From Cypionkella aquatica (GTDB taxonomy: Bacteria > Pseudomonadota > Alphaproteobacteria > Rhodobacterales > Rhodobacteraceae), in NCBI RefSeq assembly GCF_030161095.1, contig NZ_BSPP01000002.1:62001-126000 (forward strand): a stretch of DNA of 64,000 bases, given 5' to 3'. Numbering within the stretch: position 1 is the stretch's first letter; the number at the start of each line of letters is the position of its first letter. Below are positions 1 through 64,000 of this stretch, piece by piece. The notes under the pieces are model-generated. The model did no database searches and was not told the DNA's origin. It saw only the letters and a program-made list of their open reading frames with translations. The translations under genes were made by a program, and so were the position numbers.

Positions 1-951
1 ACCTCGTGCCTCGTCAATCCCCGCGCCTGCCATGAAACCGTGCTGACCTATGACGCGGCCCCCGTGTCAAAGTCGGTCGCCGTGGTTGGTGCCGGTCCGG
101 CTGGCATGATGGCCGCCCTCGTCACGGCAAAACGCGGTCATCGGGTGACGCTGTTTGACCGCTCCAGCCAGCTTGGCGGCCAGCTGAACCTTGCGCGACT
201 GGTGCCGGGGAAAGAGGAGTTCAACGGACTGGTCAGTTGGCTTGCCGCCAGTGTCTCCGCCGCAGGCATCGAAACCCGGCTGGGCCACGCAGCGGGTGTC
301 GAGGATCTGCGCGCCTTTGACGAGGTTATCATCGCCACCGGCGTCGCACCGCGCGATCCCGGTATCAAGGGTCAAGAGCGTGGACTTTCCTATATAGAAA
401 CCCTGCGCGGAGCCAAGATCGGCGCGAAAGTGGCGGTGATCGGGGCAGGGGGTATCGGCTTTGATGTTGCCGAGTTTCTGGTCGCGGGCGGTCACTCCAC
501 CACCCAGCACCCCGAAGAATGGCGGCGCGAATGGGGGGTCGGAGATCCCAGCCTGACGCCGGGGGGGCTTGCCGAACCGGCACCCGATGCGCCCGCGCGG
601 CAGGTTTGGTTGCTGCAAAGAAAGGCTGAAAAGCCGGGCCGCGGTTTGGGGAAAACCACCGGATGGATCCATCGGGCAGCCCTGCAGATGAAAGGCGTCA
701 AGATGTGGGGCGGTGTCAGCTATCTGGGGATCGAGGCTGGCGGCCTGCGGATTTCCAGAGACGGCGTCGAGGAACTGCTGCCGGTCGATCAGGTGATCCT
801 TTGTGCCGGTCAGGTGCCTGAGCGCACCTTGGCCGATCAGCTGGCAGAGGCCGGAATCGCAGCTCATGTCATCGGTGGGGCGGATGTGGCGGCGGAATTG
901 GACGCCAAACGGGCGATTGATCAAGGCGCGCGTTTGGCTGCAAAGCTTTAG
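1..951 (+). CDS. fadH: NADPH-dependent 2,4-dienoyl-CoA reductase, C-terminal part (5' end outside window)
   Basis: The reading frame is open from the first base, so this is the last 316 codons of a longer gene. The visible part begins with TSCLVNPRACHE, the cysteine segment that helps bind the 4Fe-4S cluster in FadH/Old Yellow Enzyme-type reductases. It continues with a dinucleotide-binding VVGAGPAGM loop for FAD and, about 110 residues later, a second VIGAGGIGFD loop for NADPH. In this family the missing N-terminal half is the FMN-binding TIM barrel; whole proteins are about 670 residues. The enzyme removes double bonds during beta-oxidation of unsaturated fatty acids. An internal GTG at 40 is not the true start because the conserved cysteine motif lies upstream of it. 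The gene converges on the peroxidase gene that follows. Confidence 0.88.
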   Translation, partial: TSCLVNPRACHETVLTYDAAPVSKSVAVVGAGPAGMMAALVTAKRGHRVTLFDRSSQLGGQLNLARLVPGKEEFNGLVSWLAASVSAAGIETRLGHAAGVEDLRAFDEVIIATGVAPRDPGIKGQERGLSYIETLRGAKIGAKVAVIGAGGIGFDVAEFLVAGGHSTTQHPEEWRREWGVGDPSLTPGGLAEPAPDAPARQVWLLQRKAEKPGRGLGKTTGWIHRAALQMKGVKMWGGVSYLGIEAGGLRISRDGVEELLPVDQVILCAGQVPERTLADQLAEAGIAAHVIGGADVAAELDAKRAIDQGARLAAKL

Positions 952-1008
952 CGTCCGCGCGTCGACAGGTTTTAGCTTTTCAGAGCCTCAATGCCTTACG
1001 GGCTTACC

Positions 1009-1569
1009 TTAAGACTTGCCCGCAGCCAAAACCGCGTCAATCTTATCCTTGATCGCGCCCATCGGTTTGGCGTTTGAACCCCAGGCTTTGACAAAACGGC
1101 CATCCGGCCCGATCAGCACCTTGTTAAAATTCCAACCGGGCTTAAAGCCCTCGGTCTTTGCAACCCAAGCGTAAAACGGATCAACCTTGCCCGTTGCGAC
1201 ATGCGCAATCGTCGTCATCGGCAAGGTCAGCGCATAGTTCAGCTCGCAAAACTCTTTCACCTCGGCATCCGAGCCCAGCTCTTGGCTGAAATCATCCGAC
1301 GGCACCGCCAGCACCACGGCCTTGTCGCCGTAATGGTCAGAGAGTGCTTGCAAATCTGCATATTGCGGGGTGTAGCCGCACATCGAAGCGGTGTTGACCA
1401 CCAACACCGGCTTGCCGCGCCACTTGGCCGTGTCGTAGGTGCCGCCGTCTATCGAGGCGAAGGTAAAGCTGGGGGCGGTGTCGGCGGCTTTGGCCTTTGG
1501 CGCGGCGATGGTGAATACAATCGCAACCAGTGCCGTGGTAAAACCAGCCAAGCGGATAAGCGGGTTCAT
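1009..1569 (-). CDS. Glutathione peroxidase family protein, exported
   Basis: A 186-residue thiol peroxidase of the glutathione peroxidase family. The N-terminus (MNPLIRLAGF followed by a hydrophobic run and AKAAD) reads as a Sec signal peptide of about 28 residues, so the enzyme probably acts in the periplasm. The active-site segment NTASMCGYTPQY carries the peroxidatic cysteine (cysteine rather than selenocysteine), and WNFNKVLI with the later Gly-Pro-Asp-Gly loop is the second family signature. It would reduce hydrogen peroxide or lipid peroxides, probably using thioredoxin-like donors. Single gene, convergent with fadH and about 140 bp from the LacI-family gene. Family firm; substrate unknown. 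Confidence 0.88.
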   Translation of the reverse strand: MNPLIRLAGFTTALVAIVFTIAAPKAKAADTAPSFTFASIDGGTYDTAKWRGKPVLVVNTASMCGYTPQYADLQALSDHYGDKAVVLAVPSDDFSQELGSDAEVKEFCELNYALTLPMTTIAHVATGKVDPFYAWVAKTEGFKPGWNFNKVLIGPDGRFVKAWGSNAKPMGAIKDKIDAVLAAGKS

Positions 1570-1708
1570 GATACCTCCTGAGCTGTTTCAAGAGATACGC
1601 ATCAAAGCCCTAGTTGGATCAGTTTTGCAAGGGATGCACGTGGATTGTCGAATGTTGCCGAAAATTGCGCGTTTGGCCTGAGCCAAACTTGCGGTTTTGC
1701 CTGCGGGG

Positions 1709-2740
1709 CTAGCCGCGAATCGTGTCGCCTTTTTGCAGAGTCGGAAACAACTCGATCACCTCGCCGCCGATCTGGCCGCTGGGATGCTTGCCTGCGATGA
1801 TTTCAGCAGCAACACGGCCGATTTCCAAGCGACAGGCATCCATCGTCGCCAATTTGCGCGGCAGGCCATCCAGCAATTCGACGCCGTTAAAGCCCGCAAG
1901 GCCAATTTGCCCCGGCACGTCGATGCCTTTGTGCAGGCAATACAAAAGACCACCAGCACCGATCATATCGTTGGAGTAATACAGAAAATCGACCTGCGGG
2001 CTGCGCGTCAACACGGCTTCGGTCATCTCGCGGCCCTTCAGCAGGGCAGAGCCCCCCGAATAAAACTCGCGGTCAACCAGCACAAGGCCAGCCTTGGCCA
2101 GCGCTTCTTCAAATCCTTCAAGCCGTTTGCGGGCGCGGTGATCATAGGGCATCATCGTGCCCAGAAAGGCGATGTTGCGGTAACCTGCGGCGATGATCGC
2201 CTCGGCCATTTGCCGCCCGGCGCGCCGATGCGAAATGCCAACAGCGCTATCAACGGGATTGCCGTCGATATCCATGATTTCAACAATCGGAATCCCGGCC
2301 TGCGCCAGCATCGCCTGTGCGGCTTCGGTGTGCTCCAGCCCGGCAATAATCACGCCCGAGGGCCGCCACGACAGCATCTCGTACAGGACGGATTCCTCGC
2401 GGTCTGGCGAATAATTGGTCACGCCAACAACGGGTTGCAGCCCGGTGTCTTCCAGCGTGTCCGAGATCCCGGTCATCACTTCGGGGAACACCATGTTTGA
2501 CAGCGACGGGATGATCACCGCCACCAGATTGACGCGCTGACTGGCCAGAGCCCCGGCGATCTTGTTCGGCACATAGCCCAAGCGGCGCGCAGCCTCTAAC
2601 ACCCGTTCGCGGGTGGTTTCTGACACATCGCCGCGATTGCGCAACACCCGGCTGACCGTCATTTCGCTGACGCCCGAGGCTTCCGAGACATCACGAAGGG
2701 TAAGGGTGCGGCGCGGTTCGGGAGAGGGCGGTTTGCTCAA
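1709..2740 (-). CDS. LacI-family transcriptional regulator (GntR/gluconate-type subgroup likely)
   Basis: A 343-residue regulator. Residues 12-60 hold the LacI helix-turn-helix (LRDVSEASGVSEMTVSRVL) and the hinge helix ending LGYVPN. The rest is a periplasmic-binding-protein-like sensor domain (VNLVAVIIPSLSNMVFPEV onwards). The C-terminal ending LFPTLQKGDTIRG resembles gluconate-type regulators of this family, so a sugar-acid effector is possible, but no sugar catabolic gene lies in the window to confirm it. It is transcribed alone towards the peroxidase gene. A GTTA-N4-TAAC element at 2837-2850, about 100 bp upstream of the start, is a candidate autoregulatory operator. Confidence 0.85.
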   Translation of the reverse strand: MSKPPSPEPRRTLTLRDVSEASGVSEMTVSRVLRNRGDVSETTRERVLEAARRLGYVPNKIAGALASQRVNLVAVIIPSLSNMVFPEVMTGISDTLEDTGLQPVVGVTNYSPDREESVLYEMLSWRPSGVIIAGLEHTEAAQAMLAQAGIPIVEIMDIDGNPVDSAVGISHRRAGRQMAEAIIAAGYRNIAFLGTMMPYDHRARKRLEGFEEALAKAGLVLVDREFYSGGSALLKGREMTEAVLTRSPQVDFLYYSNDMIGAGGLLYCLHKGIDVPGQIGLAGFNGVELLDGLPRKLATMDACRLEIGRVAAEIIAGKHPSGQIGGEVIELFPTLQKGDTIRG

Positions 2741-2836
2741 GGGAAATGCCTGTCAAAAAGGGTTACACCTTGTTATCGCCAATTCCGCCGCTGGCCAACC
2801 GCAATATAAGGCTTGTTCCATTGCATGGGCTGGGCT

Positions 2837-2850
2837 ATGTTAGCGGTAAC
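2837..2850. promoter_or_regulatory. Candidate LacI/GntR-type operator
   Basis: ATGTTAGCGGTAAC contains GTTA and TAAC half-sites around a 4-bp GC-rich centre, the architecture used by LacI-family regulators. It lies upstream of the minus-strand LacI gene and about 170 bp before tRNA-Arg. A weaker GTTA/TTATC pair lies nearer the gene, around 2761-2777. This is a pattern match only. Confidence 0.35.
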
Positions 2851-3016
2851 GGCAGCGATGCCGGCGATATTCGGCGCGTCCTGCAAGCTCTCATTCCAGA
2901 CGCGACGGACCCGAGGGGGAGTGGTGGGCCAAAACTTCACTCCCCCTTAATTCCCTTCCAGCAAGTTGTGCCAAGACAGTTGCATCGCGGCGCGATTTTT
3001 CGCATGTAGGGGCCGT

Positions 3017-3093
3017 GGCTCCGTAGCTCAGCCGGATAGAGCGACGGTTTCCTAAACCGTAGGCCGCGTGTTCGAATCACGCCGGGGTCACCA
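3017..3093 (+). tRNA. tRNA-Arg (anticodon CCT)
   Basis: A 77-nt cloverleaf with encoded CCA. The acceptor stem GGCTCCG pairs with CGGGGTC (two G-U pairs). The D-arm begins TAGCTCAGCCGGATAGAGC. The anticodon stem ACGGT/ACCGT encloses the loop TTCCTAA, giving anticodon CCT (AGG codons). The T-arm is GCGTG TTCGAAT CACGC. Confidence 0.97.
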
Positions 3094-3115
3094 AATCTGC
3101 AAGATCATCAGAACG

Positions 3116-3148
3116 AAAAAGCCCCGGCCTTGCGGCACGGGGCTGAAT
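3116..3148. terminator. Bidirectional intrinsic terminator between tRNA-Arg and gyrB
   Basis: A hairpin with arms AGCCCCG (3120-3126) and CGGGGCT (3138-3144). On the minus strand it is followed by TTTTTC, a classical terminator for gyrB. On the plus strand it is followed by GAATTTTG and may stop tRNA-Arg transcription. Confidence 0.8.
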
Positions 3149-3169
3149 TTTGTGGCGTTGCAAAGCCGC

Positions 3170-5668
<2,499 letters not shown>

Positions 5669-5688
5669 TCACGCCTTGCGCCCCATAT

Positions 5689-6315
5689 TTAGTGGTTTGA
5701 CGCCGCAATCACGATACCCACACCGATCAGCAAAATCCCCGAACCAAGGTTCAGCCTGCGGATACTTTTGGGGCTGGAAAGCAGTTGGCGCGCACGGTCA
5801 AGAAACAGCGCAAGACCAAGGTTGCCCAGCATCGGCACGGCGGCAGACACCAGCAGGATGGCGGCGATATCCGGGGCTTTGACGCGGGAAAGATCGAAGA
5901 AACCCGGCAGCATGCCCATGTAAAACAAAATGGCTTTAGGATTGCCGATCACCGCTGCCACGCCAACCGCAAAGCCCGCCCACATGCCGGGTTTCGTCAT
6001 GCGCCCGTCGGTGGTGGGGGCTACTGCCGGTTTGCGGATCAGCAAAATCCCCATGATCACAAAGACCACCGCCGCGAGCCAGCGCAGCATGTGCAGGAAA
6101 TCGCCATAGACTGACAAGATCCACGACAGGCCAAAGATCGCGGCCAGCGGCCAGATCAGATCGCCCATCGCCACGCCTATTGCCAAGGGCCAGGCGCTTG
6201 CCATGCCGCCCGAAAGCGCGCGGGCGGTCAGTGCCACCCAGACCGGGCCGGGGATCACCCAAAGCAGGGCCATGCCCCAAGCGTAAAACATCAACTGGCT
6301 AAGCGTTATGGTCAT
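5689..6315 (-). CDS. LysE/RhtB-family amino acid exporter
   Basis: A 208-residue inner-membrane protein with about six hydrophobic segments. Family marks are the early PGP motif (LLWVIPGPVWVALTARAL), the G-x3-GD segment of helix 2 (AIGVAMGDLIWP) and NPKAILFYMGMLPGFF in the middle. LysE/RhtB proteins export amino acids or related small molecules by exchange with protons. The substrate cannot be read from the sequence. It follows the acetyltransferase gene by 22 bp and precedes gyrB by 74 bp, so it is probably co-transcribed with recF and the acetyltransferase. Confidence 0.87.
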   Translation of the reverse strand: MTITLSQLMFYAWGMALLWVIPGPVWVALTARALSGGMASAWPLAIGVAMGDLIWPLAAIFGLSWILSVYGDFLHMLRWLAAVVFVIMGILLIRKPAVAPTTDGRMTKPGMWAGFAVGVAAVIGNPKAILFYMGMLPGFFDLSRVKAPDIAAILLVSAAVPMLGNLGLALFLDRARQLLSSPKSIRRLNLGSGILLIGVGIVIAASNH

Positions 6316-6337
6316 GTTGGCTCTCCCTTCGGCTTGC

Positions 6338-6862
6338 CTAGAACAGCGGGCCGAGCATGTCCAGCGGGGCGTTGTCGGGCCAGATCTGACCGCGCAGCGG
6401 CAGCACCATCAGGGTTTCAGCGGGTTCCGATATGATCGCCGTGGTGCGGTTTTGCGCAAGATCGACAAAGGTCAGGATGTTGGTTTGCCGGGTAAAGCCA
6501 TGGCCTGCATACAGGGGCGCGGTGCCGAACAGGATGATATATTCGGTTTGGGCTGTGCGGGCGTGGCGGATGGCAGTTTGCAGCAGGCGGCCAGCGATAC
6601 CTGTGCCGCGATGGTCGGGGTGGCTGCAGACCTCGGCAAGACCAGTGGTTTCGGTCAGCCTGGTGCCAAGGCGGACGGGGCGGAGCAGCAAGGCGATATG
6701 GCCGATGATCTGGCCTTGGTCGCGCAGGATCACGCGCAGATGCGGGCGGTGGCGGTGATAGCTGCGGTTGTCGAAATCATCGCCAAAGCAAAGGGTGATC
6801 AGTTGGGCGATCTGGGCTTCGTCATCGGGCGTCAGGGCCCATTCGGGGATGATCTCGATCAT
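6338..6862 (-). CDS. GNAT-family N-acyltransferase with NodA-like features
   Basis: A 174-residue GNAT-fold transferase. The acetyl-CoA-binding motif A is visible as VCSHPDHRGTGIAGRLLQTAI (residues about 82-102; Q/R-x2-G-x-G/A pattern HRGTGIAG). Before it lies a strand GHIALLLRPVRLG, and the C-terminus is WPDNAPLDMLGPLF. From memory, the overall layout (loop rich in His/Arg, 'HIALLLR', C-terminal 'WP...D..GP') recalls the NodA acyltransferase family more than ordinary acetyltransferases; this is an unverified impression. The start overlaps the recF stop by 4 bp (ATGA), indicating translational coupling with recF. Substrate unknown. Confidence 0.78.
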   Translation of the reverse strand: MIEIIPEWALTPDDEAQIAQLITLCFGDDFDNRSYHRHRPHLRVILRDQGQIIGHIALLLRPVRLGTRLTETTGLAEVCSHPDHRGTGIAGRLLQTAIRHARTAQTEYIILFGTAPLYAGHGFTRQTNILTFVDLAQNRTTAIISEPAETLMVLPLRGQIWPDNAPLDMLGPLF

Positions 6863-7956
6863 GTGCTGACCTGCGATGTGCCATTGGTTTCGCTGATATG
6901 CAGCGTTTGCGCGCGCGGGCCAAGGCTGTCGAACAGCGTGGCTTCGGTGCCGGTCATCAGCGCCTGTGCGCCCAAGGCGCAGATCTCATCATAAAGGGCG
7001 GCGCGGCGGGCGGTGTCGAGATGGGCGGCGACCTCATCCAGCAGTAGGATCGGGGCTGAGCCAAAGTCGGCTGAAAGGGCGCGGGCATTGGCAAGGATCA
7101 GGCTGATCAGAAGGGCCTTTTGCTCGCCGGTGGAGCACTGTTCGGCGGGGGTGGCTTTGGCGGCAAAAATCGCCTGCATATCGGCGCGGTGCGGGCCGAT
7201 CAGGCTACGCCCTGCCGCCATATCGCGGCGACGGCTCTCGGCGAGCGCTGCGGCAAGGTCGACTGCATCCTCGCCCGTCAAGGTCAGATCGGCGCGGGGA
7301 AAGGCGGTTTCGGCGTCTTGCTGCGCTGTCTGCAAGCGTGCCAAAGCGGCTTGGCGATTTGCGGTGATCTGGGCGCCAGCGCTCGCCATTTGGGATTCCA
7401 AAGCGCCATACCAATGCGCATCGCTGATCTGATCTTTCAGCAGGCGGTTGCGGTCGCGCATGGCCTTCTCATAGGCCAACACCGCCTCGGCATGATCAGG
7501 GGAGAATGAGAGGGTCATACGATCCAGAAACCGGCGGCGCCCCTCGGCAGCCTCGATCCACAGCCGGTCCATCGCGGGAACCAACCACAGCACGCGTGCG
7601 ATGCGACCCAGCGCGGTTTGCGTTGCCAGTTTGCCGTCGATGCGGACAGCGCGGCTTTCGCTCGGCTCTGCCCAGGTTTCCACCTGATGATCGGCGCCGA
7701 ACCCGCGGAGATCGGCGCTGATTTTCCAGCCCAAAGCCTCGGGTTTGCGGGCGATGTCCTCTGCCGCCGCACGCCGCAAGCCGCGACCTGGTGACAGCAG
7801 CGATACGGCTTCAAGGATGTTGGTTTTGCCCGCACCATTGGGGCCGACAATCGCCACCGGACGGCCATCAAATACCAGCCGCGCCGCCTTGTGGCTGCGA
7901 AAATGCGAGAGGGTTAGCGTGGTGATGGCCAGCCCGCTCACGCTCATCCCTTTCAC
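6859..7956 (-). CDS. recF: DNA replication and repair protein RecF
   Basis: A 365-residue SMC-like ATPase that helps load RecA at single-stranded gaps and stalled forks. It shows LSHFRSHKAARLVFDG near the N-terminus, Walker A GPNGAGKTN (about 38-46), the signature STGEQKALLISLILANA (about 285) and Walker B ILLLDEVAAHLD. The called start is GTG at 7956, with GAGG about five bases upstream. An ATG three codons later (7947) is possible but its spacing to AAAGGG is too short. It follows dnaN by 86 bp and overlaps the downstream acetyltransferase by 4 bp. Confidence 0.96.
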   Translation of the reverse strand: MKGMSVSGLAITTLTLSHFRSHKAARLVFDGRPVAIVGPNGAGKTNILEAVSLLSPGRGLRRAAAEDIARKPEALGWKISADLRGFGADHQVETWAEPSESRAVRIDGKLATQTALGRIARVLWLVPAMDRLWIEAAEGRRRFLDRMTLSFSPDHAEAVLAYEKAMRDRNRLLKDQISDAHWYGALESQMASAGAQITANRQAALARLQTAQQDAETAFPRADLTLTGEDAVDLAAALAESRRRDMAAGRSLIGPHRADMQAIFAAKATPAEQCSTGEQKALLISLILANARALSADFGSAPILLLDEVAAHLDTARRAALYDEICALGAQALMTGTEATLFDSLGPRAQTLHISETNGTSQVST

Positions 7957-8042
7957 ATTGGCCTCAATACTCTGGGGAAGCGGAGAAGTTTCCCCGAAGG
8001 AGCGAAGAAACTGCGGAGCGGCGAACTAGCCCCAGCCGTTTG

Positions 8043-9161
8043 TCAAACCCGCATCGGCATGACGACATAGACCGCCGACATGTCATTGCCCTCGCGCATC
8101 AGCGTTGGATCGCCTGACGAGTTGAACAGGAACACGGCATTTTCACGGTCGACCTGCGACGCGATTTCCAGCAGGTATTTGGCGTTGAAGCCAATCTCCA
8201 ACCGCTCATCGCCGTAAGCCACGGCAAGTTCTTCTTCGGCGGCACCGGAATCGGGGGCGTTGACCGACAGGATCAGGCGATCTTCGTCCAAGCTGAGCTT
8301 TACCGCGCGCGAGCGTTCAGATGAGACGGTTGCCACGCGGTCCACCGCTTTGGCGAATTCGGTGGCATCGACTTCCAGACGGCGGGTGTTGCCGGTGGGG
8401 ATGACGCGGGTGTAGTCGGGAAAAGTGCCGTCGATGACTTTCGAGGTCAGGGTGATCAAAGGTGTGGCAAAGCGCACTTTGGTTTCCGAAACCGACACCG
8501 CAATTTCAGCGGAATCGTCATCAAGCAGTTTCTTCAATTCATTCACAGTCTTGCGCGGCACGATCACGCCGGGCATGCCCTGCGCGCCTTCGGGCAGGGG
8601 GGCGTCAATGCGCGCGAGGCGGTGGCCATCGGTGGCGACGCAGCGAAGTACCGCGCCGACATCGCCGGTCGAAACATGCATATAGACGCCGTTCAGGTAG
8701 TAGCGGGTTTCCTCGGTCGAGATCGCAAATTTCGCCTTGTCGAACAGGCGGCGGAGCACTGGGGCGGGGGCTGCGAAGTTTGACGAGTATTCCGAAGTTG
8801 CCATAACCGGGAAATCTTCGCGCGGCAGTGTGGCAAGGCTGAATGTCGATTTCCCCGCCGCAATCGTCAGACGGCCCGTGGCTGCATCCTCGGTCAACGC
8901 AACCAGCGCGCCATCGGGTAGTTTGCGGATGATCTCGTGCAGCATCACGGCGGAAACCGTGGTTGCCCCGGCGCGTTCCACCATGGCAGGGGCGCGGTCG
9001 ACCACTTCGATATCCAGATCGGTGGCGCGGAAGGAGACGGTGTTGCCTTCGGCCTCGATCAGCACGTTGGCAAGGATCGGAATGGTATTTCGGCGCTCCA
9101 CCACCGATTGCGCCTGCGCCAGCGCCTTGAGCAGAGTTGCGCGTTCGATGCTGATCTTCAT
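8043..9161 (-). CDS. dnaN: DNA polymerase III beta sliding clamp
   Basis: A 372-residue ring clamp that tethers polymerase III to DNA. It begins MKISIERATLLKALAQAQ and ends with the clamp's typical FLFNSSGDPTLMREGNDM segment followed by YVVMPMRV. Three clamp domains of about 120 residues fit the length. The frame remains open upstream, but the start at 9161 is preferred: it gives the conserved N-terminus and has an AAGGGGA ribosome site five bases upstream. The gene sits 122 bp after dnaA and 86 bp before recF, the classic arrangement. Confidence 0.97.
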   Translation of the reverse strand: MKISIERATLLKALAQAQSVVERRNTIPILANVLIEAEGNTVSFRATDLDIEVVDRAPAMVERAGATTVSAVMLHEIIRKLPDGALVALTEDAATGRLTIAAGKSTFSLATLPREDFPVMATSEYSSNFAAPAPVLRRLFDKAKFAISTEETRYYLNGVYMHVSTGDVGAVLRCVATDGHRLARIDAPLPEGAQGMPGVIVPRKTVNELKKLLDDDSAEIAVSVSETKVRFATPLITLTSKVIDGTFPDYTRVIPTGNTRRLEVDATEFAKAVDRVATVSSERSRAVKLSLDEDRLILSVNAPDSGAAEEELAVAYGDERLEIGFNAKYLLEIASQVDRENAVFLFNSSGDPTLMREGNDMSAVYVVMPMRV

Positions 9162-9283
9162 GTCATTCCCCTTGGCGGCACCCCTTTGCAGGGACGCCAA
9201 AACTACCCGGTTTTCGCCGGTTCACAAGCATTTTCGGGACTTTGAGGGCGAATGCTGGGCAGGTCAAGCCCGCCCGGCGCGCT

Positions 9284-10660
9284 TCAAGCCTGCAACTGAC
9301 GCCGCAGCAACTGCAGATCGTCGGAAAGCTGCGAATCGGTGGTCATAAGTTCTTCAATCTTGCGAACGCCGTGCATGATCGTGGTGTGATCGCGGCCGCC
9401 AAAGCGGCGCCCAATCTCGGGCAGGCTGCGCGAGGTCAGTTGCTTGGCGAAATACATCGCTACTTGCCGGGGCCGCGCGATGTTGCGCAGGCGTTTCGGG
9501 CCGATCATATCGGACAGGCGGATGTTGTAATGCTCGGCCACCTTGCGCTGGATTTCTTCGATCGTCAGCTTGCGATCGGACGCGCGCAGGATGTCGGCAA
9601 GGCAATCTTGCGCCAGTTCCAGCGTGATTTCGCGGCCCACAAGGCTGGCGAACGCGAAGAGGCGAGTCAAAGCGCCTTCCAGCACACGGACATTGGTGGT
9701 GATGCGATGTGCAAGAAACTCCAAAACCCCGGTGCTGATCGCCAAGCCTTTGTATTGCTGGCGATAATACTCGGCCTTTTGTTGCAGGATCCCAAGGCGC
9801 AATTCATAGTCTGTGGGGTGCAGGTCGACGACAAGGCCGCATTGCATCCGGGACTTGATACGGTCTTCCAGATCCTTGATCTCGCCCGGCGCACGGTCTG
9901 CGGAAATAACGATCTGCTTGTTTTGATCAATCAAGGCATTGAACGTATGGAAGAATTCTTCTTGGGTGCTGTCTTTCCCTGCGATGAATTGCACATCATC
10001 CACCATCAACACATCGACCGAGCGGAACAATTCTTTGAAATCCATGATCTGTTTGTCGCGCAGGGCTTGGACGAAGCGATACATGAATTGCTCGGCAGAG
10101 AGATATAGCACGCGCAACTGCGGCTGGCGGGCCTGAAGTTCGTGGGCAATCGCGTGCATCAGGTGGGTTTTGCCCAAACCAACGCCGCCATACAGAAACA
10201 ACGGGTTAAAGCTGACCGGACCACCTTCGGCGACACGGCGCGCGGCGGCATGGGCAAGCTCATTGGGCTTGCCAACTACAAAGCTGTCAAAGGTAAAGCG
10301 GGCATCCAGCGTCGCACCCGGCAAATCTTCGTCAGAGCGGTTGCGGGCAGGCTTGGCTGCACGGGCGGGCTTGTCAGCAGCGATCGGCGCGTGGGTTGGT
10401 TGCGGGTTCGCTGCAGTTTGTGCGGGAACCACAAATTCAGCGCGACCAGCGGCATGGCCGTCGGCGTTCAGCAGGCCAAGGATATGGTCGGAATAATTGC
10501 GCGACACCCAGTCGCCGAAAAACGTCGTTGGCACTTCAAAGCGCGCGATACCATCGCTCAGCCCGGCGAAGCGCAAAGGCTCGATCCAGCTTTTGTAATT
10601 GTTAATGCCGATCCGCTTTGCCAGCGTCTCGCATACCCTGCCCCAGGCCTCATTCGTCAT
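9284..10660 (-). CDS. dnaA: Chromosomal replication initiator protein DnaA
   Basis: A 458-residue AAA+ initiator. Domain I starts AWGRVCETLAKRIG. A variable Pro/Ala/Lys-rich linker follows (about 85-115). Domain III has Walker A GGVGLGKTHL (about 160) and Walker B VDVLMVDDVQF. The C-terminal domain IV contains RPRQVAMYFAKQL and the signature GRRFGGRDHTTIMHGVRKI that binds DnaA boxes. It is the first gene of the dnaA-dnaN-recF group. A GGGGAAG stretch lies about nine bases before the ATG. The 653-bp gap to rpsT is the natural place for its promoter. Confidence 0.98.
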   Translation of the reverse strand: MTNEAWGRVCETLAKRIGINNYKSWIEPLRFAGLSDGIARFEVPTTFFGDWVSRNYSDHILGLLNADGHAAGRAEFVVPAQTAANPQPTHAPIAADKPARAAKPARNRSDEDLPGATLDARFTFDSFVVGKPNELAHAAARRVAEGGPVSFNPLFLYGGVGLGKTHLMHAIAHELQARQPQLRVLYLSAEQFMYRFVQALRDKQIMDFKELFRSVDVLMVDDVQFIAGKDSTQEEFFHTFNALIDQNKQIVISADRAPGEIKDLEDRIKSRMQCGLVVDLHPTDYELRLGILQQKAEYYRQQYKGLAISTGVLEFLAHRITTNVRVLEGALTRLFAFASLVGREITLELAQDCLADILRASDRKLTIEEIQRKVAEHYNIRLSDMIGPKRLRNIARPRQVAMYFAKQLTSRSLPEIGRRFGGRDHTTIMHGVRKIEELMTTDSQLSDDLQLLRRQLQA

Positions 10661-11241
10661 TGTCTTGTCTTCCCCAAGCGCCTTTTCGGAAAACCGATGG
10701 CGCTTTCTAGTTGTCCCACGTTCCCACGCGGTTCACTTGCAACTGACTGCCACCGAAAACCACTTGGCACGGGTCGGTAAAACACCGTCCATACCAAGTT
10801 GCCCGGCCCGGTGGCGGGGACAAAATTCTAACAGCCGCTGCCGGACAAACCAGCCACGGTGTTCTATGTCGCTGTTGGCCAAATTGAGGCTCAAGCAGTC
10901 TAACATTCAGACACAAAAGGATAATTTCAGGTTGTTTTAGGCGTGGCTTGGCAGCGTGGCCCCTGATTTTCTCTGCTTTTGTGCCGTCATGTCCCCCAGA
11001 CGAAGTGAATCGCTTGGGCAAGTTAGCAAGCCGTCGCAGGTCGCTGCAACCGATCTTGTTGCTTGACAGAAGTTTGATCACGCGAATCCCCCGGCCCGTG
11101 CAAATTGGCCACTCTGTGGGCCGTAAGCACCGAAAATGACGCTACGTCAGATGCAATTTGCTTGCGTTTTGGCAAAGTACGACAGCGCTGATGACCGATT
11201 CTGCGGTGGGCTGACCGCCGGGGATCTGTGCGCAAATGCAT
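10661..11241. other. Intergenic region upstream of dnaA (no clear DnaA boxes)
   Basis: About 580 bp between the dnaA start and the rpsT terminator hairpin. I looked for TTATCCACA-like DnaA boxes on both strands and saw none with one mismatch; the nearest are TTGTCCCAC near 10710 and TGTGGGCCG near 11115. The longest open frame on the minus strand (10707-11081) resembles no known protein. The region must contain the dnaA promoter, but I cannot place it. Confidence 0.5.
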
Positions 11242-11270
11242 GAGGGCGCGGCCTTTCGGCGCGCGCCCTC
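11242..11270 (-). terminator. Hairpin downstream of rpsT
   Basis: Arms GAGGGCGCGGCC (11242-11253) and GGCGCGCGCCCTC (11258-11270) pair with one bulged base around the loop TTTC. It lies 44 bp after the rpsT stop in the direction of transcription. No U-run follows (ATGCATTTG), so it may stabilise the 3' end or act with other factors. Confidence 0.55.
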
Positions 11271-11313
11271 ATAGAATACGAATCTGGAGAATCCAGACTT
11301 GCGCCGGAAAGCC

Positions 11314-11589
11314 TTAGGCTGCCGGGGTTGCCAATGCTTTGACGCGCGAGGCCAGACGCGAGATTTTGCGCGAGACGGTGTTCTTGTGCATAACGCCCTT
11401 GGAAACGCCGCGTGCCAGTTCCGGCTGCGCGTTCTTCAGAGCCAAAGCGGCTGCATCTTGATTGCCGGAAGCCAAGGCTTCTTCAACTTTGCGCAGGAAG
11501 GTGCGGATGCGCGAGCGGCGGGCTTTGTTGATGTCTTGGCGAGCGTCGGCCTGACGTGCGCGCTTTTTGGACTGGGCAGTGTTTGCCAT
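11314..11589 (-). CDS. rpsT: 30S ribosomal protein S20
   Basis: A 91-residue basic protein that binds 16S rRNA early in small-subunit assembly. It opens [13 protein letters not shown] and carries the S20 helical core ([30 protein letters not shown]). Length and composition are normal for S20. It lies directly upstream of dnaA on the same strand, an order known from several alphaproteobacteria. An AAGGA ribosome site lies upstream of the ATG, and the gene ends at a GC-rich hairpin. Confidence 0.97.
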
Positions 11590-11741
11590 CGGTATGGTAT
11601 CCTTGGGGTCAACTAAATTTTGTCGCGCAAAAGCCCAAAGGCCCCTTCAGGAGTGAAAGGATGATTCTGCCTAAAAGCGGGCTCACACGCATGTACCTGC
11701 GGCCTATAGGGCAAAGCAGGGCAAAAGGAAACAGCAAATCG

Positions 11742-11760
11742 GGGGCGGTCAAACCGCCCC
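11742..11760 (-). terminator. Hairpin downstream of phyR
   Basis: Perfect 8-bp stem GGGGCGGT/ACCGCCCC with a 3-nt loop, 38 bp past the phyR stop. No strong U-run follows, so its function as a terminator is inferred from position and stability. Confidence 0.5.
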
Positions 11761-11797
11761 ACGGCCTTTGCGGTGCCAGACGTTGCTACGTAGCGCT

Positions 11798-12613
11798 TTA
11801 CTGCGCATCCATCAGCGTTTCGGTCGAGGCAAAGAACATCGCTTGACTGACCGACGAGCGCACCTGCTCTTCCGTATATGGCTTGTTGATCAGGAAAGCA
11901 GGTTCAGGACGCTCGCCCGTCAGCAACCGCTCGGGGAAAGCGGTGATGAAAATGACGGGGATCTGATCAAAGCCGCCCAGAATATCATTGACTGCATCAA
12001 TGCCAGACGAGCTGTCAGCCAAATGGATATCTGCCAGAATCAAATCGGGCATATCGGCCTTGGCCAGCGCCACGGCTTCTTTGCGGGTGCGAGCGACGCC
12101 GGTGATCTGATGGCCCATCGCCTCGACAATGGCGATGATGTCCATGGCGATGATGGCTTCATCTTCAATCACCATGACACGACCGCTGACGGTGCTCGTC
12201 ATCTCGCGCAGCGCAAGCGTGATCAAGCCTTGGGCCTCTTCCTCGTCGATCTGCATGATCGCGGCGATCTGGCCAAGCGTGAAACCCTCGACAAAATGCA
12301 GCAGCAACGCTTCGCGGCTGTTGGGCGTCAGATCAGCCATATGGGCCTGCGCGGCAGCCGTCAGGCGGTTGTCAGCTTGACCCACTGGTGCGCCGGAGCT
12401 GGCCCAGACCATGTGAAACACGTTGAACAAGGCCACTTTCGCATCGGCTGCTTCCCCAATCAGCGCGGGCTCGGTCAGAACAGTTTCCAACGCGGCCAAT
12501 GCGTATTGGTCGCCGCTGTTCTGATTGCCGGTCAACGCGCGCGCATAGCGGCGCAACGACGGCAAATGAAGCGCCACAATATCCGAAAGATCGGGGCTTG
12601 CATCGTTGCTCAT
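11798..12613 (-). CDS. phyR: PhyR-type response regulator, anti-anti-sigma factor of the general stress response
   Basis: A 271-residue protein in the PhyR architecture. An N-terminal sigma-factor-like domain (about 1-135) lacks DNA-binding function in this family. It is followed by a receiver domain (about 144-268). The receiver shows the acidic pair E150-D151 (VMVIEDEAIIAMD), phospho-acceptor D195 (LILADIHLAD), and K244 in LINKPYTEE. FITAFPERLLTGERPEPAF is the FATGUY-type segment typical of PhyR. When phosphorylated, PhyR binds NepR through the sigma-like domain and frees EcfG. It is divergent from nepR-ecfG and shares a palindromic EcfG promoter with them. GAGGGAG lies eight bases before the ATG. 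Confidence 0.95.
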   Translation of the reverse strand: MSNDASPDLSDIVALHLPSLRRYARALTGNQNSGDQYALAALETVLTEPALIGEAADAKVALFNVFHMVWASSGAPVGQADNRLTAAAQAHMADLTPNSREALLLHFVEGFTLGQIAAIMQIDEEEAQGLITLALREMTSTVSGRVMVIEDEAIIAMDIIAIVEAMGHQITGVARTRKEAVALAKADMPDLILADIHLADSSSGIDAVNDILGGFDQIPVIFITAFPERLLTGERPEPAFLINKPYTEEQVRSSVSQAMFFASTETLMDAQ

Positions 12614-12640
12614 TTATTTACTCCCTCATACATTTTCTTG

Positions 12641-12672
12641 GGAACCAAACGCATGACTGCACGTTTGGTTCC
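12641..12672. promoter_or_regulatory. Palindromic bidirectional EcfG-type promoter for phyR and nepR-ecfG
   Basis: A 32-bp element whose outer 11 bp on each side are perfect inverted repeats (GGAACCAAACG / CGTTTGGTTCC). On the plus strand GGAAC (12641-12645) is followed after 16 bp by CGTT (12662-12665). On the minus strand GGAAC (12672-12668) is followed after 16 bp by CGTT (12651-12648). This is the alphaproteobacterial EcfG consensus on both strands. Each predicted start site lies about 25-30 bases before the respective start codon (phyR 12613, nepR 12699). Confidence 0.9.
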
Positions 12673-12698
12673 GTGTGTATGACGGGAAATTGTGAAAA

Positions 12699-12908
12699 AT
12701 GCCTAATCAGGGGTCAAAAGCCGAAATGGCTAAAGCCGAGGTAGAAGGTCAATCTGACCAAATCAAAGCGCAGATCGAAGAGAACCTGAAGCGTGTCTAC
12801 CAGTCGGCGCTTGTCGAGGAGGTGCCGGATCGCTTCAAGCAGCTGTTGGATCAGTTGAAAGTAGCCGAGGCGCAAAAGAAAGTCGCTGCTAAAGAGGGTC
12901 AGCCATGA
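12699..12908 (+). CDS. nepR: Anti-sigma factor NepR
   Basis: A 69-residue protein with the NepR core QIEENLKRVYQSALVEEV-PDRFKQLLDQL (residues about 25-54), the two helices that clamp EcfG or, in stress, phospho-PhyR. N- and C-terminal tails are charged and probably disordered, as in the family. An in-frame ATG at 12726 would give a 60-residue protein that keeps the whole core, so the exact start is open. The stop overlaps the ecfG start by 4 bp (ATGA), suggesting coupled translation of anti-sigma and sigma factor. It is driven by the palindromic promoter upstream. Confidence 0.93.
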   Translation: MPNQGSKAEMAKAEVEGQSDQIKAQIEENLKRVYQSALVEEVPDRFKQLLDQLKVAEAQKKVAAKEGQP

Positions 12909-13480
12909 TCCCTGAAAAGAATGTTGATACTGATCCGCGCGACCAGATTGTCGAGCATTTGCGCCCGTTGAGGGCCTTTGCGATCAGCCTGACGCGCAAT
13001 GTCTCGACGGCGGACGATCTGGTTCAGGAAACCATTCTGAAGGCTTGGGGGAGCATCGACAAGTTTCAGCGCGGCAGCAATTTGCAGGCTTGGCTGTTCA
13101 CAATTCTACGCAACACATACTATTCCTCTTTGCGCAAAACCCGCCGCGAAGTGGCCGATCCAGATGGTGCGCATGCAGCAACCCTGAGCGTGAAACCTGA
13201 TCACGATGGTCGCATGGCATTTACCGATTTCTTGCGGGCGTTTGATGAATTGTCAGACGAACACCGCGAAGTTCTGATCTTGGTTGGTGCATCGGGCTTT
13301 AGCACCGAAGAAGCCGCCGAGATGATGGGTGTTGCCGCTGGCACGGTGAAAAGCCGCGCCAGCCGTGCGCGCAAACGTCTTGCTCAGCTGTTGGGTCTGG
13401 CCGAGGGCGAGGGGATGTTCTCGGGTATAGACGCGGTAACCGATGCCGTCTTAAGCCGCGCTTCGGTTCCTGCCGGATGA
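12905..13480 (+). CDS. ecfG: EcfG-type ECF sigma factor of the general stress response
   Basis: A 191-residue ECF sigma factor. Region 2 is shown by ADDLVQETILKAWGSIDKF and LQAWLFTILRNTYYS (about 38-80). Region 4 is shown by GFSTEEAAEMMGVAAGTVKSRASRARKRL (about 135-165). No extra C-terminal domain. Between nepR and a sensor kinase and divergent from phyR, it is the EcfG (ECF15) sigma factor that directs RNA polymerase to GGAAC-N16/17-CGTT promoters. Several such promoters occur in this window. It overlaps both neighbours by 4 bp (ATGA), so nepR, ecfG and the kinase are probably made from one message. Confidence 0.95.
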   Translation: MIPEKNVDTDPRDQIVEHLRPLRAFAISLTRNVSTADDLVQETILKAWGSIDKFQRGSNLQAWLFTILRNTYYSSLRKTRREVADPDGAHAATLSVKPDHDGRMAFTDFLRAFDELSDEHREVLILVGASGFSTEEAAEMMGVAAGTVKSRASRARKRLAQLLGLAEGEGMFSGIDAVTDAVLSRASVPAG

Positions 13481-15249
13481 CAGAACCTATTGCGTCCACG
13501 CCCTCTGCTGCCACGTCAGCTCCGCGCGCCCCCTTCTTTCAAAGGTTGGGCGCGCGTCTTGCTTTGATGGTGGCGGTTGCGATGCTTCCGCTTGGGCTAT
13601 TGGGTCTGGTGCAATCGCAGTCGGCAAACAGCCAGTCGCAACAGCGCGCAAATCTGGCGGTCATGGATGAAACCATGCGGGTTGCGACGCCGCAGATCAG
13701 CTTGATCCTCGCGGCACAGACGATCGCATCCACACTGTCTAAATCTGTGGTTTTGGCAGGTATCCTCAACGATGCCGCGCGATGTGAGGAATTGATGAAG
13801 CGCGTGGCGGCAGATGAGCCTGCGCTGTCACTGGTGGGGTTTGTGCCGCTGTCTGGCAAGATGACCTGCTCGTCGGAAGACAAGGATTTCGACCTTTCGG
13901 AAAGCGCTACGGTCAAGAAAGTTATGGCCTCGGCGCTTCCTGCTTTTTCGGTGAACAGCAAAGGCGCGGTTTCTGGTGTTTCAGTGTTGAGCGTGACGCA
14001 TCCGGTTATTGATCTGGATGGCAAGCGCTTGGGCTTTATCGCGATTTCGATGCCGCATCATGCGCTGCGTGAAATTGGTGCCGCTGCCAAAGACGCGGAT
14101 ACGACGGCTGCGGTTGAAAAAGACCCTTTGGTTCTGTTGACCTTTGATGCCGATGGCACCGTGCTAACCTCTTCGGTTGGATTGGCGGCAGCGCCGTTCA
14201 GCTTGCCAGCAAATGCGTCGCTGAAGCAACTGGCAGCCACCGAGGCGCATACATTCCTCGGAAGATCCGTGCAGGGAGAGCGGCGGATTTTCTCGGTCGT
14301 GAAAATGGCTGATGGCTTGTTTCTGCTGGGCTCTTGGGGGCAACCGGGTGGCTTTACGGTCTTGGGGCAAGACATCAGCCCCTATGTCTTTCCGGTGCTG
14401 ATGTGGCTAGTAGCGATGGTTGTGGCCCTGCTTGGGGCGGAAAGCTTGGTTGCCCGCCATATGCGGCTGCTTGGCGGTGCGATGACGGCTTTTGCAGGTG
14501 GCAATCGCAAGCGCATGGTGCTGGACCTTGCACGTAGCCCAGCCGAGATCAGAGAGATCGGGCGCTGCTATGATATTCTGACCGAGACAATTCTGCATGA
14601 CGAAGCCGAATTGGAAAACATGCTGCGCCAGAAGGAAATTCTGCTGCGCGAGGTGCATCACCGCACCGGCAACAGCTTGCAACTTATCGCGTCGATCATG
14701 CGCATCCATATGCGGCAGGAAAAATCCCCAGCCGTGCGCGCTATCCTTGAGGGCCTGCACAATCGGGTGATGGCGCTGGCGACGGTGCATACCGGGCTGT
14801 ATGAAACTGCCGGGCAGAAAGATGTGCGTATGGACGCGCTGTTTTCGGGGGTGATCCGGCAAATCAGCGGTATCGCCAACCAAAGCAAGAAAAAGCTCGA
14901 CATCACCACCGATTTTGAACCGATTCAGCTTATCCCGGACCAAGCAGTGCCTTTGGCCCTGCTGTTGACGGAACTGCTGGCCGGTATGGCTGCGTCAGAC
15001 GAGCAGGCGGGTCGGATCGAGGTGTCGCTGCGGGTGCTTGCGGATGAGCAAAAGGCGCGGCTGCAAATCAAAGGCCCTGCGGTTTTGGGGGCTACGGCGG
15101 TTGATCATCAAACCTCCACCACGATCGGGGCGCAGCTGGTGCGTGGTTTTGCCCAGCAGATTGGTGGCGCGGTCAGTGAGGACAACACCCCAGATGCTGT
15201 TGATGTGTCGGTAGATTTCCCGATTCGCGAAGGCTTTGAGACGAACTGA
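13477..15249 (+). CDS. Membrane sensor histidine kinase (HisKA_2 type) with degenerate ATP-binding domain, linked to EcfG
   Basis: A 590-residue membrane kinase. TM1 is at about 24-46. An extracytoplasmic sensor region follows to about 300, with a PAS/Cache-like mix of strands. TM2 is at about 303-322, followed by a HAMP-like linker. The dimerisation/phosphoacceptor segment REVHHRTGNSLQLIASIM (391-408) is of HisKA_2 type, with His394 as likely acceptor. The expected HATPase_c domain (about 480-586) is weak. The N-box position reads LTELLAGMAAS, with Gly503 where Asn is normal. No DxGxG motif is present, and the G-box is replaced by STTIGAQLVRGFAQQIGG. It may be a very divergent kinase or a pseudokinase/phosphatase acting on PhyR. 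The start overlaps ecfG by 4 bp. Confidence 0.82.
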   Translation: MTEPIASTPSAATSAPRAPFFQRLGARLALMVAVAMLPLGLLGLVQSQSANSQSQQRANLAVMDETMRVATPQISLILAAQTIASTLSKSVVLAGILNDAARCEELMKRVAADEPALSLVGFVPLSGKMTCSSEDKDFDLSESATVKKVMASALPAFSVNSKGAVSGVSVLSVTHPVIDLDGKRLGFIAISMPHHALREIGAAAKDADTTAAVEKDPLVLLTFDADGTVLTSSVGLAAAPFSLPANASLKQLAATEAHTFLGRSVQGERRIFSVVKMADGLFLLGSWGQPGGFTVLGQDISPYVFPVLMWLVAMVVALLGAESLVARHMRLLGGAMTAFAGGNRKRMVLDLARSPAEIREIGRCYDILTETILHDEAELENMLRQKEILLREVHHRTGNSLQLIASIMRIHMRQEKSPAVRAILEGLHNRVMALATVHTGLYETAGQKDVRMDALFSGVIRQISGIANQSKKKLDITTDFEPIQLIPDQAVPLALLLTELLAGMAASDEQAGRIEVSLRVLADEQKARLQIKGPAVLGATAVDHQTSTTIGAQLVRGFAQQIGGAVSEDNTPDAVDVSVDFPIREGFETN

Positions 15250-15348
15250 CTGCTCTACCTTGGCTGGGGGCGCATCGTTTGAGGGCTGCCTTGACCCAAA
15301 GTCTTGCTGTCCCCAGACCTACTTAGACAAGATCATGCTTTCACCAAT

Positions 15349-15378
15349 AAAAAACGCCGCTGTCTTTCGACAGCGGCG
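15349..15378 (-). terminator. Intrinsic terminator of the DUF883/holin/DUF3618 operon
   Basis: Perfect 10-bp stem CGCCGCTGTC/GACAGCGGCG with tetraloop. On the minus strand it is followed by TTTTTTATTG. It lies 31 bp past the last gene of the minus-strand operon and may also stop the kinase transcript arriving from the other side. Confidence 0.9.
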
Positions 15379-15409
15379 CCTTTGCTGGTTCAGAAATCCT
15401 CAGCCTACG

Positions 15410-16219
15410 CTACGAGGAGTCACGCAGGCTGCGGCTTCCGGCCAGAATATCCATCGCATCATTGGCGCGACGACGCTCGTGCGCCAGCAGGCGCCGGGTT
15501 TCTTCAAGCAGCCGGTCACGTTCTTGTGCCAGCTTGCGATCTGCAACGGGACGGCGTTGCAGGGCTGCCCCGATGGCGGCCCCCAAAGCCAAAGCGGCCC
15601 CAGTGATTGCAACGGGGTGATCATGGATCGCCTTTGTGGTCGAGGCACGTAGCGAAAGTTGCGCCTCGTAGGCCGCCTCGCGGGCCGCAAGGATGCGATC
15701 CTGCGCGGCGGTGGACAGCTGATCAAGCCCGCGCCGCATGGATTTGCGCACATCTGCTGCCAAATCTGCCAACACGGCGGCGCGTTGCTTGGCATATTCA
15801 ATGCCATCCAGCGCCATCGCTTCCAGTCCATGCAAACTGTCATTGGCCTTTGCGCGCAAAGCCTCAGCCTCGGCGATCCAGTCAAAGTCTTCGTCTTCAA
15901 GGTCTTGCACCGGGCCACCTTCGTCTTCCCAACGCGATTGCGCTTCAAACGCGGTGCCGCTTAGACCGGCCGGATCAGCGCCCACGCCAGACCCATTGCG
16001 ACGCAGCAAAAACCACGCCAGACCTGCCCCAGCCAAAGAAACCAAGGCCGGGTTGGACCGCGCGACACTGCCCAGACTTTGCAGATGAGTCAGCATATCG
16101 CCCGGAACATTCGGCAGCGAAAAACGGTCGCCCAGTGCCGAAAGCGAGGCTTTCAGCGCAGCACGGTCGTGCCGCAACTGCTGCTCGATCAGATCAGGTT
16201 CAAGATTATCCATTCGCAT
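15410..16219 (-). CDS. DUF3618-like membrane-associated protein
   Basis: A 269-residue protein. The N-terminus (EPDLIEQQLRHDRAALKASLSALGDRF) resembles the DUF3618 module found next to holin-like and DUF883 genes. Two short hydrophobic stretches follow: NPALVSLAGAGLAWFLLRR (about 54-72) and HPVAITGAALALGAAIGAALQ (about 200-220). Between them lie long Ala/Arg/Glu-rich helices, and the C-terminal tail is a charged helix. The likely role is envelope organisation in stress, but no biochemical function is known to me. Third gene of the operon; its start overlaps the holin-like gene by 14 bp. The operon probably depends on the EcfG promoter at 17347-17372. Confidence 0.7.
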   Translation of the reverse strand: MRMDNLEPDLIEQQLRHDRAALKASLSALGDRFSLPNVPGDMLTHLQSLGSVARSNPALVSLAGAGLAWFLLRRNGSGVGADPAGLSGTAFEAQSRWEDEGGPVQDLEDEDFDWIAEAEALRAKANDSLHGLEAMALDGIEYAKQRAAVLADLAADVRKSMRRGLDQLSTAAQDRILAAREAAYEAQLSLRASTTKAIHDHPVAITGAALALGAAIGAALQRRPVADRKLAQERDRLLEETRRLLAHERRRANDAMDILAGSRSLRDSS

Positions 16220-16643
16220 GAGATTCTCCCATCGTCGTTTGATCTCGCTTGCCAGGACCCGCCGCTTTCAGGCTGGCGAAGTCCTTGCCGAGATTTTGAA
16301 ATGTGCGCTTGGGTGTCAGACGCTCGGTGTCAAGCAACCAGATGCCCCACTGTGCGCAGCCGTAAGCCGCCAGCAAAAGCACCACGCCCAAAGTTAAAGC
16401 CGCGAAACCGGGAGAAAGACCTGCCGCGATCAGCGCTGCCACGGCAGAGCCCGCCAAAATATTCAGCGCGATCACACCAAACACCACCGCCAGCACGAAT
16501 TGCAACGCGGCTTGGCGGACCGAGCGGAGGTTCTGACGAACCTCCGCCTTGGCCAAAGCAACTTCTCCGCGCAGCAGCCGGTCCATCCCGTTCAGGACTT
16601 CACTGAACAGAACCGAAGTTCCGCGCTGATGCGGCGCGATCAT
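16206..16643 (-). CDS. Phage-holin-superfamily (YqjE/DUF1469-like) membrane protein
   Basis: A 145-residue protein. An amphipathic N-terminal helix (FSEVLNGMDRLLRGEVALAKAEVRQNL) is followed by two transmembrane helices, ALQFVLAVVFGVIALNILAG and a second around PGFAALTLGVVLLLAAYGCAQ. The charged tail is typical of YqjE-like proteins. Despite the family name these are chromosomal envelope proteins, usually beside DUF883 (YqjD/ElaB) genes, as here. It overlaps the DUF883 gene upstream by 4 bp and the DUF3618-like gene downstream by 14 bp, so the three are one translational unit. Confidence 0.78.
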   Translation of the reverse strand: MIAPHQRGTSVLFSEVLNGMDRLLRGEVALAKAEVRQNLRSVRQAALQFVLAVVFGVIALNILAGSAVAALIAAGLSPGFAALTLGVVLLLAAYGCAQWGIWLLDTERLTPKRTFQNLGKDFASLKAAGPGKRDQTTMGESHANG

Positions 16644-17176
16644 CCGCGCGGGCCGCGATTGCGCAGCTGAATGTAGCGGGCAAGTGCAAAGCCTACTACA
16701 GCTGCACCAGCCGCCACGGCGCCGGGATTGCGGCGCGCATAGGCTTTGGTGCTGCTGACCAGATCGGTCAGTGAACCGCCGCGAAGGTGGTCTGCCACGT
16801 CATGAACGCCGCCTGCGACCGCTTCCACCACACGACCAGAGGCGGCACGGGTGCCATCTGCAGCATCGCGCAAAGCGTTGGCAAGACGGTCACCGCCATC
16901 AGCGAGTTTGGATTTCGCCGAACGAAAGCCCGAATAGGCTGCATCGCTCAGATCATCCAAGCGATCTTCAGCCGCAGCTGCCGCCTCTGCCGCTTGGGCT
17001 TTGACCTTGCGCGCGGTATTCTGACCAGCTTCTTTCGCATCATCAATCGCATCGCTCGCCGTATCGCGTGCTTTGCGGCTCATCTGCGAAACTTTGTTCG
17101 CAACGGTGTCAACGGTATCATCAGCAGCTTTGTGAGCGTTCGACACGGTGTCTTTCAGAGTATTCGCGTTCATCAT
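16640..17176 (-). CDS. DUF883 (ElaB/YqjD-like) stress protein
   Basis: A 178-residue protein of mostly long Ala/Asp/Lys-rich helix (coiled-coil-like; residues about 5-130), ending in a glycine-bearing transmembrane helix [24 protein letters not shown]. This tail-anchor arrangement matches the ElaB/YqjD/DUF883 family; the E. coli members are stationary-phase proteins that associate with ribosomes at the inner membrane. First gene of a three-gene operon with holin-like and DUF3618-like proteins. A GGAAC-N17-CGTT promoter 170 bp upstream places it in the EcfG regulon. A paralogous pair occurs at 54920-55633. Confidence 0.75.
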
Positions 17177-17346
17177 TTTTCCTTTGGCTCATAGCGCGGC
17201 CATGCGTCTGTATTGGCCCCAGACGGTCAGGCAGCAGATCACATTTGAAACCTTGCAGTGGACCTGTTGGCACCACCGGGACGCTGGAGCGGTCAGTTTT
17301 GGCTGGGTGCCTTCACATATCCGATCCTTTGCGTCTCTGGTGCTAC

Positions 17347-17372
17347 AACGCTGGAATTCTGAAAATGGTTCC
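17347..17372 (-). promoter_or_regulatory. EcfG-type promoter for the DUF883/holin/DUF3618 operon
   Basis: Read on the minus strand: GGAAC (17372-17368), 17-bp spacer, CGTT (17350-17347). It matches the EcfG consensus exactly at an accepted spacing. It lies 170 bp upstream of the DUF883 start with no better gene between. Confidence 0.72.
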
Positions 17373-17476
17373 CACAAGAATTCGTCCCGGCGCAAATTTC
17401 GGGAACATGGGCGCCGCGCGATTTAGCGCGCGATTTAGCTGGAGGCGGCGCATCTATAAAAATATTGCCAGCTGTT

Positions 17477-17501
17477 GGAACCAGAACCTCCCCCGCAAGT
17501 T
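17477..17501 (+). promoter_or_regulatory. Probable EcfG-type promoter for the DUF1328 gene
   Basis: GGAAC (17477-17481), 16-bp spacer, AGTT (17498-17501), one base off the CGTT -10 element. The predicted start would leave a leader of about 55 nt before the DUF1328 start codon. Confidence 0.55.
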
Positions 17502-17562
17502 GTCAAAATATCCAAGCAACATCACGCGGCTTACCATCGTCGCCCTTGAGAGGAGTAACATC

Positions 17563-17736
17563 ATGCTAAGCTGGGCTTTGACCTTTCTTGTGGTCGCGCT
17601 GATTGCGGCGGCTTTGGGATTTGGCGGCATTGCGGGCACCTCTGCTGGCATCGCCAAGATCCTGTTCTTCATCTTTATCGCCTTGTTCGTGATTTCGCTG
17701 TTGTCGCGGTTGCTCAATGGAAAATCCCGACTTTGA
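17563..17736 (+). CDS. DUF1328 (YtjA-like) small membrane protein
   Basis: A 57-residue protein made almost entirely of two transmembrane helices: [21 protein letters not shown] and [21 protein letters not shown]. The short glycine turn between them is the DUF1328/YtjA signature. Function unknown; members are often stress-induced. The start has a strong GAGAGGAG ribosome site. Longer upstream reading of this frame (from about 17068) is not supported. An EcfG-like promoter precedes it and a strong terminator follows, so it is a single-gene unit beside the EcfG locus. Confidence 0.88.
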
Positions 17737-17783
17737 CTGCCTGATTTCCCTGTCCCGCCTTCCTCCCCGAGGGCCACCTTAAG

Positions 17784-17811
17784 ACCGCAGGTTCGCCCTG
17801 CGGTTTTTTTT
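17784..17811 (+). terminator. Intrinsic terminator of the DUF1328 gene
   Basis: Stem ACCGCAG/CTGCGGT followed by eight T residues, 47 bp after the DUF1328 stop. Confidence 0.92.
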
Positions 17812-18002
17812 ATGCGCTCTCGCAACTGCGATGACTTTTGGCAAATAAGGCAGCTGAACGGGTCTAAGCCCTTGCTTCGGTGTTTCCATGCCATGAACGA
17901 TGCGCCGGAATACCCCGGATAGAACGCAAGCGCGCCCCGATCCTGCCTGATTTGGCGATCAATAAGGTCACATCTGCCCACTCTGCTCGCTTGGGGAAAA
18001 CA

Positions 18003-18908
18003 ATGGACCGACTCACTGAAATGGAAGCCTTTGCCACGGTCGTAGACCAAGGCGGCTTTACAGATGCTGCCAAGAAGATGGGGATTTCAAAATCTGCCGT
18101 ATCAAAGCACGTCTCTGCGCTTGAGGCCCGCTTAGGTGCGCGGCTTTTAAACCGAACCACCCGCCGCGTCTCACCGACCGAGATCGGCCTTGCCTATTAC
18201 GACCGCGCCCGTCGTGTGCTGAACGACGCGGGCGAGGCCGATGCCTTGGTGACCTCGATGCAATCCGCTCCTTCGGGGCTGCTGCGGATTTCCGTGGCGA
18301 CCGATTTTGGCGTCAACCTGCTGTCGCCGATTTTGGGGGATTTCCTGCTGGAATACCCCGACATCACCGTCAATATGGTGCTGAACAACCGTTATGTCGA
18401 ATTGATTTCTGAAGGCTTTGATATGGCGATTCGGGTTGGGGAACTCGAAGACAGCTCACTGCGCGCCCGGAAATTGACCGACACCACAAAGCGGATGATC
18501 GGCAGCCCGTCGTATTTTCAGAAATATGGCCGTCCGATGAAAATTGACGACCTGAACGACCACAAGCTGCTGCACTATTCCAACCAAGCCAATGGAAACG
18601 TGTGGAAAGTCTCGGCGCCCTCGGGCGAAAAACGGCAAGTTCGCACGGCGGGTTGGCTGACAGTGAACGATGGCCAAAGCCTTCTGAACGCTGCAATTTC
18701 TGGCCTTGGTATCGCCTATCTGCCCAGCTTTCTTTACGCCGATGCGATGAAAAGCGGTCAGGTCGAAGAAGCCATTCCGGGCCTGCCAGTGGAAACCTTG
18801 GGAATCTATGCGGTCTATCCGCCGGGGCGTTTCACCCAGCCAAAAGTGCGGGCGTTCATCGACTTTCTGGCGAGGCGCTATCTGGACAAAGGCCCCGACC
18901 TTTGGTGA
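18003..18908 (+). CDS. LysR-family transcriptional regulator
   Basis: A 301-residue regulator. The N-terminal winged helix (MEAFATVVDQGGFTDAAKKM, then SKSAVSKHVSALEARLG and LLNRTTRRVSPTEIG) is of the CrgA/DsdC-like group common in proteobacteria. The effector domain begins around residue 90 (GLLRISVATDFGVNLLSPIL). The frame is open back to 17880, but the ATG at 18003 gives the conserved MDRLTEMEAF start and is preferred. No target gene is evident: the upstream DUF1328 gene is closed by a terminator, and the downstream OmpA-like gene converges. Role unknown. Confidence 0.87.
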   Translation: MDRLTEMEAFATVVDQGGFTDAAKKMGISKSAVSKHVSALEARLGARLLNRTTRRVSPTEIGLAYYDRARRVLNDAGEADALVTSMQSAPSGLLRISVATDFGVNLLSPILGDFLLEYPDITVNMVLNNRYVELISEGFDMAIRVGELEDSSLRARKLTDTTKRMIGSPSYFQKYGRPMKIDDLNDHKLLHYSNQANGNVWKVSAPSGEKRQVRTAGWLTVNDGQSLLNAAISGLGIAYLPSFLYADAMKSGQVEEAIPGLPVETLGIYAVYPPGRFTQPKVRAFIDFLARRYLDKGPDLW

Positions 18909-18963
18909 GCACGCAGGCTTTCGCAAACGACCAATCGCGTTTTCGGTAAATGGTGCGATGGTT

Positions 18964-19962
18964 TCAATTGGGGGTCGGGGTTAGCACAACCTCGACCCTT
19001 CGGTTTTGCTGCTGACCGTCCGGCGTCAGATTGCTAGCGCGCGGCGCCAGTGGGCCGACGCCGTTGGCGCTGATTTGGGCTGCAACCACACCATATTGCG
19101 CGATCAAAGTCTGCCGCACACTTTCGGCGCGCTTTTTTGAGAGCGTAATGTTCCCCGCCAAGCCACCTGAATCATCAGTATGTCCCACAAGCGTCACCGT
19201 TTGCGACGGATTGGCAGCAAGCCAGCCCGCAAGCGCCACCAGTGACGCGTATTTGCCATCGCTCAGCACCGCAGAACCCGAGCTGAACACCAGATCCTCC
19301 AGCACCAAAGCCTGCCCTTGATCGAGTGTTTGGCCGATCTCTTTCGTGGATGTCGGCTCAGACTGTGGCGTGATCGCTGGTTTCAGCGCAAAGCTGGTGG
19401 CTTGTGGCGGCTCGGCCGATTTGCTTGACGTTGCCAATTGCGCCGCCGCATCCCCACCAATCTGCGTCAGTTGCACATAGCCGTTATCAGGGGATTTGCT
19501 AACCATAAGGCCAAGATATTCCTTGCCTTTCGTACCGATTCTTTCTGCCGCCAGATAGCGGAAGTCGCCCAGATCAATATGCATATCTGGTTCGGCAACC
19601 ACCTCTGTGCCATATCGGAAATCATAGCCGCCGCAGGCCTCGGTCTCACATTCAAACATCACTTTGTAGCCGGCCGCAGCAATTTGTGCGCGCAGGCTTT
19701 GAACCATCGCAAGCGTGGAGCCTTCTGGCGTGGCGATCTTCCATGCGGTTTGGCTCAAGCTGCCTTCGGTCAATTCGGTGGCAATGGTGCCGCCTTGAAA
19801 CGGGCCGATGGCCAAGCGATACGACGCTGCAACCTCGCTGCGGTGCGATGTGGTTTCGGACGGGCCGGGGAATTGCAGCTGCAACTGCGGTGCGGCCTGC
19901 GCTGTTTTAGCGGACAGGCTGGCGGCAAGACAAAAAGCCACTTTGAATGGGCTGGTTTTCAT
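18964..19962 (-). CDS. OmpA-family (peptidoglycan-binding) exported protein
   Basis: A 332-residue exported protein. From the ATG at 19962 the N-terminus MKTSPFKVAFCLAASLSAKTAQA reads as a clean signal peptide, with AGAGG eight bases upstream. An earlier in-frame ATG (19986, overlapping the upstream stop) is possible but weaker. The middle (about 25-200) is unfamiliar and contains a Cys-x3-Cys pair (FECETEACGGYDF). The C-terminal about 110 residues form an OmpA/MotB domain: LEDLVFSSGSAVLSDGKY, VTLVGHTDDSGG and LSKKRAESVRQTLI, ending NRRVEVVLTP. The likely role is anchoring the outer envelope to peptidoglycan. Co-transcribed with the acetyltransferase and CinA-like genes. Confidence 0.85.
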   Translation of the reverse strand: MKTSPFKVAFCLAASLSAKTAQAAPQLQLQFPGPSETTSHRSEVAASYRLAIGPFQGGTIATELTEGSLSQTAWKIATPEGSTLAMVQSLRAQIAAAGYKVMFECETEACGGYDFRYGTEVVAEPDMHIDLGDFRYLAAERIGTKGKEYLGLMVSKSPDNGYVQLTQIGGDAAAQLATSSKSAEPPQATSFALKPAITPQSEPTSTKEIGQTLDQGQALVLEDLVFSSGSAVLSDGKYASLVALAGWLAANPSQTVTLVGHTDDSGGLAGNITLSKKRAESVRQTLIAQYGVVAAQISANGVGPLAPRASNLTPDGQQQNRRVEVVLTPTPN

Positions 19963-19982
19963 TGGTCTGGCCTCTGCTGGGC

Positions 19983-20690
19983 TCATTTCTGTCGATAGTG
20001 ATAGTGTCCCACAACCGTCATCCCCAAGGAAGCATAAAGCCTGCGCGCAGGATCATTGGCGACAGTCACCACCAACGACAGTGTATCTGCCCCATTGGCT
20101 TGCGCCCAAACAACTGCCGCCCGCAATATATTGTGCGCGGAACCCTGCCGACGTTGGCTTGGCGTCACCTCTAGCGCATGCAGCATCGCCACCTTGTCAT
20201 TCATCGCAACAAATGCTGCACCCGCTGCCCGGTCCTGTGCCCGCGCGAGGATCGCGGTTTTTGGTCCGGTAACGCGCGCCATCACCGCCAGTCGCGCGGC
20301 GCCTATGCCGCCTTCTGCCCAAAGATCGGAGGCGATCGCCATTGGCGGCCAGTGTGGAAAGGTCGTCATGGGATCGGGGGGCTGCGGTAAGATTGAGAGC
20401 GGTGCGGCATAGGCAACAACCGGATCGACAATGCGATACCCGCGCGCCATCAGCGCCTGATCCAGCATGCCGTCACCTTCGCGGATCAGAAAAAGCGCAG
20501 GTTGATCCAAGGCTGCCATCGCGGCTTCGGCTTGCGGAATATCGGTGTCTTGCCATGCAGCCTCGGCCGTCGCGGCTGACACCCGTTTGCCACCGCCCAG
20601 ACCGTTGCGGATGGTCCAGGGCCCCTGTCGAGCGGTCGAGGCTGGGACCCATGTCGCCTCCATCACCGACAAAAGCTTTTCGGGATTCAT
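19983..20690 (-). CDS. GNAT-family N-acetyltransferase
   Basis: A 235-residue protein. The C-terminal half has the GNAT core: FVAMNDKVAMLHALEVTPSQRRQG (motif A with QRRQGSA), then ILRAAVVWAQANGADTLSLVV and NDPARRLYASLGMTVVGHY, the classic last strand. The N-terminal half (ARQGPWTIRNGLGGGKRVSA) is characteristic of a group of roseobacter-type acetyltransferases. Substrate unknown. It overlaps the CinA-like gene by 4 bp (ATGA) upstream and ends at the OmpA-like gene, so the three form one unit. Confidence 0.83.
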   Translation of the reverse strand: MNPEKLLSVMEATWVPASTARQGPWTIRNGLGGGKRVSAATAEAAWQDTDIPQAEAAMAALDQPALFLIREGDGMLDQALMARGYRIVDPVVAYAAPLSILPQPPDPMTTFPHWPPMAIASDLWAEGGIGAARLAVMARVTGPKTAILARAQDRAAGAAFVAMNDKVAMLHALEVTPSQRRQGSAHNILRAAVVWAQANGADTLSLVVTVANDPARRLYASLGMTVVGHYHYRQK

Positions 20691-21406
20691 CCGAAAAGCT
20701 CTGTCAGGCGCAGCATGGCGGTGCTGACGCGGCCCGGGTCGGTGCCACGGATCACCAGATTGGTGCCATAAGCGCCGTTTTGCGTGAAAGGATATGACCC
20801 CATCGAAAGGTCTGGGAAAGCCGCCGCCAAAGCGCCAAAATCGCCGGCAATCTCGCCTTCGCCGCGCAACACGCGCAGGTTTTGTGACAGCAACGGCGGC
20901 CCACCCGTCAGCTGCGGCAGAACTGAAGCCAGCATCGCCTCAAATATCTTCGGCACCCCTGCCATCACATGCACATTGCCCAAGGTAAACCCCGGCGCAA
21001 TCGAGACCGGATTGTCGATCAGCGCAGCCCCATCCGGGATGCGCGCCATTCGCTGCCGGGCCTCGTTGAACGGCAGGTTCTGCCGCTCGTAATGTGCCGC
21101 CATCAGCGCCATCGCATCGGCGCGGTGGCTGATGGCCACGCCAAACGCCGCAGCGATGGCGTCGGCGGTAATATCGTCATGCGTAGGGCCAATGCCGCCC
21201 GATGTGAACAAATGGTCATATTTCGCCCGCAGACTATTCACAGCCGCGACAATCTCTTGGTGATCATCGGCCACGATCCGCGCTTCGGCCAAAGTGATGC
21301 CGTGTTTGGTCAACTCGCAGGCGATATAATGCAGGTTCGAATCGCGGGTGCGTCCCGACAGAATTTCATCGCCGATCACCAGCATCGCGGCTGTAGGGTT
21401 GGGCAT
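20687..21406 (-). CDS. CinA-like molybdopterin-binding domain protein (N-terminal domain only)
   Basis: A 239-residue protein of the MoaB/Mog-like fold that forms the N-terminal half of CinA. The motifs ML-VIGDEILSGRTRDSN, VADDHQEIVAAVN and FTSGGIGPTHDDITADAIAAAFG are diagnostic. The C-terminal nicotinamide-nucleotide amidase of full CinA (about 160 residues) is absent, so this is the short form widespread in alphaproteobacteria. In CinA this domain is linked to ADP-ribose/NMN pyrophosphatase activity; here that is inferred. The start at 21406 has AAAGGAG eight bases upstream; the longer frame is not supported. Confidence 0.86.
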   Translation of the reverse strand: MPNPTAAMLVIGDEILSGRTRDSNLHYIACELTKHGITLAEARIVADDHQEIVAAVNSLRAKYDHLFTSGGIGPTHDDITADAIAAAFGVAISHRADAMALMAAHYERQNLPFNEARQRMARIPDGAALIDNPVSIAPGFTLGNVHVMAGVPKIFEAMLASVLPQLTGGPPLLSQNLRVLRGEGEIAGDFGALAAAFPDLSMGSYPFTQNGAYGTNLVIRGTDPGRVSTAMLRLTELFG

Positions 21407-21563
21407 GCGTCTGCTCCTTTTGTTAAGGCAGACCATAAGCCAAAGCCGGGGGTGCAGGCCAGCATCTCTTGGATAAAGATAAAGTGCGCGATGGGCCAGC
21501 GCACGCCGCCTCTGGCAAAGCCGCAAAGCATCGCCTATTTAAGGCCAAACCGGAGGATTACCC

Positions 21564-22373
21564 GTGGAAGACATCCGTGGCCGCGTCACCAAGAATGGCA
21601 TCCGCATCTATGAAGAGGCGGATTTCACCGGCATGCACAAAGCCGGGCGGTGTGCTGCGGAAATCCTTGATATGGTTGCGGAACTGGTCAAGCCGGGAGT
21701 GACAACCTCGGTGATTGACGATTTCATCCGCGAAGAGATCGAGCGGCGCGGCGTGGTTTCCGCCACCATCGGCTACAAGGGCTATCAGCACGCTTCTTGT
21801 ATCAGCGTCAATCATGTGGTCTGCCACGGGATTCCGGGCGCTAAAGTGTTGGCAGATGGCGATATTCTGAATGTAGATGTGACGGTGATTGTCGATGGCT
21901 GGTTTGGCGATACCAGCCGAATGTATGTCGCAGGTGCGGTGCCGCGCAAAGCTGAACGGCTGATTGAAGTCACCCATGAATCCTTGATGCGCGGTATTGC
22001 TGCGGTGAAGCCCGGCAATACATTTGGCGATATTGGTTATGCTATTCAAAGCTATGTCGAAGCCAATCGTATGTCGGTGGTGCGCGATTTCTGCGGCCAC
22101 GGCCTTGGTCTGGTGTTCCATGCGCCGCCAAATGTGCTGCATTATGGCCGCCCCGGCACCGGCGCTGTGCTGGAAGAAGGCATGATCTTCACCATCGAAC
22201 CTATGGTTAATCTGGGGCGTCCCGAAACCAAAGTGCTGGCCGATGATTGGACCGCCGTGACCCGCGACAAATCACTGTCGGCGCAGTTTGAACACTCGGT
22301 TGGGGTGACTGCGACGGGATGTGAGATTTTCACCTTGTCACCCGCAGACAAGTTCCACCCAACCTGGGCTTAA
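21564..22373 (+). CDS. map: Type I methionine aminopeptidase
   Basis: A 269-residue cytosolic metalloprotease that removes the initiator methionine. Visible metal-ligand motifs are NVDVTVIVDGWFGDTSRMY (two Asp), GHGLGLVFH (His), IFTIEPM (Glu) and AQFEHS (Glu); HASCISVNHVVCHG holds the substrate-facing His. The start is GTG at 21564, with GGAGGA seven bases upstream and no good ATG. It is divergent from the CinA-like gene and its 3' end overlaps the convergent HAD gene by 4 bp. Confidence 0.96.
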   Translation: MEDIRGRVTKNGIRIYEEADFTGMHKAGRCAAEILDMVAELVKPGVTTSVIDDFIREEIERRGVVSATIGYKGYQHASCISVNHVVCHGIPGAKVLADGDILNVDVTVIVDGWFGDTSRMYVAGAVPRKAERLIEVTHESLMRGIAAVKPGNTFGDIGYAIQSYVEANRMSVVRDFCGHGLGLVFHAPPNVLHYGRPGTGAVLEEGMIFTIEPMVNLGRPETKVLADDWTAVTRDKSLSAQFEHSVGVTATGCEIFTLSPADKFHPTWA

Positions 22374-23008
22374 AGCCCAAGCAAGCCCAGTAAGTCTTTC
22401 ATATCATTGAAAAGAAGCGCGCCTTCGGCTGCTAGGGCCTCATTGCCTTGCGGCGCATATCCCATGCAGCGCATCGCCGCAGCGCGCGCCGCCCGCGCAC
22501 CCGTCGGGCTGTCTTCGATCACCACACATAGTCGTGGATCGACCGCCATCGCAGCCGCCGCGTGCAGGTAAACATCGGGTGCGGGCTTGGGCTTGCCAAG
22601 GCTTTGGCCGGAAAACAGCCCCTTGAACCGATGCAGCAAGCCGTGTTGACCCAAAGTGATCTGCATTTTCTCTTCAGAACCATTCGAGCCCATTGCGAAC
22701 GGAACTCTCGCCGCGTCCAGAGCATCCAGCACGCCCAAAATCCCCGGCACCAATGGCGTGCCAAGCCGCAGTTTCTCATAAAGCTGGTCGTAAAAATCAT
22801 CACACCATGCAGCAGGCAGCTGAGCGCCCATCGCATTGGCTTTCTCGCGCAACCCCTGCAAAGTCATGCCAAGAAAGGTGTTTTGTAGCACCTCCAGCGA
22901 CATCGACAGGCCATGTTGCGCCAGCGCGTCGTGCAGCAGATCAAACAGCATCGGTTCACTGTCAACGACAACACCGTCACAGTCGAAAATCACCGCTTTG
23001 GGGGTCAT
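22370..23008 (-). CDS. HAD-superfamily phosphatase (beta-phosphoglucomutase-like)
   Basis: A 212-residue subfamily IA HAD hydrolase. Motif I is AVIFDCDGVVVDSEP (nucleophile and acid Asp), motif II is FAMGSNGSEEK (Ser), motif III is LGKPKPAPDVYLHAA (Lys) and motif IV is CVVIEDSPTGARAA (acidic pair). The alpha-helical cap lies at about 20-85. Substrate unknown; members of this group act on sugar phosphates. The start at 23008 overlaps the rsmD stop by 4 bp. The upstream open frame extension lacks the motif-I context and is rejected. Last gene of the flavoprotein-rsmD-HAD operon. Confidence 0.88.
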   Translation of the reverse strand: MTPKAVIFDCDGVVVDSEPMLFDLLHDALAQHGLSMSLEVLQNTFLGMTLQGLREKANAMGAQLPAAWCDDFYDQLYEKLRLGTPLVPGILGVLDALDAARVPFAMGSNGSEEKMQITLGQHGLLHRFKGLFSGQSLGKPKPAPDVYLHAAAAMAVDPRLCVVIEDSPTGARAARAAAMRCMGYAPQGNEALAAEGALLFNDMKDLLGLLGL

Positions 23009-23562
23009 GAGGGGGCTTTCAAGATTGTAACAAGCGTGTCGCCGTATTTGCGTTGATCCAGCGGCACGAAGCCAGAAGGAGGGATGGGAGGAAGGCTTTC
23101 CTCCCATATTACAAGGGCTTCCGGGGCAAGCCACGGGATCAAAGCGGTTAGAGCCTGCTCTCCCATCGCTTTGCCATAAGGCGGGTCAAGGAAAACCACA
23201 TCAAAAGCTGCCCCCGGATTGATCCCGGGTTTGGTGGCATCACGACGCAAAATCTCGCAACGATCCACCGCCCGCATCAGCGCGATGTTGCGCTTCAACA
23301 GCGCTAATGCGGCCGCGCCGTTTTCCAGAAAGACCGCCTCAGCCGCCCCGCGTGACAAAGCCTCCAGCCCCAACGCGCCGGTGCCTGCAAACACATCCAG
23401 CACCCGTGCATCGCGCAAAGGATTGCCGTAGCCGCCATTGATCAGCAGGTTAAAGATCGACTCGCGCACGCGGTCCGATGTGGGGCGCAGATGCGCTTTC
23501 GCGTCACCTTCCCCCACCGCAGCTAGATGCAGCCCGCGCGCGGTGCCGCCAATGATCCTCAT
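23005..23562 (-). CDS. rsmD: 16S rRNA (guanine966-N2)-methyltransferase
   Basis: A 185-residue SAM-dependent methyltransferase that modifies G966 of 16S rRNA. RsmD marks are the start MRIIGGTARG, RPTSDRVRESIFNLL, the SAM-binding VLDVFAGTGALGLEALSRG, and the catalytic DPPY (VVFLDPPYGK). Length is typical. It overlaps the upstream flavoprotein and the downstream HAD gene by 4 bp each (ATGA), so all three should be translated from one message. Confidence 0.95.
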   Translation of the reverse strand: MRIIGGTARGLHLAAVGEGDAKAHLRPTSDRVRESIFNLLINGGYGNPLRDARVLDVFAGTGALGLEALSRGAAEAVFLENGAAALALLKRNIALMRAVDRCEILRRDATKPGINPGAAFDVVFLDPPYGKAMGEQALTALIPWLAPEALVIWEESLPPIPPSGFVPLDQRKYGDTLVTILKAPS

Positions 23563-24764
23563 GCTTTCAGCAGCGATTTCATCTCGGTCGCGGGGTTCTC
23601 GATTGCGGCTTTTGATGGCGATTTACCGTTTTCAATCAACCGCTTACCTACCATATACGCACGTGGATCATTCATCGCATCAACCGCCAGCAATGTGTCA
23701 CCCTGATAATACCAGAAGCTGACGCTGTCGCCATCCGGACCGCGTGTCACGATGTTATCGTAACCGACATTCAGTCCGGCGATTTGCAGTTTGCAGTCGT
23801 ATTGATCCGACCAGAACCACGGCTGTGCCTCATAGACCACCTGAGCGCCCATGATATTTTCCGCGATGGTCTCGGCCTGATGGATAGCATTGCCCACCGA
23901 TTCCAACCGCCACCGCCCGCCCTTGTGGGGAAAGCTGGCGCAATCGCCCGCCGACCATATATGCGGGTCCGACGTGCGGCCATATTCATCGGTCTTGATG
24001 CCGTTCTCAATCGCCAGACCCGCAGCTTCGGCCAAACCAGTACCCGGCAGAACACCAACCCCCGCAATGATGAAATCGGCGGCCAATTCGGTGCCATCGC
24101 TCAATCGCACGCTCGAGACGCGATCTTCGCCCAGAATGCGCTCCAACCCGGTGGATTCCAGAACCTTCACACCCCGCGAGGTATGCAAAGCGCGGAAGTA
24201 ATCGCTGGTCTCCGGCGCCGCAACCCGTTGCAGAATCCGGGGCGCCATTTCCAGTACCGTCACATCAAGCCCCAGCTTTGCCCCAACCGCCGCCGCTTCC
24301 AGCCCAATATAGCCGCCGCCGACGATCACCAACCGCCGGCCCGGCGCGAATTCTGCCTTCATCGCATCGACATCAGCCAGACTGCGCACCGTGTAGATCC
24401 CGGCCAGATCGCCGCCGATATTGCTGGGCAGCCGACGCGGATAAGACCCTGTCGCCAGCACCAGCTCGTCATAGGAAATCACCTCATCACCGACCATAAC
24501 CTTGCGGGTAATCGGCTCGATCAGTGAGACTTTTTCTCCCAATTTCAAAGTGATACCGTGTTCCGCATAGAAATCCGGGCCGCGCAGCCAAAGCCGCTCT
24601 TCCTCCATCTCGCCCAGCAGATAGGCCTTGGACAGCGGCGGGCGCTGATAGGGTGGTGCCGCCTCGTCGCCGATCAAAGTGATGCTGCCCTGATGTCCAA
24701 GCGCGCGCAATTTGGCCACCAAAGCGGCCCCAGCCTGTCCGGCCCCGATTACAACAACGTCCAT
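23559..24764 (-). CDS. FAD-dependent NAD(P)H:ferredoxin oxidoreductase (rhodocoxin/putidaredoxin reductase type)
   Basis: A 401-residue flavoprotein of the oxygenase-coupled ferredoxin reductase group. It shows the FAD loop VVIGAGQAGAALVAKL, the PPYQRPPLSKAYL segment characteristic of this subgroup, LVLATGSYPR, the NAD(H) loop VIVGGGYIGLEAAAVG and IWSAGDCASF near the C-terminus. It should pass electrons from NAD(P)H to a 2Fe-2S ferredoxin, but no ferredoxin or P450 gene is adjacent, so the partner is unknown. The open frame continues upstream for almost 200 codons antisense to the peroxiredoxin gene. The ATG at 24764 is the start because the FAD loop begins there. Confidence 0.88.
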   Translation of the reverse strand: MDVVVIGAGQAGAALVAKLRALGHQGSITLIGDEAAPPYQRPPLSKAYLLGEMEEERLWLRGPDFYAEHGITLKLGEKVSLIEPITRKVMVGDEVISYDELVLATGSYPRRLPSNIGGDLAGIYTVRSLADVDAMKAEFAPGRRLVIVGGGYIGLEAAAVGAKLGLDVTVLEMAPRILQRVAAPETSDYFRALHTSRGVKVLESTGLERILGEDRVSSVRLSDGTELAADFIIAGVGVLPGTGLAEAAGLAIENGIKTDEYGRTSDPHIWSAGDCASFPHKGGRWRLESVGNAIHQAETIAENIMGAQVVYEAQPWFWSDQYDCKLQIAGLNVGYDNIVTRGPDGDSVSFWYYQGDTLLAVDAMNDPRAYMVGKRLIENGKSPSKAAIENPATEMKSLLKA

Positions 24765-24845
24765 CCTGCGCGCCCCCTCTGGTCGAATGTTCGCGTGGAC
24801 CCTATATCCCGCAGGACGGGTAACGCAACGCATGAGGGATAGAAT

Positions 24846-25334
24846 ATGACGATTTCTGTAGGAGCCAAACTGCCGGACGCATCTTTGCAAGTGATGGGCG
24901 GAAATGGGCCGGAGGCCGTGTCGCTTTCGTCGAAACTGGCGGGGCGCAACGTGGTGATTTTCGGGCTTCCGGGCGCATATACCGGCACTTGCACCACCGC
25001 GCATGTGCCGAGCTTTATTCGCGCCAAAGAAAAGCTGGCCGCCAAAGGCGTTGATGAGGTGATTTGCCTGTCGGTGAACGATGCTTTCGTGATGAAAGCC
25101 TGGGGCGAATCGATGGGTGCCGATGCTGCCGGGATCACGATGGCGGGCGACGTGGACGCTAGCTTCACCAAGGCAATCGGGATGGAGTTTTCGGTGCCTG
25201 CAATTGGCTTCTTTGACCGTTCCAAACGCTATGCTTTGTATGCGGTAGACGGCGTGGTAAAGGTGCTTCACGCTGAAGAAAACGCAGGCCAGTGCGATAT
25301 TTCTGGCGGCGAAGCAATGCTTGCGGCGATCTAA
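24846..25334 (+). CDS. Peroxiredoxin, Prx5 type
   Basis: A 162-residue thiol peroxidase. The active-site block PGAYTGTCTTAHVPSF places the peroxidatic Cys at residue 49, followed by ICLSVNDAFVMKAW and a conserved Asp/Thr segment of the Prx5 group. A second Cys near the C-terminus (AGQCDISGGEA) may act as resolving residue. It reduces peroxides in the cytosol using glutaredoxin or thioredoxin. Divergent from the flavoprotein operon. It ends eight bases before a 38-bp perfect palindrome shared with the convergent pterin dehydratase gene. Confidence 0.93.
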   Translation: MTISVGAKLPDASLQVMGGNGPEAVSLSSKLAGRNVVIFGLPGAYTGTCTTAHVPSFIRAKEKLAAKGVDEVICLSVNDAFVMKAWGESMGADAAGITMAGDVDASFTKAIGMEFSVPAIGFFDRSKRYALYAVDGVVKVLHAEENAGQCDISGGEAMLAAI

Positions 25335-25342
25335 GTTAATAA

Positions 25343-25380
25343 GTGACTCTTCATTCATATCGATATGAATGAAGAGTCAC
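25343..25380. repeat. Perfect 38-bp AT-rich palindrome between convergent genes
   Basis: Left arm 25343-25360 (GTGACTCTTCATTCATAT) is exactly complementary to 25363-25380, leaving only CG at the centre. It sits 8 bp after the peroxiredoxin stop and 5 bp before the pterin dehydratase stop, so it may serve as a shared transcript-end hairpin. It lacks GC-rich base pairs and a U-run, unlike the other terminators here. Confidence 0.85.
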
Positions 25381-25385
25381 AAATA

Positions 25386-25751
25386 TTAGGCGATCCGATT
25401 TGCACGGCTTTCGCACAGGCAGGAAATAGGCTCTGAATGGTTGTGAACGACCTCGGCGGCACCTGCAAATTTGTCCATCTGCTTGGCCAAAGTGATGTCC
25501 AACGCAGACAGGCCATTGCAGTCATGCGTCACCAGTGTGACATCGACGACATTGTATTTATTTGACCATTCCGGGTGGTGGTTCAGTTTTTCCGCAGCCA
25601 AAGCGGCGCGGGTCATGAAAGCCCAGGCCTCAGAAAAACTTTTAAACTTCCATACCTTACGGATTGCATCCCGGTCGGGAACAGCCCCCCAGCCGGTTTC
25701 GCCCAACGCGGGCAAAGTGCTGCGTTCTTCTGTGGTAAGCAGCGTCGCCAT
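25386..25751 (-). CDS. phhB: 4a-hydroxytetrahydrobiopterin dehydratase (PCD/DCoH) with C-terminal tail
   Basis: A 121-residue protein. The PCD signature is clear: [45 protein letters not shown], with the catalytic His pair and the Thr-His-Asp. The enzyme recycles pterin cofactor of aromatic amino acid hydroxylases; no hydroxylase gene is in the window. Family members usually end near 'AKQMD', but this one continues about 24 residues ([20 protein letters not shown] and so on) with no known counterpart, up to the edge of the palindrome. The tail may reflect loss of the ancestral stop codon. Last gene of the Rid-GDPD-DUF482-phhB run. Confidence 0.88.
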
Positions 25752-25766
25752 GGCCGTTCCTTTCCG

Positions 25767-26912
25767 TTAATCTTCCGAAGCCACATGCCGGAACGGACCA
25801 TAGCTCGTCAGAACCTCGATTTCGCCCTCAACGGCGCGTCGTTCTTCCACAAGGTAGCGCGCAACGGCACCGCGGAAAGCCGGATCTGCGATATAGTGCA
25901 GCGAATGAACCGGCATCGGCAGATAGCCGCGCGCCAATTTGTGCTCGCCCTGCGCGCCTGCTTCGACACGCAGCAAACCGTGCAGGATAGCCCAGTCGAT
26001 TGCCTGATAATAGCATAGTTCAAAATGCAGGCAGGGGTGATCCTCGATACAGCCCCAATAGCGGCCAAAAAGCGTATCGCGGCCAATGAAATTCAACGCG
26101 CCCGCCACCGGAGTCTCTTCGCGAAAGGCCAGCACCAACAGCACATCATCGCGCATACTTGCTTGAATTTCATCGAAAAAACCGCGAGTCAGATAGGGCG
26201 TGCCCCATTTGCGGCTGCCGGTGTCCTGATAAAATTGCCAGAACGCGTCCCAATGGTTGGGCTCGATCTGCGCTCCGGTCAGCGCACTGATCTCAAGTCC
26301 ACTGGCGCGGGCGGTTTCACGCTCTTTGCGGATCATTTTGCGCTTGCGGCTGGACAGATCAGCCAGGAAATCATCAAAACCCGCGTAGCCGCGATTTTCC
26401 CAGTGGAATTGCTGGGTTACCCGGTGCAGCAAACCGTGCTGGCCCGCCAATGCTTCGGCCTCTTCCTGGGTGCAGAAGGTGATGTGCAGGCTGGAAAGAT
26501 TATTCTGATCGGTCAGCCCAACCGCTGCCTCAAGCAGTGTTTCACGCAAGGCCGGATCACCCAGAAACCGCCGGCCAGAGGCCGGGGTGAATGGCACCGC
26601 CGCCTGCAGTTTCGGATAATAGCGCCCGCCCGCGCGCTCCAGCGCCTCGGCCCAACCGTGGTCGAAGATGTATTCGCCCTGCGAATGTGATTTCACGTAA
26701 AGCGGCAGTGCTGCAACCGGGTCAGTGTCGCGCAGGATCAGCGGGCGCGGCAGCCAGCCGGTGCCTTTGCCCGTTGAACCAGACCGATCCAGCGCCGACA
26801 AAAAGCGGTAGGTGGTGAAAGGGTCAACTGGCCGACCGGGGCCGGGACAGGCCAATGCATCCCACTGCTCCGCTGTCATCGCGGACATGCCGTCAAGAAG
26901 GTCTGCTTGCAT
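25767..26912 (-). CDS. GNAT-like protein of the DUF482/COG3146 family
   Basis: A 381-residue protein. It has the conserved family blocks LPLYVKSHSQGEYIFDHGWA, SSLHITFCTQEEAEAL, FLADLSSRKRKMIRKERE and GRYWGCIEDHPCLHFELCYY, then EAGAQGEHKLARGYLP. These define the peptidogalycan biosynthesis-like DUF482 family, which folds as a double GNAT domain similar to FemX-type aminoacyltransferases. The actual substrate is not established. It starts 92 bp after the glycerophosphodiesterase gene and is followed 15 bp later by phhB, so it is part of the same minus-strand run. Confidence 0.82.
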   Translation of the reverse strand: MQADLLDGMSAMTAEQWDALACPGPGRPVDPFTTYRFLSALDRSGSTGKGTGWLPRPLILRDTDPVAALPLYVKSHSQGEYIFDHGWAEALERAGGRYYPKLQAAVPFTPASGRRFLGDPALRETLLEAAVGLTDQNNLSSLHITFCTQEEAEALAGQHGLLHRVTQQFHWENRGYAGFDDFLADLSSRKRKMIRKERETARASGLEISALTGAQIEPNHWDAFWQFYQDTGSRKWGTPYLTRGFFDEIQASMRDDVLLVLAFREETPVAGALNFIGRDTLFGRYWGCIEDHPCLHFELCYYQAIDWAILHGLLRVEAGAQGEHKLARGYLPMPVHSLHYIADPAFRGAVARYLVEERRAVEGEIEVLTSYGPFRHVASED

Positions 26913-27004
26913 GATCCGCCTGTTTTGCCTGCGCCGGGGCGGCTTTAGCCAGCCAAGCTTTGCTTATTTCCACGCCCTGAAAGATGGGCCCTGCGCGGCG
27001 TTCG

Positions 27005-27775
27005 TCAAGTTGTCAGGGCTGCTGGATAGGTTTCAAAGGTGACATTCTGTGCGATTTTGCGGGCTTTGGCTTCGGCTGCGGGGCTGCGGATCGTCCAGCA
27101 CAAAATGGCTGCGCCTTGCAATTTTAGCTCCGCGACGCGGGGGCGGTTCAGATCGGCGGCTTCGTGGCTTATAAAGCTGGAAAGCGTACGGTCATAATCC
27201 GGGATCGGGCGCAGGCGGTCACAGATTTCGGCGGCAAGCGGCGCCCAATCGGCCGGATCATAGGCCGAAGTGGTCAGTCCGCGCGCCAGATGTGGGGCAA
27301 GGCTTGCCATCCGCGCGACGCTATGCGGGTTGAACGACATCACCGCCACCGCGCCCTTGTAATCCGCCAGCAAGGCGGCGGTTTCGGTCTCCAGTCGACC
27401 ATCGGTTTCGGACATGCTGTCGGTCTGGTCCTTGATCTCGATCAGCAAGGGGGCTTGGCCTGCAACCAGCGCCAGAATCTCGGCCAGAGTCGGGACGGTC
27501 TCGTCGCTACCGTGCAGTTTGATCTGGGCCAGTTCGGCGGCGGTGCGGTCCTTGACCGGCCCGGTTGCGCTGGTCAGACGGCCCAACGCTTCGTCATGGA
27601 ACACCATCGCGGTGCCATCTTTGGACAGCTGCAAGTCAATCTCGATGCCATACCCAGCCGAGATCGCCGCCTGCACAGCAGCGCGTGAATTTTCGGGGCG
27701 GCCCGCCGCGCGGTTGTGGTAGGCGCGGTGCGTCAGCGGGGCTTGCAGGAAGGCGGCGGGCAGGGGGACGCGCAT
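27005..27775 (-). CDS. Glycerophosphodiester phosphodiesterase (GDPD)
   Basis: A 256-residue TIM-barrel phosphodiesterase. Catalytic marks are THRAYHNRAAGRPENSRAA (His-Arg and Glu-Asn), GIEIDLQLSKDG (Glu-x-Asp) and VFHDEALGRLT (catalytic His). LLIEIKDQ provides the later Glu and Lys. It hydrolyses glycerophosphodiesters to glycerol-3-phosphate and an alcohol. No signal peptide is seen, so it is cytosolic. The start ATG shares one base with the stop of the upstream Rid gene (TGATG), indicating tight coupling. Confidence 0.92.
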   Translation of the reverse strand: MRVPLPAAFLQAPLTHRAYHNRAAGRPENSRAAVQAAISAGYGIEIDLQLSKDGTAMVFHDEALGRLTSATGPVKDRTAAELAQIKLHGSDETVPTLAEILALVAGQAPLLIEIKDQTDSMSETDGRLETETAALLADYKGAVAVMSFNPHSVARMASLAPHLARGLTTSAYDPADWAPLAAEICDRLRPIPDYDRTLSSFISHEAADLNRPRVAELKLQGAAILCWTIRSPAAEAKARKIAQNVTFETYPAALTT

Positions 27776-28236
27776 CAGTTGATCTCGAAGATGCCTTCGA
27801 TTTCGACGGCGACACCGAAAGGCAGTGAGGCGGCGGAAACAGCCGAGCGGGCGTGGCGGCCTGCGTCACCCAAGACTGCGACCATGAAATCGGACGCGCC
27901 GTTGATCACCTTTGGTTGGTCTGTAAAATCGGCGGTGGAGTTCACGAAGCCCACCAGTTTCACGGCCCGCACCACGCGGGAAAGATCACCGCCGCAGGCT
28001 TTCTTCAGCTGTGCCAGCAGGGAAATCGCGCAGGCTTTCGCAGCCTCTGCCCCCTGTTCGATCGACAGATCTGCGCCGAGTTTGCCTTTGATCTGGCCTG
28101 CCGCGTTCTGGCTGATCTGACCCGAGATGTGGACGAGGTTTCCGACCTGCACGAAGGGGACGTAGTTCGCGGCGGGGGCGGGCGCATCGGGCAGGGTGAC
28201 GTTAAGTTCGGCGAGGCGGGATTCGATGCTGGACAT
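27775..28236 (-). CDS. Rid-family protein (RidA/YjgF-like)
   Basis: A 153-residue Rid protein. It has GNLVHISGQISQNAAG, the central ACAISLLAQLKKACGGDLSRV and the C-terminal ARSAVSAASLPFGVAVEIEGI, including the Arg that in RidA contacts the substrate carboxylate. Rid proteins hydrolyse reactive enamine/imine intermediates; this longer form (about 150 residues) belongs to a non-archetypal subgroup, so the exact activity is unsure. The ATG at 28236 gives the family N-terminus SSIESRLAELNV; the 19-codon upstream extension is rejected. First gene of the run ending at phhB. Confidence 0.9.
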   Translation of the reverse strand: MSSIESRLAELNVTLPDAPAPAANYVPFVQVGNLVHISGQISQNAAGQIKGKLGADLSIEQGAEAAKACAISLLAQLKKACGGDLSRVVRAVKLVGFVNSTADFTDQPKVINGASDFMVAVLGDAGRHARSAVSAASLPFGVAVEIEGIFEIN

Positions 28237-28433
28237 TTTCGGCTCCTGACTTTGGGTTGCGCGCAGGCTATCCGGGGCAGGGGGCGGGGGCAAGGCTTGG
28301 CTGGTCCCAACTCGGGACCTTTTTTAAATGTTCAATATCAATAAGTTGACATGTCCATGTTAAGGTATTTTTAACCTTTCCGCCCAGATTGACATGGAAT
28401 TGAAGCCTATGGCGTTCCACTGTGCACAGATAT

Positions 28434-28486
28434 CCCCCCCATGCCATTGGGTCGCCACTGGCCTGAGAACCAATGGCATGGGGGGG
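28434..28486 (-). repeat. 17-bp perfect inverted repeat (candidate transcript-end hairpin)
   Basis: CCCCCCCATGCCATTGG (28434-28450) and CCAATGGCATGGGGGGG (28470-28486) are perfect complements around a 19-nt loop. It lies 45 bp past the HlyD-type gene in the direction of its transcription. It probably marks the 3' end of the type I secretion operon, although no U-run follows. Confidence 0.7.
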
Positions 28487-28530
28487 AGTGCCCCCCGGCT
28501 TTGGCCTAGCAAAGCGACAGCTTTTGCCAG

Positions 28531-29874
28531 TCAACCCTCGCGGAAGGCCATGGTGAAGTAATCGGTGAACGGTTTCAAAAGATAGCTCATCGGCGAGCGC
28601 GCGCCGGTTTCAATAAATGCCTCGACCGGCATGCCGGGCAGAAGCACTTTTTCCTGAAGCTTTGCGACTTCGCCATCATCCAGCAAAATTTCAGTGCGGA
28701 AATAGGTGGTCTGGCTGCGCTGATCGACCAAAGCATCGGCGGACAGGGTGGCCACATGGCCGAAAATCTCGGGCATGTTGCGCGAGGAAAACGCCGGGAA
28801 GGCAAGGCGCACCTTCTGGCCGACATGCACTTCGTCGATATTGATCGGCTGCACATGCGCCGCGATCAGCAAAGGGCGATCTTGCGGAATGATATACAGC
28901 ACCGGTTCCGCCGCGCGCAGAACCGAGCGCGGCGAGGTGACTTGCAGACCCAGAACCACGCCCGAGACCGGTGCGCGGATGTCCAGCCGGGTGATGCGTT
29001 CAATCAACGCGCGGCGGCGCTCGACCAACTCCAGCGCCTGCGGGCCAAGGTCGCGCAGCTGGGTGTTGGCCTCTTCACGACGGACGGCGGCAAGACGCAA
29101 GACCTCAAGATCAATCTCGGTTCCGCGGCCTTGGGCTTGCGCCTTGGTGGCGATCAACTCGCCCATGCTGCCGTTCAAAGAGGCCTCATTGCGTTGCAAT
29201 TCCAGCACCCGACTGGATTGCGCAAGCCCTTTCGAGAGCAGCGTCTGTTGCGCGGTCAATTCCTGATCAATCAGCGCAAGCTGTTGTTTCAGCGCATCAA
29301 TCTGTGCATCGACGCCATTGATCTGCGAGACGATCTGGCTTGCGCGTTTGCCCAATTGTTCGGTCTGGCGCGCAAGGCTTTCCTTGCGGGCGAAGAACAG
29401 CTTGCGCTGGCCGTCGATCTGCTCGGCCACGTCGGGGCGGGTCTTGGCCAGATCGGCCAATTCGCCGGTAAAGCTGGGCGCGTCTTTATCGTCCCGCTCT
29501 GCCTCCATCCGGGCGCGGCGGGCGATCATTTCAAACAACTGGCCTTCGACGATCGACAGCTCGGATTGCAACAGGCTGCCATCCAGCCGGATCAGAAGAT
29601 CCCCGGCCTTGACGGTTTGCGCCTCTTTCACCGCGATTTCTGCGACCACACCGCCGTCGGGATGGTTGACGATTTGCCGGTTCTGATCGACCTCGATCTG
29701 GCCGGGCGCGACGATGGCGCCGTCGATTTCGGTGGTCAGCGACCAGCCGCCAAAGCCGAACACCAACAGGGCCACGGTCGCAAGGCCGACCATCACCGGG
29801 CGACGGGCGGACCAAGCCGGGGCCAGCACCGAGGCCGGATTTTTCTGGGTCTGAGGCGCGGGAAGTGTGCTCAT
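28531..29874 (-). CDS. Type I secretion membrane fusion protein (HlyD/AprE/PrtE family)
   Basis: A 447-residue periplasmic adaptor. One transmembrane helix at about 28-48 (VMVGLATVALLVFGFGGWS) follows a short cytoplasmic tail. Next comes the lipoyl half-motif GAIVAPGQIEVDQNRQIVNH, long coiled-coil arms (about 100-280), and the second lipoyl half with IRAPVSGVVLGLQV. The C-terminal beta domain holds RPLLIAAHVQPINIDEVHVGQ and LPGMPVEAFI. It would bridge the ABC protein and an outer-membrane channel. Its start overlaps the ABC gene stop by 4 bp. No TolC-like gene or RTX substrate is next to it. Confidence 0.92.
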   Translation of the reverse strand: MSTLPAPQTQKNPASVLAPAWSARRPVMVGLATVALLVFGFGGWSLTTEIDGAIVAPGQIEVDQNRQIVNHPDGGVVAEIAVKEAQTVKAGDLLIRLDGSLLQSELSIVEGQLFEMIARRARMEAERDDKDAPSFTGELADLAKTRPDVAEQIDGQRKLFFARKESLARQTEQLGKRASQIVSQINGVDAQIDALKQQLALIDQELTAQQTLLSKGLAQSSRVLELQRNEASLNGSMGELIATKAQAQGRGTEIDLEVLRLAAVRREEANTQLRDLGPQALELVERRRALIERITRLDIRAPVSGVVLGLQVTSPRSVLRAAEPVLYIIPQDRPLLIAAHVQPINIDEVHVGQKVRLAFPAFSSRNMPEIFGHVATLSADALVDQRSQTTYFRTEILLDDGEVAKLQEKVLLPGMPVEAFIETGARSPMSYLLKPFTDYFTMAFREG

Positions 29875-31607
29875 GATACGCCTCCGGGGGCTGTCGCGGT
29901 GGTGATCTGGCTGTGATTTTTCACCATTTCGCGCAGGACCGCATCGCGCGGGCCAAAGGCGCGGCGCATGCCCTCTTCCAGCACCAGCAGCAGTTCACAT
30001 TCCTGAATGGCAGCCGGGCGGTGCGCCATGATCAGCACGGCTCCGCCTGCGGCTTTGGTGGCGCGGATCGCGGTGTTCAAGGCAACAGTGCCGTCGTTGT
30101 CGAGGTTGGAGTTCGGTTCATCCAGCACCAGCACGACCGGGTTGTCATACAGGGCGCGGGCAAGGCCGATGCGCTGGATTTGCCCGCCCGACAATCGCCC
30201 GCCGATCTGGCTGATGCGTGTGTCGTAGCCTTCGGGCAGTTTGATGATCATATCATGCGCTGCGGCGCGTTTGGCGGCATCGACGATTTTCGCCGCATCG
30301 GGTTGGTCGGCCAGACGGGCGATATTCTCGGCAATCGTGCCATCAAACAGGGTGATGCGCTGCGGCAGATAGCCGATATAGCTGCCGAGGATGTCGGGGT
30401 CATATTGATCCAAGGTTGCGCCATCCAGCCGGACCTTGCCGCCTGCGGGCTTCCAGACATTGATCAGCGCGCGGGCAAGGGTGGATTTGCCCGCACCCGA
30501 TGGGCCGATGACGCCGAGCGCCTGCCCCGGCTCTAGCCGAAAGTTGATGCCGCGCAGCACGGCTTGTTGTTCGCCCGGTGGAATCACGGTCAGATTTTGC
30601 GCCTCTACCACGGCTTTCGGGCGCGGCAGTGCGGTGCGGGGCGGCTCTTCCGGGATGCGCGACAGCAGATCAGACAAGCGGCGCTGCGCCTCTTGTGCCC
30701 GGGTGACGACGGGCCATTGGCCGATCACCTGCTCTATCGGGGACAGGGCACGCCCCATCAGGATCGAGCCCGCGATCATCGCACCAGACGAAAGTTCGCC
30801 CTGCAGCACCAGCCAGGCGCCAAGCCCCAGCATGGCCGATTGCAGGAATACCCGGAAGGTTTTGCTGATGCTGCCAAAGCTGCCCGCCAGATCCCCCGCC
30901 TTGATGCTGGCGGCAAGGGCCGCGCCGCGCGCCTTTTGCCAGCGATCAAAGGTGGCGCTGGTCATGCCCAAGGCTTGCACGGTTTCGGATTCGCCCTTGA
31001 TCAGATCGGACATCCGTTCGGCCCCAAGGGTGAGGTTGTTGGTGCGGGTCAGCGGTTGCAGGGTCAGGCGCTGGTTCAGCACGGTGACGATCACAAGAAT
31101 GATCCCGCCCACCAGCGCCAGCGCGAACAGATAGGGGTGGAAGATGTAGATTGCGATGAAAAACAGCGGCATGAACGGCAGATCGAACAAAGCCAGCAGC
31201 ACGGGTGACGCCCACAGCCGCTGGATTGCCTCTAGGTCGCGCTGGGCTGCGATGGCGGTCGCCTCATTGGGTTGCAAGGTCAGGCGGCGCATTGCGGCGG
31301 AAAACACCCGGCGGTCCAAGCGATCCTGCATCTTGGCCCCGATGCGAGCCATCACGCGGGCGCGGACATTGTCCAAGATGCCAAGCGCCACAAACAGAAA
31401 CGTCACCAGCACTGACAGCGCGACCAAAGTGGCTTCAGACCGCGACCCCAGCACGCGGTCATAGACCTGCAGCATGTAAAGCGAGCCCGTCAGCTGCAGC
31501 GCGTTCGCGAACACCGAGAACAGCGCCACCGCCCACAACAGGCCGCGTTGATCGGCCCGTGCCGCGCGAAGCTCGGCTTCTCCGCGACGGTTATCAAATT
31601 GGCTCAT
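29871..31607 (-). CDS. Type I secretion system permease/ATPase (PrtD/AprD family)
   Basis: A 578-residue half-transporter. The transmembrane domain (about 20-300) begins LLWAVALFSVFANALQLTGS and YMLQVYDRVLGSRSEATL, typical of PrtD. The nucleotide-binding domain has Walker A GVIGPSGAGKSTLARAL, the signature LSGGQIQRIGLARALYDN and Walker B VVLVLDEPNSNLD. It lacks the C39 peptidase domain of HlyB/bacteriocin exporters, consistent with substrates carrying C-terminal signals. The ATG at 31607 has AGGAGAGG just upstream and is preferred to 31643. Divergent from mlaA. Confidence 0.93.
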   Translation of the reverse strand: MSQFDNRRGEAELRAARADQRGLLWAVALFSVFANALQLTGSLYMLQVYDRVLGSRSEATLVALSVLVTFLFVALGILDNVRARVMARIGAKMQDRLDRRVFSAAMRRLTLQPNEATAIAAQRDLEAIQRLWASPVLLALFDLPFMPLFFIAIYIFHPYLFALALVGGIILVIVTVLNQRLTLQPLTRTNNLTLGAERMSDLIKGESETVQALGMTSATFDRWQKARGAALAASIKAGDLAGSFGSISKTFRVFLQSAMLGLGAWLVLQGELSSGAMIAGSILMGRALSPIEQVIGQWPVVTRAQEAQRRLSDLLSRIPEEPPRTALPRPKAVVEAQNLTVIPPGEQQAVLRGINFRLEPGQALGVIGPSGAGKSTLARALINVWKPAGGKVRLDGATLDQYDPDILGSYIGYLPQRITLFDGTIAENIARLADQPDAAKIVDAAKRAAAHDMIIKLPEGYDTRISQIGGRLSGGQIQRIGLARALYDNPVVLVLDEPNSNLDNDGTVALNTAIRATKAAGGAVLIMAHRPAAIQECELLLVLEEGMRRAFGPRDAVLREMVKNHSQITTATAPGGVS

Positions 31608-31780
31608 CGCCCTCTCCTGCTCGCAGCCCATTTTTGCGGCCAAAGCGCTCGGCGGAAATCATCCAGCGTCACCCCTTGGCCACGTTTGGCCGTTGTCTTA
31701 GCACGCCGTGCCGCTTATCCCTTGTCTTCCACTGACAAAATCTATGTCTGACGCGTGAAGCTCGGCGGGAATGTAGAAGT

Positions 31781-32542
31781 ATGGCGCAAGTGATTCCATC
31801 TAATTGTGAAACAGTCAGCCGATTGAGCGCTGGTTGTGTTGGGATTGCGTTAATGCTGGCGGTGGCAGGCTGCGCAAAAGCCCCTATCGCAAGCCAAGTC
31901 AGCGACCCAGCCGAGACGTTTAACCGCAAGGTCTTTGCTTTCAACGTCGGCGTCGATAAGGCGGTGTTGCAGCCAGTGGCCAGCGCAGCGGGCAGCGGGC
32001 GTGGGCCGATTCTGACCGGCGTGCATAATTTCGCCAGCAACCTCGATACCCCCGGCGACATCGTCAACAACGTGCTGCAGTTGCGTCTGATGCGGGCGGC
32101 GCGCAATACCTTGCGGTTTGCGGTGAACTCGACCGCAGGTGTGGGCGGGTTGTTTGATCCGTCAACCGCGCTGGGCCTACCCGCGCTAGAGACCGATTTC
32201 GGTGAGACGCTGTATGTCTGGGGCGTGGGTGAGGGCAATTATCAGATGCTGCCGCTGCTTGGCCCGTCAACCGAGCGCGATACCGCTGGCATTTTGGTTG
32301 ATTACGCGATCAACCCGCTGCGGTTCGTGCTGAAATCGCCGGAAAGTGATTATGTGACCGGGGCGAAAGTGGTCGATAAGATCGGATCACGCGCTCGTCA
32401 TAGCGATACGGTCGATTCCATCCTATATGAGAGTGCAGACCCCTATGCGCAGGCGCGCCTGCTGTATCTGCAGAATCGCCATTATACGCTGGGCGGCGAC
32501 TCGGCGACTGATGAAAACTTTGAGGACCCCTATGCACAATAA
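31781..32542 (+). CDS. mlaA: MlaA (VacJ) outer-membrane lipoprotein
   Basis: A 253-residue lipoprotein. The N-terminal hydrophobic stretch ends in a lipobox (LAVAGC, Cys at about 31). Family blocks are DPAETFNRKVFAFNVGVDKA, NFASNLDTPGDIVNNVLQ and NSTAGVGGLFDPSTALGLP. MlaA removes phospholipids from the outer leaflet of the outer membrane and passes them to MlaC. Here mlaC follows with an 11-bp overlap, but the MlaFEDB inner-membrane transporter is not in the window. The signal peptide is long for a lipoprotein, so a start slightly downstream is possible. Confidence 0.93.
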   Translation: MAQVIPSNCETVSRLSAGCVGIALMLAVAGCAKAPIASQVSDPAETFNRKVFAFNVGVDKAVLQPVASAAGSGRGPILTGVHNFASNLDTPGDIVNNVLQLRLMRAARNTLRFAVNSTAGVGGLFDPSTALGLPALETDFGETLYVWGVGEGNYQMLPLLGPSTERDTAGILVDYAINPLRFVLKSPESDYVTGAKVVDKIGSRARHSDTVDSILYESADPYAQARLLYLQNRHYTLGGDSATDENFEDPYAQ

Positions 32543-33143
32543 CCATTCGATGATGTCACGTCGCCGCTTTGCGGCTGGGTTTGCTTTGGGCTCTGTCGCA
32601 CTGGCCTTGCCGTTGCCTTCGCTGGCTTTGACGGTTGATGATGCCAAGGATCTGATCGGCAAAGCGGTGGCTGAGATCAACACCACCATCGCCAGTGGCA
32701 AGTCGCAAACCGCGATGTATGGCGATTTTGAGCGGATTTTCAGCCGCTATGCCGATGTGCCCACGATTGCGCGCTCGGCTTTGGGGGTTGCGTCCAAGAA
32801 GGCCTCGGCGGCTCAGATGGCCAGCTTTACCAAGGCGTTTCAAGGCTATATCAGCCGCAAATATGGCTCGCGTTTCCGCGAATTCATCGGCGGCTCGATC
32901 GAAGTCACTGATGCCCGCGCGATCAAAAGCTATTATGAGGTGATCTCGGTGGCGCATCTGAAGGGCCAAGCGCCGTTCGATCTGCGCTGGCATGTGTCGG
33001 ACAAATCGGGAAAGAACCTGTTCTTTAACATCATCATCGAAGGTGTGAACATGCTGGCGTCCGAGCGCACGGAAATCGGCGCAATGCTGGACAAGCGCGG
33101 CGGTGATCTTGATGCGCTGATCGGCGATCTGAAAACCGCCTGA
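32532..33143 (+). CDS. mlaC: MlaC/Tgt2-family phospholipid-binding protein
   Basis: A 203-residue exported protein. It has a twin-arginine-like N-terminus (MMSRRRFAAGFALGSVALAL) with a cleavage region near LPSLALT. The mature part has the MlaC pattern: VDDAKDLIGKAVAEINTTI, FERIFSRYADVPTIARSALG, FTKAFQGYISRKYGSRF and AHLKGQAPFDLRWHVSDKSG. MlaC is the periplasmic shuttle between MlaA and the inner membrane. The ATG at 32532 has TGAGGA five bases upstream and overlaps mlaA; an ATG at 32550 would give a shorter signal peptide. Confidence 0.92.
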   Translation: MHNNHSMMSRRRFAAGFALGSVALALPLPSLALTVDDAKDLIGKAVAEINTTIASGKSQTAMYGDFERIFSRYADVPTIARSALGVASKKASAAQMASFTKAFQGYISRKYGSRFREFIGGSIEVTDARAIKSYYEVISVAHLKGQAPFDLRWHVSDKSGKNLFFNIIIEGVNMLASERTEIGAMLDKRGGDLDALIGDLKTA

Positions 33144-33236
33144 TCGGGCGATTAGCTTGCATAAACCGGCGCTTTCCGTTGCACGGAGAGCGCCTTTTTG
33201 CTGGGCTGTTGGCGCCTACTTGCCACCTTTTCCTCG

Positions 33237-33300
33237 CCGCTCCGGACTTGATCCGGGGCCTCTGTTTGCACCACGAGGCCCCGGATCAAGTCCGGGGCGG
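33237..33300. repeat. REP-like palindromic repeat pair (family A)
   Basis: Two copies in opposite orientation: TCCGGACTTGATCCGGGGCC (33241-33260) and GGCCCCGGATCAAGTCCGGG (33277-33296). Each is itself a near palindrome, and together they form a long hairpin between mlaC and the convergent penicillin-binding protein gene. Further copies lie at 44985-45008 and 48674-48698. Confidence 0.85.
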
Positions 33301-33307
33301 CAGAGCG

Positions 33308-35509
33308 TCAGTTGCCCTTCCCGTTCAGAATGTCTTTCAACAAAGCCTCGACCTGATCATCGCTGGGATTCATCAACGGCTCTGACGGCTCTTGCTGATA
33401 GGCGGGGTTTTCGGCATTGGGATCAACCGGCTGGTCTGACGCATAGCCGCCATTCGGCGGTTTGCGATATTCGGGGATGGTCAGTGGCAGTTCGGTGACG
33501 GGCACGCCGTCCTCAACGCGGGTCATCACCTCATGCCAGATTTCGGCGGGTAGGCCGCCGCCGGTCACACCTTTCAAGGGCGTGTTGTCATCATAGCCGA
33601 TCCAGACGCCCGCGACATAATCTGCGGTAAAGCCGATGAACCACGCATCCCGCGCCGCTGAGGTTGTGCCGGTTTTGCCAGCTGCGGGGCGACCCTCCAG
33701 CCGCGCACGGGTGCCAGTGCCGCTTTCCACGACTTTCGCCATCATGAAGGTCAGCAGTTTGGCGGCGTTTTCGGAAATAACCCTCTCGCCAATACCGCCG
33801 CCTGCGCCCATCAGGCTTTCTTCTTCGCCTTTGAGCTTTAGTTCAACAAGGCCGTAAGGGGTAACTGACGAGCCGCCGTTCAGGATGCCCGCATAGGCAC
33901 CCGTCATCTCTATCAGTGTCGATTCCGACGCACCAAGCGCAAGCGCAGGGCCTGCCGCAAGGTCGGATTGGATGCCAAAGCCGAGGGCGATTTTGCGCAC
34001 CGCTTCGCGGCCCACAGCTTCGGATACTTTGACGGCGGGGATGTTGCGGCTTTCTTCAAGCGCTTGGGTCAGAGTGATCAAGCCTTTGAATTTGCGGTCA
34101 TAGTTGTCCGGCGTCCACTTCCCCGATCCGGGAATATTCATGGTTAGCGGCACGTCTTCCACATAGTCCGACGGCGACCAACCCAGATCAAGGGCTGCGG
34201 CATAGACGAAAGGTTTGAAAGAGGATCCGGTCTGACGCAGAGCTTGCGTGGCGCGGTTGAAGGCACCTGCGCTTTCGGTTTTGCGCCCGCCAACCATGGC
34301 GCGCACGGCGCCGTCCGCGCTCATCACCACAATCGCGGCTTGGGCTTTGGAGCCTTTGGCAACTTTGTTGTCAAACACCCAAGCCAGCGCTTCTTCGGCG
34401 TCGCGTTGCAGTTTCTGATCCAAAGTGGTGCGCATCACCACATCTTCAGTGGTGGTCGAGGTCAGGAAATCAGGCGCGGTTTCCATCACCCAATCGGCAA
34501 AGAATCCCCCCGATTTCGTCTGCGCCGCGTCGGAAAGCTGCGCCGGATTCGCATGGGCATCGGCGGCCTCTTCAGGCGTCAGATAGCCCTGTTCCGCCAT
34601 CAGGTCGATGATCACATCGGCGCGGTCTTGCGCACGTTTCAGGCTGTTTGTAGGGGCATAGCGCGAGGGCGCTTTCAGCAGGCCCGCCAGCATCGCGGCC
34701 TGAGCGGGGGTCAGATCATTGGCCGAGGTGCCAAAATAGCGCTGCGCTGCAGCTTCAAAGCCGCGCGCGCCAGCACCCAGATAGGCGCGGTTGAAGTAGA
34801 TCGTCAGGATTTCTTCTTTGGTGTATTTCGCTTCCATTGCAATGGCATAGGGAATCTCTTTCAGCTTGCGCTTCACCCCACCCGAGCGGCAATCGGCCTC
34901 GTAATCAGCTTCGGATTTCCAGGCTTTGGGATCATAGGGCACGCCAAGGCACAGAAGTTTGGCGACCTGCTGGGTGATGGTCGAGCCGCCGTTGCCTTCC
35001 AGCGGACCACGGCCTGCGGCAAGGTTGATGCTGATGGCAGAGGCGATGCCGCGCGGGCTGACGCCGAAATGCTGGTAGAACCGCTTGTCTTCGGTCGCGA
35101 TGACGGCGTGGAGCAGATAGGGCGAGACGGTGTCGGCGGTGATCTGGCCGCCAAAGGTCTCGCCGCGCCATGCAAACACGGTATCATTGCGGTCGAGCAA
35201 CGTGACCGAGCCTTTGGCGCGGCCATCGAGCAACGCATTAACCGGCGGAAGTTGTTGATAAAAGTAGAACACAATGCCAGCCAGCACCATGCCGCAGACC
35301 GCCGAGATGCGCCAGAACGTGCCCCAGATGATCCGCCAGATCGCGCCAAAAAACCGGGTCAGGATGTTGCCCGAACGGCGCGTTGTGGCCTTGCTGGGTG
35401 TTGGCTTTTTCGGCGGCGGCGTGCCGCGCCCGCCAGTGCTGGCGGGTTTTTGCGTGATATAGCGCCGGTCCGCCACCAGTGATTTGCCGCCCTTGCCCGA
35501 AGTCGCCAT
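33308..35509 (-). CDS. Class A penicillin-binding protein (PBP1A type)
   Basis: A 733-residue bifunctional peptidoglycan synthase. The Lys/Pro-rich cytoplasmic tail (1-48) is followed by one transmembrane helix (about 60-85). The glycosyltransferase (GT51) domain has ATEDKRFYQHFGVSPRGI, GGSTITQQVAKLL and EEILTIYFNRAYLGAGARG. The transpeptidase domain has the active-site TGSSFKPFVYA (Ser-x-x-Lys) and AAGKTGTTSAARDAWFIG (KTG box). The C-terminal tail is short and Pro/Asn-rich. It polymerises glycan strands and cross-links them at the inner membrane. Single gene, convergent with mlaC, divergent from glnK. Confidence 0.95.
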   Translation of the reverse strand: MATSGKGGKSLVADRRYITQKPASTGGRGTPPPKKPTPSKATTRRSGNILTRFFGAIWRIIWGTFWRISAVCGMVLAGIVFYFYQQLPPVNALLDGRAKGSVTLLDRNDTVFAWRGETFGGQITADTVSPYLLHAVIATEDKRFYQHFGVSPRGIASAISINLAAGRGPLEGNGGSTITQQVAKLLCLGVPYDPKAWKSEADYEADCRSGGVKRKLKEIPYAIAMEAKYTKEEILTIYFNRAYLGAGARGFEAAAQRYFGTSANDLTPAQAAMLAGLLKAPSRYAPTNSLKRAQDRADVIIDLMAEQGYLTPEEAADAHANPAQLSDAAQTKSGGFFADWVMETAPDFLTSTTTEDVVMRTTLDQKLQRDAEEALAWVFDNKVAKGSKAQAAIVVMSADGAVRAMVGGRKTESAGAFNRATQALRQTGSSFKPFVYAAALDLGWSPSDYVEDVPLTMNIPGSGKWTPDNYDRKFKGLITLTQALEESRNIPAVKVSEAVGREAVRKIALGFGIQSDLAAGPALALGASESTLIEMTGAYAGILNGGSSVTPYGLVELKLKGEEESLMGAGGGIGERVISENAAKLLTFMMAKVVESGTGTRARLEGRPAAGKTGTTSAARDAWFIGFTADYVAGVWIGYDDNTPLKGVTGGGLPAEIWHEVMTRVEDGVPVTELPLTIPEYRKPPNGGYASDQPVDPNAENPAYQQEPSEPLMNPSDDQVEALLKDILNGKGN

Positions 35510-35761
35510 GCCTGTTTGTGCCCTTTTAAGCGCTTTTCAATACTCTACTCGGTTCAGTCGGGAATGCGAAGCGGGGCGGTGTCCGATTCGCGGTTCCTTG
35601 CCGCTTAAATTTGCGGCGTGCGGCGATGGTTGCGATTAAATTGTGGGCAATACTCCCTTCCGCCCAATTTTTACGCCACCCGAAACTTGTGCTGCACCTG
35701 CGAAGGCCGCCTGATCACAAGCGAGGGTCGCCAAGGGCCTTGGGAAACAAAGGGGTGCATC

Positions 35762-36100
35762 GTGAAAATGATCATAGCCGCCATCAAACCTTACAAGCTG
35801 GACGAGGTCCGCGAAGCGCTGACCGTGATCGGCGTGCAAGGCATGATGGTGACAGAAATCAAGGGTTTCGGCATGCAGTCGGGCCATACCGAAATTTACC
35901 GCGGTGCAGAATATGCGGTGAACTTCGTGCCGAAAATGCGGCTTGAAATCGTCGTGACCGATGCGCTGGCCGATACGGTTGTCGAGGCGATCACCAAGAC
36001 CGCCCGCACCGGCAAAATCGGTGACGGCAAGATTTTCGTGTTGAACGTAGAGAGCGCCCTGCGGGTGCGCACCGGCGACGTCGATGACGACGCGCTGTGA
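35762..36100 (+). CDS. glnK: Nitrogen regulatory protein PII (GlnK type)
   Basis: A 112-residue PII signal protein. With the GTG start at 35762 the N-terminus is (M)KMIIAAIKPYKLDEVREAL, matching the family exactly. Earlier in-frame starts would add about 48 unrelated residues. The T-loop TEIYRGAEYAVNFVPK carries the uridylylation Tyr51, and TGKIGDGKIFV with ALRVRTGD forms the B and C loops. Adjacent to amtB with 13 bp between, it is the GlnK-type PII that blocks the ammonium channel when nitrogen is sufficient. I found no convincing sigma-54 or NtrC site upstream. Confidence 0.95.
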   Translation: MKMIIAAIKPYKLDEVREALTVIGVQGMMVTEIKGFGMQSGHTEIYRGAEYAVNFVPKMRLEIVVTDALADTVVEAITKTARTGKIGDGKIFVLNVESALRVRTGDVDDDAL

Positions 36101-36113
36101 GAGGGGACAGAAC

Positions 36114-37466
36114 ATGCTGAAAAAACTAGGACTTTCTGCGGCAGCGATGATGGCGGCCTTGCCTGCCTTGGCGCAAACCGCAACGGATGCAACCGCTCCG
36201 GTCGTTGAAGCTGTTGTCGAAGCTGCGGCTCCGGTGATGGACAAGGGCGATGTGTCGTGGATGATGACCTCGACCGCGCTGGTGTTGTTCATGACAATCC
36301 CCGGCCTAGCACTGTTCTACGGCGGCCTTGTGCGCAGCAAGAACATGCTTTCGGTGCTGATGCAGACCACGCTGATCGCCTGTCTTGTGATGGTTTTGTG
36401 GGTGATCTACGGCTATTCAGTAACCTTCGGCGGTGGCACTTCGCCGTATTGGGGCGGTTTTGGCAAGTTGTTCCTGGCGGGTGTGACGCCTGACAGCATG
36501 GCCGCAACATTCTCGGCGGGCTACGTTATCCCGGAATATCTGTTCATCGCCTTCCAGATGACCTTTGCCGCGATCACTCCCGGCCTGATCATCGGTGCCT
36601 TTGCCGAGCGGGTGAAGTTCACCGCCGTTCTGGCCTTCAGCGCGCTTTGGGTGACTTTCGTTTACTTCCCCGTCGCCCACATGGTCTGGGACGTGTCGGG
36701 CCTGATCTTTGTAATGGGTGCGATTGACTTTGCGGGCGGCACGGTTGTGCACATCAACGCAGGGATCGCGGCTTTGGTTGGCTGCCTTGTGATCGGCAAG
36801 CGCGTTGGCTACGGCAAGGAAAACATGGCTCCGCACTCGATGGTGATGACCATGATCGGTGCCTCGATGCTGTGGGTTGGCTGGTTTGGCTTCAACGTCG
36901 GCTCCAATCTGGAAGCCAATGGCGGCGCCACCTTGGCGATGATCAACACCTTCCTTGCAACCGCTGCTGCAACGCTGGCATGGTCGCTGCTGGAAGGCAT
37001 CCAACGCGGTAAAGCGTCGATGCTGGGGGCTGCTTCGGGCATGGTGACCGGTCTGGTTGCGATCACGCCGGCTTGTGGCACGGTTGGCCCGATGGGCGCG
37101 CTGGCTTTGGGTGTGCTTGCGGTTCTGGCCTGCTACTTCTTCGTTACCGTGGTGAAGAACAAGCTGAAATACGATGACAGCCTTGACGTGTTCGGCATCC
37201 ATGGCGTGGGCGGTATCGTTGGCGCGATCCTGACCGGCGTGTTCTCGGCGGGCTCTTTGGGCGGCGTCAAAGGCGATGATTATTCGATCGCAGCACAAAC
37301 CTGGATCCAGATTGAAGCTGTTGCGATCACCGTGGTCTGGTCGGCTGTGATCTCTTTCATCATCTACAAGCTGATCGACATGACCATTGGTCTGCGTGTT
37401 GACGCGGATACCGAGCGTCAGGGTCTGGACCTCGCCTCGCATGGCGAAGCCGCTTACCACGGCTGA
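36114..37466 (+). CDS. amtB: Ammonium transporter AmtB
   Basis: A 450-residue channel protein. A cleavable signal peptide (MLKKLGLSAAAMMAALPALAQ) and a short periplasmic stretch precede 11 transmembrane helices. Conserved motifs are MTIPGLALFYGGLVRSKN, YFPVAHMVWD (first pore His region), FAGGTVVHINAGIAALV, WVGWFGFNVGSN and DDSLDVFGIHGVGGIVGAI, which includes the second pore His. AmtB conducts ammonia across the inner membrane and is gated by GlnK, whose gene is directly upstream. The ATG at 36114 has GAGAGGGGA as ribosome site. Two hairpins follow. Confidence 0.96.
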   Translation: MLKKLGLSAAAMMAALPALAQTATDATAPVVEAVVEAAAPVMDKGDVSWMMTSTALVLFMTIPGLALFYGGLVRSKNMLSVLMQTTLIACLVMVLWVIYGYSVTFGGGTSPYWGGFGKLFLAGVTPDSMAATFSAGYVIPEYLFIAFQMTFAAITPGLIIGAFAERVKFTAVLAFSALWVTFVYFPVAHMVWDVSGLIFVMGAIDFAGGTVVHINAGIAALVGCLVIGKRVGYGKENMAPHSMVMTMIGASMLWVGWFGFNVGSNLEANGGATLAMINTFLATAAATLAWSLLEGIQRGKASMLGAASGMVTGLVAITPACGTVGPMGALALGVLAVLACYFFVTVVKNKLKYDDSLDVFGIHGVGGIVGAILTGVFSAGSLGGVKGDDYSIAAQTWIQIEAVAITVVWSAVISFIIYKLIDMTIGLRVDADTERQGLDLASHGEAAYHG

Positions 37467-37476
37467 AGTTAAAGCG

Positions 37477-37505
37477 GCTATCGGCGGTTCCTCCCCGCCG
37501 ATAGC
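37477..37505 (+). terminator. Hairpin after amtB
   Basis: Perfect 11-bp stem GCTATCGGCGG/CCGCCGATAGC with a 7-nt loop, 10 bp after the amtB stop. No U-run follows; it stands directly before the stronger terminator. Confidence 0.6.
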
Positions 37506-37514
37506 TGGACAGAG

Positions 37515-37552
37515 AACGGCCCGCGGGATCCTCCCCCCGCGGGCCGTTTTTA
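37515..37552 (+). terminator. Intrinsic terminator of glnK-amtB
   Basis: Stem AACGGCCCGCGGG/CCCGCGGGCCGTT followed by a T-rich run (TTTTTATT when the stem end is included). Strong intrinsic terminator for the glnK-amtB operon. Confidence 0.92.
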
Positions 37553-37607
37553 TTGGGCGGGCGATTTTCGCAGACGAAAATCGTGCACGGAAAATGGGAT
37601 TTTCCGG

Positions 37608-38786
37608 TTACGCGGCCAGTTGGGCGATGGCCTTCGCAAGGATCGGCACGGTTTTGGCGTTCAGGCCCGCGATGTTGATACGGCTGTCGCCAACCATATA
37701 GATGCCGTGCTGCTCACGCAGGATGTTGACCTGCGCTTCTGTCAAACCCAAACGGCTGAACATGCCGCGATGGGTGGCCACGAAATCAAACCTATCCGAG
37801 TTGGTGGCGCGGCGCAGTTCATCGGCAAGGCTTTGGCGCAGGGTCAGCATGTTCAGGCGGACCTCTTCCAGCTCGGCTTTCCAATCGGCGCGCAGGGTGT
37901 CGTCCTCTAGGATCATCGTCACCAGCCGTGCGCCGTGATCGGGCGGGAAGCTGTAGTTTTGCCTATTGAGGAAGTTCAAATTGCCTTGGGTGATAGCGCG
38001 ACGGGAGGCTTCGCCAAGCGCGATCAGGATGCCGGTGCGTTCGCGGTAGATGCCGAAGTTCTTGCTGCAAGAGGCGGCGATCAGCACTTCGGGGAAGGTT
38101 TCAGCAATCAAGCGCGTAGAAGCCGCATCCGCTTCCAGCCCGTCGCCAAAGCCCTGATAGGCAAGGTCAACGAAGGGGATGGCGCCCTTGGCCAGCAGCA
38201 GTTTGGCAACCTCGGCCCATTGGTCGGCGTTCAGGTTCGCCCCCGTCGGGTTGTGGCAGCAGCCATGCAGCAAAACCGCGTCGCCTGCTTTGACTCTGCC
38301 CAGATCTTCGATCAGGCCCGCGAAGTCGATGCCACGGGTAGCGGCGTCAAAATAGCGATACTCGGCCATGTTCATGCCAAGGTATTTGATGATCGAGGGA
38401 TGGTTCGGCCATGTCGGGTTCGACAGCCAGACGGTTGCGGTGGGGCTGGCGAGTTTGATCAGTTCCAACGCTTGCCGGATGGCACCCGTGCCGCCGGGGG
38501 TCGCCACAGAAGCGGCGCGGTCGGCATAACCATCGCCCAAGATCATTTTGACCATGGCGACGTTATAGGCAGGCTCGCCCGCAAGACCGGTATAGGTCTT
38601 GGTTTTCTCGGTTTCCCACAGCTTTTTCTCAGCAGCCTTCACTGCGCGCATCACCGGGGTCAGGCCAGTGGCGTCTTTGTAGACACCAACACCAAGGTCG
38701 ATCTTATTGTCGCGCGGATCGTCCTTATACATCTGAATCAGTTGCAGAATTTTGTCCTGCGGCTGCGGGTTGAGAGCTTCTAACAT
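37608..38786 (-). CDS. Aromatic amino acid/aspartate aminotransferase (class I-alpha)
   Basis: A 392-residue PLP enzyme of the AspC/TyrB group. The N-terminus is MLEALNPQPQDKILQLIQM and IDLGVGVYKDATG. It also shows KTYTGLAGEPAYN, SNPTWPNHPSI, the CCHNPTGANL substrate/PLP segment and SCSKNFGIYRERTG with the Schiff-base Lys. It transfers amino groups between aspartate or aromatic amino acids and 2-oxoglutarate. Which substrate is preferred cannot be decided by reading. It lies 8 bp after the sulfurtransferase gene on the same strand; as aspartate aminotransferases can also make 3-mercaptopyruvate from cysteine, the pair may form a cysteine-degrading unit. Confidence 0.92.
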   Translation of the reverse strand: MLEALNPQPQDKILQLIQMYKDDPRDNKIDLGVGVYKDATGLTPVMRAVKAAEKKLWETEKTKTYTGLAGEPAYNVAMVKMILGDGYADRAASVATPGGTGAIRQALELIKLASPTATVWLSNPTWPNHPSIIKYLGMNMAEYRYFDAATRGIDFAGLIEDLGRVKAGDAVLLHGCCHNPTGANLNADQWAEVAKLLLAKGAIPFVDLAYQGFGDGLEADAASTRLIAETFPEVLIAASCSKNFGIYRERTGILIALGEASRRAITQGNLNFLNRQNYSFPPDHGARLVTMILEDDTLRADWKAELEEVRLNMLTLRQSLADELRRATNSDRFDFVATHRGMFSRLGLTEAQVNILREQHGIYMVGDSRINIAGLNAKTVPILAKAIAQLAA

Positions 38787-38794
38787 ACCTTATC

Positions 38795-39679
38795 CTAGTT
38801 TTGCAGGCCTGCGCCTGCGGGTCCTTTTTCCACCGCGAGATCGTCATACATGCCCCATTCGGCCCAAGAGCCATCGTAAAGCGCGTGGTTGCGGTGGCCG
38901 ATGCGTTCCAGCGCCAAACTGAGGATTGCTGCCGTCACACCCGATCCGCAAGAGGTGATCGCGGGCTTGGCAAGGTTGACACCTGCAGCCTCGAACACCG
39001 CGCGCAGGGCATCGGGTGATTTCATAGTGCCATCGGCGTTCAGCAAAGTGCTGTAGGGGACGTTTTTTGCACCCGGAATGTGGCCAGAACGCAGGCCCGG
39101 GCGGGGCTCTGGCACTTCACCGCGAAACCGCGGCGCACCACGGGCGTCGATGATTTCGGCCTCACCCAGTTTGGCGGCATGGGCGACTTGCGTCACGTCT
39201 TTCACCAGATGGTTCTGGCGGCTGACGGTCATGTGGCGGTCGCGCAAGACCGGGGGCATGTCTTCGATCTCATGCCCTTCCGCCTGCCATTTCGGCAGGC
39301 CGCCATCCAGCACGGCCACATCGGTCTTGCCCATCAAACGGAAGGTCCACCACACCCGCGCGGCCGAGAACAGGCCCGAGCCGTCATAGATCACCACCTG
39401 ATGCCCGTCGCCAATGCCCATCGCGCGCAGACGCGAGATGAACTTTTCGGGTGGCGGTGCCATATGCGGCAGGGCCGAACGGTGATCGGTGATCTCGTCA
39501 ATGTCGAAGAACCGCGCACCGGGAATATGGGCGGCGGCATATTCGGTGTGGGCATTGCGGCCCGCGTCGGGCAGATACCAACTGGCATCAATCACCCGCA
39601 AATCGGGGTCTTTCAAATGCGCTGCAAGCCAGGCGGTGCTGACCAGCGTTTTCGGATCATCTGTCGGAGAGGGGATCAT
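38795..39679 (-). CDS. sseA: 3-mercaptopyruvate sulfurtransferase
   Basis: A 294-residue tandem rhodanese. The N-terminal inactive domain has VSTAWLAAHLKDPDLRVIDAS and HIPGARFFDIDEI. The C-terminal domain has the active loop SCGSGVTAAILSLAL, with CGSGVT typical of mercaptopyruvate sulfurtransferase rather than thiosulfate sulfurtransferase (CRxGxT). It transfers sulfur from 3-mercaptopyruvate to acceptors such as cyanide or thiols. It probably shares its transcript with the aminotransferase 8 bp downstream. Confidence 0.93.
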   Translation of the reverse strand: MIPSPTDDPKTLVSTAWLAAHLKDPDLRVIDASWYLPDAGRNAHTEYAAAHIPGARFFDIDEITDHRSALPHMAPPPEKFISRLRAMGIGDGHQVVIYDGSGLFSAARVWWTFRLMGKTDVAVLDGGLPKWQAEGHEIEDMPPVLRDRHMTVSRQNHLVKDVTQVAHAAKLGEAEIIDARGAPRFRGEVPEPRPGLRSGHIPGAKNVPYSTLLNADGTMKSPDALRAVFEAAGVNLAKPAITSCGSGVTAAILSLALERIGHRNHALYDGSWAEWGMYDDLAVEKGPAGAGLQN

Positions 39680-39751
39680 CTGGGCCTCGGGCTGCGAAAA
39701 TCGGCGGGAATACCGATGCAGTTAAACCCAAGGCGCGCGCCAAACAAGAGA

Positions 39752-39779
39752 GCGCGGGCGCAGCAAGGCGCGCCCGCGC
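39752..39779 (-). terminator. GC-rich hairpin after the small Gly-rich protein gene
   Basis: GCGCGGGCG (39752-39760) pairs with CGCCCGCGC (39771-39779), 8 bp past the stop of the minus-strand gene at 39787. It is followed on the minus strand by CTCTCTTGTTTG, a weak U-run. Confidence 0.55.
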
Positions 39780-39786
39780 AATAAAA

Positions 39787-40080
39787 TTAGCTTTTCGCCA
39801 TCGCGTTCTTGATCGCACCGACAATCGCCATCAGCACACCGCCACCGACGCCGCCCGAAGCGACCGAGGCGATGATCGAACCGATATCAGTGCCACCCGT
39901 GGTCGCCGCTGCTGCACCCGCGCCGCCCAACATGCCCAGAATCTGGCCACCAAGACCGCCGCCCAGAATACCAACAATCGAGTTGCCCAACGTGCCGAGG
40001 TTGAGGTTTTTCAGCACCGCGCCTGCAGCGTTGCCGCCCAAAGCACCAGCGATCAGCTGGATGATCAGGTTCATATCCAT
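39787..40080 (-). CDS. Conserved small Gly/Ala-rich hydrophobic protein, function unknown
   Basis: A 97-residue protein that is nearly one third glycine. It opens [20 protein letters not shown] and continues with [19 protein letters not shown], repeated GG-x-GG turns, and a second hydrophobic segment [18 protein letters not shown] before a short basic end. There is no signal peptide. The GxxxG-like spacing suggests packed membrane helices. From memory, similar small proteins occur in many proteobacteria without assigned function. It is transcribed alone from 138 bp downstream of smpB, with its own terminator hairpin. Confidence 0.75.
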
Positions 40081-40218
40081 GATACTCGTTCCTTCCCTAC
40101 ATACTGCCCACCGTTGTGGCGTGGCATCTACCGGCCAAATCTGGACCCGGAGGTGCAGGACCGGATAGGGGGAATTATGCTTGGATCAAGGCATTAGGGC
40201 AAATTACTCAGCCAAACG

Positions 40219-40704
40219 CTAAAGCTTGGCCTTCATGCCTTCTTTCATGATGCGGGATTTTTGCCGGTCCCAGTCGCGCTTGGCCGAGGTTTCACGCTTG
40301 TCCGCCAGTTTCTTGCCCTTGGCGACGCCCAGCTTCAGCTTCACCATGCCGCGCTCGTTGAAATACATCTTCAACGGCACGATGGTCATGCCTTCGCGGC
40401 CCACCGCATTCCAAAGGCGCGACAATTCTTTCTTGTTCACCAACAACTTGCGACGACGGCGTTCCTCATGTGGGAACATCACGGCTTGCAGATAGGGCGC
40501 GATATAGCCATTGATCAACCACAGCTCGCCACCTTCGACGCTGGCATAGCTTTCGGCGATATTCGAGCCACCCTTGCGCAGCGATTTCACCTCGGAGCCG
40601 TGCAGCATGATGCCAGCCTCCAGATCCCACTCGATGGCAAAATCAAAGCGGGCGCGCCGGTTCTCGGCGATCAATTTGGAGTTGGGATCGGATTTTTCTA
40701 CCAT
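40219..40704 (-). CDS. smpB: SsrA-binding protein SmpB
   Basis: A 161-residue RNA-binding protein that delivers tmRNA to stalled ribosomes. SmpB hallmarks are [55 protein letters not shown] and a C-terminal tail [18 protein letters not shown]. Length is normal. It follows the EamA permease at 40759 by 54 bp on the same strand. The ssrA gene itself is not in this window as far as I can see. Confidence 0.97.
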
Positions 40705-40758
40705 AATGCGCTGGAAATAGGTGTTCGCTGGCGCAGAGTCCAGCGTGGGGCGAGGAAT

Positions 40759-41619
40759 TTAAGCGCGGCGGCGGTTCTGGCCGAGGATGATCACACCGCA
40801 GACGACAATGATCGCGGCGCCCAGCAGCGTGGCGGTATCGGGGCGTTCGCCAAACACCATGACACCGATGATCATCGCGAACAGCAGGCGGGTGTAGCGG
40901 AACGGGGTGACCACGGCGATCTCACCCGAACGCATCGCAGCGGTCAACGCGGCATAGGCCGTGATGCTGAACAGCGCACCTGCGGCCAGCAGTGGCAGGC
41001 TTTGCGCGCTGGGGATCACGGCTTTGCCGGTGACAGCGGTAATGATGACGCCAGACAACGCCAGCATGATAAAGCCAGTGACGCCAAGCTGCGCGTTTGA
41101 CAGCGCCAAAGGTGCGGCGCGGGTGGCCAGATCGCGGCCCGCAAATCCGATCATGCCGACCACCGCCAACAAAGACAGCGCCGAAAACCCCGCGACGCCG
41201 GGGCGCAGGATGATCAGAACGCCGATAAAGCCTAGGAAAATCAACAGCCACCGCTGCAAGCTGACCTTTTCACCAAACAGCAAAGCTGCACCCAGCACCA
41301 CCACCAAAGGTGTCGCTTGCAGGATCGCCGAGGCGCTGGAAATCGGTGTCAGGGCCAAAGCCAGCGCGTAGAACAAGCGCCCGGTTATCTCAAACACCGA
41401 GCGCAAAGCCATGGTTCGGGTGAACATCGCCGCCGGAACCGGGCGATGCCCCGCCCGCAAAGCCAAGGCGGAAAACACTGCAATGCCGATCAGGCCCATG
41501 ATCAAGACCACCTGACCCACCGGAATATCACGGCTGGCGGCTTTGACGAAAGCATCCTCAACCGCGAAACCCGCCATCGAGGCGGTCATGAAAAGGCTGC
41601 CGCGCAGGTTAGGGGTCAT
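40759..41619 (-). CDS. EamA/DMT-family permease
   Basis: A 286-residue inner-membrane protein with ten predicted helices in two EamA repeats. The first repeat starts GSLFMTASMAGFAVEDAFVKAA and contains PISSASAILQATPLVVVLGAALLFGE. The second begins after LIILRPGVAGFSALSLLAVVG and ends with a typical FGERPDTATLLGAAIIVVCGVIIL. DMT permeases export metabolites or amino acids; the substrate is not readable. Two further EamA genes lie at 45051-46804, but this copy is more distant from them than they are from each other. Confidence 0.86.
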   Translation of the reverse strand: MTPNLRGSLFMTASMAGFAVEDAFVKAASRDIPVGQVVLIMGLIGIAVFSALALRAGHRPVPAAMFTRTMALRSVFEITGRLFYALALALTPISSASAILQATPLVVVLGAALLFGEKVSLQRWLLIFLGFIGVLIILRPGVAGFSALSLLAVVGMIGFAGRDLATRAAPLALSNAQLGVTGFIMLALSGVIITAVTGKAVIPSAQSLPLLAAGALFSITAYAALTAAMRSGEIAVVTPFRYTRLLFAMIIGVMVFGERPDTATLLGAAIIVVCGVIILGQNRRRA

Positions 41620-41647
41620 CGGGACACTCGGGGATTTGCTCTTTTTG

Positions 41648-41704
41648 AAATACTCCCGCCGGAGGCTCCGGTGGTTGGCCGAGGCAGCCTCCGGCGGGGA
41701 TATT
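41648..41704. repeat. Inverted repeat with GCCTCCGGCGGG...ATATTT element (family B)
   Basis: Left arm AAATACTCCCGCCGGAGGCT (41648-41667) and right arm AGCCTCCGGCGGGGATATTT (41685-41704) are complementary over 20 bp with two mismatches. It lies between the EamA permease start and the dapA stop and may end the dapA transcript. Related copies are at 48775-48870 and 60378-60420. Confidence 0.8.
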
Positions 41705-41722
41705 TAGACCAGTGTGAAAGCG

Positions 41723-42595
41723 TTAGAGCAGACCTGCGTGCTGCATCGCGGCTTTGATGCGGGCTTTGGTGGGATCGGTCAGGGTGACCAATGGCAGGCG
41801 GACTTCCTCGGCGCAAAGGCCCAGCAGGGACAGACCGTATTTCGCACCCACAAGGCCGGGTTCAAGGAAGATCGCCTCGTGCAGCGGCATCAGTTTGTCT
41901 TGATAGGTCAGGGCTTTGGCGTAGTCGCCAGCCAGTGTGGCCGCTTGAAATTCGGCGCAGAGGCGAGGGGCCACGTTGGCGGTGACAGAGATACAGCCGA
42001 CCCCACCATGCGCGTTGAAGCCCAAGGCGGTGGCGTCTTCGCCCGACAGTTGGATGAAATCAGCGCCGCAGGTCGCGCGCTGCATCGACACACGCTCGAT
42101 TTTGCCGGTGGCGTCTTTGACGCCGATGATGCGCGGCAGCTTTGCCAGAGTGCCCATGGTTTCGGGCGACATATCCACCACGGAACGACCCGGAATGTTA
42201 TAGATCACGATGGGCAGCGCACAGCAGTCGTGCAGCGCGGTGAAATGCGCGACCAGCCCGGCTTGCGTCGGCCTGTTGTAATAGGGCGTGACCACAAGGG
42301 CCGCATCAGCGCCGACTTTCTCCGCAAAGCGGATCAGCGAGATGCCTTCAACCGTGTTGTTCGAGCCCGCTCCCGCGATCACCGGCACGCGGCCTGCGGC
42401 GGTTTCGACAACCACTTCGATGACTTTCTGATGCTCTTCATGGCTCAACGTCGGGCTTTCGCCGGTTGTGCCAACCGGGACAAGGCCCGTCGAGCCTTCG
42501 GCGATATGCCACTCAACAAGCTTCTTCAGCGTCACCAGATCGAGTTCACCGTCTTTAAACGGCGTAACCAGTGCGGGAATGGACCCTTTGATCAT
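41723..42595 (-). CDS. dapA: 4-hydroxy-tetrahydrodipicolinate synthase
   Basis: A 290-residue TIM-barrel lyase that condenses pyruvate with aspartate semialdehyde in lysine/diaminopimelate synthesis. It shows [43 protein letters not shown], the Tyr in [10 protein letters not shown] and the Schiff-base Lys in IIGVKDATG. The ATG at 42595 gives the family start MIKGSIPAL and has AGGAGA upstream; the 13-codon extension is rejected. Divergent from the lytic transglycosylase gene. dapF, another step of the same pathway, lies at 50144. Confidence 0.96.
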
Positions 42596-42751
42596 GGTGC
42601 GCGTCTCCTGATTGGGGCGAGTTGGAATCGCCAATGTGTAAGCGCTGCCTACCTAACCGGGGATCGGCGTTTTGCCAAGTATAGGCGGCGATTTGCCGGG
42701 TTCACGGGGTTTTGGGTTGTGGGAATCCGGGGGGTAGGGCAGAATTTGGTG

Positions 42752-44704
42752 ATGAGCAGCATAATCAAGGTCGCAAAAGCGATCATATTCGGCATTTCTT
42801 TAGCGGTTTCTTCCACGGCGCGCGCTGATCAGGCGGCGGAGTTTTCCGCTGCTTTGCGGTTGGCGAATGCGGGGGACTGGCCTGCAGCCCTGACGGCGGC
42901 GCAGGGGGCGGGGGCAGCTGGGGGCGATGTGATCTTGTGGCAATGGCTGCGGGATGGGCAAGGAAAGCTGGGGGATTACGAGGGATTTGTCGCCCGCCGC
43001 CCGGATTGGCCGGGGCTGGCCTTGCTGCGTGAAAAGGGCGAGGCTGCGGTGGCACGCTCGACCGATCCGGCGCGGGTGGTGGCGTATTTTGGCAAGGACA
43101 GGCCCAAGACCGGGGCCGGGGCTGTGGCTTTGGTGCGGGCGCTGAACGCTTTGGGACGGTCTGGTGATGCCGAGGCAGTTGCATTTCGGGCGTGGACTTC
43201 GCTGAAGTTTGACGCGGCAGATGAGGCGGCGATGTTGGCCATGATGGCAGAACCGCTGTCGGTGGCGCATGAGGTGCGGCTGGATCGCATCCTGTGGGAG
43301 GGCGGGCGCAAGGCCGAGGCTTTGCGCATGTTGCCAAGAGTTTCAAAGGATTGGCAGGCTTTGGCGGCGGCACGGATGGCCTTGCGGGCGGATAGTCCGG
43401 CGGCGGTGGATCTGGTCGATGCGGTGCCAAAGGCGGTTCTGGGTGATCCGGGGTTGGCGTATGAGCGCTATACTTACCGCATGCGGGCGGATCGTTATGA
43501 CGATGCGGCCACATTGATCCTTGAGCGCAGCAAGTCGGCTGCCAGTTTGGGCGATCCGCAGGCTTGGGCGAAGCGGCGGGCGGATTTGGTGCGGGTGTTG
43601 TTGCGGCAGGGCGAGCCTAAAACGGCCTTGCGGGTGGCGGCCAATCATCAGCTGAGCAGCGGCACGGAATATGTCGATCTGGAGTTTCTAGCCGGGTTCA
43701 TTGCCCTGCGGAAACTGGGTGAGCCGGATGTGGCGATCAAGCATTTCAAGCACTTGAAGGAAGCGGTGGCGACGCCGATTTCCGTCGCGCGGGCGGAGTA
43801 TTGGATGGGGCGGGCGCTGGCGGCCAAGGGTGACAAGGCCGGGGCAGAGGCGGCTTATGCAAGGGCTGCGCGCAATCAGACGGCGTATTATGGCATGTTG
43901 GCCAGCGAGAAAATCGGGCTGCCATTGGACCCCGCGCTGGTGAATGTGGGCGAGCCTACGCCGGAATGGCGGACTGCGGGCTTTGCCAATTCATCGGTGT
44001 TGGCGGCGGGAATGGCGCTGGTGAAAGCTGGGGATCGGACTTTGGCGAAGCGGTTTTTCTTGCAGGTGGCGGAGGGGCTGGACGCTAAGGGATTGGAACA
44101 GCTGGCAGATTTGGCTTTGCGCTTGAACGAGCCGCATATCGCTTTGCTGGTGGCAAAGCAGGCGGCTGAGCGGGGGGTGATTTTGCCGCGCGCCTATTAT
44201 CCGGTGCCCGCGATGGTGCCCGATGGGTTGGCGGTCAGCCGGGCTTTGGCTTTGTCGATTTCGCGCCGTGAAAGCGAATTTGATCCGAGCGCGCAGAGCA
44301 AGGCGGGGGCGCGAGGCTTGATGCAGGTGATGCCAGCGACCGCCGATCATGTCGCAAAAGGCTTGGGTGAGACATCTTCGGCGCGGCGGTTGATCAACGA
44401 TCCGCCGTTCAATGTGAAGATGGGTTCGATCTATCTTAGCCATATGATTGAGGAATTTGGCCCTGCGATTGCGCTGATCGCCTCGGGGTATAATGCGGGG
44501 CCGGGGCGGCCACGCAAGTGGATCACGCAGTTTGGCGATCCGCGCAAGGATAGCGTGGATGTGGTCGATTGGGTTGAGATGATCCCGTTTGGCGAAACCC
44601 GGACCTATGTGATGCGGGTGGCGGAAGGGGTGGTGATCTATCGCGCTAAGCTGAAGGGCGTGGCGGGGCCGGTGCGCATTTCTGCCGAGTTGACGGGGCG
44701 CTGA
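42752..44704 (+). CDS. slt: Soluble lytic murein transglycosylase (Slt family)
   Basis: A 650-residue exported enzyme. It has a signal peptide (about 1-25, ending STARA), a long helical superhelix of TPR-like repeats (about 30-470; e.g. ISVARAEYWMGRALAAKGDKAGAEAAY), then the catalytic lysozyme-like domain. The catalytic Glu lies in SISRRESEFDPSAQSKAGARGLMQVMPATA, followed by YNAGPGRPRKW. It cleaves glycan strands to 1,6-anhydro products in the periplasm. The frame is open for over 1 kb upstream, antisense to dapA, but the ATG at 42752 starts the signal peptide. Confidence 0.93.
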   Translation: MSSIIKVAKAIIFGISLAVSSTARADQAAEFSAALRLANAGDWPAALTAAQGAGAAGGDVILWQWLRDGQGKLGDYEGFVARRPDWPGLALLREKGEAAVARSTDPARVVAYFGKDRPKTGAGAVALVRALNALGRSGDAEAVAFRAWTSLKFDAADEAAMLAMMAEPLSVAHEVRLDRILWEGGRKAEALRMLPRVSKDWQALAAARMALRADSPAAVDLVDAVPKAVLGDPGLAYERYTYRMRADRYDDAATLILERSKSAASLGDPQAWAKRRADLVRVLLRQGEPKTALRVAANHQLSSGTEYVDLEFLAGFIALRKLGEPDVAIKHFKHLKEAVATPISVARAEYWMGRALAAKGDKAGAEAAYARAARNQTAYYGMLASEKIGLPLDPALVNVGEPTPEWRTAGFANSSVLAAGMALVKAGDRTLAKRFFLQVAEGLDAKGLEQLADLALRLNEPHIALLVAKQAAERGVILPRAYYPVPAMVPDGLAVSRALALSISRRESEFDPSAQSKAGARGLMQVMPATADHVAKGLGETSSARRLINDPPFNVKMGSIYLSHMIEEFGPAIALIASGYNAGPGRPRKWITQFGDPRKDSVDVVDWVEMIPFGETRTYVMRVAEGVVIYRAKLKGVAGPVRISAELTGR

Positions 44705-44984
44705 GCGGTAAGCGCTTGGGAACGCATTGTTAATTGGGCGGTTTCGCAAAGGTTAATCACCCAGAAAGCGGCCATATTTAATCTGGAAAGCGGCCTTAGA
44801 GCGGGCGCGTTTTCTGGATGGACGCTTGGATTAACCATGTTGGCGAATCGCGGGCATCAGGAGGGTTTCTGATTGCTTATCAGCCCCCTATTGGGGGAGC
44901 ATTGCCCGGTGTTGTGAATGTAAATTTGGCCTGTGGGGTGTAGCCTTACCCTGTGGGGTTCAAATCGGCTGTGTTGCCCATGAT
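44705..44984. other. Intergenic region after slt
   Basis: About 280 bp with no gene that I can support. It contains a chance-like GGAAC-N16-GGTT at 44719-44743 with no plus-strand gene behind it, and a short duplicated CCTGTGGGGT (around 44930 and 44950). Only an 11-codon open frame starts at 44838. Confidence 0.5.
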
Positions 44985-45008
44985 GCCCCGGATCAAGTCC
45001 GGGGCGGC
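44985..45008. repeat. REP-like palindrome, family A copy
   Basis: GCCCCGGATCAAGTCCGGGG followed by CGGC: the same unit as at 33277-33300, here as a single copy between slt and the convergent permease gene. Confidence 0.85.
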
Positions 45009-45028
45009 GTTGGATGGGGGGGAGTGCC

Positions 45029-45058
45029 GCAGTCGTTAGATCTGCAGTCGTTAGATCT
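45029..45058. repeat. 15-bp tandem duplication spanning a stop codon
   Basis: GCAGTCGTTAGATCT occurs twice in a row (45029-45043 and 45044-45058). The right copy contains the stop codon of the minus-strand permease gene. It is a small local duplication that may be variable between strains. Confidence 0.85.
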
Positions 45059-45938
45059 GCGGCGGCTCCACCGCTTTGATCCGCTGCCGCCACAGCGTGA
45101 ACAGGCCGGCGGCGACCACCACACAGGCACCGATGGCGACATTCGGGCGCAGGGTTTCGCCGAACAGGAACACGCCCAACAGGGCAATGAACATCAGTTG
45201 CAGATAGGCGAAGGGTTGCACGGCGGAAGCCTCGGCCACAGCATAGGCTTTGATCAGCAGCCAGTGGCCAATGATTGCGGTGCAGCAGAGCGCGCCCATC
45301 CACAACCAATCGCTGGGCAGCATGGCTTGCCAGTGCCACAGCCCCACCGGGGTCATTGCGATGGCGCCGATCACGCCTGTCCAGAAAAACGATACCGAAG
45401 CGGGGTCTTTGCGGGCGACGAACCGCGTCAGCAGGCCGTAGATTGCAAACATGAACGCGCTGACGAACGGGATCAGCGCCCAAGGTGAGAACACCGCAAA
45501 CCCCGGTTCAAGAATGATCAGCACGCCTGCAAAGCCGATCGCGATGGCAGTCCAACGCCGCCAGCCGACTTTCTCGCCCAGAACCGGGCCGGAGAGGGCA
45601 GCGACCAGCAAGGGGTAGCAGGCAAAGACGGCATGGCTTTGGATCAGCCCCAGATTGACGAAGGCCAACACCATGGCACAGACTTCGGCGACCAAGATAA
45701 CGCCTCGGGCGATTTGCTGGAGGGGAAAGCGGGTGCGGGTGGCGCTTCGGATGCCGCCGGGGCTGCGGGCGGCCAATGCGATCACAAAGGCCGCGAACAC
45801 CCAGAACCGGATCATCACCACCATGTAGACGTTGTAAGCGCCGCCTAAATGCCGTGAGATGCCATCTTGCAAGGCGAAAACCACTGCGCTGGCCACCATC
45901 AGCCAGATGCCGAGTTTCAGATTCTGCTCGGTTTTCAT
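45051..45938 (-). CDS. EamA/DMT-family permease (tandem copy 2)
   Basis: A 295-residue ten-helix permease. It starts KLGIWLMVASAVVFALQDGISRHLGG; the ATG at 45938 overlaps the stop of the upstream permease by 4 bp. Blocks MVVMIRFWVFAAFVIALA, LVAALSGPVLGEKVGWRRWTAIAIG and EASAVQPFAYLQLMFIALLGV are shared nearly word for word with the next gene upstream, so the two arose by duplication. Paired EamA proteins may form heterodimers. Substrate unknown. Confidence 0.87.
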   Translation of the reverse strand: MKTEQNLKLGIWLMVASAVVFALQDGISRHLGGAYNVYMVVMIRFWVFAAFVIALAARSPGGIRSATRTRFPLQQIARGVILVAEVCAMVLAFVNLGLIQSHAVFACYPLLVAALSGPVLGEKVGWRRWTAIAIGFAGVLIILEPGFAVFSPWALIPFVSAFMFAIYGLLTRFVARKDPASVSFFWTGVIGAIAMTPVGLWHWQAMLPSDWLWMGALCCTAIIGHWLLIKAYAVAEASAVQPFAYLQLMFIALLGVFLFGETLRPNVAIGACVVVAAGLFTLWRQRIKAVEPPQI

Positions 45939-46804
45939 AGGCTGGCCTTTGCGTTCGGACGGGTCTGCCACAGGGAATACAAGCCGGCGGCGATGATCAG
46001 GGCTGCTCCGATCACCACCGGCACAGCGAGGCTTTCATCGAAGAATGCCACACCGATGCCTGCGATAAAGACGAAATGCAGATAGGCAAAGGGCTGGACG
46101 GCAGAAGCCTCGGCCTTTTCGTAGGTTTTTTGCAACAGCCAGTTCGACAGGATCGAGATGCAGGCATAGGCGGCGAAGATCGGCCAATCCTGTGGTTGGA
46201 TCGATTGCCATTGCGGCAGGCCAAGGGCTGTCATCATGATGGCGCCCAGAAAGGCGGGCCAGAAAAAGCTGGGGAAAAACGCCTCGTCCCGCGCGGTCAG
46301 GCGGGTGAGCACGCTGTAGGCGGCGAAGAACAGCGCGGTGATCAATGGCAGCAGGGCAGGCCAAGTGAACACGCCTTGACCGGGGCGCAGGATGATCAGC
46401 ACACCGATCAGGCCGACGCCTACGGTGGCCCAGCGCTGCCATGTCAGCTTTTCGCCAAGGATCGGGCCAGAGAGGGCGACGACGATCAAGGGGCAGACCG
46501 CAAAGACCGCATGGGCGTTGATCAGGCCGATCAGGGTATAAGCGTAGACCATGACGCAGATTTCCACCACCAGCAGGGTGGCGCGCAGGGCTTGGGCGAT
46601 GGGGCGGCGACTGCGCAGGGCGGCGCGCAGGCCCTCGGGGCGGCGCAAGGCGAGGGTGATCACGAAGGCGGCGAACACCCAATAGCGGATCATCACCACC
46701 ATCAGCGTGTTGTAGTTGCCCGCGAGCAGGCGCGACAATGCGTCTTGCACCGCAAAGGCCGCGATGGCGGCGATCATCAGCAGGATGCCTGTGCGGTTGT
46801 TCAT
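45935..46804 (-). CDS. EamA/DMT-family permease (tandem copy 1)
   Basis: A 289-residue ten-helix permease. It shows TGILLMIAAIAAFAVQDALS, VVMIRYWVFAAFVITLA, VVALSGPILGEKLTWQRWATVG and EASAVQPFAYLHFVFIAGIGV. It overlaps mnmD upstream and its sister permease downstream by 4 bp each, so the three are read from one message. Sequence blocks shared with copy 2 show recent tandem duplication. Substrate unknown. Confidence 0.87.
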   Translation of the reverse strand: MNNRTGILLMIAAIAAFAVQDALSRLLAGNYNTLMVVMIRYWVFAAFVITLALRRPEGLRAALRSRRPIAQALRATLLVVEICVMVYAYTLIGLINAHAVFAVCPLIVVALSGPILGEKLTWQRWATVGVGLIGVLIILRPGQGVFTWPALLPLITALFFAAYSVLTRLTARDEAFFPSFFWPAFLGAIMMTALGLPQWQSIQPQDWPIFAAYACISILSNWLLQKTYEKAEASAVQPFAYLHFVFIAGIGVAFFDESLAVPVVIGAALIIAAGLYSLWQTRPNAKASL

Positions 46805-47466
46805 CGCAGCACGCCCGCCGACATGTGGCGCTTTTTGCCGTGGCCGGGGCGGCGGGTGACGTCAAAGCCCGCATCTTGCAGCGCGCGGCGGACGTGGCCC
46901 GCGGCGGTGTAGGTGGCGAACGTGCCGTTTGCGGCGGTGTGGCGGGCAACTTGGTGCAGAATTTCCGGCGACCAAAGTTCGGGGTTTTTCGCGGGCGAAA
47001 AGCCGTCGAGAAACCATGCGTCGGCTTTGTGGCGCCATTGGGCGAGGGTTTCTCGGGCGTCGCCGATGATGATTTCGGCACTGACTTGGCCGATCTGGAA
47101 GCGGGTTTGGCCATGCTCCCATGCGCTCAGGAAGGGGGTGGCGATGGTGCGGGCTTCGGGGAAGTGATCCAGCGCGCGGGCGATGTCGTCTGATGCGAGG
47201 GGGAAGGCCTCAAAGCTGGTGAAGCGGGTGGGGGTTTCGGCGATCAGGGCAAGGGCGAGCAGGTTGAGCCCGGTGCCGAAGCCAAGCTCGGCTATGTGAA
47301 AGCCGGGGGTCAGGCGGGCGGGCAGGTCGTTGCCTTGCAGAAAGACGTGGCGGGTCTCGGATAGGCCATCGTTTTTCGAGAAATACGGGTCATCAAAGCG
47401 AGTCGAGACCGGGATCACGCCGTCTTGCCATGTGAGGGCAGATTGTGAGGAGGGGATCATTGTCAT
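46801..47466 (-). CDS. mnmD: tRNA 5-methylaminomethyl-2-thiouridine methyltransferase domain protein (MnmD)
   Basis: A 221-residue SAM-dependent methyltransferase. It has the MnmC1/MnmD marks VSTRFDDPYFSKNDGLSETRHVFL, IAELGFGTGLNLLALAL (SAM loop) and DAWFLDGFSPAKNPELW (catalytic Asp region), ending in GHGKKRHMSAGVL. In E. coli this is the N-terminal domain of the fused MnmC, which completes mnm5s2U34 in tRNAs. Here it is free-standing, and an MnmC2-like oxidase gene lies just upstream on the opposite strand. The start could be the first or third codon (47466 or 47460). Confidence 0.92.
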   Translation of the reverse strand: MTMIPSSQSALTWQDGVIPVSTRFDDPYFSKNDGLSETRHVFLQGNDLPARLTPGFHIAELGFGTGLNLLALALIAETPTRFTSFEAFPLASDDIARALDHFPEARTIATPFLSAWEHGQTRFQIGQVSAEIIIGDARETLAQWRHKADAWFLDGFSPAKNPELWSPEILHQVARHTAANGTFATYTAAGHVRRALQDAGFDVTRRPGHGKKRHMSAGVLR

Positions 47467-47506
47467 ATGCCTTGCGTCGGGCGGACCATGGGGAAGGCGG
47501 CACGGA

Positions 47507-48532
47507 ATGGCAAGGGTTGATCTGACGGTGCGGGGGGCGGGGATCTTCGGGCTGTCGGTGGCGTGGGAGGCGGTGCGGAGGGGCGCGAAGGTGCGGGTGA
47601 TCGAGGCCGTTGCGGTGGGGGCGGGGTCTTCGGGCGGGGTGGTCGGGGCGCTCAGCCCGCATGTGCCGGAGAATTGGAACGAGAAGAAGGCGTTTCAGCT
47701 GGAGAGTCTGTTGATGGCAGCTGGCTGGTGGGCGGCGGTTGAGGCGGCTTCGGGGCTGGTTTCGGGATATGGGCGGCTGGGGCGGTTGCAGCCATTGGCG
47801 GATCAGGCGGCGGTTGATCTGGCGCGGGCGCGGGGGGTGTCGGCGGAGGGGCTGTGGCGGGGGCAGGCAGCTTGGCGGGTGGTGGCTGCTACGGGGGCAG
47901 CGTGGGAGCCTGTTTCGCCGTCGGGCTGGCTGGTTGCGGATGATCTGAGCGCGCGGCTGCATCCTCGGCTGGCTTGCGCGGCGCTGGTTGCGGCGATCAG
48001 GGCGGCGGGGGGTGACGTTATTGTCGGCGCGGCCGAGGAGGTCGGGGCGGTGGTCTGGGCCACGGGGGCGGCGGGGCTTGCGGAACTGGGGGCGGATTTG
48101 GGGTGCGACATCGGCGGGGCCGAGAAGGGGCAGGCGATCTTGTTGCGCCATGCCGCGCCTGATCTGCCGCAGCTTTTGGTGGGGGGGCTGCATGTAGTGC
48201 CGCATGTCGATGGCACTGTCGCGGTTGGGTCCACGTCTGAGCGGGAGTTTCAGGATCTGAACGTCGATCATCGGGCTGATGATCTGCACGCGCGGGCGGT
48301 GGCGGCGCTGCCGGTGCTGGCGGGGGCAGAGGTGGTGGCGCGCTGGGCAGGGCTGCGGCCGAAGTCGAAATCTCGCGCGCCGGTGCTGGGGGCGTGGCCG
48401 GGGCGGGATGGGCATTTTGTCGCCAATGGCGGGTTCAAGATCGGGTTCGGGATGGCCCCTAAGGTGGCGGAAGTGATGGTCGATCTGGTGTTGGAAGGGC
48501 GGGATTCGGTCCCAGAAGGGTTTCGGATTTGA
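47507..48532 (+). CDS. FAD-dependent oxidoreductase, MnmC2/DAO-like
   Basis: A 341-residue flavoprotein of the D-amino acid oxidase fold. It has the FAD loop VRGAGIFGLSVAWEAVRRGA, VGAGSSGGVVGALSPHVPENWN, HVVPHVDGTVAVGSTSERE and the closing RWAGLRPKSKSRAPVLG...GFKIGFGMAPKVAE. The Ser-Ser-Gly-Gly...ALSPH segment and its position, divergent from mnmD with 40 bp between starts, suggest it is the oxidase half of MnmC (removal of the carboxymethyl group of cmnm5U). The ATG at 47507 with GGGGAAGG upstream is preferred over the longer frame. Generic amine oxidase is the alternative. Confidence 0.8.
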   Translation: MARVDLTVRGAGIFGLSVAWEAVRRGAKVRVIEAVAVGAGSSGGVVGALSPHVPENWNEKKAFQLESLLMAAGWWAAVEAASGLVSGYGRLGRLQPLADQAAVDLARARGVSAEGLWRGQAAWRVVAATGAAWEPVSPSGWLVADDLSARLHPRLACAALVAAIRAAGGDVIVGAAEEVGAVVWATGAAGLAELGADLGCDIGGAEKGQAILLRHAAPDLPQLLVGGLHVVPHVDGTVAVGSTSEREFQDLNVDHRADDLHARAVAALPVLAGAEVVARWAGLRPKSKSRAPVLGAWPGRDGHFVANGGFKIGFGMAPKVAEVMVDLVLEGRDSVPEGFRI

Positions 48533-48536
48533 GCAG

Positions 48537-48552
48537 TGTCCACGCGTGGACA
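48537..48552. repeat. Perfect 16-bp palindrome after the flavoprotein gene
   Basis: TGTCCACGCGTGGACA begins four bases past the stop of the plus-strand flavoprotein gene. It could be a protein-binding site or a small transcript-end stem; no U-run follows. Confidence 0.7.
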
Positions 48553-48673
48553 GATCGACAGTTTATGTAAGATCAATAGGTTAAGGGGCATCCGTTAACA
48601 TATTGTTCAGATTTGGCGCGGGTTTGCGCGGTGTGCGGGGCTGCGGAACGGGTGCGCCTGTCTGAGGCCATGA
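48553..48673. other. Intergenic stretch with no recognised gene
   Basis: Part of a 355-bp gap between the flavoprotein gene and mtaB. It has an AT-rich patch around 48565-48610 but no reading frame or motif that I can support. The rest of the gap holds repeats of families A and B. Confidence 0.45.
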
Positions 48674-48698
48674 GGCCCCGGATCGAGTCCGGGGCGGC
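48674..48698. repeat. REP-like palindrome, family A copy (variant)
   Basis: GGCCCCGGATCGAGTCCGGG followed by GCGGC. It differs from the other copies by one base (GATCGAG instead of GATCAAG). Confidence 0.85.
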
Positions 48699-48774
48699 TT
48701 GGGAGTGGGGGCTGGCGTTAGGTCTGAGTGGTCAGGCGGGGGATGAGCGGCGGGTGTTGCGTCTGTGGTGGCTG

Positions 48775-48870
48775 GGGAAGCCTCCGGCGGGAATATTTAG
48801 GCCAATGTGAAGGGCCAGAGAATAGGCTCTTGGTCATCTTTGGGCCTAAATTTCCTCGCTGGAGGCTTCC
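48775..48870. repeat. Long inverted repeat containing family B element, 3' of mtaB
   Basis: GGGAAGCCTCCGGCGGGAAT then ATTTAGGCCA (48775-48804) is the imperfect complement of 48841-48870 (TGGGCCTAAATTTCCTCGCT then GGAGGCTTCC), with only about four differences. It sits just past the mtaB stop and could form a long hairpin at the end of the dapF-mtaB message. Confidence 0.8.
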
Positions 48871-48887
48871 TGCAGGGCAGCCAAGGA

Positions 48888-50147
48888 TCAGGCCAGCAAT
48901 CGACCGCCTTCGGTTCCGCTGATCGTCGCGGTGATGATTTCACCCTCCGGCTGTGCGGCGATGAAGGCGACTTCGGTGAATTGTTCGGTGCGGCCCATGC
49001 GGGGAGATTCCAGCAGGATGCGGTGGGTTTGGCCGACTTGTGCGCTCAGGTGGTGGGCAAGGGCCTGATCGCCTGCGGCGCGCAGACGGGCGGCGCGGGC
49101 TTTGATCTCGGGGCCTTGCAGTTGCGGCATGCGGGCGGCGGGGGTGCCTTTGCGCGGGCTGAACGGGAAGACGTGCAGGAAAGTCAGATTGCAGTCTGTG
49201 ACCAGTTTCAGCGAGTTGGCGAACATTTCTTCGGTTTCGGTCGGGAAACCTGCGATGATGTCGGCACCGAAGATCATGTCGGGGCGCAGTTTCAGGGCGT
49301 CTTCGCAAAAGCGGATGGCGTCGTCGCGCAGATGGCGGCGTTTCATGCGTTTCAGGATCATATCATCGCCTGCCTGCAAGGACAGGTGCAGGTGCGGCAT
49401 CAGCCGGGGTTCGGTGGCGATGGCCGCCATCAGGGCGTCGTCAGCCTCGATGCTGTCGATGGAAGAAATCCGCAGGCGGGGCAGGTCTGGCACAAGGCGC
49501 AGGATGCGCATGACCAGATCGCCAAGGCGTGGGGTGGCGGGGAGGTCTGCGCCCCATGAGGTCAGGTCAACGCCGGTGAGGACGACTTCGTTGAAGCCCT
49601 TGTCGACAAGGCGTTTGATCTGTTCGACCACCACGCCTGCGGGGACAGAGCGGGAATTGCCGCGACCGTAGGGGATGATGCAGAAGGTGCAGCGGTGGTC
49701 GCAGCCGTTTTGCACCTGCACATAAGCGCGGTGGCGGCCAAAGCCGTCGATCAGATGGCCTGCGGTTTCCTTGACCGACATGATGTCATCGACCTGCACC
49801 TTTTCGGTGATGCCGATCAGATCGGGGGCTTTGAGGTTCGCCCAAGTGGCGGCCTGCATTTTCTCGGTATTGCCGATCACCTTGGTGACTTCGGCCATGG
49901 CGGCGAAGGTTTCAGGCTCGGTCTGGGCGGCGCAGCCGGTGACGATGATTTGCGCGCCGGGGTTTTCGCGGGCGAGTTTGCGGATTTCCTGTTTGGCTTT
50001 GCGCACGGCCTCGGACGTGACGGCGCAGGTGTTGACCACCACGGCCCCCGATATGCCTGCGGCGGCGGCGAGTTCCTTCATCGCCTCGGTCTCGTAGGCG
50101 TTCAGGCGGCAGCCGAGGGTGGCGAAGATCGGCGGGGTGGCGTTCAT
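48888..50147 (-). CDS. mtaB: tRNA t6A37 methylthiotransferase MtaB
   Basis: A 419-residue radical SAM enzyme. The N-terminal UPF0004 domain has [32 protein letters not shown] and [13 protein letters not shown], providing three Cys for the auxiliary cluster. The radical SAM domain has [21 protein letters not shown] (Cys-x3-Cys-x2-Cys). A C-terminal TRAM-like region follows. CRLNAYE rather than CQMN separates MtaB from MiaB. It converts t6A to ms2t6A at position 37 of tRNAs reading ANN codons. Its start overlaps dapF by 4 bp. Confidence 0.95.
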
Positions 50148-50992
50148 AGCGCGGCCAGAAATGCGGGCGTCAGGGTGCCGTCGAAGATATGCGCGGTGGG
50201 ACCGGTGAGCCAGACGCCATCATCGCGCCAATCGACATGCAGGGTGCCGCCATCGGCCTCGACAGTGACGGCGCGTCCGGTCAGGCCGCGCAGATGGGCG
50301 GCGACCACGGTGGCACAGGTGCCGGAACCGCAGGCGAGGGTGATGCCCGCGCCGCGTTCCCACACCCGCATGCGCAGATGGTCGGGGGCGATCAGCTGCG
50401 CCCATTCAACATTGGTGCGTTGCGGGAACAGCGGGTGATGTTCGAGACCGGGGCCAAGGGCTGCGAGGTCGATGGAGTCAGCATCGGCGACGAAGAACAC
50501 GCAATGCGGATTGCCGATGCCGACGGCGGTGGGATCACCGGCAAGCGGCAGATGCAGGGTGTCGGTGGCGTGGGACAGCGGGATTTCCGACCAATCCAGT
50601 TGCGGGTGGCCCATGTTGACGGAAACCCGGCCATCGGTTTGGCGGGCGGCGCGCAACAGGCCGCGCTTGGTGATCAGGGTCAGCGCGTCGCGGCCAAGGT
50701 CGTGCATCATATAGTTGGCGACGCAGCGGGTGGCGTTGCCGCAAGCCTCGGCCCGGCTGCCGTCAGAGTTCCAGAAATCCAACGCGAAATCGGCGGTTTG
50801 CGAATCGCGGATCTCGGCCAGTTGGTCAAAGCCGGTGCCGCGGTGGCGATCCCCCAAAGCCTGTGCCAGTTTGGCCGTCACCACCGCATCGCGGCCCCGC
50901 GAGTCGATGATCACGAAGTCATTTCCCGCGCCATGCATCTTCATAAAGGCAATGGCGCTTGGGGTTTTCGGGGAGTTTGCGACGTTTTCCAT
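50144..50992 (-). CDS. dapF: Diaminopimelate epimerase
   Basis: A 282-residue cofactor-independent epimerase (LL- to meso-diaminopimelate). The two catalytic Cys are visible in [18 protein letters not shown] and [27 protein letters not shown] marks the first half-domain. The ATG at 50992 is chosen because the protein then begins a short leader before [11 protein letters not shown]; an ATG nine bases earlier or one at the MKMHG segment are alternatives, since no strong ribosome site is visible. The frame continues much further upstream across tRNA-Lys, which is not coding. Co-transcribed with mtaB. Confidence 0.95.
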
Positions 50993-51088
50993 GCGCCGCA
51001 TATACGCCGCGCTGCAGCTTTTTGCCAGAGGGTGACGTTTTGCCCCTTGACCCCCCGCGCCCCTCACCCTAATCAGCGCCTCAGTTGT

Positions 51089-51164
51089 GGGCCGGTAGCT
51101 CAGTTGGTAGAGCAGCTGACTTTTAATCAGCGGGTCATGGGTTCGAGTCCCGTCCGGCTCACCA
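51089..51164 (+). tRNA. tRNA-Lys (anticodon TTT)
   Basis: A 76-nt cloverleaf with encoded CCA. The acceptor stem GGGCCGG pairs with CCGGCTC. D-arm TAGCTCAGTTGGTAGAGC. The anticodon stem GCTGA/TCAGC encloses CTTTTAA, anticodon TTT. The T-loop is TTCGAGT. Confidence 0.98.
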
Positions 51165-51173
51165 CCATCACTT

Positions 51174-51203
51174 AAGGGCCTGACCGGCAACGGTCGGGCC
51201 CTT
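51174..51203 (+). terminator. Terminator hairpin of tRNA-Lys
   Basis: Stem AAGGGCCTGACC/GGTCGGGCCCTT (12 bp, one G-U) around GGCAAC, followed by TGTGTTT, starting 10 bp after the tRNA. Confidence 0.8.
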
Positions 51204-51306
51204 TGTGTTTGGCGGGTGAAGGCTTGCCGAACGAGAAATCGCTTGAAGCATGGAGCGGGCTGTGGCGCTGATGGCGCAGGGTTCTGCTGCGGTGAGGGGG
51301 GGCGAT

Positions 51307-52134
51307 ATGTTGCCACTACAGGGCAAGGTTGCGTTGGTGACGGGGGCCTCTGCGCCGCGCGGCATTGGGCGGGCGATTGCCCTGAGGCTGGCTGCGGATG
51401 GCGCGGCGGTTGTGGTGACGGATGTTGCCGGCAGTCTGGTGATCGACGGCGCGGATGTGTTGCGCCTGACGCTGTTGGATGGGCTTGTTTCCGAGATTGC
51501 GGCAATGGGTGGGGTGGCCTTTGCACAGAAGCTGGATGTGACCAGTGCTGCTGATATTGCGGTTGGCGTTGAGACCACGCTGGCGCAGTTTCAGCGCTTG
51601 GATATTCTGGTGAACAATGCGGGCTCGCTGTCGGGTGTGGGTGAGTTTCTGGCGGCGACGCCCGCGCAGTGGCAGACAAGCTTTGAGGTCAATCTGTTGG
51701 GGCCGATGCTGCTGGCGCAGGCGGTTATCCCGCATATGCGCAAGGCAGGGGGTGGCCGGATTATCAACATTGGCTCGACGGGCAGTCTGGGGGCAGAGCC
51801 GGGGTTTGCGGCCTATACCACGATGAAGCACGGGCTTGTCGGGCTGTCCAAAACCATCGCTGCAGAGTTCGGGCCGGACGGCATTTTGTGCAACACGGTT
51901 TGCCCCGGCTATATTGCCACCGACATGCATCTGGCGACGAATGAGCGCTTGGCAAAAGAGCGCGGTTTTTCGGTGGCCGAGATCAAGCAGGACCGCTACG
52001 CGCAGGTGGCTTTGCGCAACGCAGGTTTGCCCGAGGATGTGGCCAATGCGGTGGCGTTTCTGGCTGGGCCGCAGGGGGCCTATGTGACGGGTATCAACCT
52101 TCCTGTCAGCGGCGGCGTGCCGTTCGGGATTTAA
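51307..52134 (+). CDS. Short-chain dehydrogenase/reductase (SDR)
   Basis: A 275-residue classical SDR. It has the cofactor loop [36 protein letters not shown], the catalytic Ser in [13 protein letters not shown] and Tyr/Lys in [13 protein letters not shown] (Y-x3-K), and closes [20 protein letters not shown]. The Asp in VVTDVAG after strand 2 suggests NAD rather than NADP. Substrate unknown. The ATG at 51307 has GTGAGGGGGGG upstream. It lies between tRNA-Lys and the riboswitch-controlled oxygenase genes, which have their own leader, so a functional link is not implied. Confidence 0.87.
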
Positions 52135-52283
52135 GCACGATCGGCGTGTGGGTGGGTTGCTTTGTTGCCTGCGAATCGGGCGGTTGGGGTGCTGATCTGC
52201 GGCGATTTGGGGCGGCGTCTTTGGCGTGTTCAGACTGGTCGCAAATGATCTATCGCGACTCGGTCGCCCGTGTTTTAATCGCT

Positions 52284-52455
52284 GTGTAAGGTGCCATCCG
52301 CAAGGGTGGAGAATTGGGAAGCCGGGGCATATCCGGCGCTGCCCCCGCAACGGTGATGAGACGTAACGTGTGACAGGAGGCCACTGAGGCGCAAGCTTTG
52401 GGAAGGTGTCGCGCGGGCCGAAGGGCCAGTCTTGCAGCCCGGAAACCAGCCTTAC
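52284..52455 (+). ncRNA. Cobalamin (AdoCbl-type) riboswitch aptamer
   Basis: All core blocks of the B12 riboswitch are present in order. The P1 5' strand GTAAGG (52286-52291) pairs with CCTTAC (52450-52455). GAATTGGGAAGCCGGGGC (52311-52328) precedes CCGGCGCTGCCCCCGCAACG (52333-52352). GCCACTG (52380-52386) and TTTGGGAAGG (52397-52406) follow. The B12 box AGCCCGGAAACCAGCC (52436-52451) ends the aptamer. It reads in the direction of the Rieske oxygenase gene, whose start is 88 nt downstream, and no other gene lies between. Confidence 0.93.
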
Positions 52456-52496
52456 GACGGAAAGACCAGCCTAAGGCCGGGCGTGCGCGCCGGCTT
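52449..52496 (+). promoter_or_regulatory. Expression platform of the cobalamin riboswitch
   Basis: GCCTTA (52449-52454), which includes the 3' strand of P1, can pair instead with TAAGGC (52472-52477). TAAGGC overlaps the left arm of another hairpin: AAGGCCGGGCG (52473-52483) with CGCCGGCTT (52488-52496). Binding of cobalamin should close P1, free TAAGGC and favour the second, GC-rich hairpin. Without cobalamin the first pairing would block it. This is the layout of an OFF switch. The second hairpin has no U-run, so whether it stops transcription or translation is open. Confidence 0.65.
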
Positions 52497-52543
52497 GCCA
52501 ATGCAACTGTCCCCGCGGGAGGCGTGGACCTACGAGGTGCCAG

Positions 52544-53782
52544 ATGTTGAATCCCGCTGAAATCTACGCTGAACTGGGTGCGCGCCGGAAGGATTACGCG
52601 CTGAGCCATGCGCTTTACTGCGATGAGGGCGTGTACAACGCTGATCTTGAGCAGATATTTTACCGCGAATGGCTGTTTGCGGCCCCTGCGGCGGCATTGC
52701 CGAAAAACGGCTCGTTCATGACGTTGCAGATTGGCGCTTATCCGGTGGTGATCACGCGGGGCAATGACGGAATGATCCGGGCATTTCACAACGTCTGCCG
52801 CCATCGCGGTCAGCGGCTGTGCGCCAAGGAAACCGGATCTTCGCCGAAGCTGGTTTGCCCTTACCATCAGTGGACCTACGATCTGGACGGTAAGCTGCAA
52901 TATGCCCGCGATATGCAGGAAGGCTTTGATCCCAGCCAGCACAGCCTGAAGAAACTGCATTGCGTAGATCTGGGCGGCATGGTGTTCATTTGCCTCGCGC
53001 AGGTGCCGCCGCCGATTGCGGAACTGGCCAAGACGGCAATGACCTATCTTGCGCCCTCGGGATTGAAGGAGGCCAAAGTGGCGTTTTCTTCGACCATCGT
53101 GGAAAATGGCAACTGGAAGCTGGTGATCGAAAACAACCGCGAGTGTTATCACTGCGGCGGCGCGCATCCGTCTTTGTGCCGGACGTTCTCGGACAACCCG
53201 AAAATCGGTGCGATGAACGGGCCAACTGAGGCCAGCGACGAGATTTTGGCGCATTGGACGCGGTGTGAGGCCGCAGGGCTGCCGTCGCGCTTTACCCATG
53301 ATGCGGCGATGCAATGGCGGCTGGCGCGGGTGCCGTTGCTGAATAATGCCGAAAGCTACACGATGGATACCAAGGCGGCAGTGGCCAAGCGTATGGGCGC
53401 GATGCCGTTCAATGATGCGGGCAGCTTGCTGTTCTATCACTACCCGAACACCTGGAACCATTTCTTGGGCGATCACGCAATCACGTTCCGGGTGCTGCCG
53501 ATCTCGGCCACGGAAACGCAGGTGACGACGACCTGGCTGGTGCATAAGGACGCGGTTGAGGGTGTGGACTATGAATTGCCGCGTTTGACTGACGTGTGGA
53601 TGCACACCAATGACGAAGATCGTCAGGTGGTAGAGGAAAACCAGAAGGGCATCCTGTCACCAGCCTATGAGCCCGGCCCCTACTCGACGATTCAGGAAGA
53701 GGGCGTGATCCAGTTTGTGGATTGGTATTGCAAAACCATGACCGAGCGCATGGCCCCCAAACCCGCGATGGCGGCGGAGTAG
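52544..53782 (+). CDS. gbcA: Rieske non-heme iron oxygenase, glycine-betaine monooxygenase-like (GbcA-like)
   Basis: A 412-residue oxygenase alpha subunit. The N-terminal Rieske domain binds 2Fe-2S through FHNVCRHRGQRLCAKE (Cys-x-His) and LVCPYHQWTYDLDG (Cys-x2-His). The catalytic domain binds mononuclear iron in ENNRECYHCGGAHPSL (two His). The ENNRECYHC block and the dedicated reductase next door match the GbcAB/choline-monooxygenase-like group that oxidatively demethylates glycine betaine to dimethylglycine and formaldehyde. Other quaternary amines such as stachydrine or carnitine cannot be ruled out. GAGGTG lies four bases before the ATG. The gene is led by a cobalamin riboswitch, which is unusual for this family. 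Confidence 0.82.
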   Translation: MLNPAEIYAELGARRKDYALSHALYCDEGVYNADLEQIFYREWLFAAPAAALPKNGSFMTLQIGAYPVVITRGNDGMIRAFHNVCRHRGQRLCAKETGSSPKLVCPYHQWTYDLDGKLQYARDMQEGFDPSQHSLKKLHCVDLGGMVFICLAQVPPPIAELAKTAMTYLAPSGLKEAKVAFSSTIVENGNWKLVIENNRECYHCGGAHPSLCRTFSDNPKIGAMNGPTEASDEILAHWTRCEAAGLPSRFTHDAAMQWRLARVPLLNNAESYTMDTKAAVAKRMGAMPFNDAGSLLFYHYPNTWNHFLGDHAITFRVLPISATETQVTTTWLVHKDAVEGVDYELPRLTDVWMHTNDEDRQVVEENQKGILSPAYEPGPYSTIQEEGVIQFVDWYCKTMTERMAPKPAMAAE

Positions 53783-53785
53783 ATC

Positions 53786-54877
53786 ATGGCGAAGAAAAGC
53801 CTGAACTGGGAAGTCGCACCTTGGAACGACAGCCAGATGCTGGAATGTGCGATGGTGGTGCCGGAAAATGACGACACCGCCAGCTTTACCTTCCGCGCGC
53901 CGAACGGGGCTTGGTTTGACTATCAGCCGGGGCAGTTCATCACGCTAGATTTGCCGGTGGACCCGAAAAAGGGTGCGAAGGGCAATGTGCAGCGCACCTA
54001 TACGATTTCGTCGTCGCCCTCGCGGCCGCTGTCGATCTCGATCACGGTGAAGGCGCAAAGCACCAGCATTGGCACGCGCTGGATGTTGGACAATCTGAAA
54101 CCGGGGATGCAGATCAAGGCGTTTGGTCCGGCGGGGATTTTCAGTTTCCATCGCCATCCGGCGCAGAAATATCTGATGATCTCGGCGGGGTCGGGCATTA
54201 CGCCGATGATGTCGATGACGACATGGGCGTGGGATTCGGGGCAGATGCCGGACATCGTGTTCGTGCATGCCGCCAAGCGCCCGTCGGAAATCATCTTCCG
54301 CGAGCGGCTGGAGCAGTTTGCCAACCGGGTTCCGGGGTTGCAGTTGCGCTTTACGGTCGAAGAGTCGGACCCGTTCCGGGCTTGGCCGGGGTATAAGGGG
54401 CGCTTGAGCCAGATCATGCTGGGCCTGATGGCACCGGATTATCTGGAGCGCGAAGTGTTCTGCTGCGGACCCGAGCCGTTCATGCAGGCGGTGCGCGAGA
54501 TGCTGCAAAGCCTTGGCTATGACATGTCGCGCTATCATCAGGAAAGCTTTGGGCTGGCGGTCTCGACCGAGGCTGATGCGCCGGTGATCGACGATGTGAC
54601 GCCGGGCGAGGGTGTGAAGGCCGAGATTACCTTTGCCGACAGTGGCTTGGTGGTGGGCTGTGGTGAGACCGATACGGTTTTGGCGGTTGCCAAGCGGTCT
54701 GGGCTGAACATTCCATCGGGCTGCACCTTTGGTCTGTGCGGGACATGCAAGATCAAGAAACTCTCAGGCGAGGTGCATATGGTGCACAACGGCGGGATTT
54801 CGGATGATGATATTGCCGAGGGCTATATCCTTGCCTGCTGTTCCAACCCAATGGGCAAGATTTCGGTGGCGGTTTAG
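53786..54877 (+). CDS. gbcB: Ferredoxin-NAD(P)H reductase partner of the Rieske oxygenase (GbcB-like)
   Basis: A 363-residue electron-transfer protein with two parts. An FNR-like flavin reductase (about 30-255) shows FDYQPGQFITLDL, QRTYTISSSPSRP (flavin), MISAGSGITPMMSM and FCCGPEPFMQAV (nucleotide binding). A C-terminal plant-type 2Fe-2S ferredoxin (about 275-363) shows CTFGLCGTCKIKKLSGEV and a final Cys in ILACCSNP. It passes electrons from NAD(P)H to the oxygenase. The start is 3 bp after the oxygenase stop, so both genes lie on the riboswitch-controlled message. Confidence 0.86.
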   Translation: MAKKSLNWEVAPWNDSQMLECAMVVPENDDTASFTFRAPNGAWFDYQPGQFITLDLPVDPKKGAKGNVQRTYTISSSPSRPLSISITVKAQSTSIGTRWMLDNLKPGMQIKAFGPAGIFSFHRHPAQKYLMISAGSGITPMMSMTTWAWDSGQMPDIVFVHAAKRPSEIIFRERLEQFANRVPGLQLRFTVEESDPFRAWPGYKGRLSQIMLGLMAPDYLEREVFCCGPEPFMQAVREMLQSLGYDMSRYHQESFGLAVSTEADAPVIDDVTPGEGVKAEITFADSGLVVGCGETDTVLAVAKRSGLNIPSGCTFGLCGTCKIKKLSGEVHMVHNGGISDDDIAEGYILACCSNPMGKISVAV

Positions 54878-54885
54878 GTGGGCTC

Positions 54886-54906
54886 GGGTGGGTTTGACAC
54901 CCACCC
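54886..54906. terminator. Hairpin between convergent gbcB and holin-like genes
   Basis: Stem GGGTGGGT/ACCCACCC with loop TTGAC, beginning 9 bp after gbcB. No U-run on either strand; the role is inferred from position. Confidence 0.5.
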
Positions 54907-54919
54907 GGTACGCCTGCGC

Positions 54920-55321
54920 CTATTCCTTGGGACCTTTCGGCTTGCCGACCAGCAGGCCCAGTAGTGCGGCCCCCAGTGCCGGGCCAAGCAGCGTGAACAA
55001 GTTGGCATCGACATTGCTGGTCTTCAACTCGGTCAGCAGGGCTTGGGCTGCGGGGGATTGCAGCGGGCTGGCAGAGCGCAGCTTGACGCGGCCCAGCAGC
55101 AGGCAAACCACGGCCAGCACAAGGCCGCTGCCGCCAATCAGCAGAGCCGCGGGGATCGGCCCCAAGACATGCGCCAGCCAGATCCATAGCGCGGCGGCAA
55201 AGCCGATCAGCGCAATGATGGCAAAGATTGCGGCGGCTGCGAACAGGCCCGTCGCCTGCCCCAATCGCCGGGCCGCATGCGCCATGGCCAGACGCAGCGC
55301 CAGTATCATCACCGCCAACAT
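54920..55321 (-). CDS. Holin-superfamily-like membrane protein (second cassette)
   Basis: A 133-residue protein. A short amphipathic start (LRLAMAHAARRLGQATG) is followed by two transmembrane helices (FAAAAIFAIIALIGFAAALWIWLA and AALLIGGSGLVLAVVCLLLG). A linker and a third hydrophobic segment (LLGPALGAALLGLLVG) follow, with a basic end. The layout resembles YqjE/phage-holin-superfamily III proteins and the gene at 16206. Its start codon directly abuts the stop of the DUF883-like gene. Together with the AI-2E permease they form one unit behind an EcfG promoter. Function unknown. Confidence 0.68.
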   Translation of the reverse strand: MLAVMILALRLAMAHAARRLGQATGLFAAAAIFAIIALIGFAAALWIWLAHVLGPIPAALLIGGSGLVLAVVCLLLGRVKLRSASPLQSPAAQALLTELKTSNVDANLFTLLGPALGAALLGLLVGKPKGPKE

Positions 55322-55633
55322 CTAGCGACGCCCCCAGATCAGACCCAGCAGCAGCCCGGCACCCGCCGCCAAAGCAAGCGTCTGCAACGGGTTACGGCTG
55401 GTATGGCTGCGCAGGGCGGACAATTTGGCCTCGGCGCTTTCGCCCAGATCGGTCAGCCCGGTGACATCGGCAAGTTTGCCGCCCAAAGTCGCAGCCAAAG
55501 TGGTGCGCAGGGTTTCCGCGCCAGTCTGGCCAAGATCGCCCAAGGTGCTGACGATCTGCGCGATGTCGTCGCGCAGGGCGGCGATCTGGGACTCGAGCCG
55601 GGCAAGGTCTTGGTCTGTTGCGGTTTTGGGCAT
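55322..55633 (-). CDS. DUF883 (ElaB/YqjD-like) protein (second cassette)
   Basis: A 103-residue protein with a heptad-rich N-terminal helix (DQDLARLESQIAALRDDIAQIVSTL), an Ala/Gly helix and a C-terminal RNPLQTLALAAGAGLLLGLIWG anchor. This is the same plan as the DUF883-like protein at 16640. The ATG at 55633 has AGAGGA upstream; the longer open frame overlaps the permease gene in another frame and is rejected. It begins 23 bp after the permease stop. Likely an inner-membrane stress protein. Confidence 0.78.
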   Translation of the reverse strand: MPKTATDQDLARLESQIAALRDDIAQIVSTLGDLGQTGAETLRTTLAATLGGKLADVTGLTDLGESAEAKLSALRSHTSRNPLQTLALAAGAGLLLGLIWGRR

Positions 55634-55656
55634 GGTATCCTCTTCAGACGAGTGTG

Positions 55657-57573
55657 TCAGGCTTGGGGTATCAGATTGGGGGTCTTGCTGCGGCGGCGGG
55701 CAACGACGCGCGGCTGCGGCTTTTTCATCGCGGGCAGCGGCTTGGCGGGATCGCGCAGCCAAGCTGCATCCATCGCACTCTCTAGGCTGGTGACGGCGAA
55801 ATCAGCGCCGAGGTCTTCGGCTTCGGCCAGTTTGGCGGTCTGCACGATTTGCAGATGCCGCACGCCCGAGGCTTCGCTGGGAAGATCGGACGGCATTTGC
55901 AGGATCACCACGCCAACGCGCAGGTGCGGTGCCGCGCGTTTGATCCGGCGGATGTGCAGAAGCGATGCGCGGGTCGGGCGCGGGTCAAGGTAGCACAGCA
56001 GCAGGCAATCGGTGCTGTCGGTATCAAGCGCGGCAAGCCGCGTCGGCGACAGATCGGTGTGCGGATAGGATTGCACCGCAGCGCCTTCGGCATGGAGGCT
56101 TTGCCCCAGAACGGCGGCGGCGACATCGTCGATCGACGTGCGCCCGCCGATCACACCGATGCGGATGCCAAGACCGGGCAGGGCTGTCTCGGTCGGCGCG
56201 GCGCGCTCTGCCTCAACCTCGGCTTCCAGATCGTTCACCACTTGCATTGCGACCATGGCGAGGCGGTCTTGCTGCGCTGGCGTCAGCACACCGCGTTCGC
56301 TGTCATCTTGTGCCAACAGCAGCGCCGGGATCATCGTGGTTTGATAGTAGTCAACGATATCAAGCTCTTCCATCGCCTCGGTCGCGCCAAAGGTGGCCTC
56401 GACCGCATCGCCCGCCAGCATGCGTTGATACAGTTTGGCATGCGGGGCCAGCACAGGCTCGTCGCCAAAAAGGATGTCGAACAGCGCGAATTGCGGGATG
56501 TGACGGCCCAGCACCACAAGGCAGACGGTCAGCGGCGTTGACAGGATCAGGCCGAGAGGGCCCCAAAGGAAGGTCCAGAAGATTGCGGCGACGATGATTG
56601 CGAGCGGGCTGACCCCGGTGCGTGCGCCGTAAAGCCAAGGCTCGATCACATTGGAGGTGATCAACTCGACGCTGGCGAACAGCGCTGCGGTCCACAGCAG
56701 TGCTGACCAGTCTGGCGAGACGGCGAAGGCCAGAAACAGCGGGAAGGCGGCGGCAAGAACCGAACCGATATAGGGCACGAACCGCAGGATCAGGGTCAGC
56801 ATGCCCCATAGGGCGGCGTTCGGCACGCCGATGAAATACAGGCCGATGCCGATGGGAACCGCGTAAATGGTGTTCACCAAAAGCTGCACCAGCAGGTAAT
56901 TGGCGACCCGCGAGCCTGCTTCCTCCAGCACTTGGGTGGTGCGATACAGATCGTTGGTGCCGACAAGCCGGATGAAGCGGTCGCGCAGGTCTTCGCGTTC
57001 CAACAGCATGAAGATCACCACCACGATGACAAGGCCGACGGTGGCGATGGGGCTGATCAGCGGCAGCACCAGATTCTCTAGGAAAGCCAAAGCGTTGGAA
57101 GATTGGATCACCTCGACCGGCATCGGTTTGTCGACGCCTGTGGGCAGGGCCGCACCAATCTCGGAGTTGATTGCGGTGATCATGTCCGACAGTTTGGCGA
57201 CAAGGCCATTGTCGCCGCCCGTGGCTTTCAGGCTTTCAACTTTGGCGATGATATTGGCCTGAAAGATCGGCAGATTCTGCGCCAGCTGCGCGAGTTGCCC
57301 GGCAACAATGAATGAAAACAAGGCGATGGCCGAAAACGCGAGGGCGACCACCAGCAGCACTGTCCACAACAGCGGCAGACCCCGACGGCGCAGGGCGGTC
57401 ACCAAAGGCGACAGCGCAAAGGTGATCAGCATGGCAATCGCCAGCGGCACAAACACGTCTTGCGCGACAAAAAGCACGGCTGCCACGGCGACCACGGTGG
57501 CAAGTTGCGCCATCGTGATGCGGGCGCCACCGCCGGGCTGTTGCGGAAGTGGTGTCAGTTCATACCCAGGCAT
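55657..57573 (-). CDS. AI-2E/PerM-family permease with a C-terminal Rossmann-like domain
   Basis: A 638-residue protein. Residues about 20-350 form the AI-2E (PF01594-type) transporter: ALAIAMLITFALSPLVTALRR, the extracytoplasmic segment about 95-165, ANYLLVQLLVNTIYAVPIGIG, LRFVPYIGSVLAAAFPLFLA and LGLILSTPLTVCLVVLGRH. The remaining about 285 residues are soluble and unusual. They comprise a helical linker, then IRIGVIGGRTSIDDVAAAVLG and CLLLCYLDPRPTRASLLHIRR, alternating strand/helix as in a response-regulator or B12-binding-like fold, and a basic tail. Some family members move autoinducer-2 or act as ion exchangers. A GGAAC-N16-CGTT promoter lies 75 bp upstream, and two small stress genes follow. 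Confidence 0.83.
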   Translation of the reverse strand: MPGYELTPLPQQPGGGARITMAQLATVVAVAAVLFVAQDVFVPLAIAMLITFALSPLVTALRRRGLPLLWTVLLVVALAFSAIALFSFIVAGQLAQLAQNLPIFQANIIAKVESLKATGGDNGLVAKLSDMITAINSEIGAALPTGVDKPMPVEVIQSSNALAFLENLVLPLISPIATVGLVIVVVIFMLLEREDLRDRFIRLVGTNDLYRTTQVLEEAGSRVANYLLVQLLVNTIYAVPIGIGLYFIGVPNAALWGMLTLILRFVPYIGSVLAAAFPLFLAFAVSPDWSALLWTAALFASVELITSNVIEPWLYGARTGVSPLAIIVAAIFWTFLWGPLGLILSTPLTVCLVVLGRHIPQFALFDILFGDEPVLAPHAKLYQRMLAGDAVEATFGATEAMEELDIVDYYQTTMIPALLLAQDDSERGVLTPAQQDRLAMVAMQVVNDLEAEVEAERAAPTETALPGLGIRIGVIGGRTSIDDVAAAVLGQSLHAEGAAVQSYPHTDLSPTRLAALDTDSTDCLLLCYLDPRPTRASLLHIRRIKRAAPHLRVGVVILQMPSDLPSEASGVRHLQIVQTAKLAEAEDLGADFAVTSLESAMDAAWLRDPAKPLPAMKKPQPRVVARRRSKTPNLIPQA

Positions 57574-57647
57574 ATACGCCCTTTCGCCCCAAAGATTGCC
57601 AAGACCAGAGGGTGCGTTGGCGGGGTGTGTGTCAACCCCGTTAGCGA

Positions 57648-57672
57648 AACGCTGTGCTGGGCAATTGGTTCC
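57648..57672 (-). promoter_or_regulatory. EcfG-type promoter for the AI-2E/DUF883/holin operon
   Basis: Read on the minus strand: GGAAC (57672-57668), 16-bp spacer, CGTT (57651-57648). Exact consensus. The start codon of the permease gene is 75 bp downstream, and no other gene lies between. Confidence 0.75.
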
Positions 57673-57701
57673 CGTGCGGGGACGTTTAGATGGGTAAAGG
57701 T

Positions 57702-58400
57702 TCAGACCGAAACTTCGGCGCGCAGATCTTCGCGGGTGAAATCGGCGCGCGCGCCGGATTTGGCGACAGCGCCGCGGCGCAGCACATAGAAATGGTCGGC
57801 AAGGTTATAGGCGAAGTCGAAGTATTGCTCGACAAGGATGATCGCCATGTCGCCTTTGCCCTTCAGGTATTCGATGACTCGGCCAATTTGCTGAATGATG
57901 TTGGGCTGGATGCCCTCGGTCGGCTCGTCCAGCAGCAGGACTTTCGGGCGCATGATCATGGCGCGGGCGATGGCGAGTTGCTGTTGTTGGCCGCCGGAAA
58001 GATCGCCGCCACGGCGGGCGGTCATGTCTTTCAGCACCGGGAACAGGTCGTAGATTTCCTGCGGGATTTTATGATCGGGTTTGGGGAGGAGGGCGAAGGC
58101 AGTTTCCAGGTTTTCTTTGACGGTCAGCAGCGGGAAGATCATACGGCCTTGCGGCACAACGGCGAGGCCGCGCTGGGCCATGTCTTGCGGGCGGAGTTTG
58201 CCCAAGGTTTCGCCATCCAGTTCGACCGTGCCCGCAGAGCGCATATGGGTGCCTGCGAGGGCTTTCAGAAAGCTGGTTTTGCCGACGCCATTGGTGCCCA
58301 TGATACAGGTGACTTCGCCTGCTTTGGCGGTGAAATCAATGCCGTGCAAGATTTGTGAGCCGCCGTAGTGCAGGGTGAGGCCTTGGGTTTTGATCATCAT
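57702..58400 (-). CDS. urtE: Urea ABC transporter ATP-binding protein UrtE
   Basis: A 232-residue LivF-type ATPase. Walker A IMGTNGVGKTSFLKAL, QGRMIFPLLTVKENLETAF (Q-loop region), signature LSGGQQQQLAIARAMI and Walker B VLLLDEPTEGIQPNII. The GRMIFP-LLTVKENL segment and position as last gene of urtABCDE distinguish it from branched-chain amino acid LivF. Paired with UrtD it energises urea uptake. It overlaps urtD by 4 bp. Confidence 0.95.
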   Translation of the reverse strand: MMIKTQGLTLHYGGSQILHGIDFTAKAGEVTCIMGTNGVGKTSFLKALAGTHMRSAGTVELDGETLGKLRPQDMAQRGLAVVPQGRMIFPLLTVKENLETAFALLPKPDHKIPQEIYDLFPVLKDMTARRGGDLSGGQQQQLAIARAMIMRPKVLLLDEPTEGIQPNIIQQIGRVIEYLKGKGDMAIILVEQYFDFAYNLADHFYVLRRGAVAKSGARADFTREDLRAEVSV

Positions 58401-59140
58401 CCGCGCCCTAAATAGACGTCAATCACGTCTTGGTTTTTCGTCACATGGTCAAGCGAGCCTTCGGCCAGAACCGAGCCTTCGTGCAGCACTGTCACGCGGC
58501 AATTCAGGCGGCGCACAAATTCCATATCGTGTTCGACCACCACCACCGCGCGGGTTTTGGCGATATCGACCAAGAGTTCGGTGGTCTTTTCGCGTTCCGC
58601 CAGCGTCATGCCTGCGGCGGGTTCGTCGACCAGCAAAAGGCGAGGCTCTTGCGCCAGCAACATGGCGATTTCCAGCCATTGCTTTTGGCCGTGGCTAAGC
58701 TCGCCCGCTTTGCGCGGCAAGTGATCTGCGAGGCCGACTTGCTGCGCCAGTGCGGTGATGCGGTCAAGGTCGGGGCCTTTGACGCGCCAGCCCAGCACCC
58801 GCCACGGGCTGCGGGCGGCTTTCAGGGCAAGGGTGAGGTTTTCTGTCACCGTCTGGTCTTCAAACACCGTGGGGCGCTGGAATTTGCGGCCCACACCTGC
58901 GCGGGCGATTTTGGCTTCGGAGAGTTTCAGCAGCGAGGCGGATTTCTCGCCAAAGGTGACGGTGCCGCTGTCGGGTTTGGTTTTGCCGGTGACGATATCC
59001 ATGAAAGTGGATTTGCCCGCGCCATTGGGGCCGATGATGGCGCGGAGTTCGGCAGGGCCAATCGAGAAGGTCAGGTTGTTGATGGCGCGGAAGCCATCGA
59101 AGCTGACGGTGACGCCGGAGACTTCGAGAAGTTGGCTCAT
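58397..59140 (-). CDS. urtD: Urea ABC transporter ATP-binding protein UrtD
   Basis: A 247-residue LivG-type ATPase. Walker A IIGPNGAGKSTFMDIVTGK, RKFQRPTVFEDQTVTENL, a signature-like LSHGQKQWLEIAMLL (typical of UrtD, with SHGQ instead of SGGQ) and Walker B LLLVDEPAAGMTLAE. It overlaps urtC and urtE by 4 bp each, so urtCDE is tightly coupled. Confidence 0.95.
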   Translation of the reverse strand: MSQLLEVSGVTVSFDGFRAINNLTFSIGPAELRAIIGPNGAGKSTFMDIVTGKTKPDSGTVTFGEKSASLLKLSEAKIARAGVGRKFQRPTVFEDQTVTENLTLALKAARSPWRVLGWRVKGPDLDRITALAQQVGLADHLPRKAGELSHGQKQWLEIAMLLAQEPRLLLVDEPAAGMTLAEREKTTELLVDIAKTRAVVVVEHDMEFVRRLNCRVTVLHEGSVLAEGSLDHVTKNQDVIDVYLGRG

Positions 59141-60360
59141 TCCAGCGCCTCTTTCTCTTGCAGCGATCCTTGGTCTGGGCCGAGGGGGGCGCCTTTGCGG
59201 TCTGGAGCGTGAAAGCCTGCAAAGCGGTCAAACAAGCCGCCGATGCCTTTGGGGGCGAACAGGGTAACGCAGACGAAGGCGGCCCCGAGCAGGACTTGCC
59301 ACCAATCAACCCAGTTGATCGTCATGAACCCCAGCGGGATCGAGGGGGCGCGGCCACCGGTGAACCAACTGGACAGCAGCGAGACGACAGCGGCCCCGAT
59401 GACGGCACCGTACAGGCGGCCACGGCCCCCGATGGCGACCCAGACCGCGAGATAGATCGAGGCGATGGGCGCGAGTTCGGCGGGGTTGATGATGCCAGCT
59501 TGCGGGTAATAGAGCGCGCCTGCGATGGCGGTGATGATGGCGGTGAGGGTGAAGACGAACAGTTTGTAGCCTTCGACCGAGTAGCCAAGGAAGCGGACGC
59601 GGGCTTCGTCATCGCGGATGGCGCGGATCACCGAGCCGAATTTGCCGGAGGTGATCCATGTCAGGGCGAGGTAGGCCAGCGCGAGGGCGGCGGCAGAGGC
59701 CCAGAAGAACCACAGGCTGATGCTGTCTTGGCTGGTGGCGTCGAGGCCGGGGATGTTTTGCAGGCCAGAGAGGCCGTTGTTACCGCGCAGGCCAGAGTCG
59801 TTCTGGAACAGGTAGAGGGCGAGGGCGAGGGTCATCGCTTGGGTCAGGATTGAGAGGTAAACGCCTGTGACGCGGCTGCGGAAGGCGAGCCAGCCGAAGA
59901 TCAGGGCGAGCAGGCCGGGGAGAGCTATGACGAGGAACAGTTGCAGCGGCAGGCTGTGGGCGAAGGCCCAGATCGTGGGCAAATCGGATGCCCCGACGAC
60001 GCCGAAGATTTGGGAAGCGATGCCTTGCTGGATTTCCTCGGGCGTGGCGGGGAGGCCGGAATTGGCCAGTGAGGTGATGACGATTTCCTCGGTGCGGGCA
60101 TACATCAGCCACATGCCGATCATATAGCCACCAAGCGCGAAGAAGGCCATGTGGCCGAGCGACAGGATGCCTGCATAGCCCCAGATCAGGTCCATCGCCA
60201 GCGCGGCGAGGCAGAGGCAGAGGGTCTTGCCGAGGGTTTTCACGAAGGAGGTCGACATCAGCCCGTAGTGGGCGGCGAGGGTGGTGGCGAAGGTGAACAG
60301 CGCAAGGCAGATCAGGAAGATCAGCAGTGACGGGGTGCGGAGGAAGAAGCTGCGGGTCAT
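59137..60360 (-). CDS. urtC: Urea ABC transporter permease UrtC
   Basis: A 407-residue LivM-type permease with about ten helices. It has LAALAMDLIWGYAGILSLGHMAFFALGGYMIGMWLM, the long UrtC insertion with YLSILTQAMTLALAL and LSGLQNIPG, and IRAIRDDEARVRFLGYSVEGYKLFVFTL, the coupling-helix region. The C-terminus has FAPKGIGGLFDRF. It is separated from urtB by 85 bp that hold a GC-rich hairpin with a family B repeat. Confidence 0.95.
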   Translation of the reverse strand: MTRSFFLRTPSLLIFLICLALFTFATTLAAHYGLMSTSFVKTLGKTLCLCLAALAMDLIWGYAGILSLGHMAFFALGGYMIGMWLMYARTEEIVITSLANSGLPATPEEIQQGIASQIFGVVGASDLPTIWAFAHSLPLQLFLVIALPGLLALIFGWLAFRSRVTGVYLSILTQAMTLALALYLFQNDSGLRGNNGLSGLQNIPGLDATSQDSISLWFFWASAAALALAYLALTWITSGKFGSVIRAIRDDEARVRFLGYSVEGYKLFVFTLTAIITAIAGALYYPQAGIINPAELAPIASIYLAVWVAIGGRGRLYGAVIGAAVVSLLSSWFTGGRAPSIPLGFMTINWVDWWQVLLGAAFVCVTLFAPKGIGGLFDRFAGFHAPDRKGAPLGPDQGSLQEKEALE

Positions 60361-60377
60361 TTGGATGCCTTTACGCA

Positions 60378-60420
60378 GCGGGGGCCAGCCCCCGCACCCC
60401 CGGGATATTTATGAACAGAT
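60378..60420 (-). repeat. Hairpin plus family B repeat between urtB and urtC
   Basis: GCGGGGGC/GCCCCCGC (60378-60385 with 60388-60395) is an 8-bp stem with a 2-nt loop. It is followed by CCCCCGGGATATTTATGAAC, a copy of the ATATTT element seen at 41685 and 48787. It lies inside the urt operon and could reduce read-through into urtCDE or act as a processing site. Confidence 0.65.
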
Positions 60421-60445
60421 GAAAATGGAAAGCGGGGCTGCATGA

Positions 60446-62377
60446 TCAATCTCCTGCCGCGCGGCCTTTGAGGGCGATGATCCCTCGGGGGCGGAATTGG
60501 ATGAACAGGATGATGAACAGGATCATGTAGGTTTGGGCGGCGAGGGTGTTTGAGGGGTTGAACACCTCGATCAGCTTTTGCAGGCCGCCGATCATGGTCG
60601 CGCCTGCAAGTGCCCCCCAGATGTTGCCGACGCCGCCGACCACCACGGTCATGAAGCTTTGCACGATGTAGTCGGTGCCGAGTTCGGAGGTGACTTTGGC
60701 GAAGAGGCCAATGGCGACGCCCGCGATGCCTGCGATGCCAGAGCCAAGGCCGAAGGTCAGCATGTTGATACGGTCGGGGTTGATGCCCATGGAGGCCGCC
60801 ATGGTGGGGTTTTGGGTGACGGCGCGAACCTCAAGCCCCAGGCGGGTGCGTTTCATCAGCCAGAGGAAGAAGGTGAGGAACAGCAGGGCGAGGACGAAGA
60901 TGGCGATGCGGATGTAGCTGATCGAGACCACGTCGTTGAGAGTCAGGGCGCCGTCGAGCCATGCTGGGGAGGTCAATGGTCGGGCTTGGGTGCCGAAGAC
61001 GTTTTTCAGGATTTGTTGTAGTGCGATCGAGATGCCGAAGGTGGCGAGCAGGGTTTCCAGCGGGCGCTTGTAGAGGTGGCGGATCACCAGACGCTCCATC
61101 GCGACGCCTGCGGCGAAGGTGACGGCGAAGGCCAGCGGCAGGGCGATCAGAATCGAGGCGGTGTAGTTGGGGACGTAAAGCTGCACGACATAGCCGGTGT
61201 AAGCGCCCATGGTGATGAACTCGCCATGCGCCATGTTGATGACGCCCATCACGCCGAAGGTGATGGCGAGGCCGATGGCGGCAAGGAAGTAGATCGAGGC
61301 GAGCGAGAGGCCATCAAGGGCGAGGTCGGCGGCCTGCATGGCGGCGACTTTGTGGCCGATGGATTTCAGGGCTGCGGCGGCTGCGGTTGTGACGCCGGGG
61401 TCGGGCTCGATATAGATGTCGTAGAAGTGGTGGGCTTTGAGGGCGGCGGCGGCTTCGTCATCGGTGGCGGCTTGCGGGACGGTGCCTGCGGCTTCCAGCG
61501 CTGTGTAGGCGCGGTCGCGGGCGGCTTGGGTGTTGAGATCAGCGAGGGGGATGCCGCCGACCGCGCCGCCTGCAAGATTGGCGATCAGGGCGGTGCGGGC
61601 GGCCTCGATGGTCAGGCGGGCTGGGGCGAGGTTGGCGGAAACCAGCAGGTCATAGGCTTCGGCCTCGGACAGGTCGCGGCCGGGTTTGAGTTCTTGGGCG
61701 ATGTTGGCGGTTGGCGGTTCGGCGGCTGCCAGCTTTTTTGTGGCCAGCAGGGGGTTGAGCGCGCCGCGCAAATCGAGGCCGAGGTCTGCGCCAAAGCTGT
61801 TGATGGCTGCGATGCGGGCGGTTGACTCGGGGTCGAAGCGCAGGGTCAGCAGGCGTTCGAGGCGTTGTTTTTGCGCCTTCAGTGTGGCGTCAGGTTCGTT
61901 GGTGATGGCGGCGCGGAGGGGGGCGAGGGCCTCGGGTTTGGGGTCTTTGGCAATGGAGTCGAGGGCTGCGGCGCGTTTGGCAGCATCAGGGTCCGACAGG
62001 GTGAATTGCACCAGAGCGGTGGCGATCATGCCGCGCACACCTGCGTTGGGTTTCAACTCGGTGATGTCGGATTTGGCGGCTTCGCCTGCGGGCGCGCCTG
62101 CCAGATCGGTGAGGGCGTAGCCACCTTCATTTGCGGTGATCAGAAAGAACAGGCCGTCGGATTTGCGGATGCCAAGGCCCTTATTCGCCCAAGCTTCCAG
62201 CACGGCGGCTGCGGTCGGATCGCCGCTGGCGCCCAAGGCGTCGATCACCGGGGCAATGGTCTGACGCGAGGCTTTTTCCACCAAAGCGGCGTTGGCGGTG
62301 AGGATTTCAGCGGCGGTTTCGGCGCGCAGCGGGGCGGCGCACAGCAGCGCGAGAAGGCAGGCCAGCAGGATGCGCAT
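60446..62377 (-). CDS. urtB: Urea ABC transporter permease UrtB
   Basis: A 643-residue LivH-type permease. A signal peptide (MRILLACLLALLCAAPLRAE) is followed by a large periplasmic helical domain (about 20-330) that is a hallmark of UrtB. The permease part has LASIYFLAAIGLAITFGVMGVINMAHGEFIMGAY-like features (ITFGVMGVINMAHGEFITMG), LYKRPLETLLATFGISIALQ and FGLGSGIAGIAGVAIGLF. The ATG at 62377 starts the signal peptide; the 12-codon extension is rejected. It lies 67 bp after urtA. Confidence 0.95.
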   Translation of the reverse strand: MRILLACLLALLCAAPLRAETAAEILTANAALVEKASRQTIAPVIDALGASGDPTAAAVLEAWANKGLGIRKSDGLFFLITANEGGYALTDLAGAPAGEAAKSDITELKPNAGVRGMIATALVQFTLSDPDAAKRAAALDSIAKDPKPEALAPLRAAITNEPDATLKAQKQRLERLLTLRFDPESTARIAAINSFGADLGLDLRGALNPLLATKKLAAAEPPTANIAQELKPGRDLSEAEAYDLLVSANLAPARLTIEAARTALIANLAGGAVGGIPLADLNTQAARDRAYTALEAAGTVPQAATDDEAAAALKAHHFYDIYIEPDPGVTTAAAAALKSIGHKVAAMQAADLALDGLSLASIYFLAAIGLAITFGVMGVINMAHGEFITMGAYTGYVVQLYVPNYTASILIALPLAFAVTFAAGVAMERLVIRHLYKRPLETLLATFGISIALQQILKNVFGTQARPLTSPAWLDGALTLNDVVSISYIRIAIFVLALLFLTFFLWLMKRTRLGLEVRAVTQNPTMAASMGINPDRINMLTFGLGSGIAGIAGVAIGLFAKVTSELGTDYIVQSFMTVVVGGVGNIWGALAGATMIGGLQKLIEVFNPSNTLAAQTYMILFIILFIQFRPRGIIALKGRAAGD

Positions 62378-62444
62378 GAGGATTCCGGGCGTGGGGAGGA
62401 GGGGAGGGGCCAATGGCCCCTCCGCATGTTTCAGTTGGGCGGTG

Positions 62445-63731
62445 TCAGTAGTTCGACTTCATCTGCACGCAGGTTTTGGTGTCTTTGTTATACATGCCGC
62501 ATTTCAGGTCTTTCCAATCGGCTTCCAGCACTGCCGACTCTGGAAGGAAATCGGTCCATGCGTCGCCCGGAACCGGTTCGGTCTGGGAGATGATGTCGAA
62601 CTGGCCATCGGCGCGAATCTCGCCGATCAGCACAGGTTTGGTGAGGTGGTGGTTCGGCAGCATTTCGGCGACGGTGCCGGTCAGGTTGGGGAATTTCTGA
62701 CCGATCATCGCGTCGGATACTGCGTCGACGGCGGTGGTGCCGGCGGCTGTCACCGCGTTCACCCACATGTTGAAGCCGATATAGTGGGCTTCCATCGGGT
62801 CATTGGTCGGGCGTTTGGTGTCTTTGATATAGGCGTGCCACTGCTCGATAAAGGCTTTGTTTTCTGGGGTATCGGCGGACATGAAGTAGTTCCAAGCCGC
62901 CAAATGGCCGACGAGGTTCGAGGTATCAAGGCCCGCCAGTTCTTCTTCACCGACCGAGAAGGCGCAGACGGGGAGTTTGTCAGCGGTCACACCAGCGGCG
63001 GCGAGCTCTTTGTAAAAGCCGATGTTGGCATCGCCGTTGATGGTGGAAATCACGCCGACCTTTTTGCCGTCAGCACCCAAGGCCACCACGTCACCGACGA
63101 TTTTCGACCAGTCGGAATGGCCGAACGGGGTGTAGTTGACGAAGATGTCCTCTTTCGGGATGCCTTTCGAGATCAGATAGGCTTCCAGAATGTTGTTGGT
63201 GGTGCGCGGGTAGACATAGTCAGTGCCCAGCAGGGCGAATTTCTTCACGCCGAGTTCTTCAAGGTAGTAGTCCACCGCCGGGATGGCTTGCTGGTTCGGG
63301 GCCGCCCCGGTGTAGAACACGTTTTTGGAGGATTCTTCGCCCTCGTACTGCACGGGGTAGAACAGCAGGCCGTTGAGTTCTTCGATCACTGGCAGCACGG
63401 ATTTGCGGGAAACGGAAGTCCAGCAGCCGAACATCACGTCAACCTTGGAAACCGTCAGCAGCTCGCGGGCCTTTTCGGCGAACAGCGGCCAATCCGAGGC
63501 CGGATCGACGACGACGGCTTCCAATTGTTTGCCGAGCAGACCGCCCTTGGCGTTTTGCGCCTCGATCAGCATCAGCATGGTGTCTTTCAGCGTGGTTTCC
63601 GAAATCGCCATCGTGCCCGACAACGAGTGCAGAACGCCAATCTTGATGGTTTCGCCGGCGGCAAAGGCAATGCGCGGCAGGGCAAGCGAGGCGATGCCGG
63701 AAGCCAAGAGCGCGCGTCTGGTCAGTTTCAT
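62445..63731 (-). CDS. urtA: Urea ABC transporter substrate-binding protein UrtA
   Basis: A 428-residue periplasmic binding protein. The N-terminus MKLTRRALLASGIASLALPRI is a signal peptide with an Arg pair (possible Tat substrate). The mature start IKIGVLHSLSGTMAISE, then FGCWTSVSRKSVLPVIEE, LFYPVQYEGEESSKNVFYTG and LLGTDYVYPRTTN are diagnostic for UrtA. The ATG at 63731 is preferred; the open frame extends 27 codons further without support. First gene of urtABCDE. Confidence 0.96.
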   Translation of the reverse strand: MKLTRRALLASGIASLALPRIAFAAGETIKIGVLHSLSGTMAISETTLKDTMLMLIEAQNAKGGLLGKQLEAVVVDPASDWPLFAEKARELLTVSKVDVMFGCWTSVSRKSVLPVIEELNGLLFYPVQYEGEESSKNVFYTGAAPNQQAIPAVDYYLEELGVKKFALLGTDYVYPRTTNNILEAYLISKGIPKEDIFVNYTPFGHSDWSKIVGDVVALGADGKKVGVISTINGDANIGFYKELAAAGVTADKLPVCAFSVGEEELAGLDTSNLVGHLAAWNYFMSADTPENKAFIEQWHAYIKDTKRPTNDPMEAHYIGFNMWVNAVTAAGTTAVDAVSDAMIGQKFPNLTGTVAEMLPNHHLTKPVLIGEIRADGQFDIISQTEPVPGDAWTDFLPESAVLEADWKDLKCGMYNKDTKTCVQMKSNY

Positions 63732-64000
63732 TTTATGTCCCCTGTTGGGCCCACTCTGGCGCTTCCATTCAAGGGAAGAACGACCGTGATGAGAGGGCAG
63801 CTTTTGTTGCAAACCTGCGGTGTCGGACCGTTGAAAACCAATCGCTACCGCACAGCCTTCGCCCGGGCAGACCCAAGCAGATGCAGCAAAGGCTGGGGGG
63901 CGGTTTGCGGCAACGGTCTTGCGCGGGATTCCGCTCGCAAATGCAGCATGGCGAAAGGTTTGCCGGAATTATGGGCGACATGCTGCGGTGCAGCGTAGAA
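63732..64000. other. Upstream region of urtABCDE (window end)
   Basis: About 270 bp without a supported gene; the minus-strand frame 63769-63981 is Cys/Arg-rich and resembles nothing known. The urt promoter should lie here. I looked for sigma-54 (TGGCAC-N5-TTGC) elements reading towards urtA and found only a poor match (CGACAC and TTGCAA with wrong spacing around 63809-63827). Confidence 0.45.

Follow-up and report, generated by a model that had tools for sequence, protein, structure and literature searches.

The locus

The operon considered here lies in a stretch of 64,000 nucleotides from Cypionkella aquatica (the window) and consists of a cobalamin riboswitch followed by genes for a Rieske oxygenase and its reductase. 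Its features are as follows.

52272..52468, forward strand: full-length aptamer of a cobalamin riboswitch (RF00174; 102.6 bits by cmscan, E 1.5e-24)
52469..52543, forward strand: expression platform, placed by sequence
52509-52529, forward strand: candidate L13 hairpin, GTCCCCGCGGGAGGCGTGGAC, with a GCGGG that might base-pair with the CCCCGC loop of the aptamer
52534-52537, forward strand: Shine-Dalgarno-like GAGG, placed by sequence
52544..53782, forward strand: predicted Rieske oxygenase of 412 aa, Group Vb type (the betaine N-demethylase kind; PF00355 and PF00848, motif, tree)
53786..54877, forward strand: predicted NADH/FAD/2Fe-2S reductase of 363 aa, partner of the oxygenase (PF00970, PF00175, PF00111)

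The sequence-only reading of this DNA had claimed a complete B12 aptamer leading straight into the oxygenase gene, and the covariance search bears this out: RF00174 is matched over model positions 1-189 of 189, with a score well above the gathering score of 31.5 in the Rfam scan, and the oxygenase start at 52544 follows the end of the aptamer after 75 nt, with no intervening gene. The P1 pairing (GTAAGG at 52286-52291 with CCTTAC at 52450-52455) and the GCCACTG (52380-52386) and GGGAAGG (52400-52406) boxes, which that reading had named, are all present. The same aptamer was found again in a whole-genome riboswitch search (G000:C2:114272-114468); apart from it, the Rfam scan of the 64 kb gave two tRNAs and nothing else above threshold.

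Cobalamin riboswitches generally work through a kissing-loop mechanism that joins L5 to L13. Of 28 homologous leaders, 22 hold a GCGGG inside a hairpin within their final 62 nt, compared with 2.5 expected from dinucleotide shuffles, the motif having been picked after the L5 sequence was seen; these 28 come from 34 known riboswitch-oxygenase leaders and comprise all 25 from the family, three of the four from plasmids and none of the five from outside the family. The leader of the Ruegeria sp. TM1040 oxygenase has no such hairpin near the start, and when the final 80 or 100 nt of the window leader are folded, the minimum-energy structure does not include the candidate L13 hairpin. The predicted L13-like hairpin close to the start codon fits an OFF switch, a direction that we infer.

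The oxygenase and reductase

The oxygenase, by its domains a ring-hydroxylating alpha subunit, carries the motif ENNRECYHC, and its residues N198, E200, C201, H203, C204, H208 and D359 align with identical residues of Stc2, with H203, H208 and D359 forming the two-His-one-carboxylate site. Group Vb enzymes are marked, according to passages in PMC7948474 and PMC10952381, by an Asn at the position of CntA Tyr203 and by a CxxC pair beside the iron site. The window oxygenase has the pair C201/C204 by its iron site and N198 at the CntA Tyr203 position, an equivalence taken from the spacing within the E-C-x-H-C motif and not from an alignment. Group Vb marker residues, iron ligands and the equivalent of Trp353 are invariant among 15 riboswitch-bearing homologues. 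The reductase gene starts 3 nt past the oxygenase stop codon, and a simple ORF caller places a reductase homologue behind the oxygenase at 50 of 63 loci; all eight annotated Rhodobacterales plasmid loci have one there too.

Earlier labelling of the two proteins as GbcA-like and GbcB-like holds for family kinship, but not for equivalog identity: the oxygenase misses the cut-off of the NCBIfam GbcA equivalog (NF058607; 497.7 versus 670 bits) and the reductase that of the GbcB equivalog (367.5 versus 500 bits). The solved structures closest to the oxygenase are 3n0q and, for Stc2, 3vca and 4qup. Ala223 and Trp353 of Stc2 contact its product, as stated in a passage of PMC10952381; in the window oxygenase Trp353 is kept (W352) and Ala223 is replaced by Gly222. 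Stc2, and with it proline betaine, would be at least as good a substrate guide as GbcA.

Recurrence of the riboswitch-oxygenase order

The order recurs in many genera; a survey of Rhodobacterales for it had been proposed in the sequence-only reading. The aptamer stands just upstream of 25 of 64 homologous oxygenases (61 oxygenase-bearing genomes among 295 Rhodobacteraceae) and of five of nine in other alphaproteobacteria. In the 25 Rhodobacteraceae loci it lies on the same strand, and 64-146 nt separate it from the point where the protein match begins (query residue 2-19 in several loci), which is not a verified start codon. An nhmmer profile search, with a profile built from 33 riboswitches that include 25 positive controls, places a riboswitch ahead of 32 of 80 named loci, with Mesorhizobium, Roseibium and Ruegeria among them. 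A weak riboswitch may have been missed, because filter strictness was not the same in the three RF00174 searches, which covered 17, 44 and 8 genomes or records; one locus with a partial riboswitch-like stretch (G238; nhmmer, 50 bits) was counted as lacking it, and a partial riboswitch of 36 bits at another locus (L175) was left uncounted. Genes around the oxygenase-reductase pair vary between loci. These observations support a two-gene operon behind a genuine cobalamin riboswitch, in a link that recurs across many genera.

Overall, a riboswitch is absent just upstream in the other 39 of the 64 loci; three members of the window clade (G135, G252 and G046) and two Paracoccus plasmid copies lack it. 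On the oxygenase tree, presence of the riboswitch is clustered, requiring 10 changes compared with 23.1 in shuffles, none of 500 of which was as low. At 17 of the 39 unswitched loci, versus none of 24 switched copies, the ORF caller shows a divergent LysR gene, all 17 belonging to a single cluster, and at 11 of 39 versus none of 24 a nearby OYE-like flavoenzyme; this caller is a simple GC-frame heuristic that mis-calls some strands and starts and lists one cluster antisense to the operon. In the tree, G046, a genome without MTTB, is placed with riboswitch-bearing relatives; at its own oxygenase the riboswitch is missing and a LysR gene stands divergently. The LysR gene and the riboswitch are not strict alternatives, since Phaeobacter gallaeciensis pGal_C110 carries both. 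Among genes recurring in at least four loci, no transport or catabolic gene with a clear bias towards switched loci was found, metH and nrdHI excepted.

Company in the B12 regulon

The class Ib ribonucleotide reductase (nrdHI) of oxygenase-bearing relatives stands behind a cobalamin riboswitch. Searches for nrdI and MetH covered 40 of the 61 oxygenase genomes; nrdI is present in 14 of these, 13 of which have a cobalamin riboswitch at a distance of 332-376 nt upstream of it, and was not found in the window genome. PF02965, the MetH activation domain, is found in 15 of the 40 (one match being partial), and five of those 15 have it no more than 5 kb from the oxygenase. Among these five, metH follows the oxygenase in the same direction in G118 and G191, precedes it in the same direction in G252, is convergent with it in G046 and lies downstream behind its own riboswitch in G092; it also adjoins the oxygenase, convergently, in Cereibacter azotoformans pORIO2. 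MetH of G118 and its Hcy module match PRK09490/TIGR02082. The regulon therefore exceeds 'B12-free isozymes', because the riboswitch-linked metH of relatives is B12-dependent.

Capacity for B12 synthesis was followed through CbiC, a marker of corrin synthesis, in 28 of the 61 oxygenase genomes and five outside Rhodobacteraceae. The window genome has CbiC on contig C5, in a cob-type region and with a cobalamin riboswitch on either side, and to judge from these genes it probably makes B12. CbiC, which is one marker gene, is absent from seven of 30 riboswitch-oxygenase genomes (G182, G026, G114, G205, G272, G163 and G670), all seven of which are listed as 99-100% complete.

MTTB-family methyltransferases

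The MTTB family is present in 30 of 30 riboswitch-oxygenase genomes versus 34 of 40 genomes with only unswitched oxygenases (Fisher p 0.034), and all six oxygenase genomes without MTTB are also without a riboswitch at the oxygenase. Within Rhodobacteraceae this co-occurrence says little, because MTTB is near universal there (281 of 295 genomes); outside the family MTTB is found in 78 of 380 genomes versus five of five riboswitch-oxygenase genomes, with a naive p of 4e-4. The contrast is not significant in a tree-aware pairing test, which had at most three informative pairs. Three of the four MTTB matches of the window genome were scored, and none exceeds the cut-off of any substrate-specific model. 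The sequence-only reading had asked for co-occurrence with corrinoid betaine methyltransferases; that of MTTB, surveyed across 295 and 385 genomes, is consistent with isozyme logic and, once kinship is counted, is not decisive proof of it.

Proposed function and alternative explanations

In the model that we propose, ample adenosylcobalamin or a related corrinoid would bind the leader RNA, a loop-loop contact would then stabilise the hairpin beside the ribosome-binding site, and oxygenase and reductase would not be made; with B12 scarce, the operon would be expressed. The enzyme would use O2 and NADH to take an N-methyl group off a betaine, which could be glycine betaine, proline betaine or a near analogue, with release of formaldehyde, and this Rieske route would stand in for MTTB-family corrinoid-dependent demethylation, stalled without B12. 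Such a B12-responsive operon, with B12-free betaine demethylation replacing the MTTB route under B12 shortage, is the best reading, held tentatively and with somewhat less than even confidence; that the switch is of the OFF kind, which substrate the enzyme takes and which pathway it replaces are the parts of it that we infer. The isozyme logic that had been suggested from the outset gains from the riboswitch on the B12-free ribonucleotide reductase in relatives and loses from the riboswitch-linked, B12-dependent metH and the non-significant MTTB contrast. A bolder version, which we consider less likely than not, is a riboswitch-run B12-sparing programme of ribonucleotide reduction and methionine synthesis with betaine demethylation as its third arm, in which the Rieske demethylase would directly substitute MTTB, and loss of MTTB would have returned the oxygenase to a substrate-responsive LysR regulator.

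The adjacency of metH can also be read as one-carbon supply: at low B12, betaine formaldehyde would pass into methylene- and then methyl-THF for a riboswitch-linked, self-reactivating MetH, so that the operon would serve a methionine programme and not stand in for a corrinoid demethylase. The 15 genomes with PF02965, the five with it near the oxygenase and the pORIO2 copy speak for this; however, PF02965 is missing from the window genome and 16 more of the 25 Rhodobacteraceae riboswitch-oxygenase genomes, the window oxygenase-reductase pair stands alone, and G252 and G046 have an adjacent MetH but no riboswitch at the oxygenase, and we consider it unlikely, if a serious contender. Less likely again is another B12-dependent substrate, for example a methylated amine or amino acid, with the betaine link a family resemblance only. 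It would account for the two missed equivalog cut-offs, the modest 56% identity to Stc2, the replacement of one product-contact residue, and the lack of recurrent transport or catabolic neighbours biased to switched loci (metH and nrdHI apart), but not readily for the invariance of Group Vb residues, iron ligands and Trp353-equivalent in the 15 riboswitch-bearing homologues.

Glycine feeds 5-aminolevulinate in alphaproteobacteria, and betaine demethylation might supply glycine or methyl groups to B12 synthesis, with the riboswitch as feedback control, an alternative that the sequence-only reading had raised. The probable B12 synthesis of the window genome, with its CbiC between two riboswitches, agrees with it, but seven of 30 riboswitch-oxygenase genomes lack this one marker gene, which weakens it and makes it improbable as the general reason. 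That the riboswitch is a chance neighbour or part of another transcript could be argued from the 39 of 64 loci without one just upstream; conserved spacing, the absence of a gene between in the window, the differing gene neighbours and the clustering on the tree all tell against this, and we reject it, on the genome survey and the tree, as having next to no likelihood.

If betaine demethylation under B12 control is correct, B12 supply would pick the betaine chemistry (corrinoid methyl transfer or O2-dependent, formaldehyde-releasing demethylation) of common marine and soil bacteria, for which betaines are abundant osmolytes and nitrogen sources. The short list of isozyme pairs under cobalamin riboswitches would grow by one, and the result would point to a possible role for aerobic MTTB homologues, and give a function and a physiological signal to 3n0q, a structure named only as putative. 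The three-arm programme, if true, would imply that these alphaproteobacteria regularly demethylate betaines by the corrinoid-dependent route under aerobic conditions.

Comparison with known systems

An 'ardX-frdX' oxygenase-reductase operon behind a B12 element in alphaproteobacteria reportedly featured in the 2003 survey by Rodionov and co-workers; a text search found no paper naming both ardX and frdX. Nor was any paper found that joins the cobalamin riboswitch with Rieske and glycine betaine, or stachydrine demethylase with cobalamin. Among the literature matches listed, judged by title and the start of the abstract, the riboswitch-oxygenase pair is absent, and supplements may list the operon.

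Familiar examples of riboswitch-controlled isozymes are metE and class I ribonucleotide reductase. A passage of PMC3766115 names 'isozymes of B12-dependent enzymes' as a target class of cobalamin riboswitches. The window operon resembles these systems in its full aptamer, its candidate L13-like platform and its short operon target, and in relatives the riboswitch stands before nrdHI; it differs in that its target is a predicted O2-dependent N-demethylase with a presumed B12-dependent counterpart. The GbcA-GbcB/BmoA glycine betaine monooxygenase shares the Group Vb class, as described in a passage of PMC7948474, and GbcA and GbcB are the best NCBIfam matches of both window proteins, which nevertheless fall under the equivalog cut-offs. 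Stc2-Stc4, the stachydrine (proline betaine) N-demethylase of Sinorhizobium meliloti, is alike in sequence (228 of 409 aligned residues identical), motif and gene layout, but the two S. meliloti loci examined (L114 and L115) have no cobalamin riboswitch and instead a divergent upstream LysR-type gene. Finally, 3n0q ('Putative aromatic-ring hydroxylating dioxygenase' in the PDB) is identical to a megaplasmid protein of Ruegeria sp. TM1040; it belongs to a second riboswitch-rich clade of the tree and its leader has no GCGGG hairpin near the start. The window oxygenase is 58% identical to it (237 of 406 residues), and the TM1040 gene likewise has a cobalamin riboswitch directly upstream.

The riboswitch and its operon

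The complete B12 aptamer claimed in the sequence-only reading, leading into an oxygenase and its reductase, was borne out: the Rfam covariance search returns a full-length match (102.6 bits, E 1.5e-24), which is the single riboswitch above Rfam thresholds in the whole window, the named sequence boxes are found in the window sequence, and the oxygenase is the next same-strand gene.

Features of the leader and operon (window coordinates)
52272-52468, + strand: cobalamin riboswitch aptamer, full-length
52509-52529: candidate GCGGG hairpin
52534-52537: GAGG
from 52544, + strand: Rieske oxygenase, 412 residues
from 3 nt past the oxygenase stop: FAD/NAD/2Fe-2S reductase, 363 residues

The genome (G000; 4.04 Mb, 29 contigs) contains four cobalamin riboswitches. 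Elsewhere in the window (57702-62413, minus strand), two ABC ATP-binding and two permease-like proteins are encoded, by eye resembling a urea or branched-chain amino acid transporter.

A loop-loop OFF mechanism is known for cobalamin riboswitches, and the position of the candidate hairpin, just before the GAGG, would fit it. A GCGGG motif, picked after the aptamer loop sequence had been seen, lies in a hairpin at most 62 nt from the start codon in 22 of 28 leaders, against 2.5 expected from dinucleotide shuffles. Because of this choice of motif, and because the window leader has a different structure as its minimum-energy fold, we only infer the OFF direction.

Identity of the enzyme

The closest solved structures to the window oxygenase are 3n0q, identical in sequence to a Ruegeria sp. 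TM1040 megaplasmid protein (237/406 identities with the window oxygenase), and the Stc2 stachydrine demethylase entries (228/409 for the S. meliloti Stc2 locus). The quaternary-amine Rieske residues are present, namely the CxxC pair C201/C204, E200 at the bridging position, H203, H208 and D359, and Asn198 stands where CntA has Tyr203. According to PMC7948474 and PMC10952381, Asn at this position marks clade Vb, to which demethylases of glycine betaine and of proline betaine belong; by its sequence the window oxygenase is a putative betaine demethylase of this kind. Of the two Stc2 residues named as product contacts, Trp353 is conserved and Ala223 is replaced by Gly222. GbcA and GbcB, the likeness proposed earlier, are indeed the top NCBIfam models for the pair, but both proteins score below the equivalog cut-offs, and the oxygenase is therefore not named GbcA.

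Distribution of the arrangement

Searching 295 Rhodobacteraceae genomes (E <= 1e-120) gave oxygenase homologues at 64 places in 61 genomes, which together hold 223 cobalamin riboswitches. The riboswitch-oxygenase order recurs: a same-strand riboswitch lies 64-146 nt ahead of the protein-match start in 25 of the 64, and upstream of five of the nine homologue-bearing genomes' oxygenases among 380 other alphaproteobacteria. Among the best 80 named loci, of more that were reported, 32 have a riboswitch profile match upstream, including those of Ruegeria, Shimia, Sulfitobacter, Roseibium, Hoeflea, Aminobacter, Rhizobium leucaenae and several Mesorhizobium; the nearest are Cypionkella (oxygenase 93-94% identical). 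On the oxygenase tree the riboswitch label requires 10 changes (shuffled labels: 23.1), and two large groups, that of the window and that of TM1040, are rich in riboswitches. Within the window's clade three members have no riboswitch, nor do two plasmid copies from Paracoccus or the majority of the remaining homologues. Gene neighbours vary between loci, which suggests that the unit consists of the riboswitch with the oxygenase and reductase genes.

The oxygenase at G238:C4:138571 (locus L080) is unswitched, and two of the oxygenases closest to it on the tree are switched; the sequence upstream of it partly resembles the riboswitch (50 bits, profile 5-116) and is perhaps a decayed copy. At locus L128, back-to-back cobalamin riboswitches (2851-3059, minus; 3164-3374, plus) lie upstream of the oxygenase in a genome without CbiC, a marker for corrin synthesis.

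Of 39 unswitched loci, 17 have a divergent LysR gene, all from one cluster. A single switched locus, in genome G283, is listed in that cluster as well, but the LysR gene there belongs to another, unswitched oxygenase copy at a distance of 8 kb. A flavoenzyme of OYE-like type is encoded near 11 of the 39 unswitched loci and near none of the 24 switched ones. The division between LysR and riboswitch is not strict, since Phaeobacter gallaeciensis pGal_C110 has both together.

Possible function of the switch

The Rieske oxygenase had been proposed as a B12-free stand-in for corrinoid-dependent demethylation of betaine; with MTTB-family methyltransferases as the presumed B12-dependent counterpart, this reading is partly supported, and we give it a little less than an even chance. 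In its favour, nrdI (class Ib ribonucleotide reductase), found in 14 of 40 oxygenase genomes searched, has a cobalamin riboswitch 332-376 nt upstream in 13 of the 14, sometimes adjoining the oxygenase locus (G118, G026, G092); related genomes thus show the classical isozyme logic, with a B12-free enzyme under the riboswitch. MTTB-family proteins (281/295 Rhodobacteraceae, 78/380 other alphaproteobacteria) are present in all 30 riboswitch-oxygenase genomes (25 Rhodobacteraceae and five others) versus 34 of 40 with unswitched oxygenases only (Fisher p 0.034), but this co-occurrence did not reach significance in a tree-aware test, which had too few informative pairs. All six oxygenase genomes without MTTB lack the riboswitch at the oxygenase; one, G046, falls inside the window's clade and has a divergent LysR gene. 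No substrate could be assigned to the three of G000's four MTTB-family matches that were compared.

Against a simple form of the isozyme reading stand the homologues without the riboswitch, described above, and the presence of MetH. Its activation domain (PF02965), which marks a B12-dependent enzyme, was found in 15 of 40 oxygenase genomes searched, within 5 kb of the oxygenase in five, and metH adjoins the oxygenase on the plasmid pORIO2 of Cereibacter azotoformans, which carries eight cobalamin riboswitches. In G118 the order is riboswitch, oxygenase, reductase, homocysteine module, MetH (above methionine synthase cut-offs), riboswitch, nrdH and nrdI. The regulon therefore contains an enzyme that uses B12 as well as substitutes that do not, and supply of one-carbon units to methionine by the oxygenase is a live rival; it is weakened by the 17 of 25 Rhodobacteraceae riboswitch-oxygenase genomes without such a MetH, G000 included. 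A whole-genome search of G000 found neither NrdI nor PF02965, and this genome presumably has a type of methionine synthase that lacks the domain.

The further suggestion that betaine feeds B12 synthesis fared worse. CbiC, the single marker gene used, was found in 25 of 33 genomes searched and is absent from seven of the 30 riboswitch-oxygenase genomes, each of which has a listed completeness of 99-100%. Bacteria that probably scavenge B12 therefore retain the pair, and this argues against a role for it in making B12.

Several loci have riboswitch clusters. pORIO2 (L060, NZ_CP089968.1; 178 kb, typed conjugative), where some riboswitches are back to back, combines the oxygenase pair with metH and genes for a cobalt ECF transporter in a plasmid-borne cobalamin regulon. 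In L102 (G092), G215:C30 and L093 (G139), several cobalamin riboswitches lie a few kb apart at most, either in tandem or back to back; one in G092 precedes a metH split into the homocysteine module and, after it, the remainder. In G118 (L043, G118:C214, 3208-5291), riboswitch, nrdH and nrdI are followed by a gene for a core-MetE-like protein (above the PRK06520 cut-off), which may be another methionine synthase in this regulon that works without B12.

Comparison with known systems

A literature search, in part incomplete, found nothing identifying the riboswitch-controlled pair as a Group Vb betaine demethylase, and neither a MetH link nor a CbiC-less occurrence of it. The arrangement itself may already be in print, as Rodionov in 2003 reportedly described an oxygenase-reductase operon preceded by a B12 element. 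Among the classes of genes controlled by cobalamin riboswitches, PMC3766115, which takes in 15 Rhodobacterales genomes, already lists 'isozymes of B12-dependent enzymes'.
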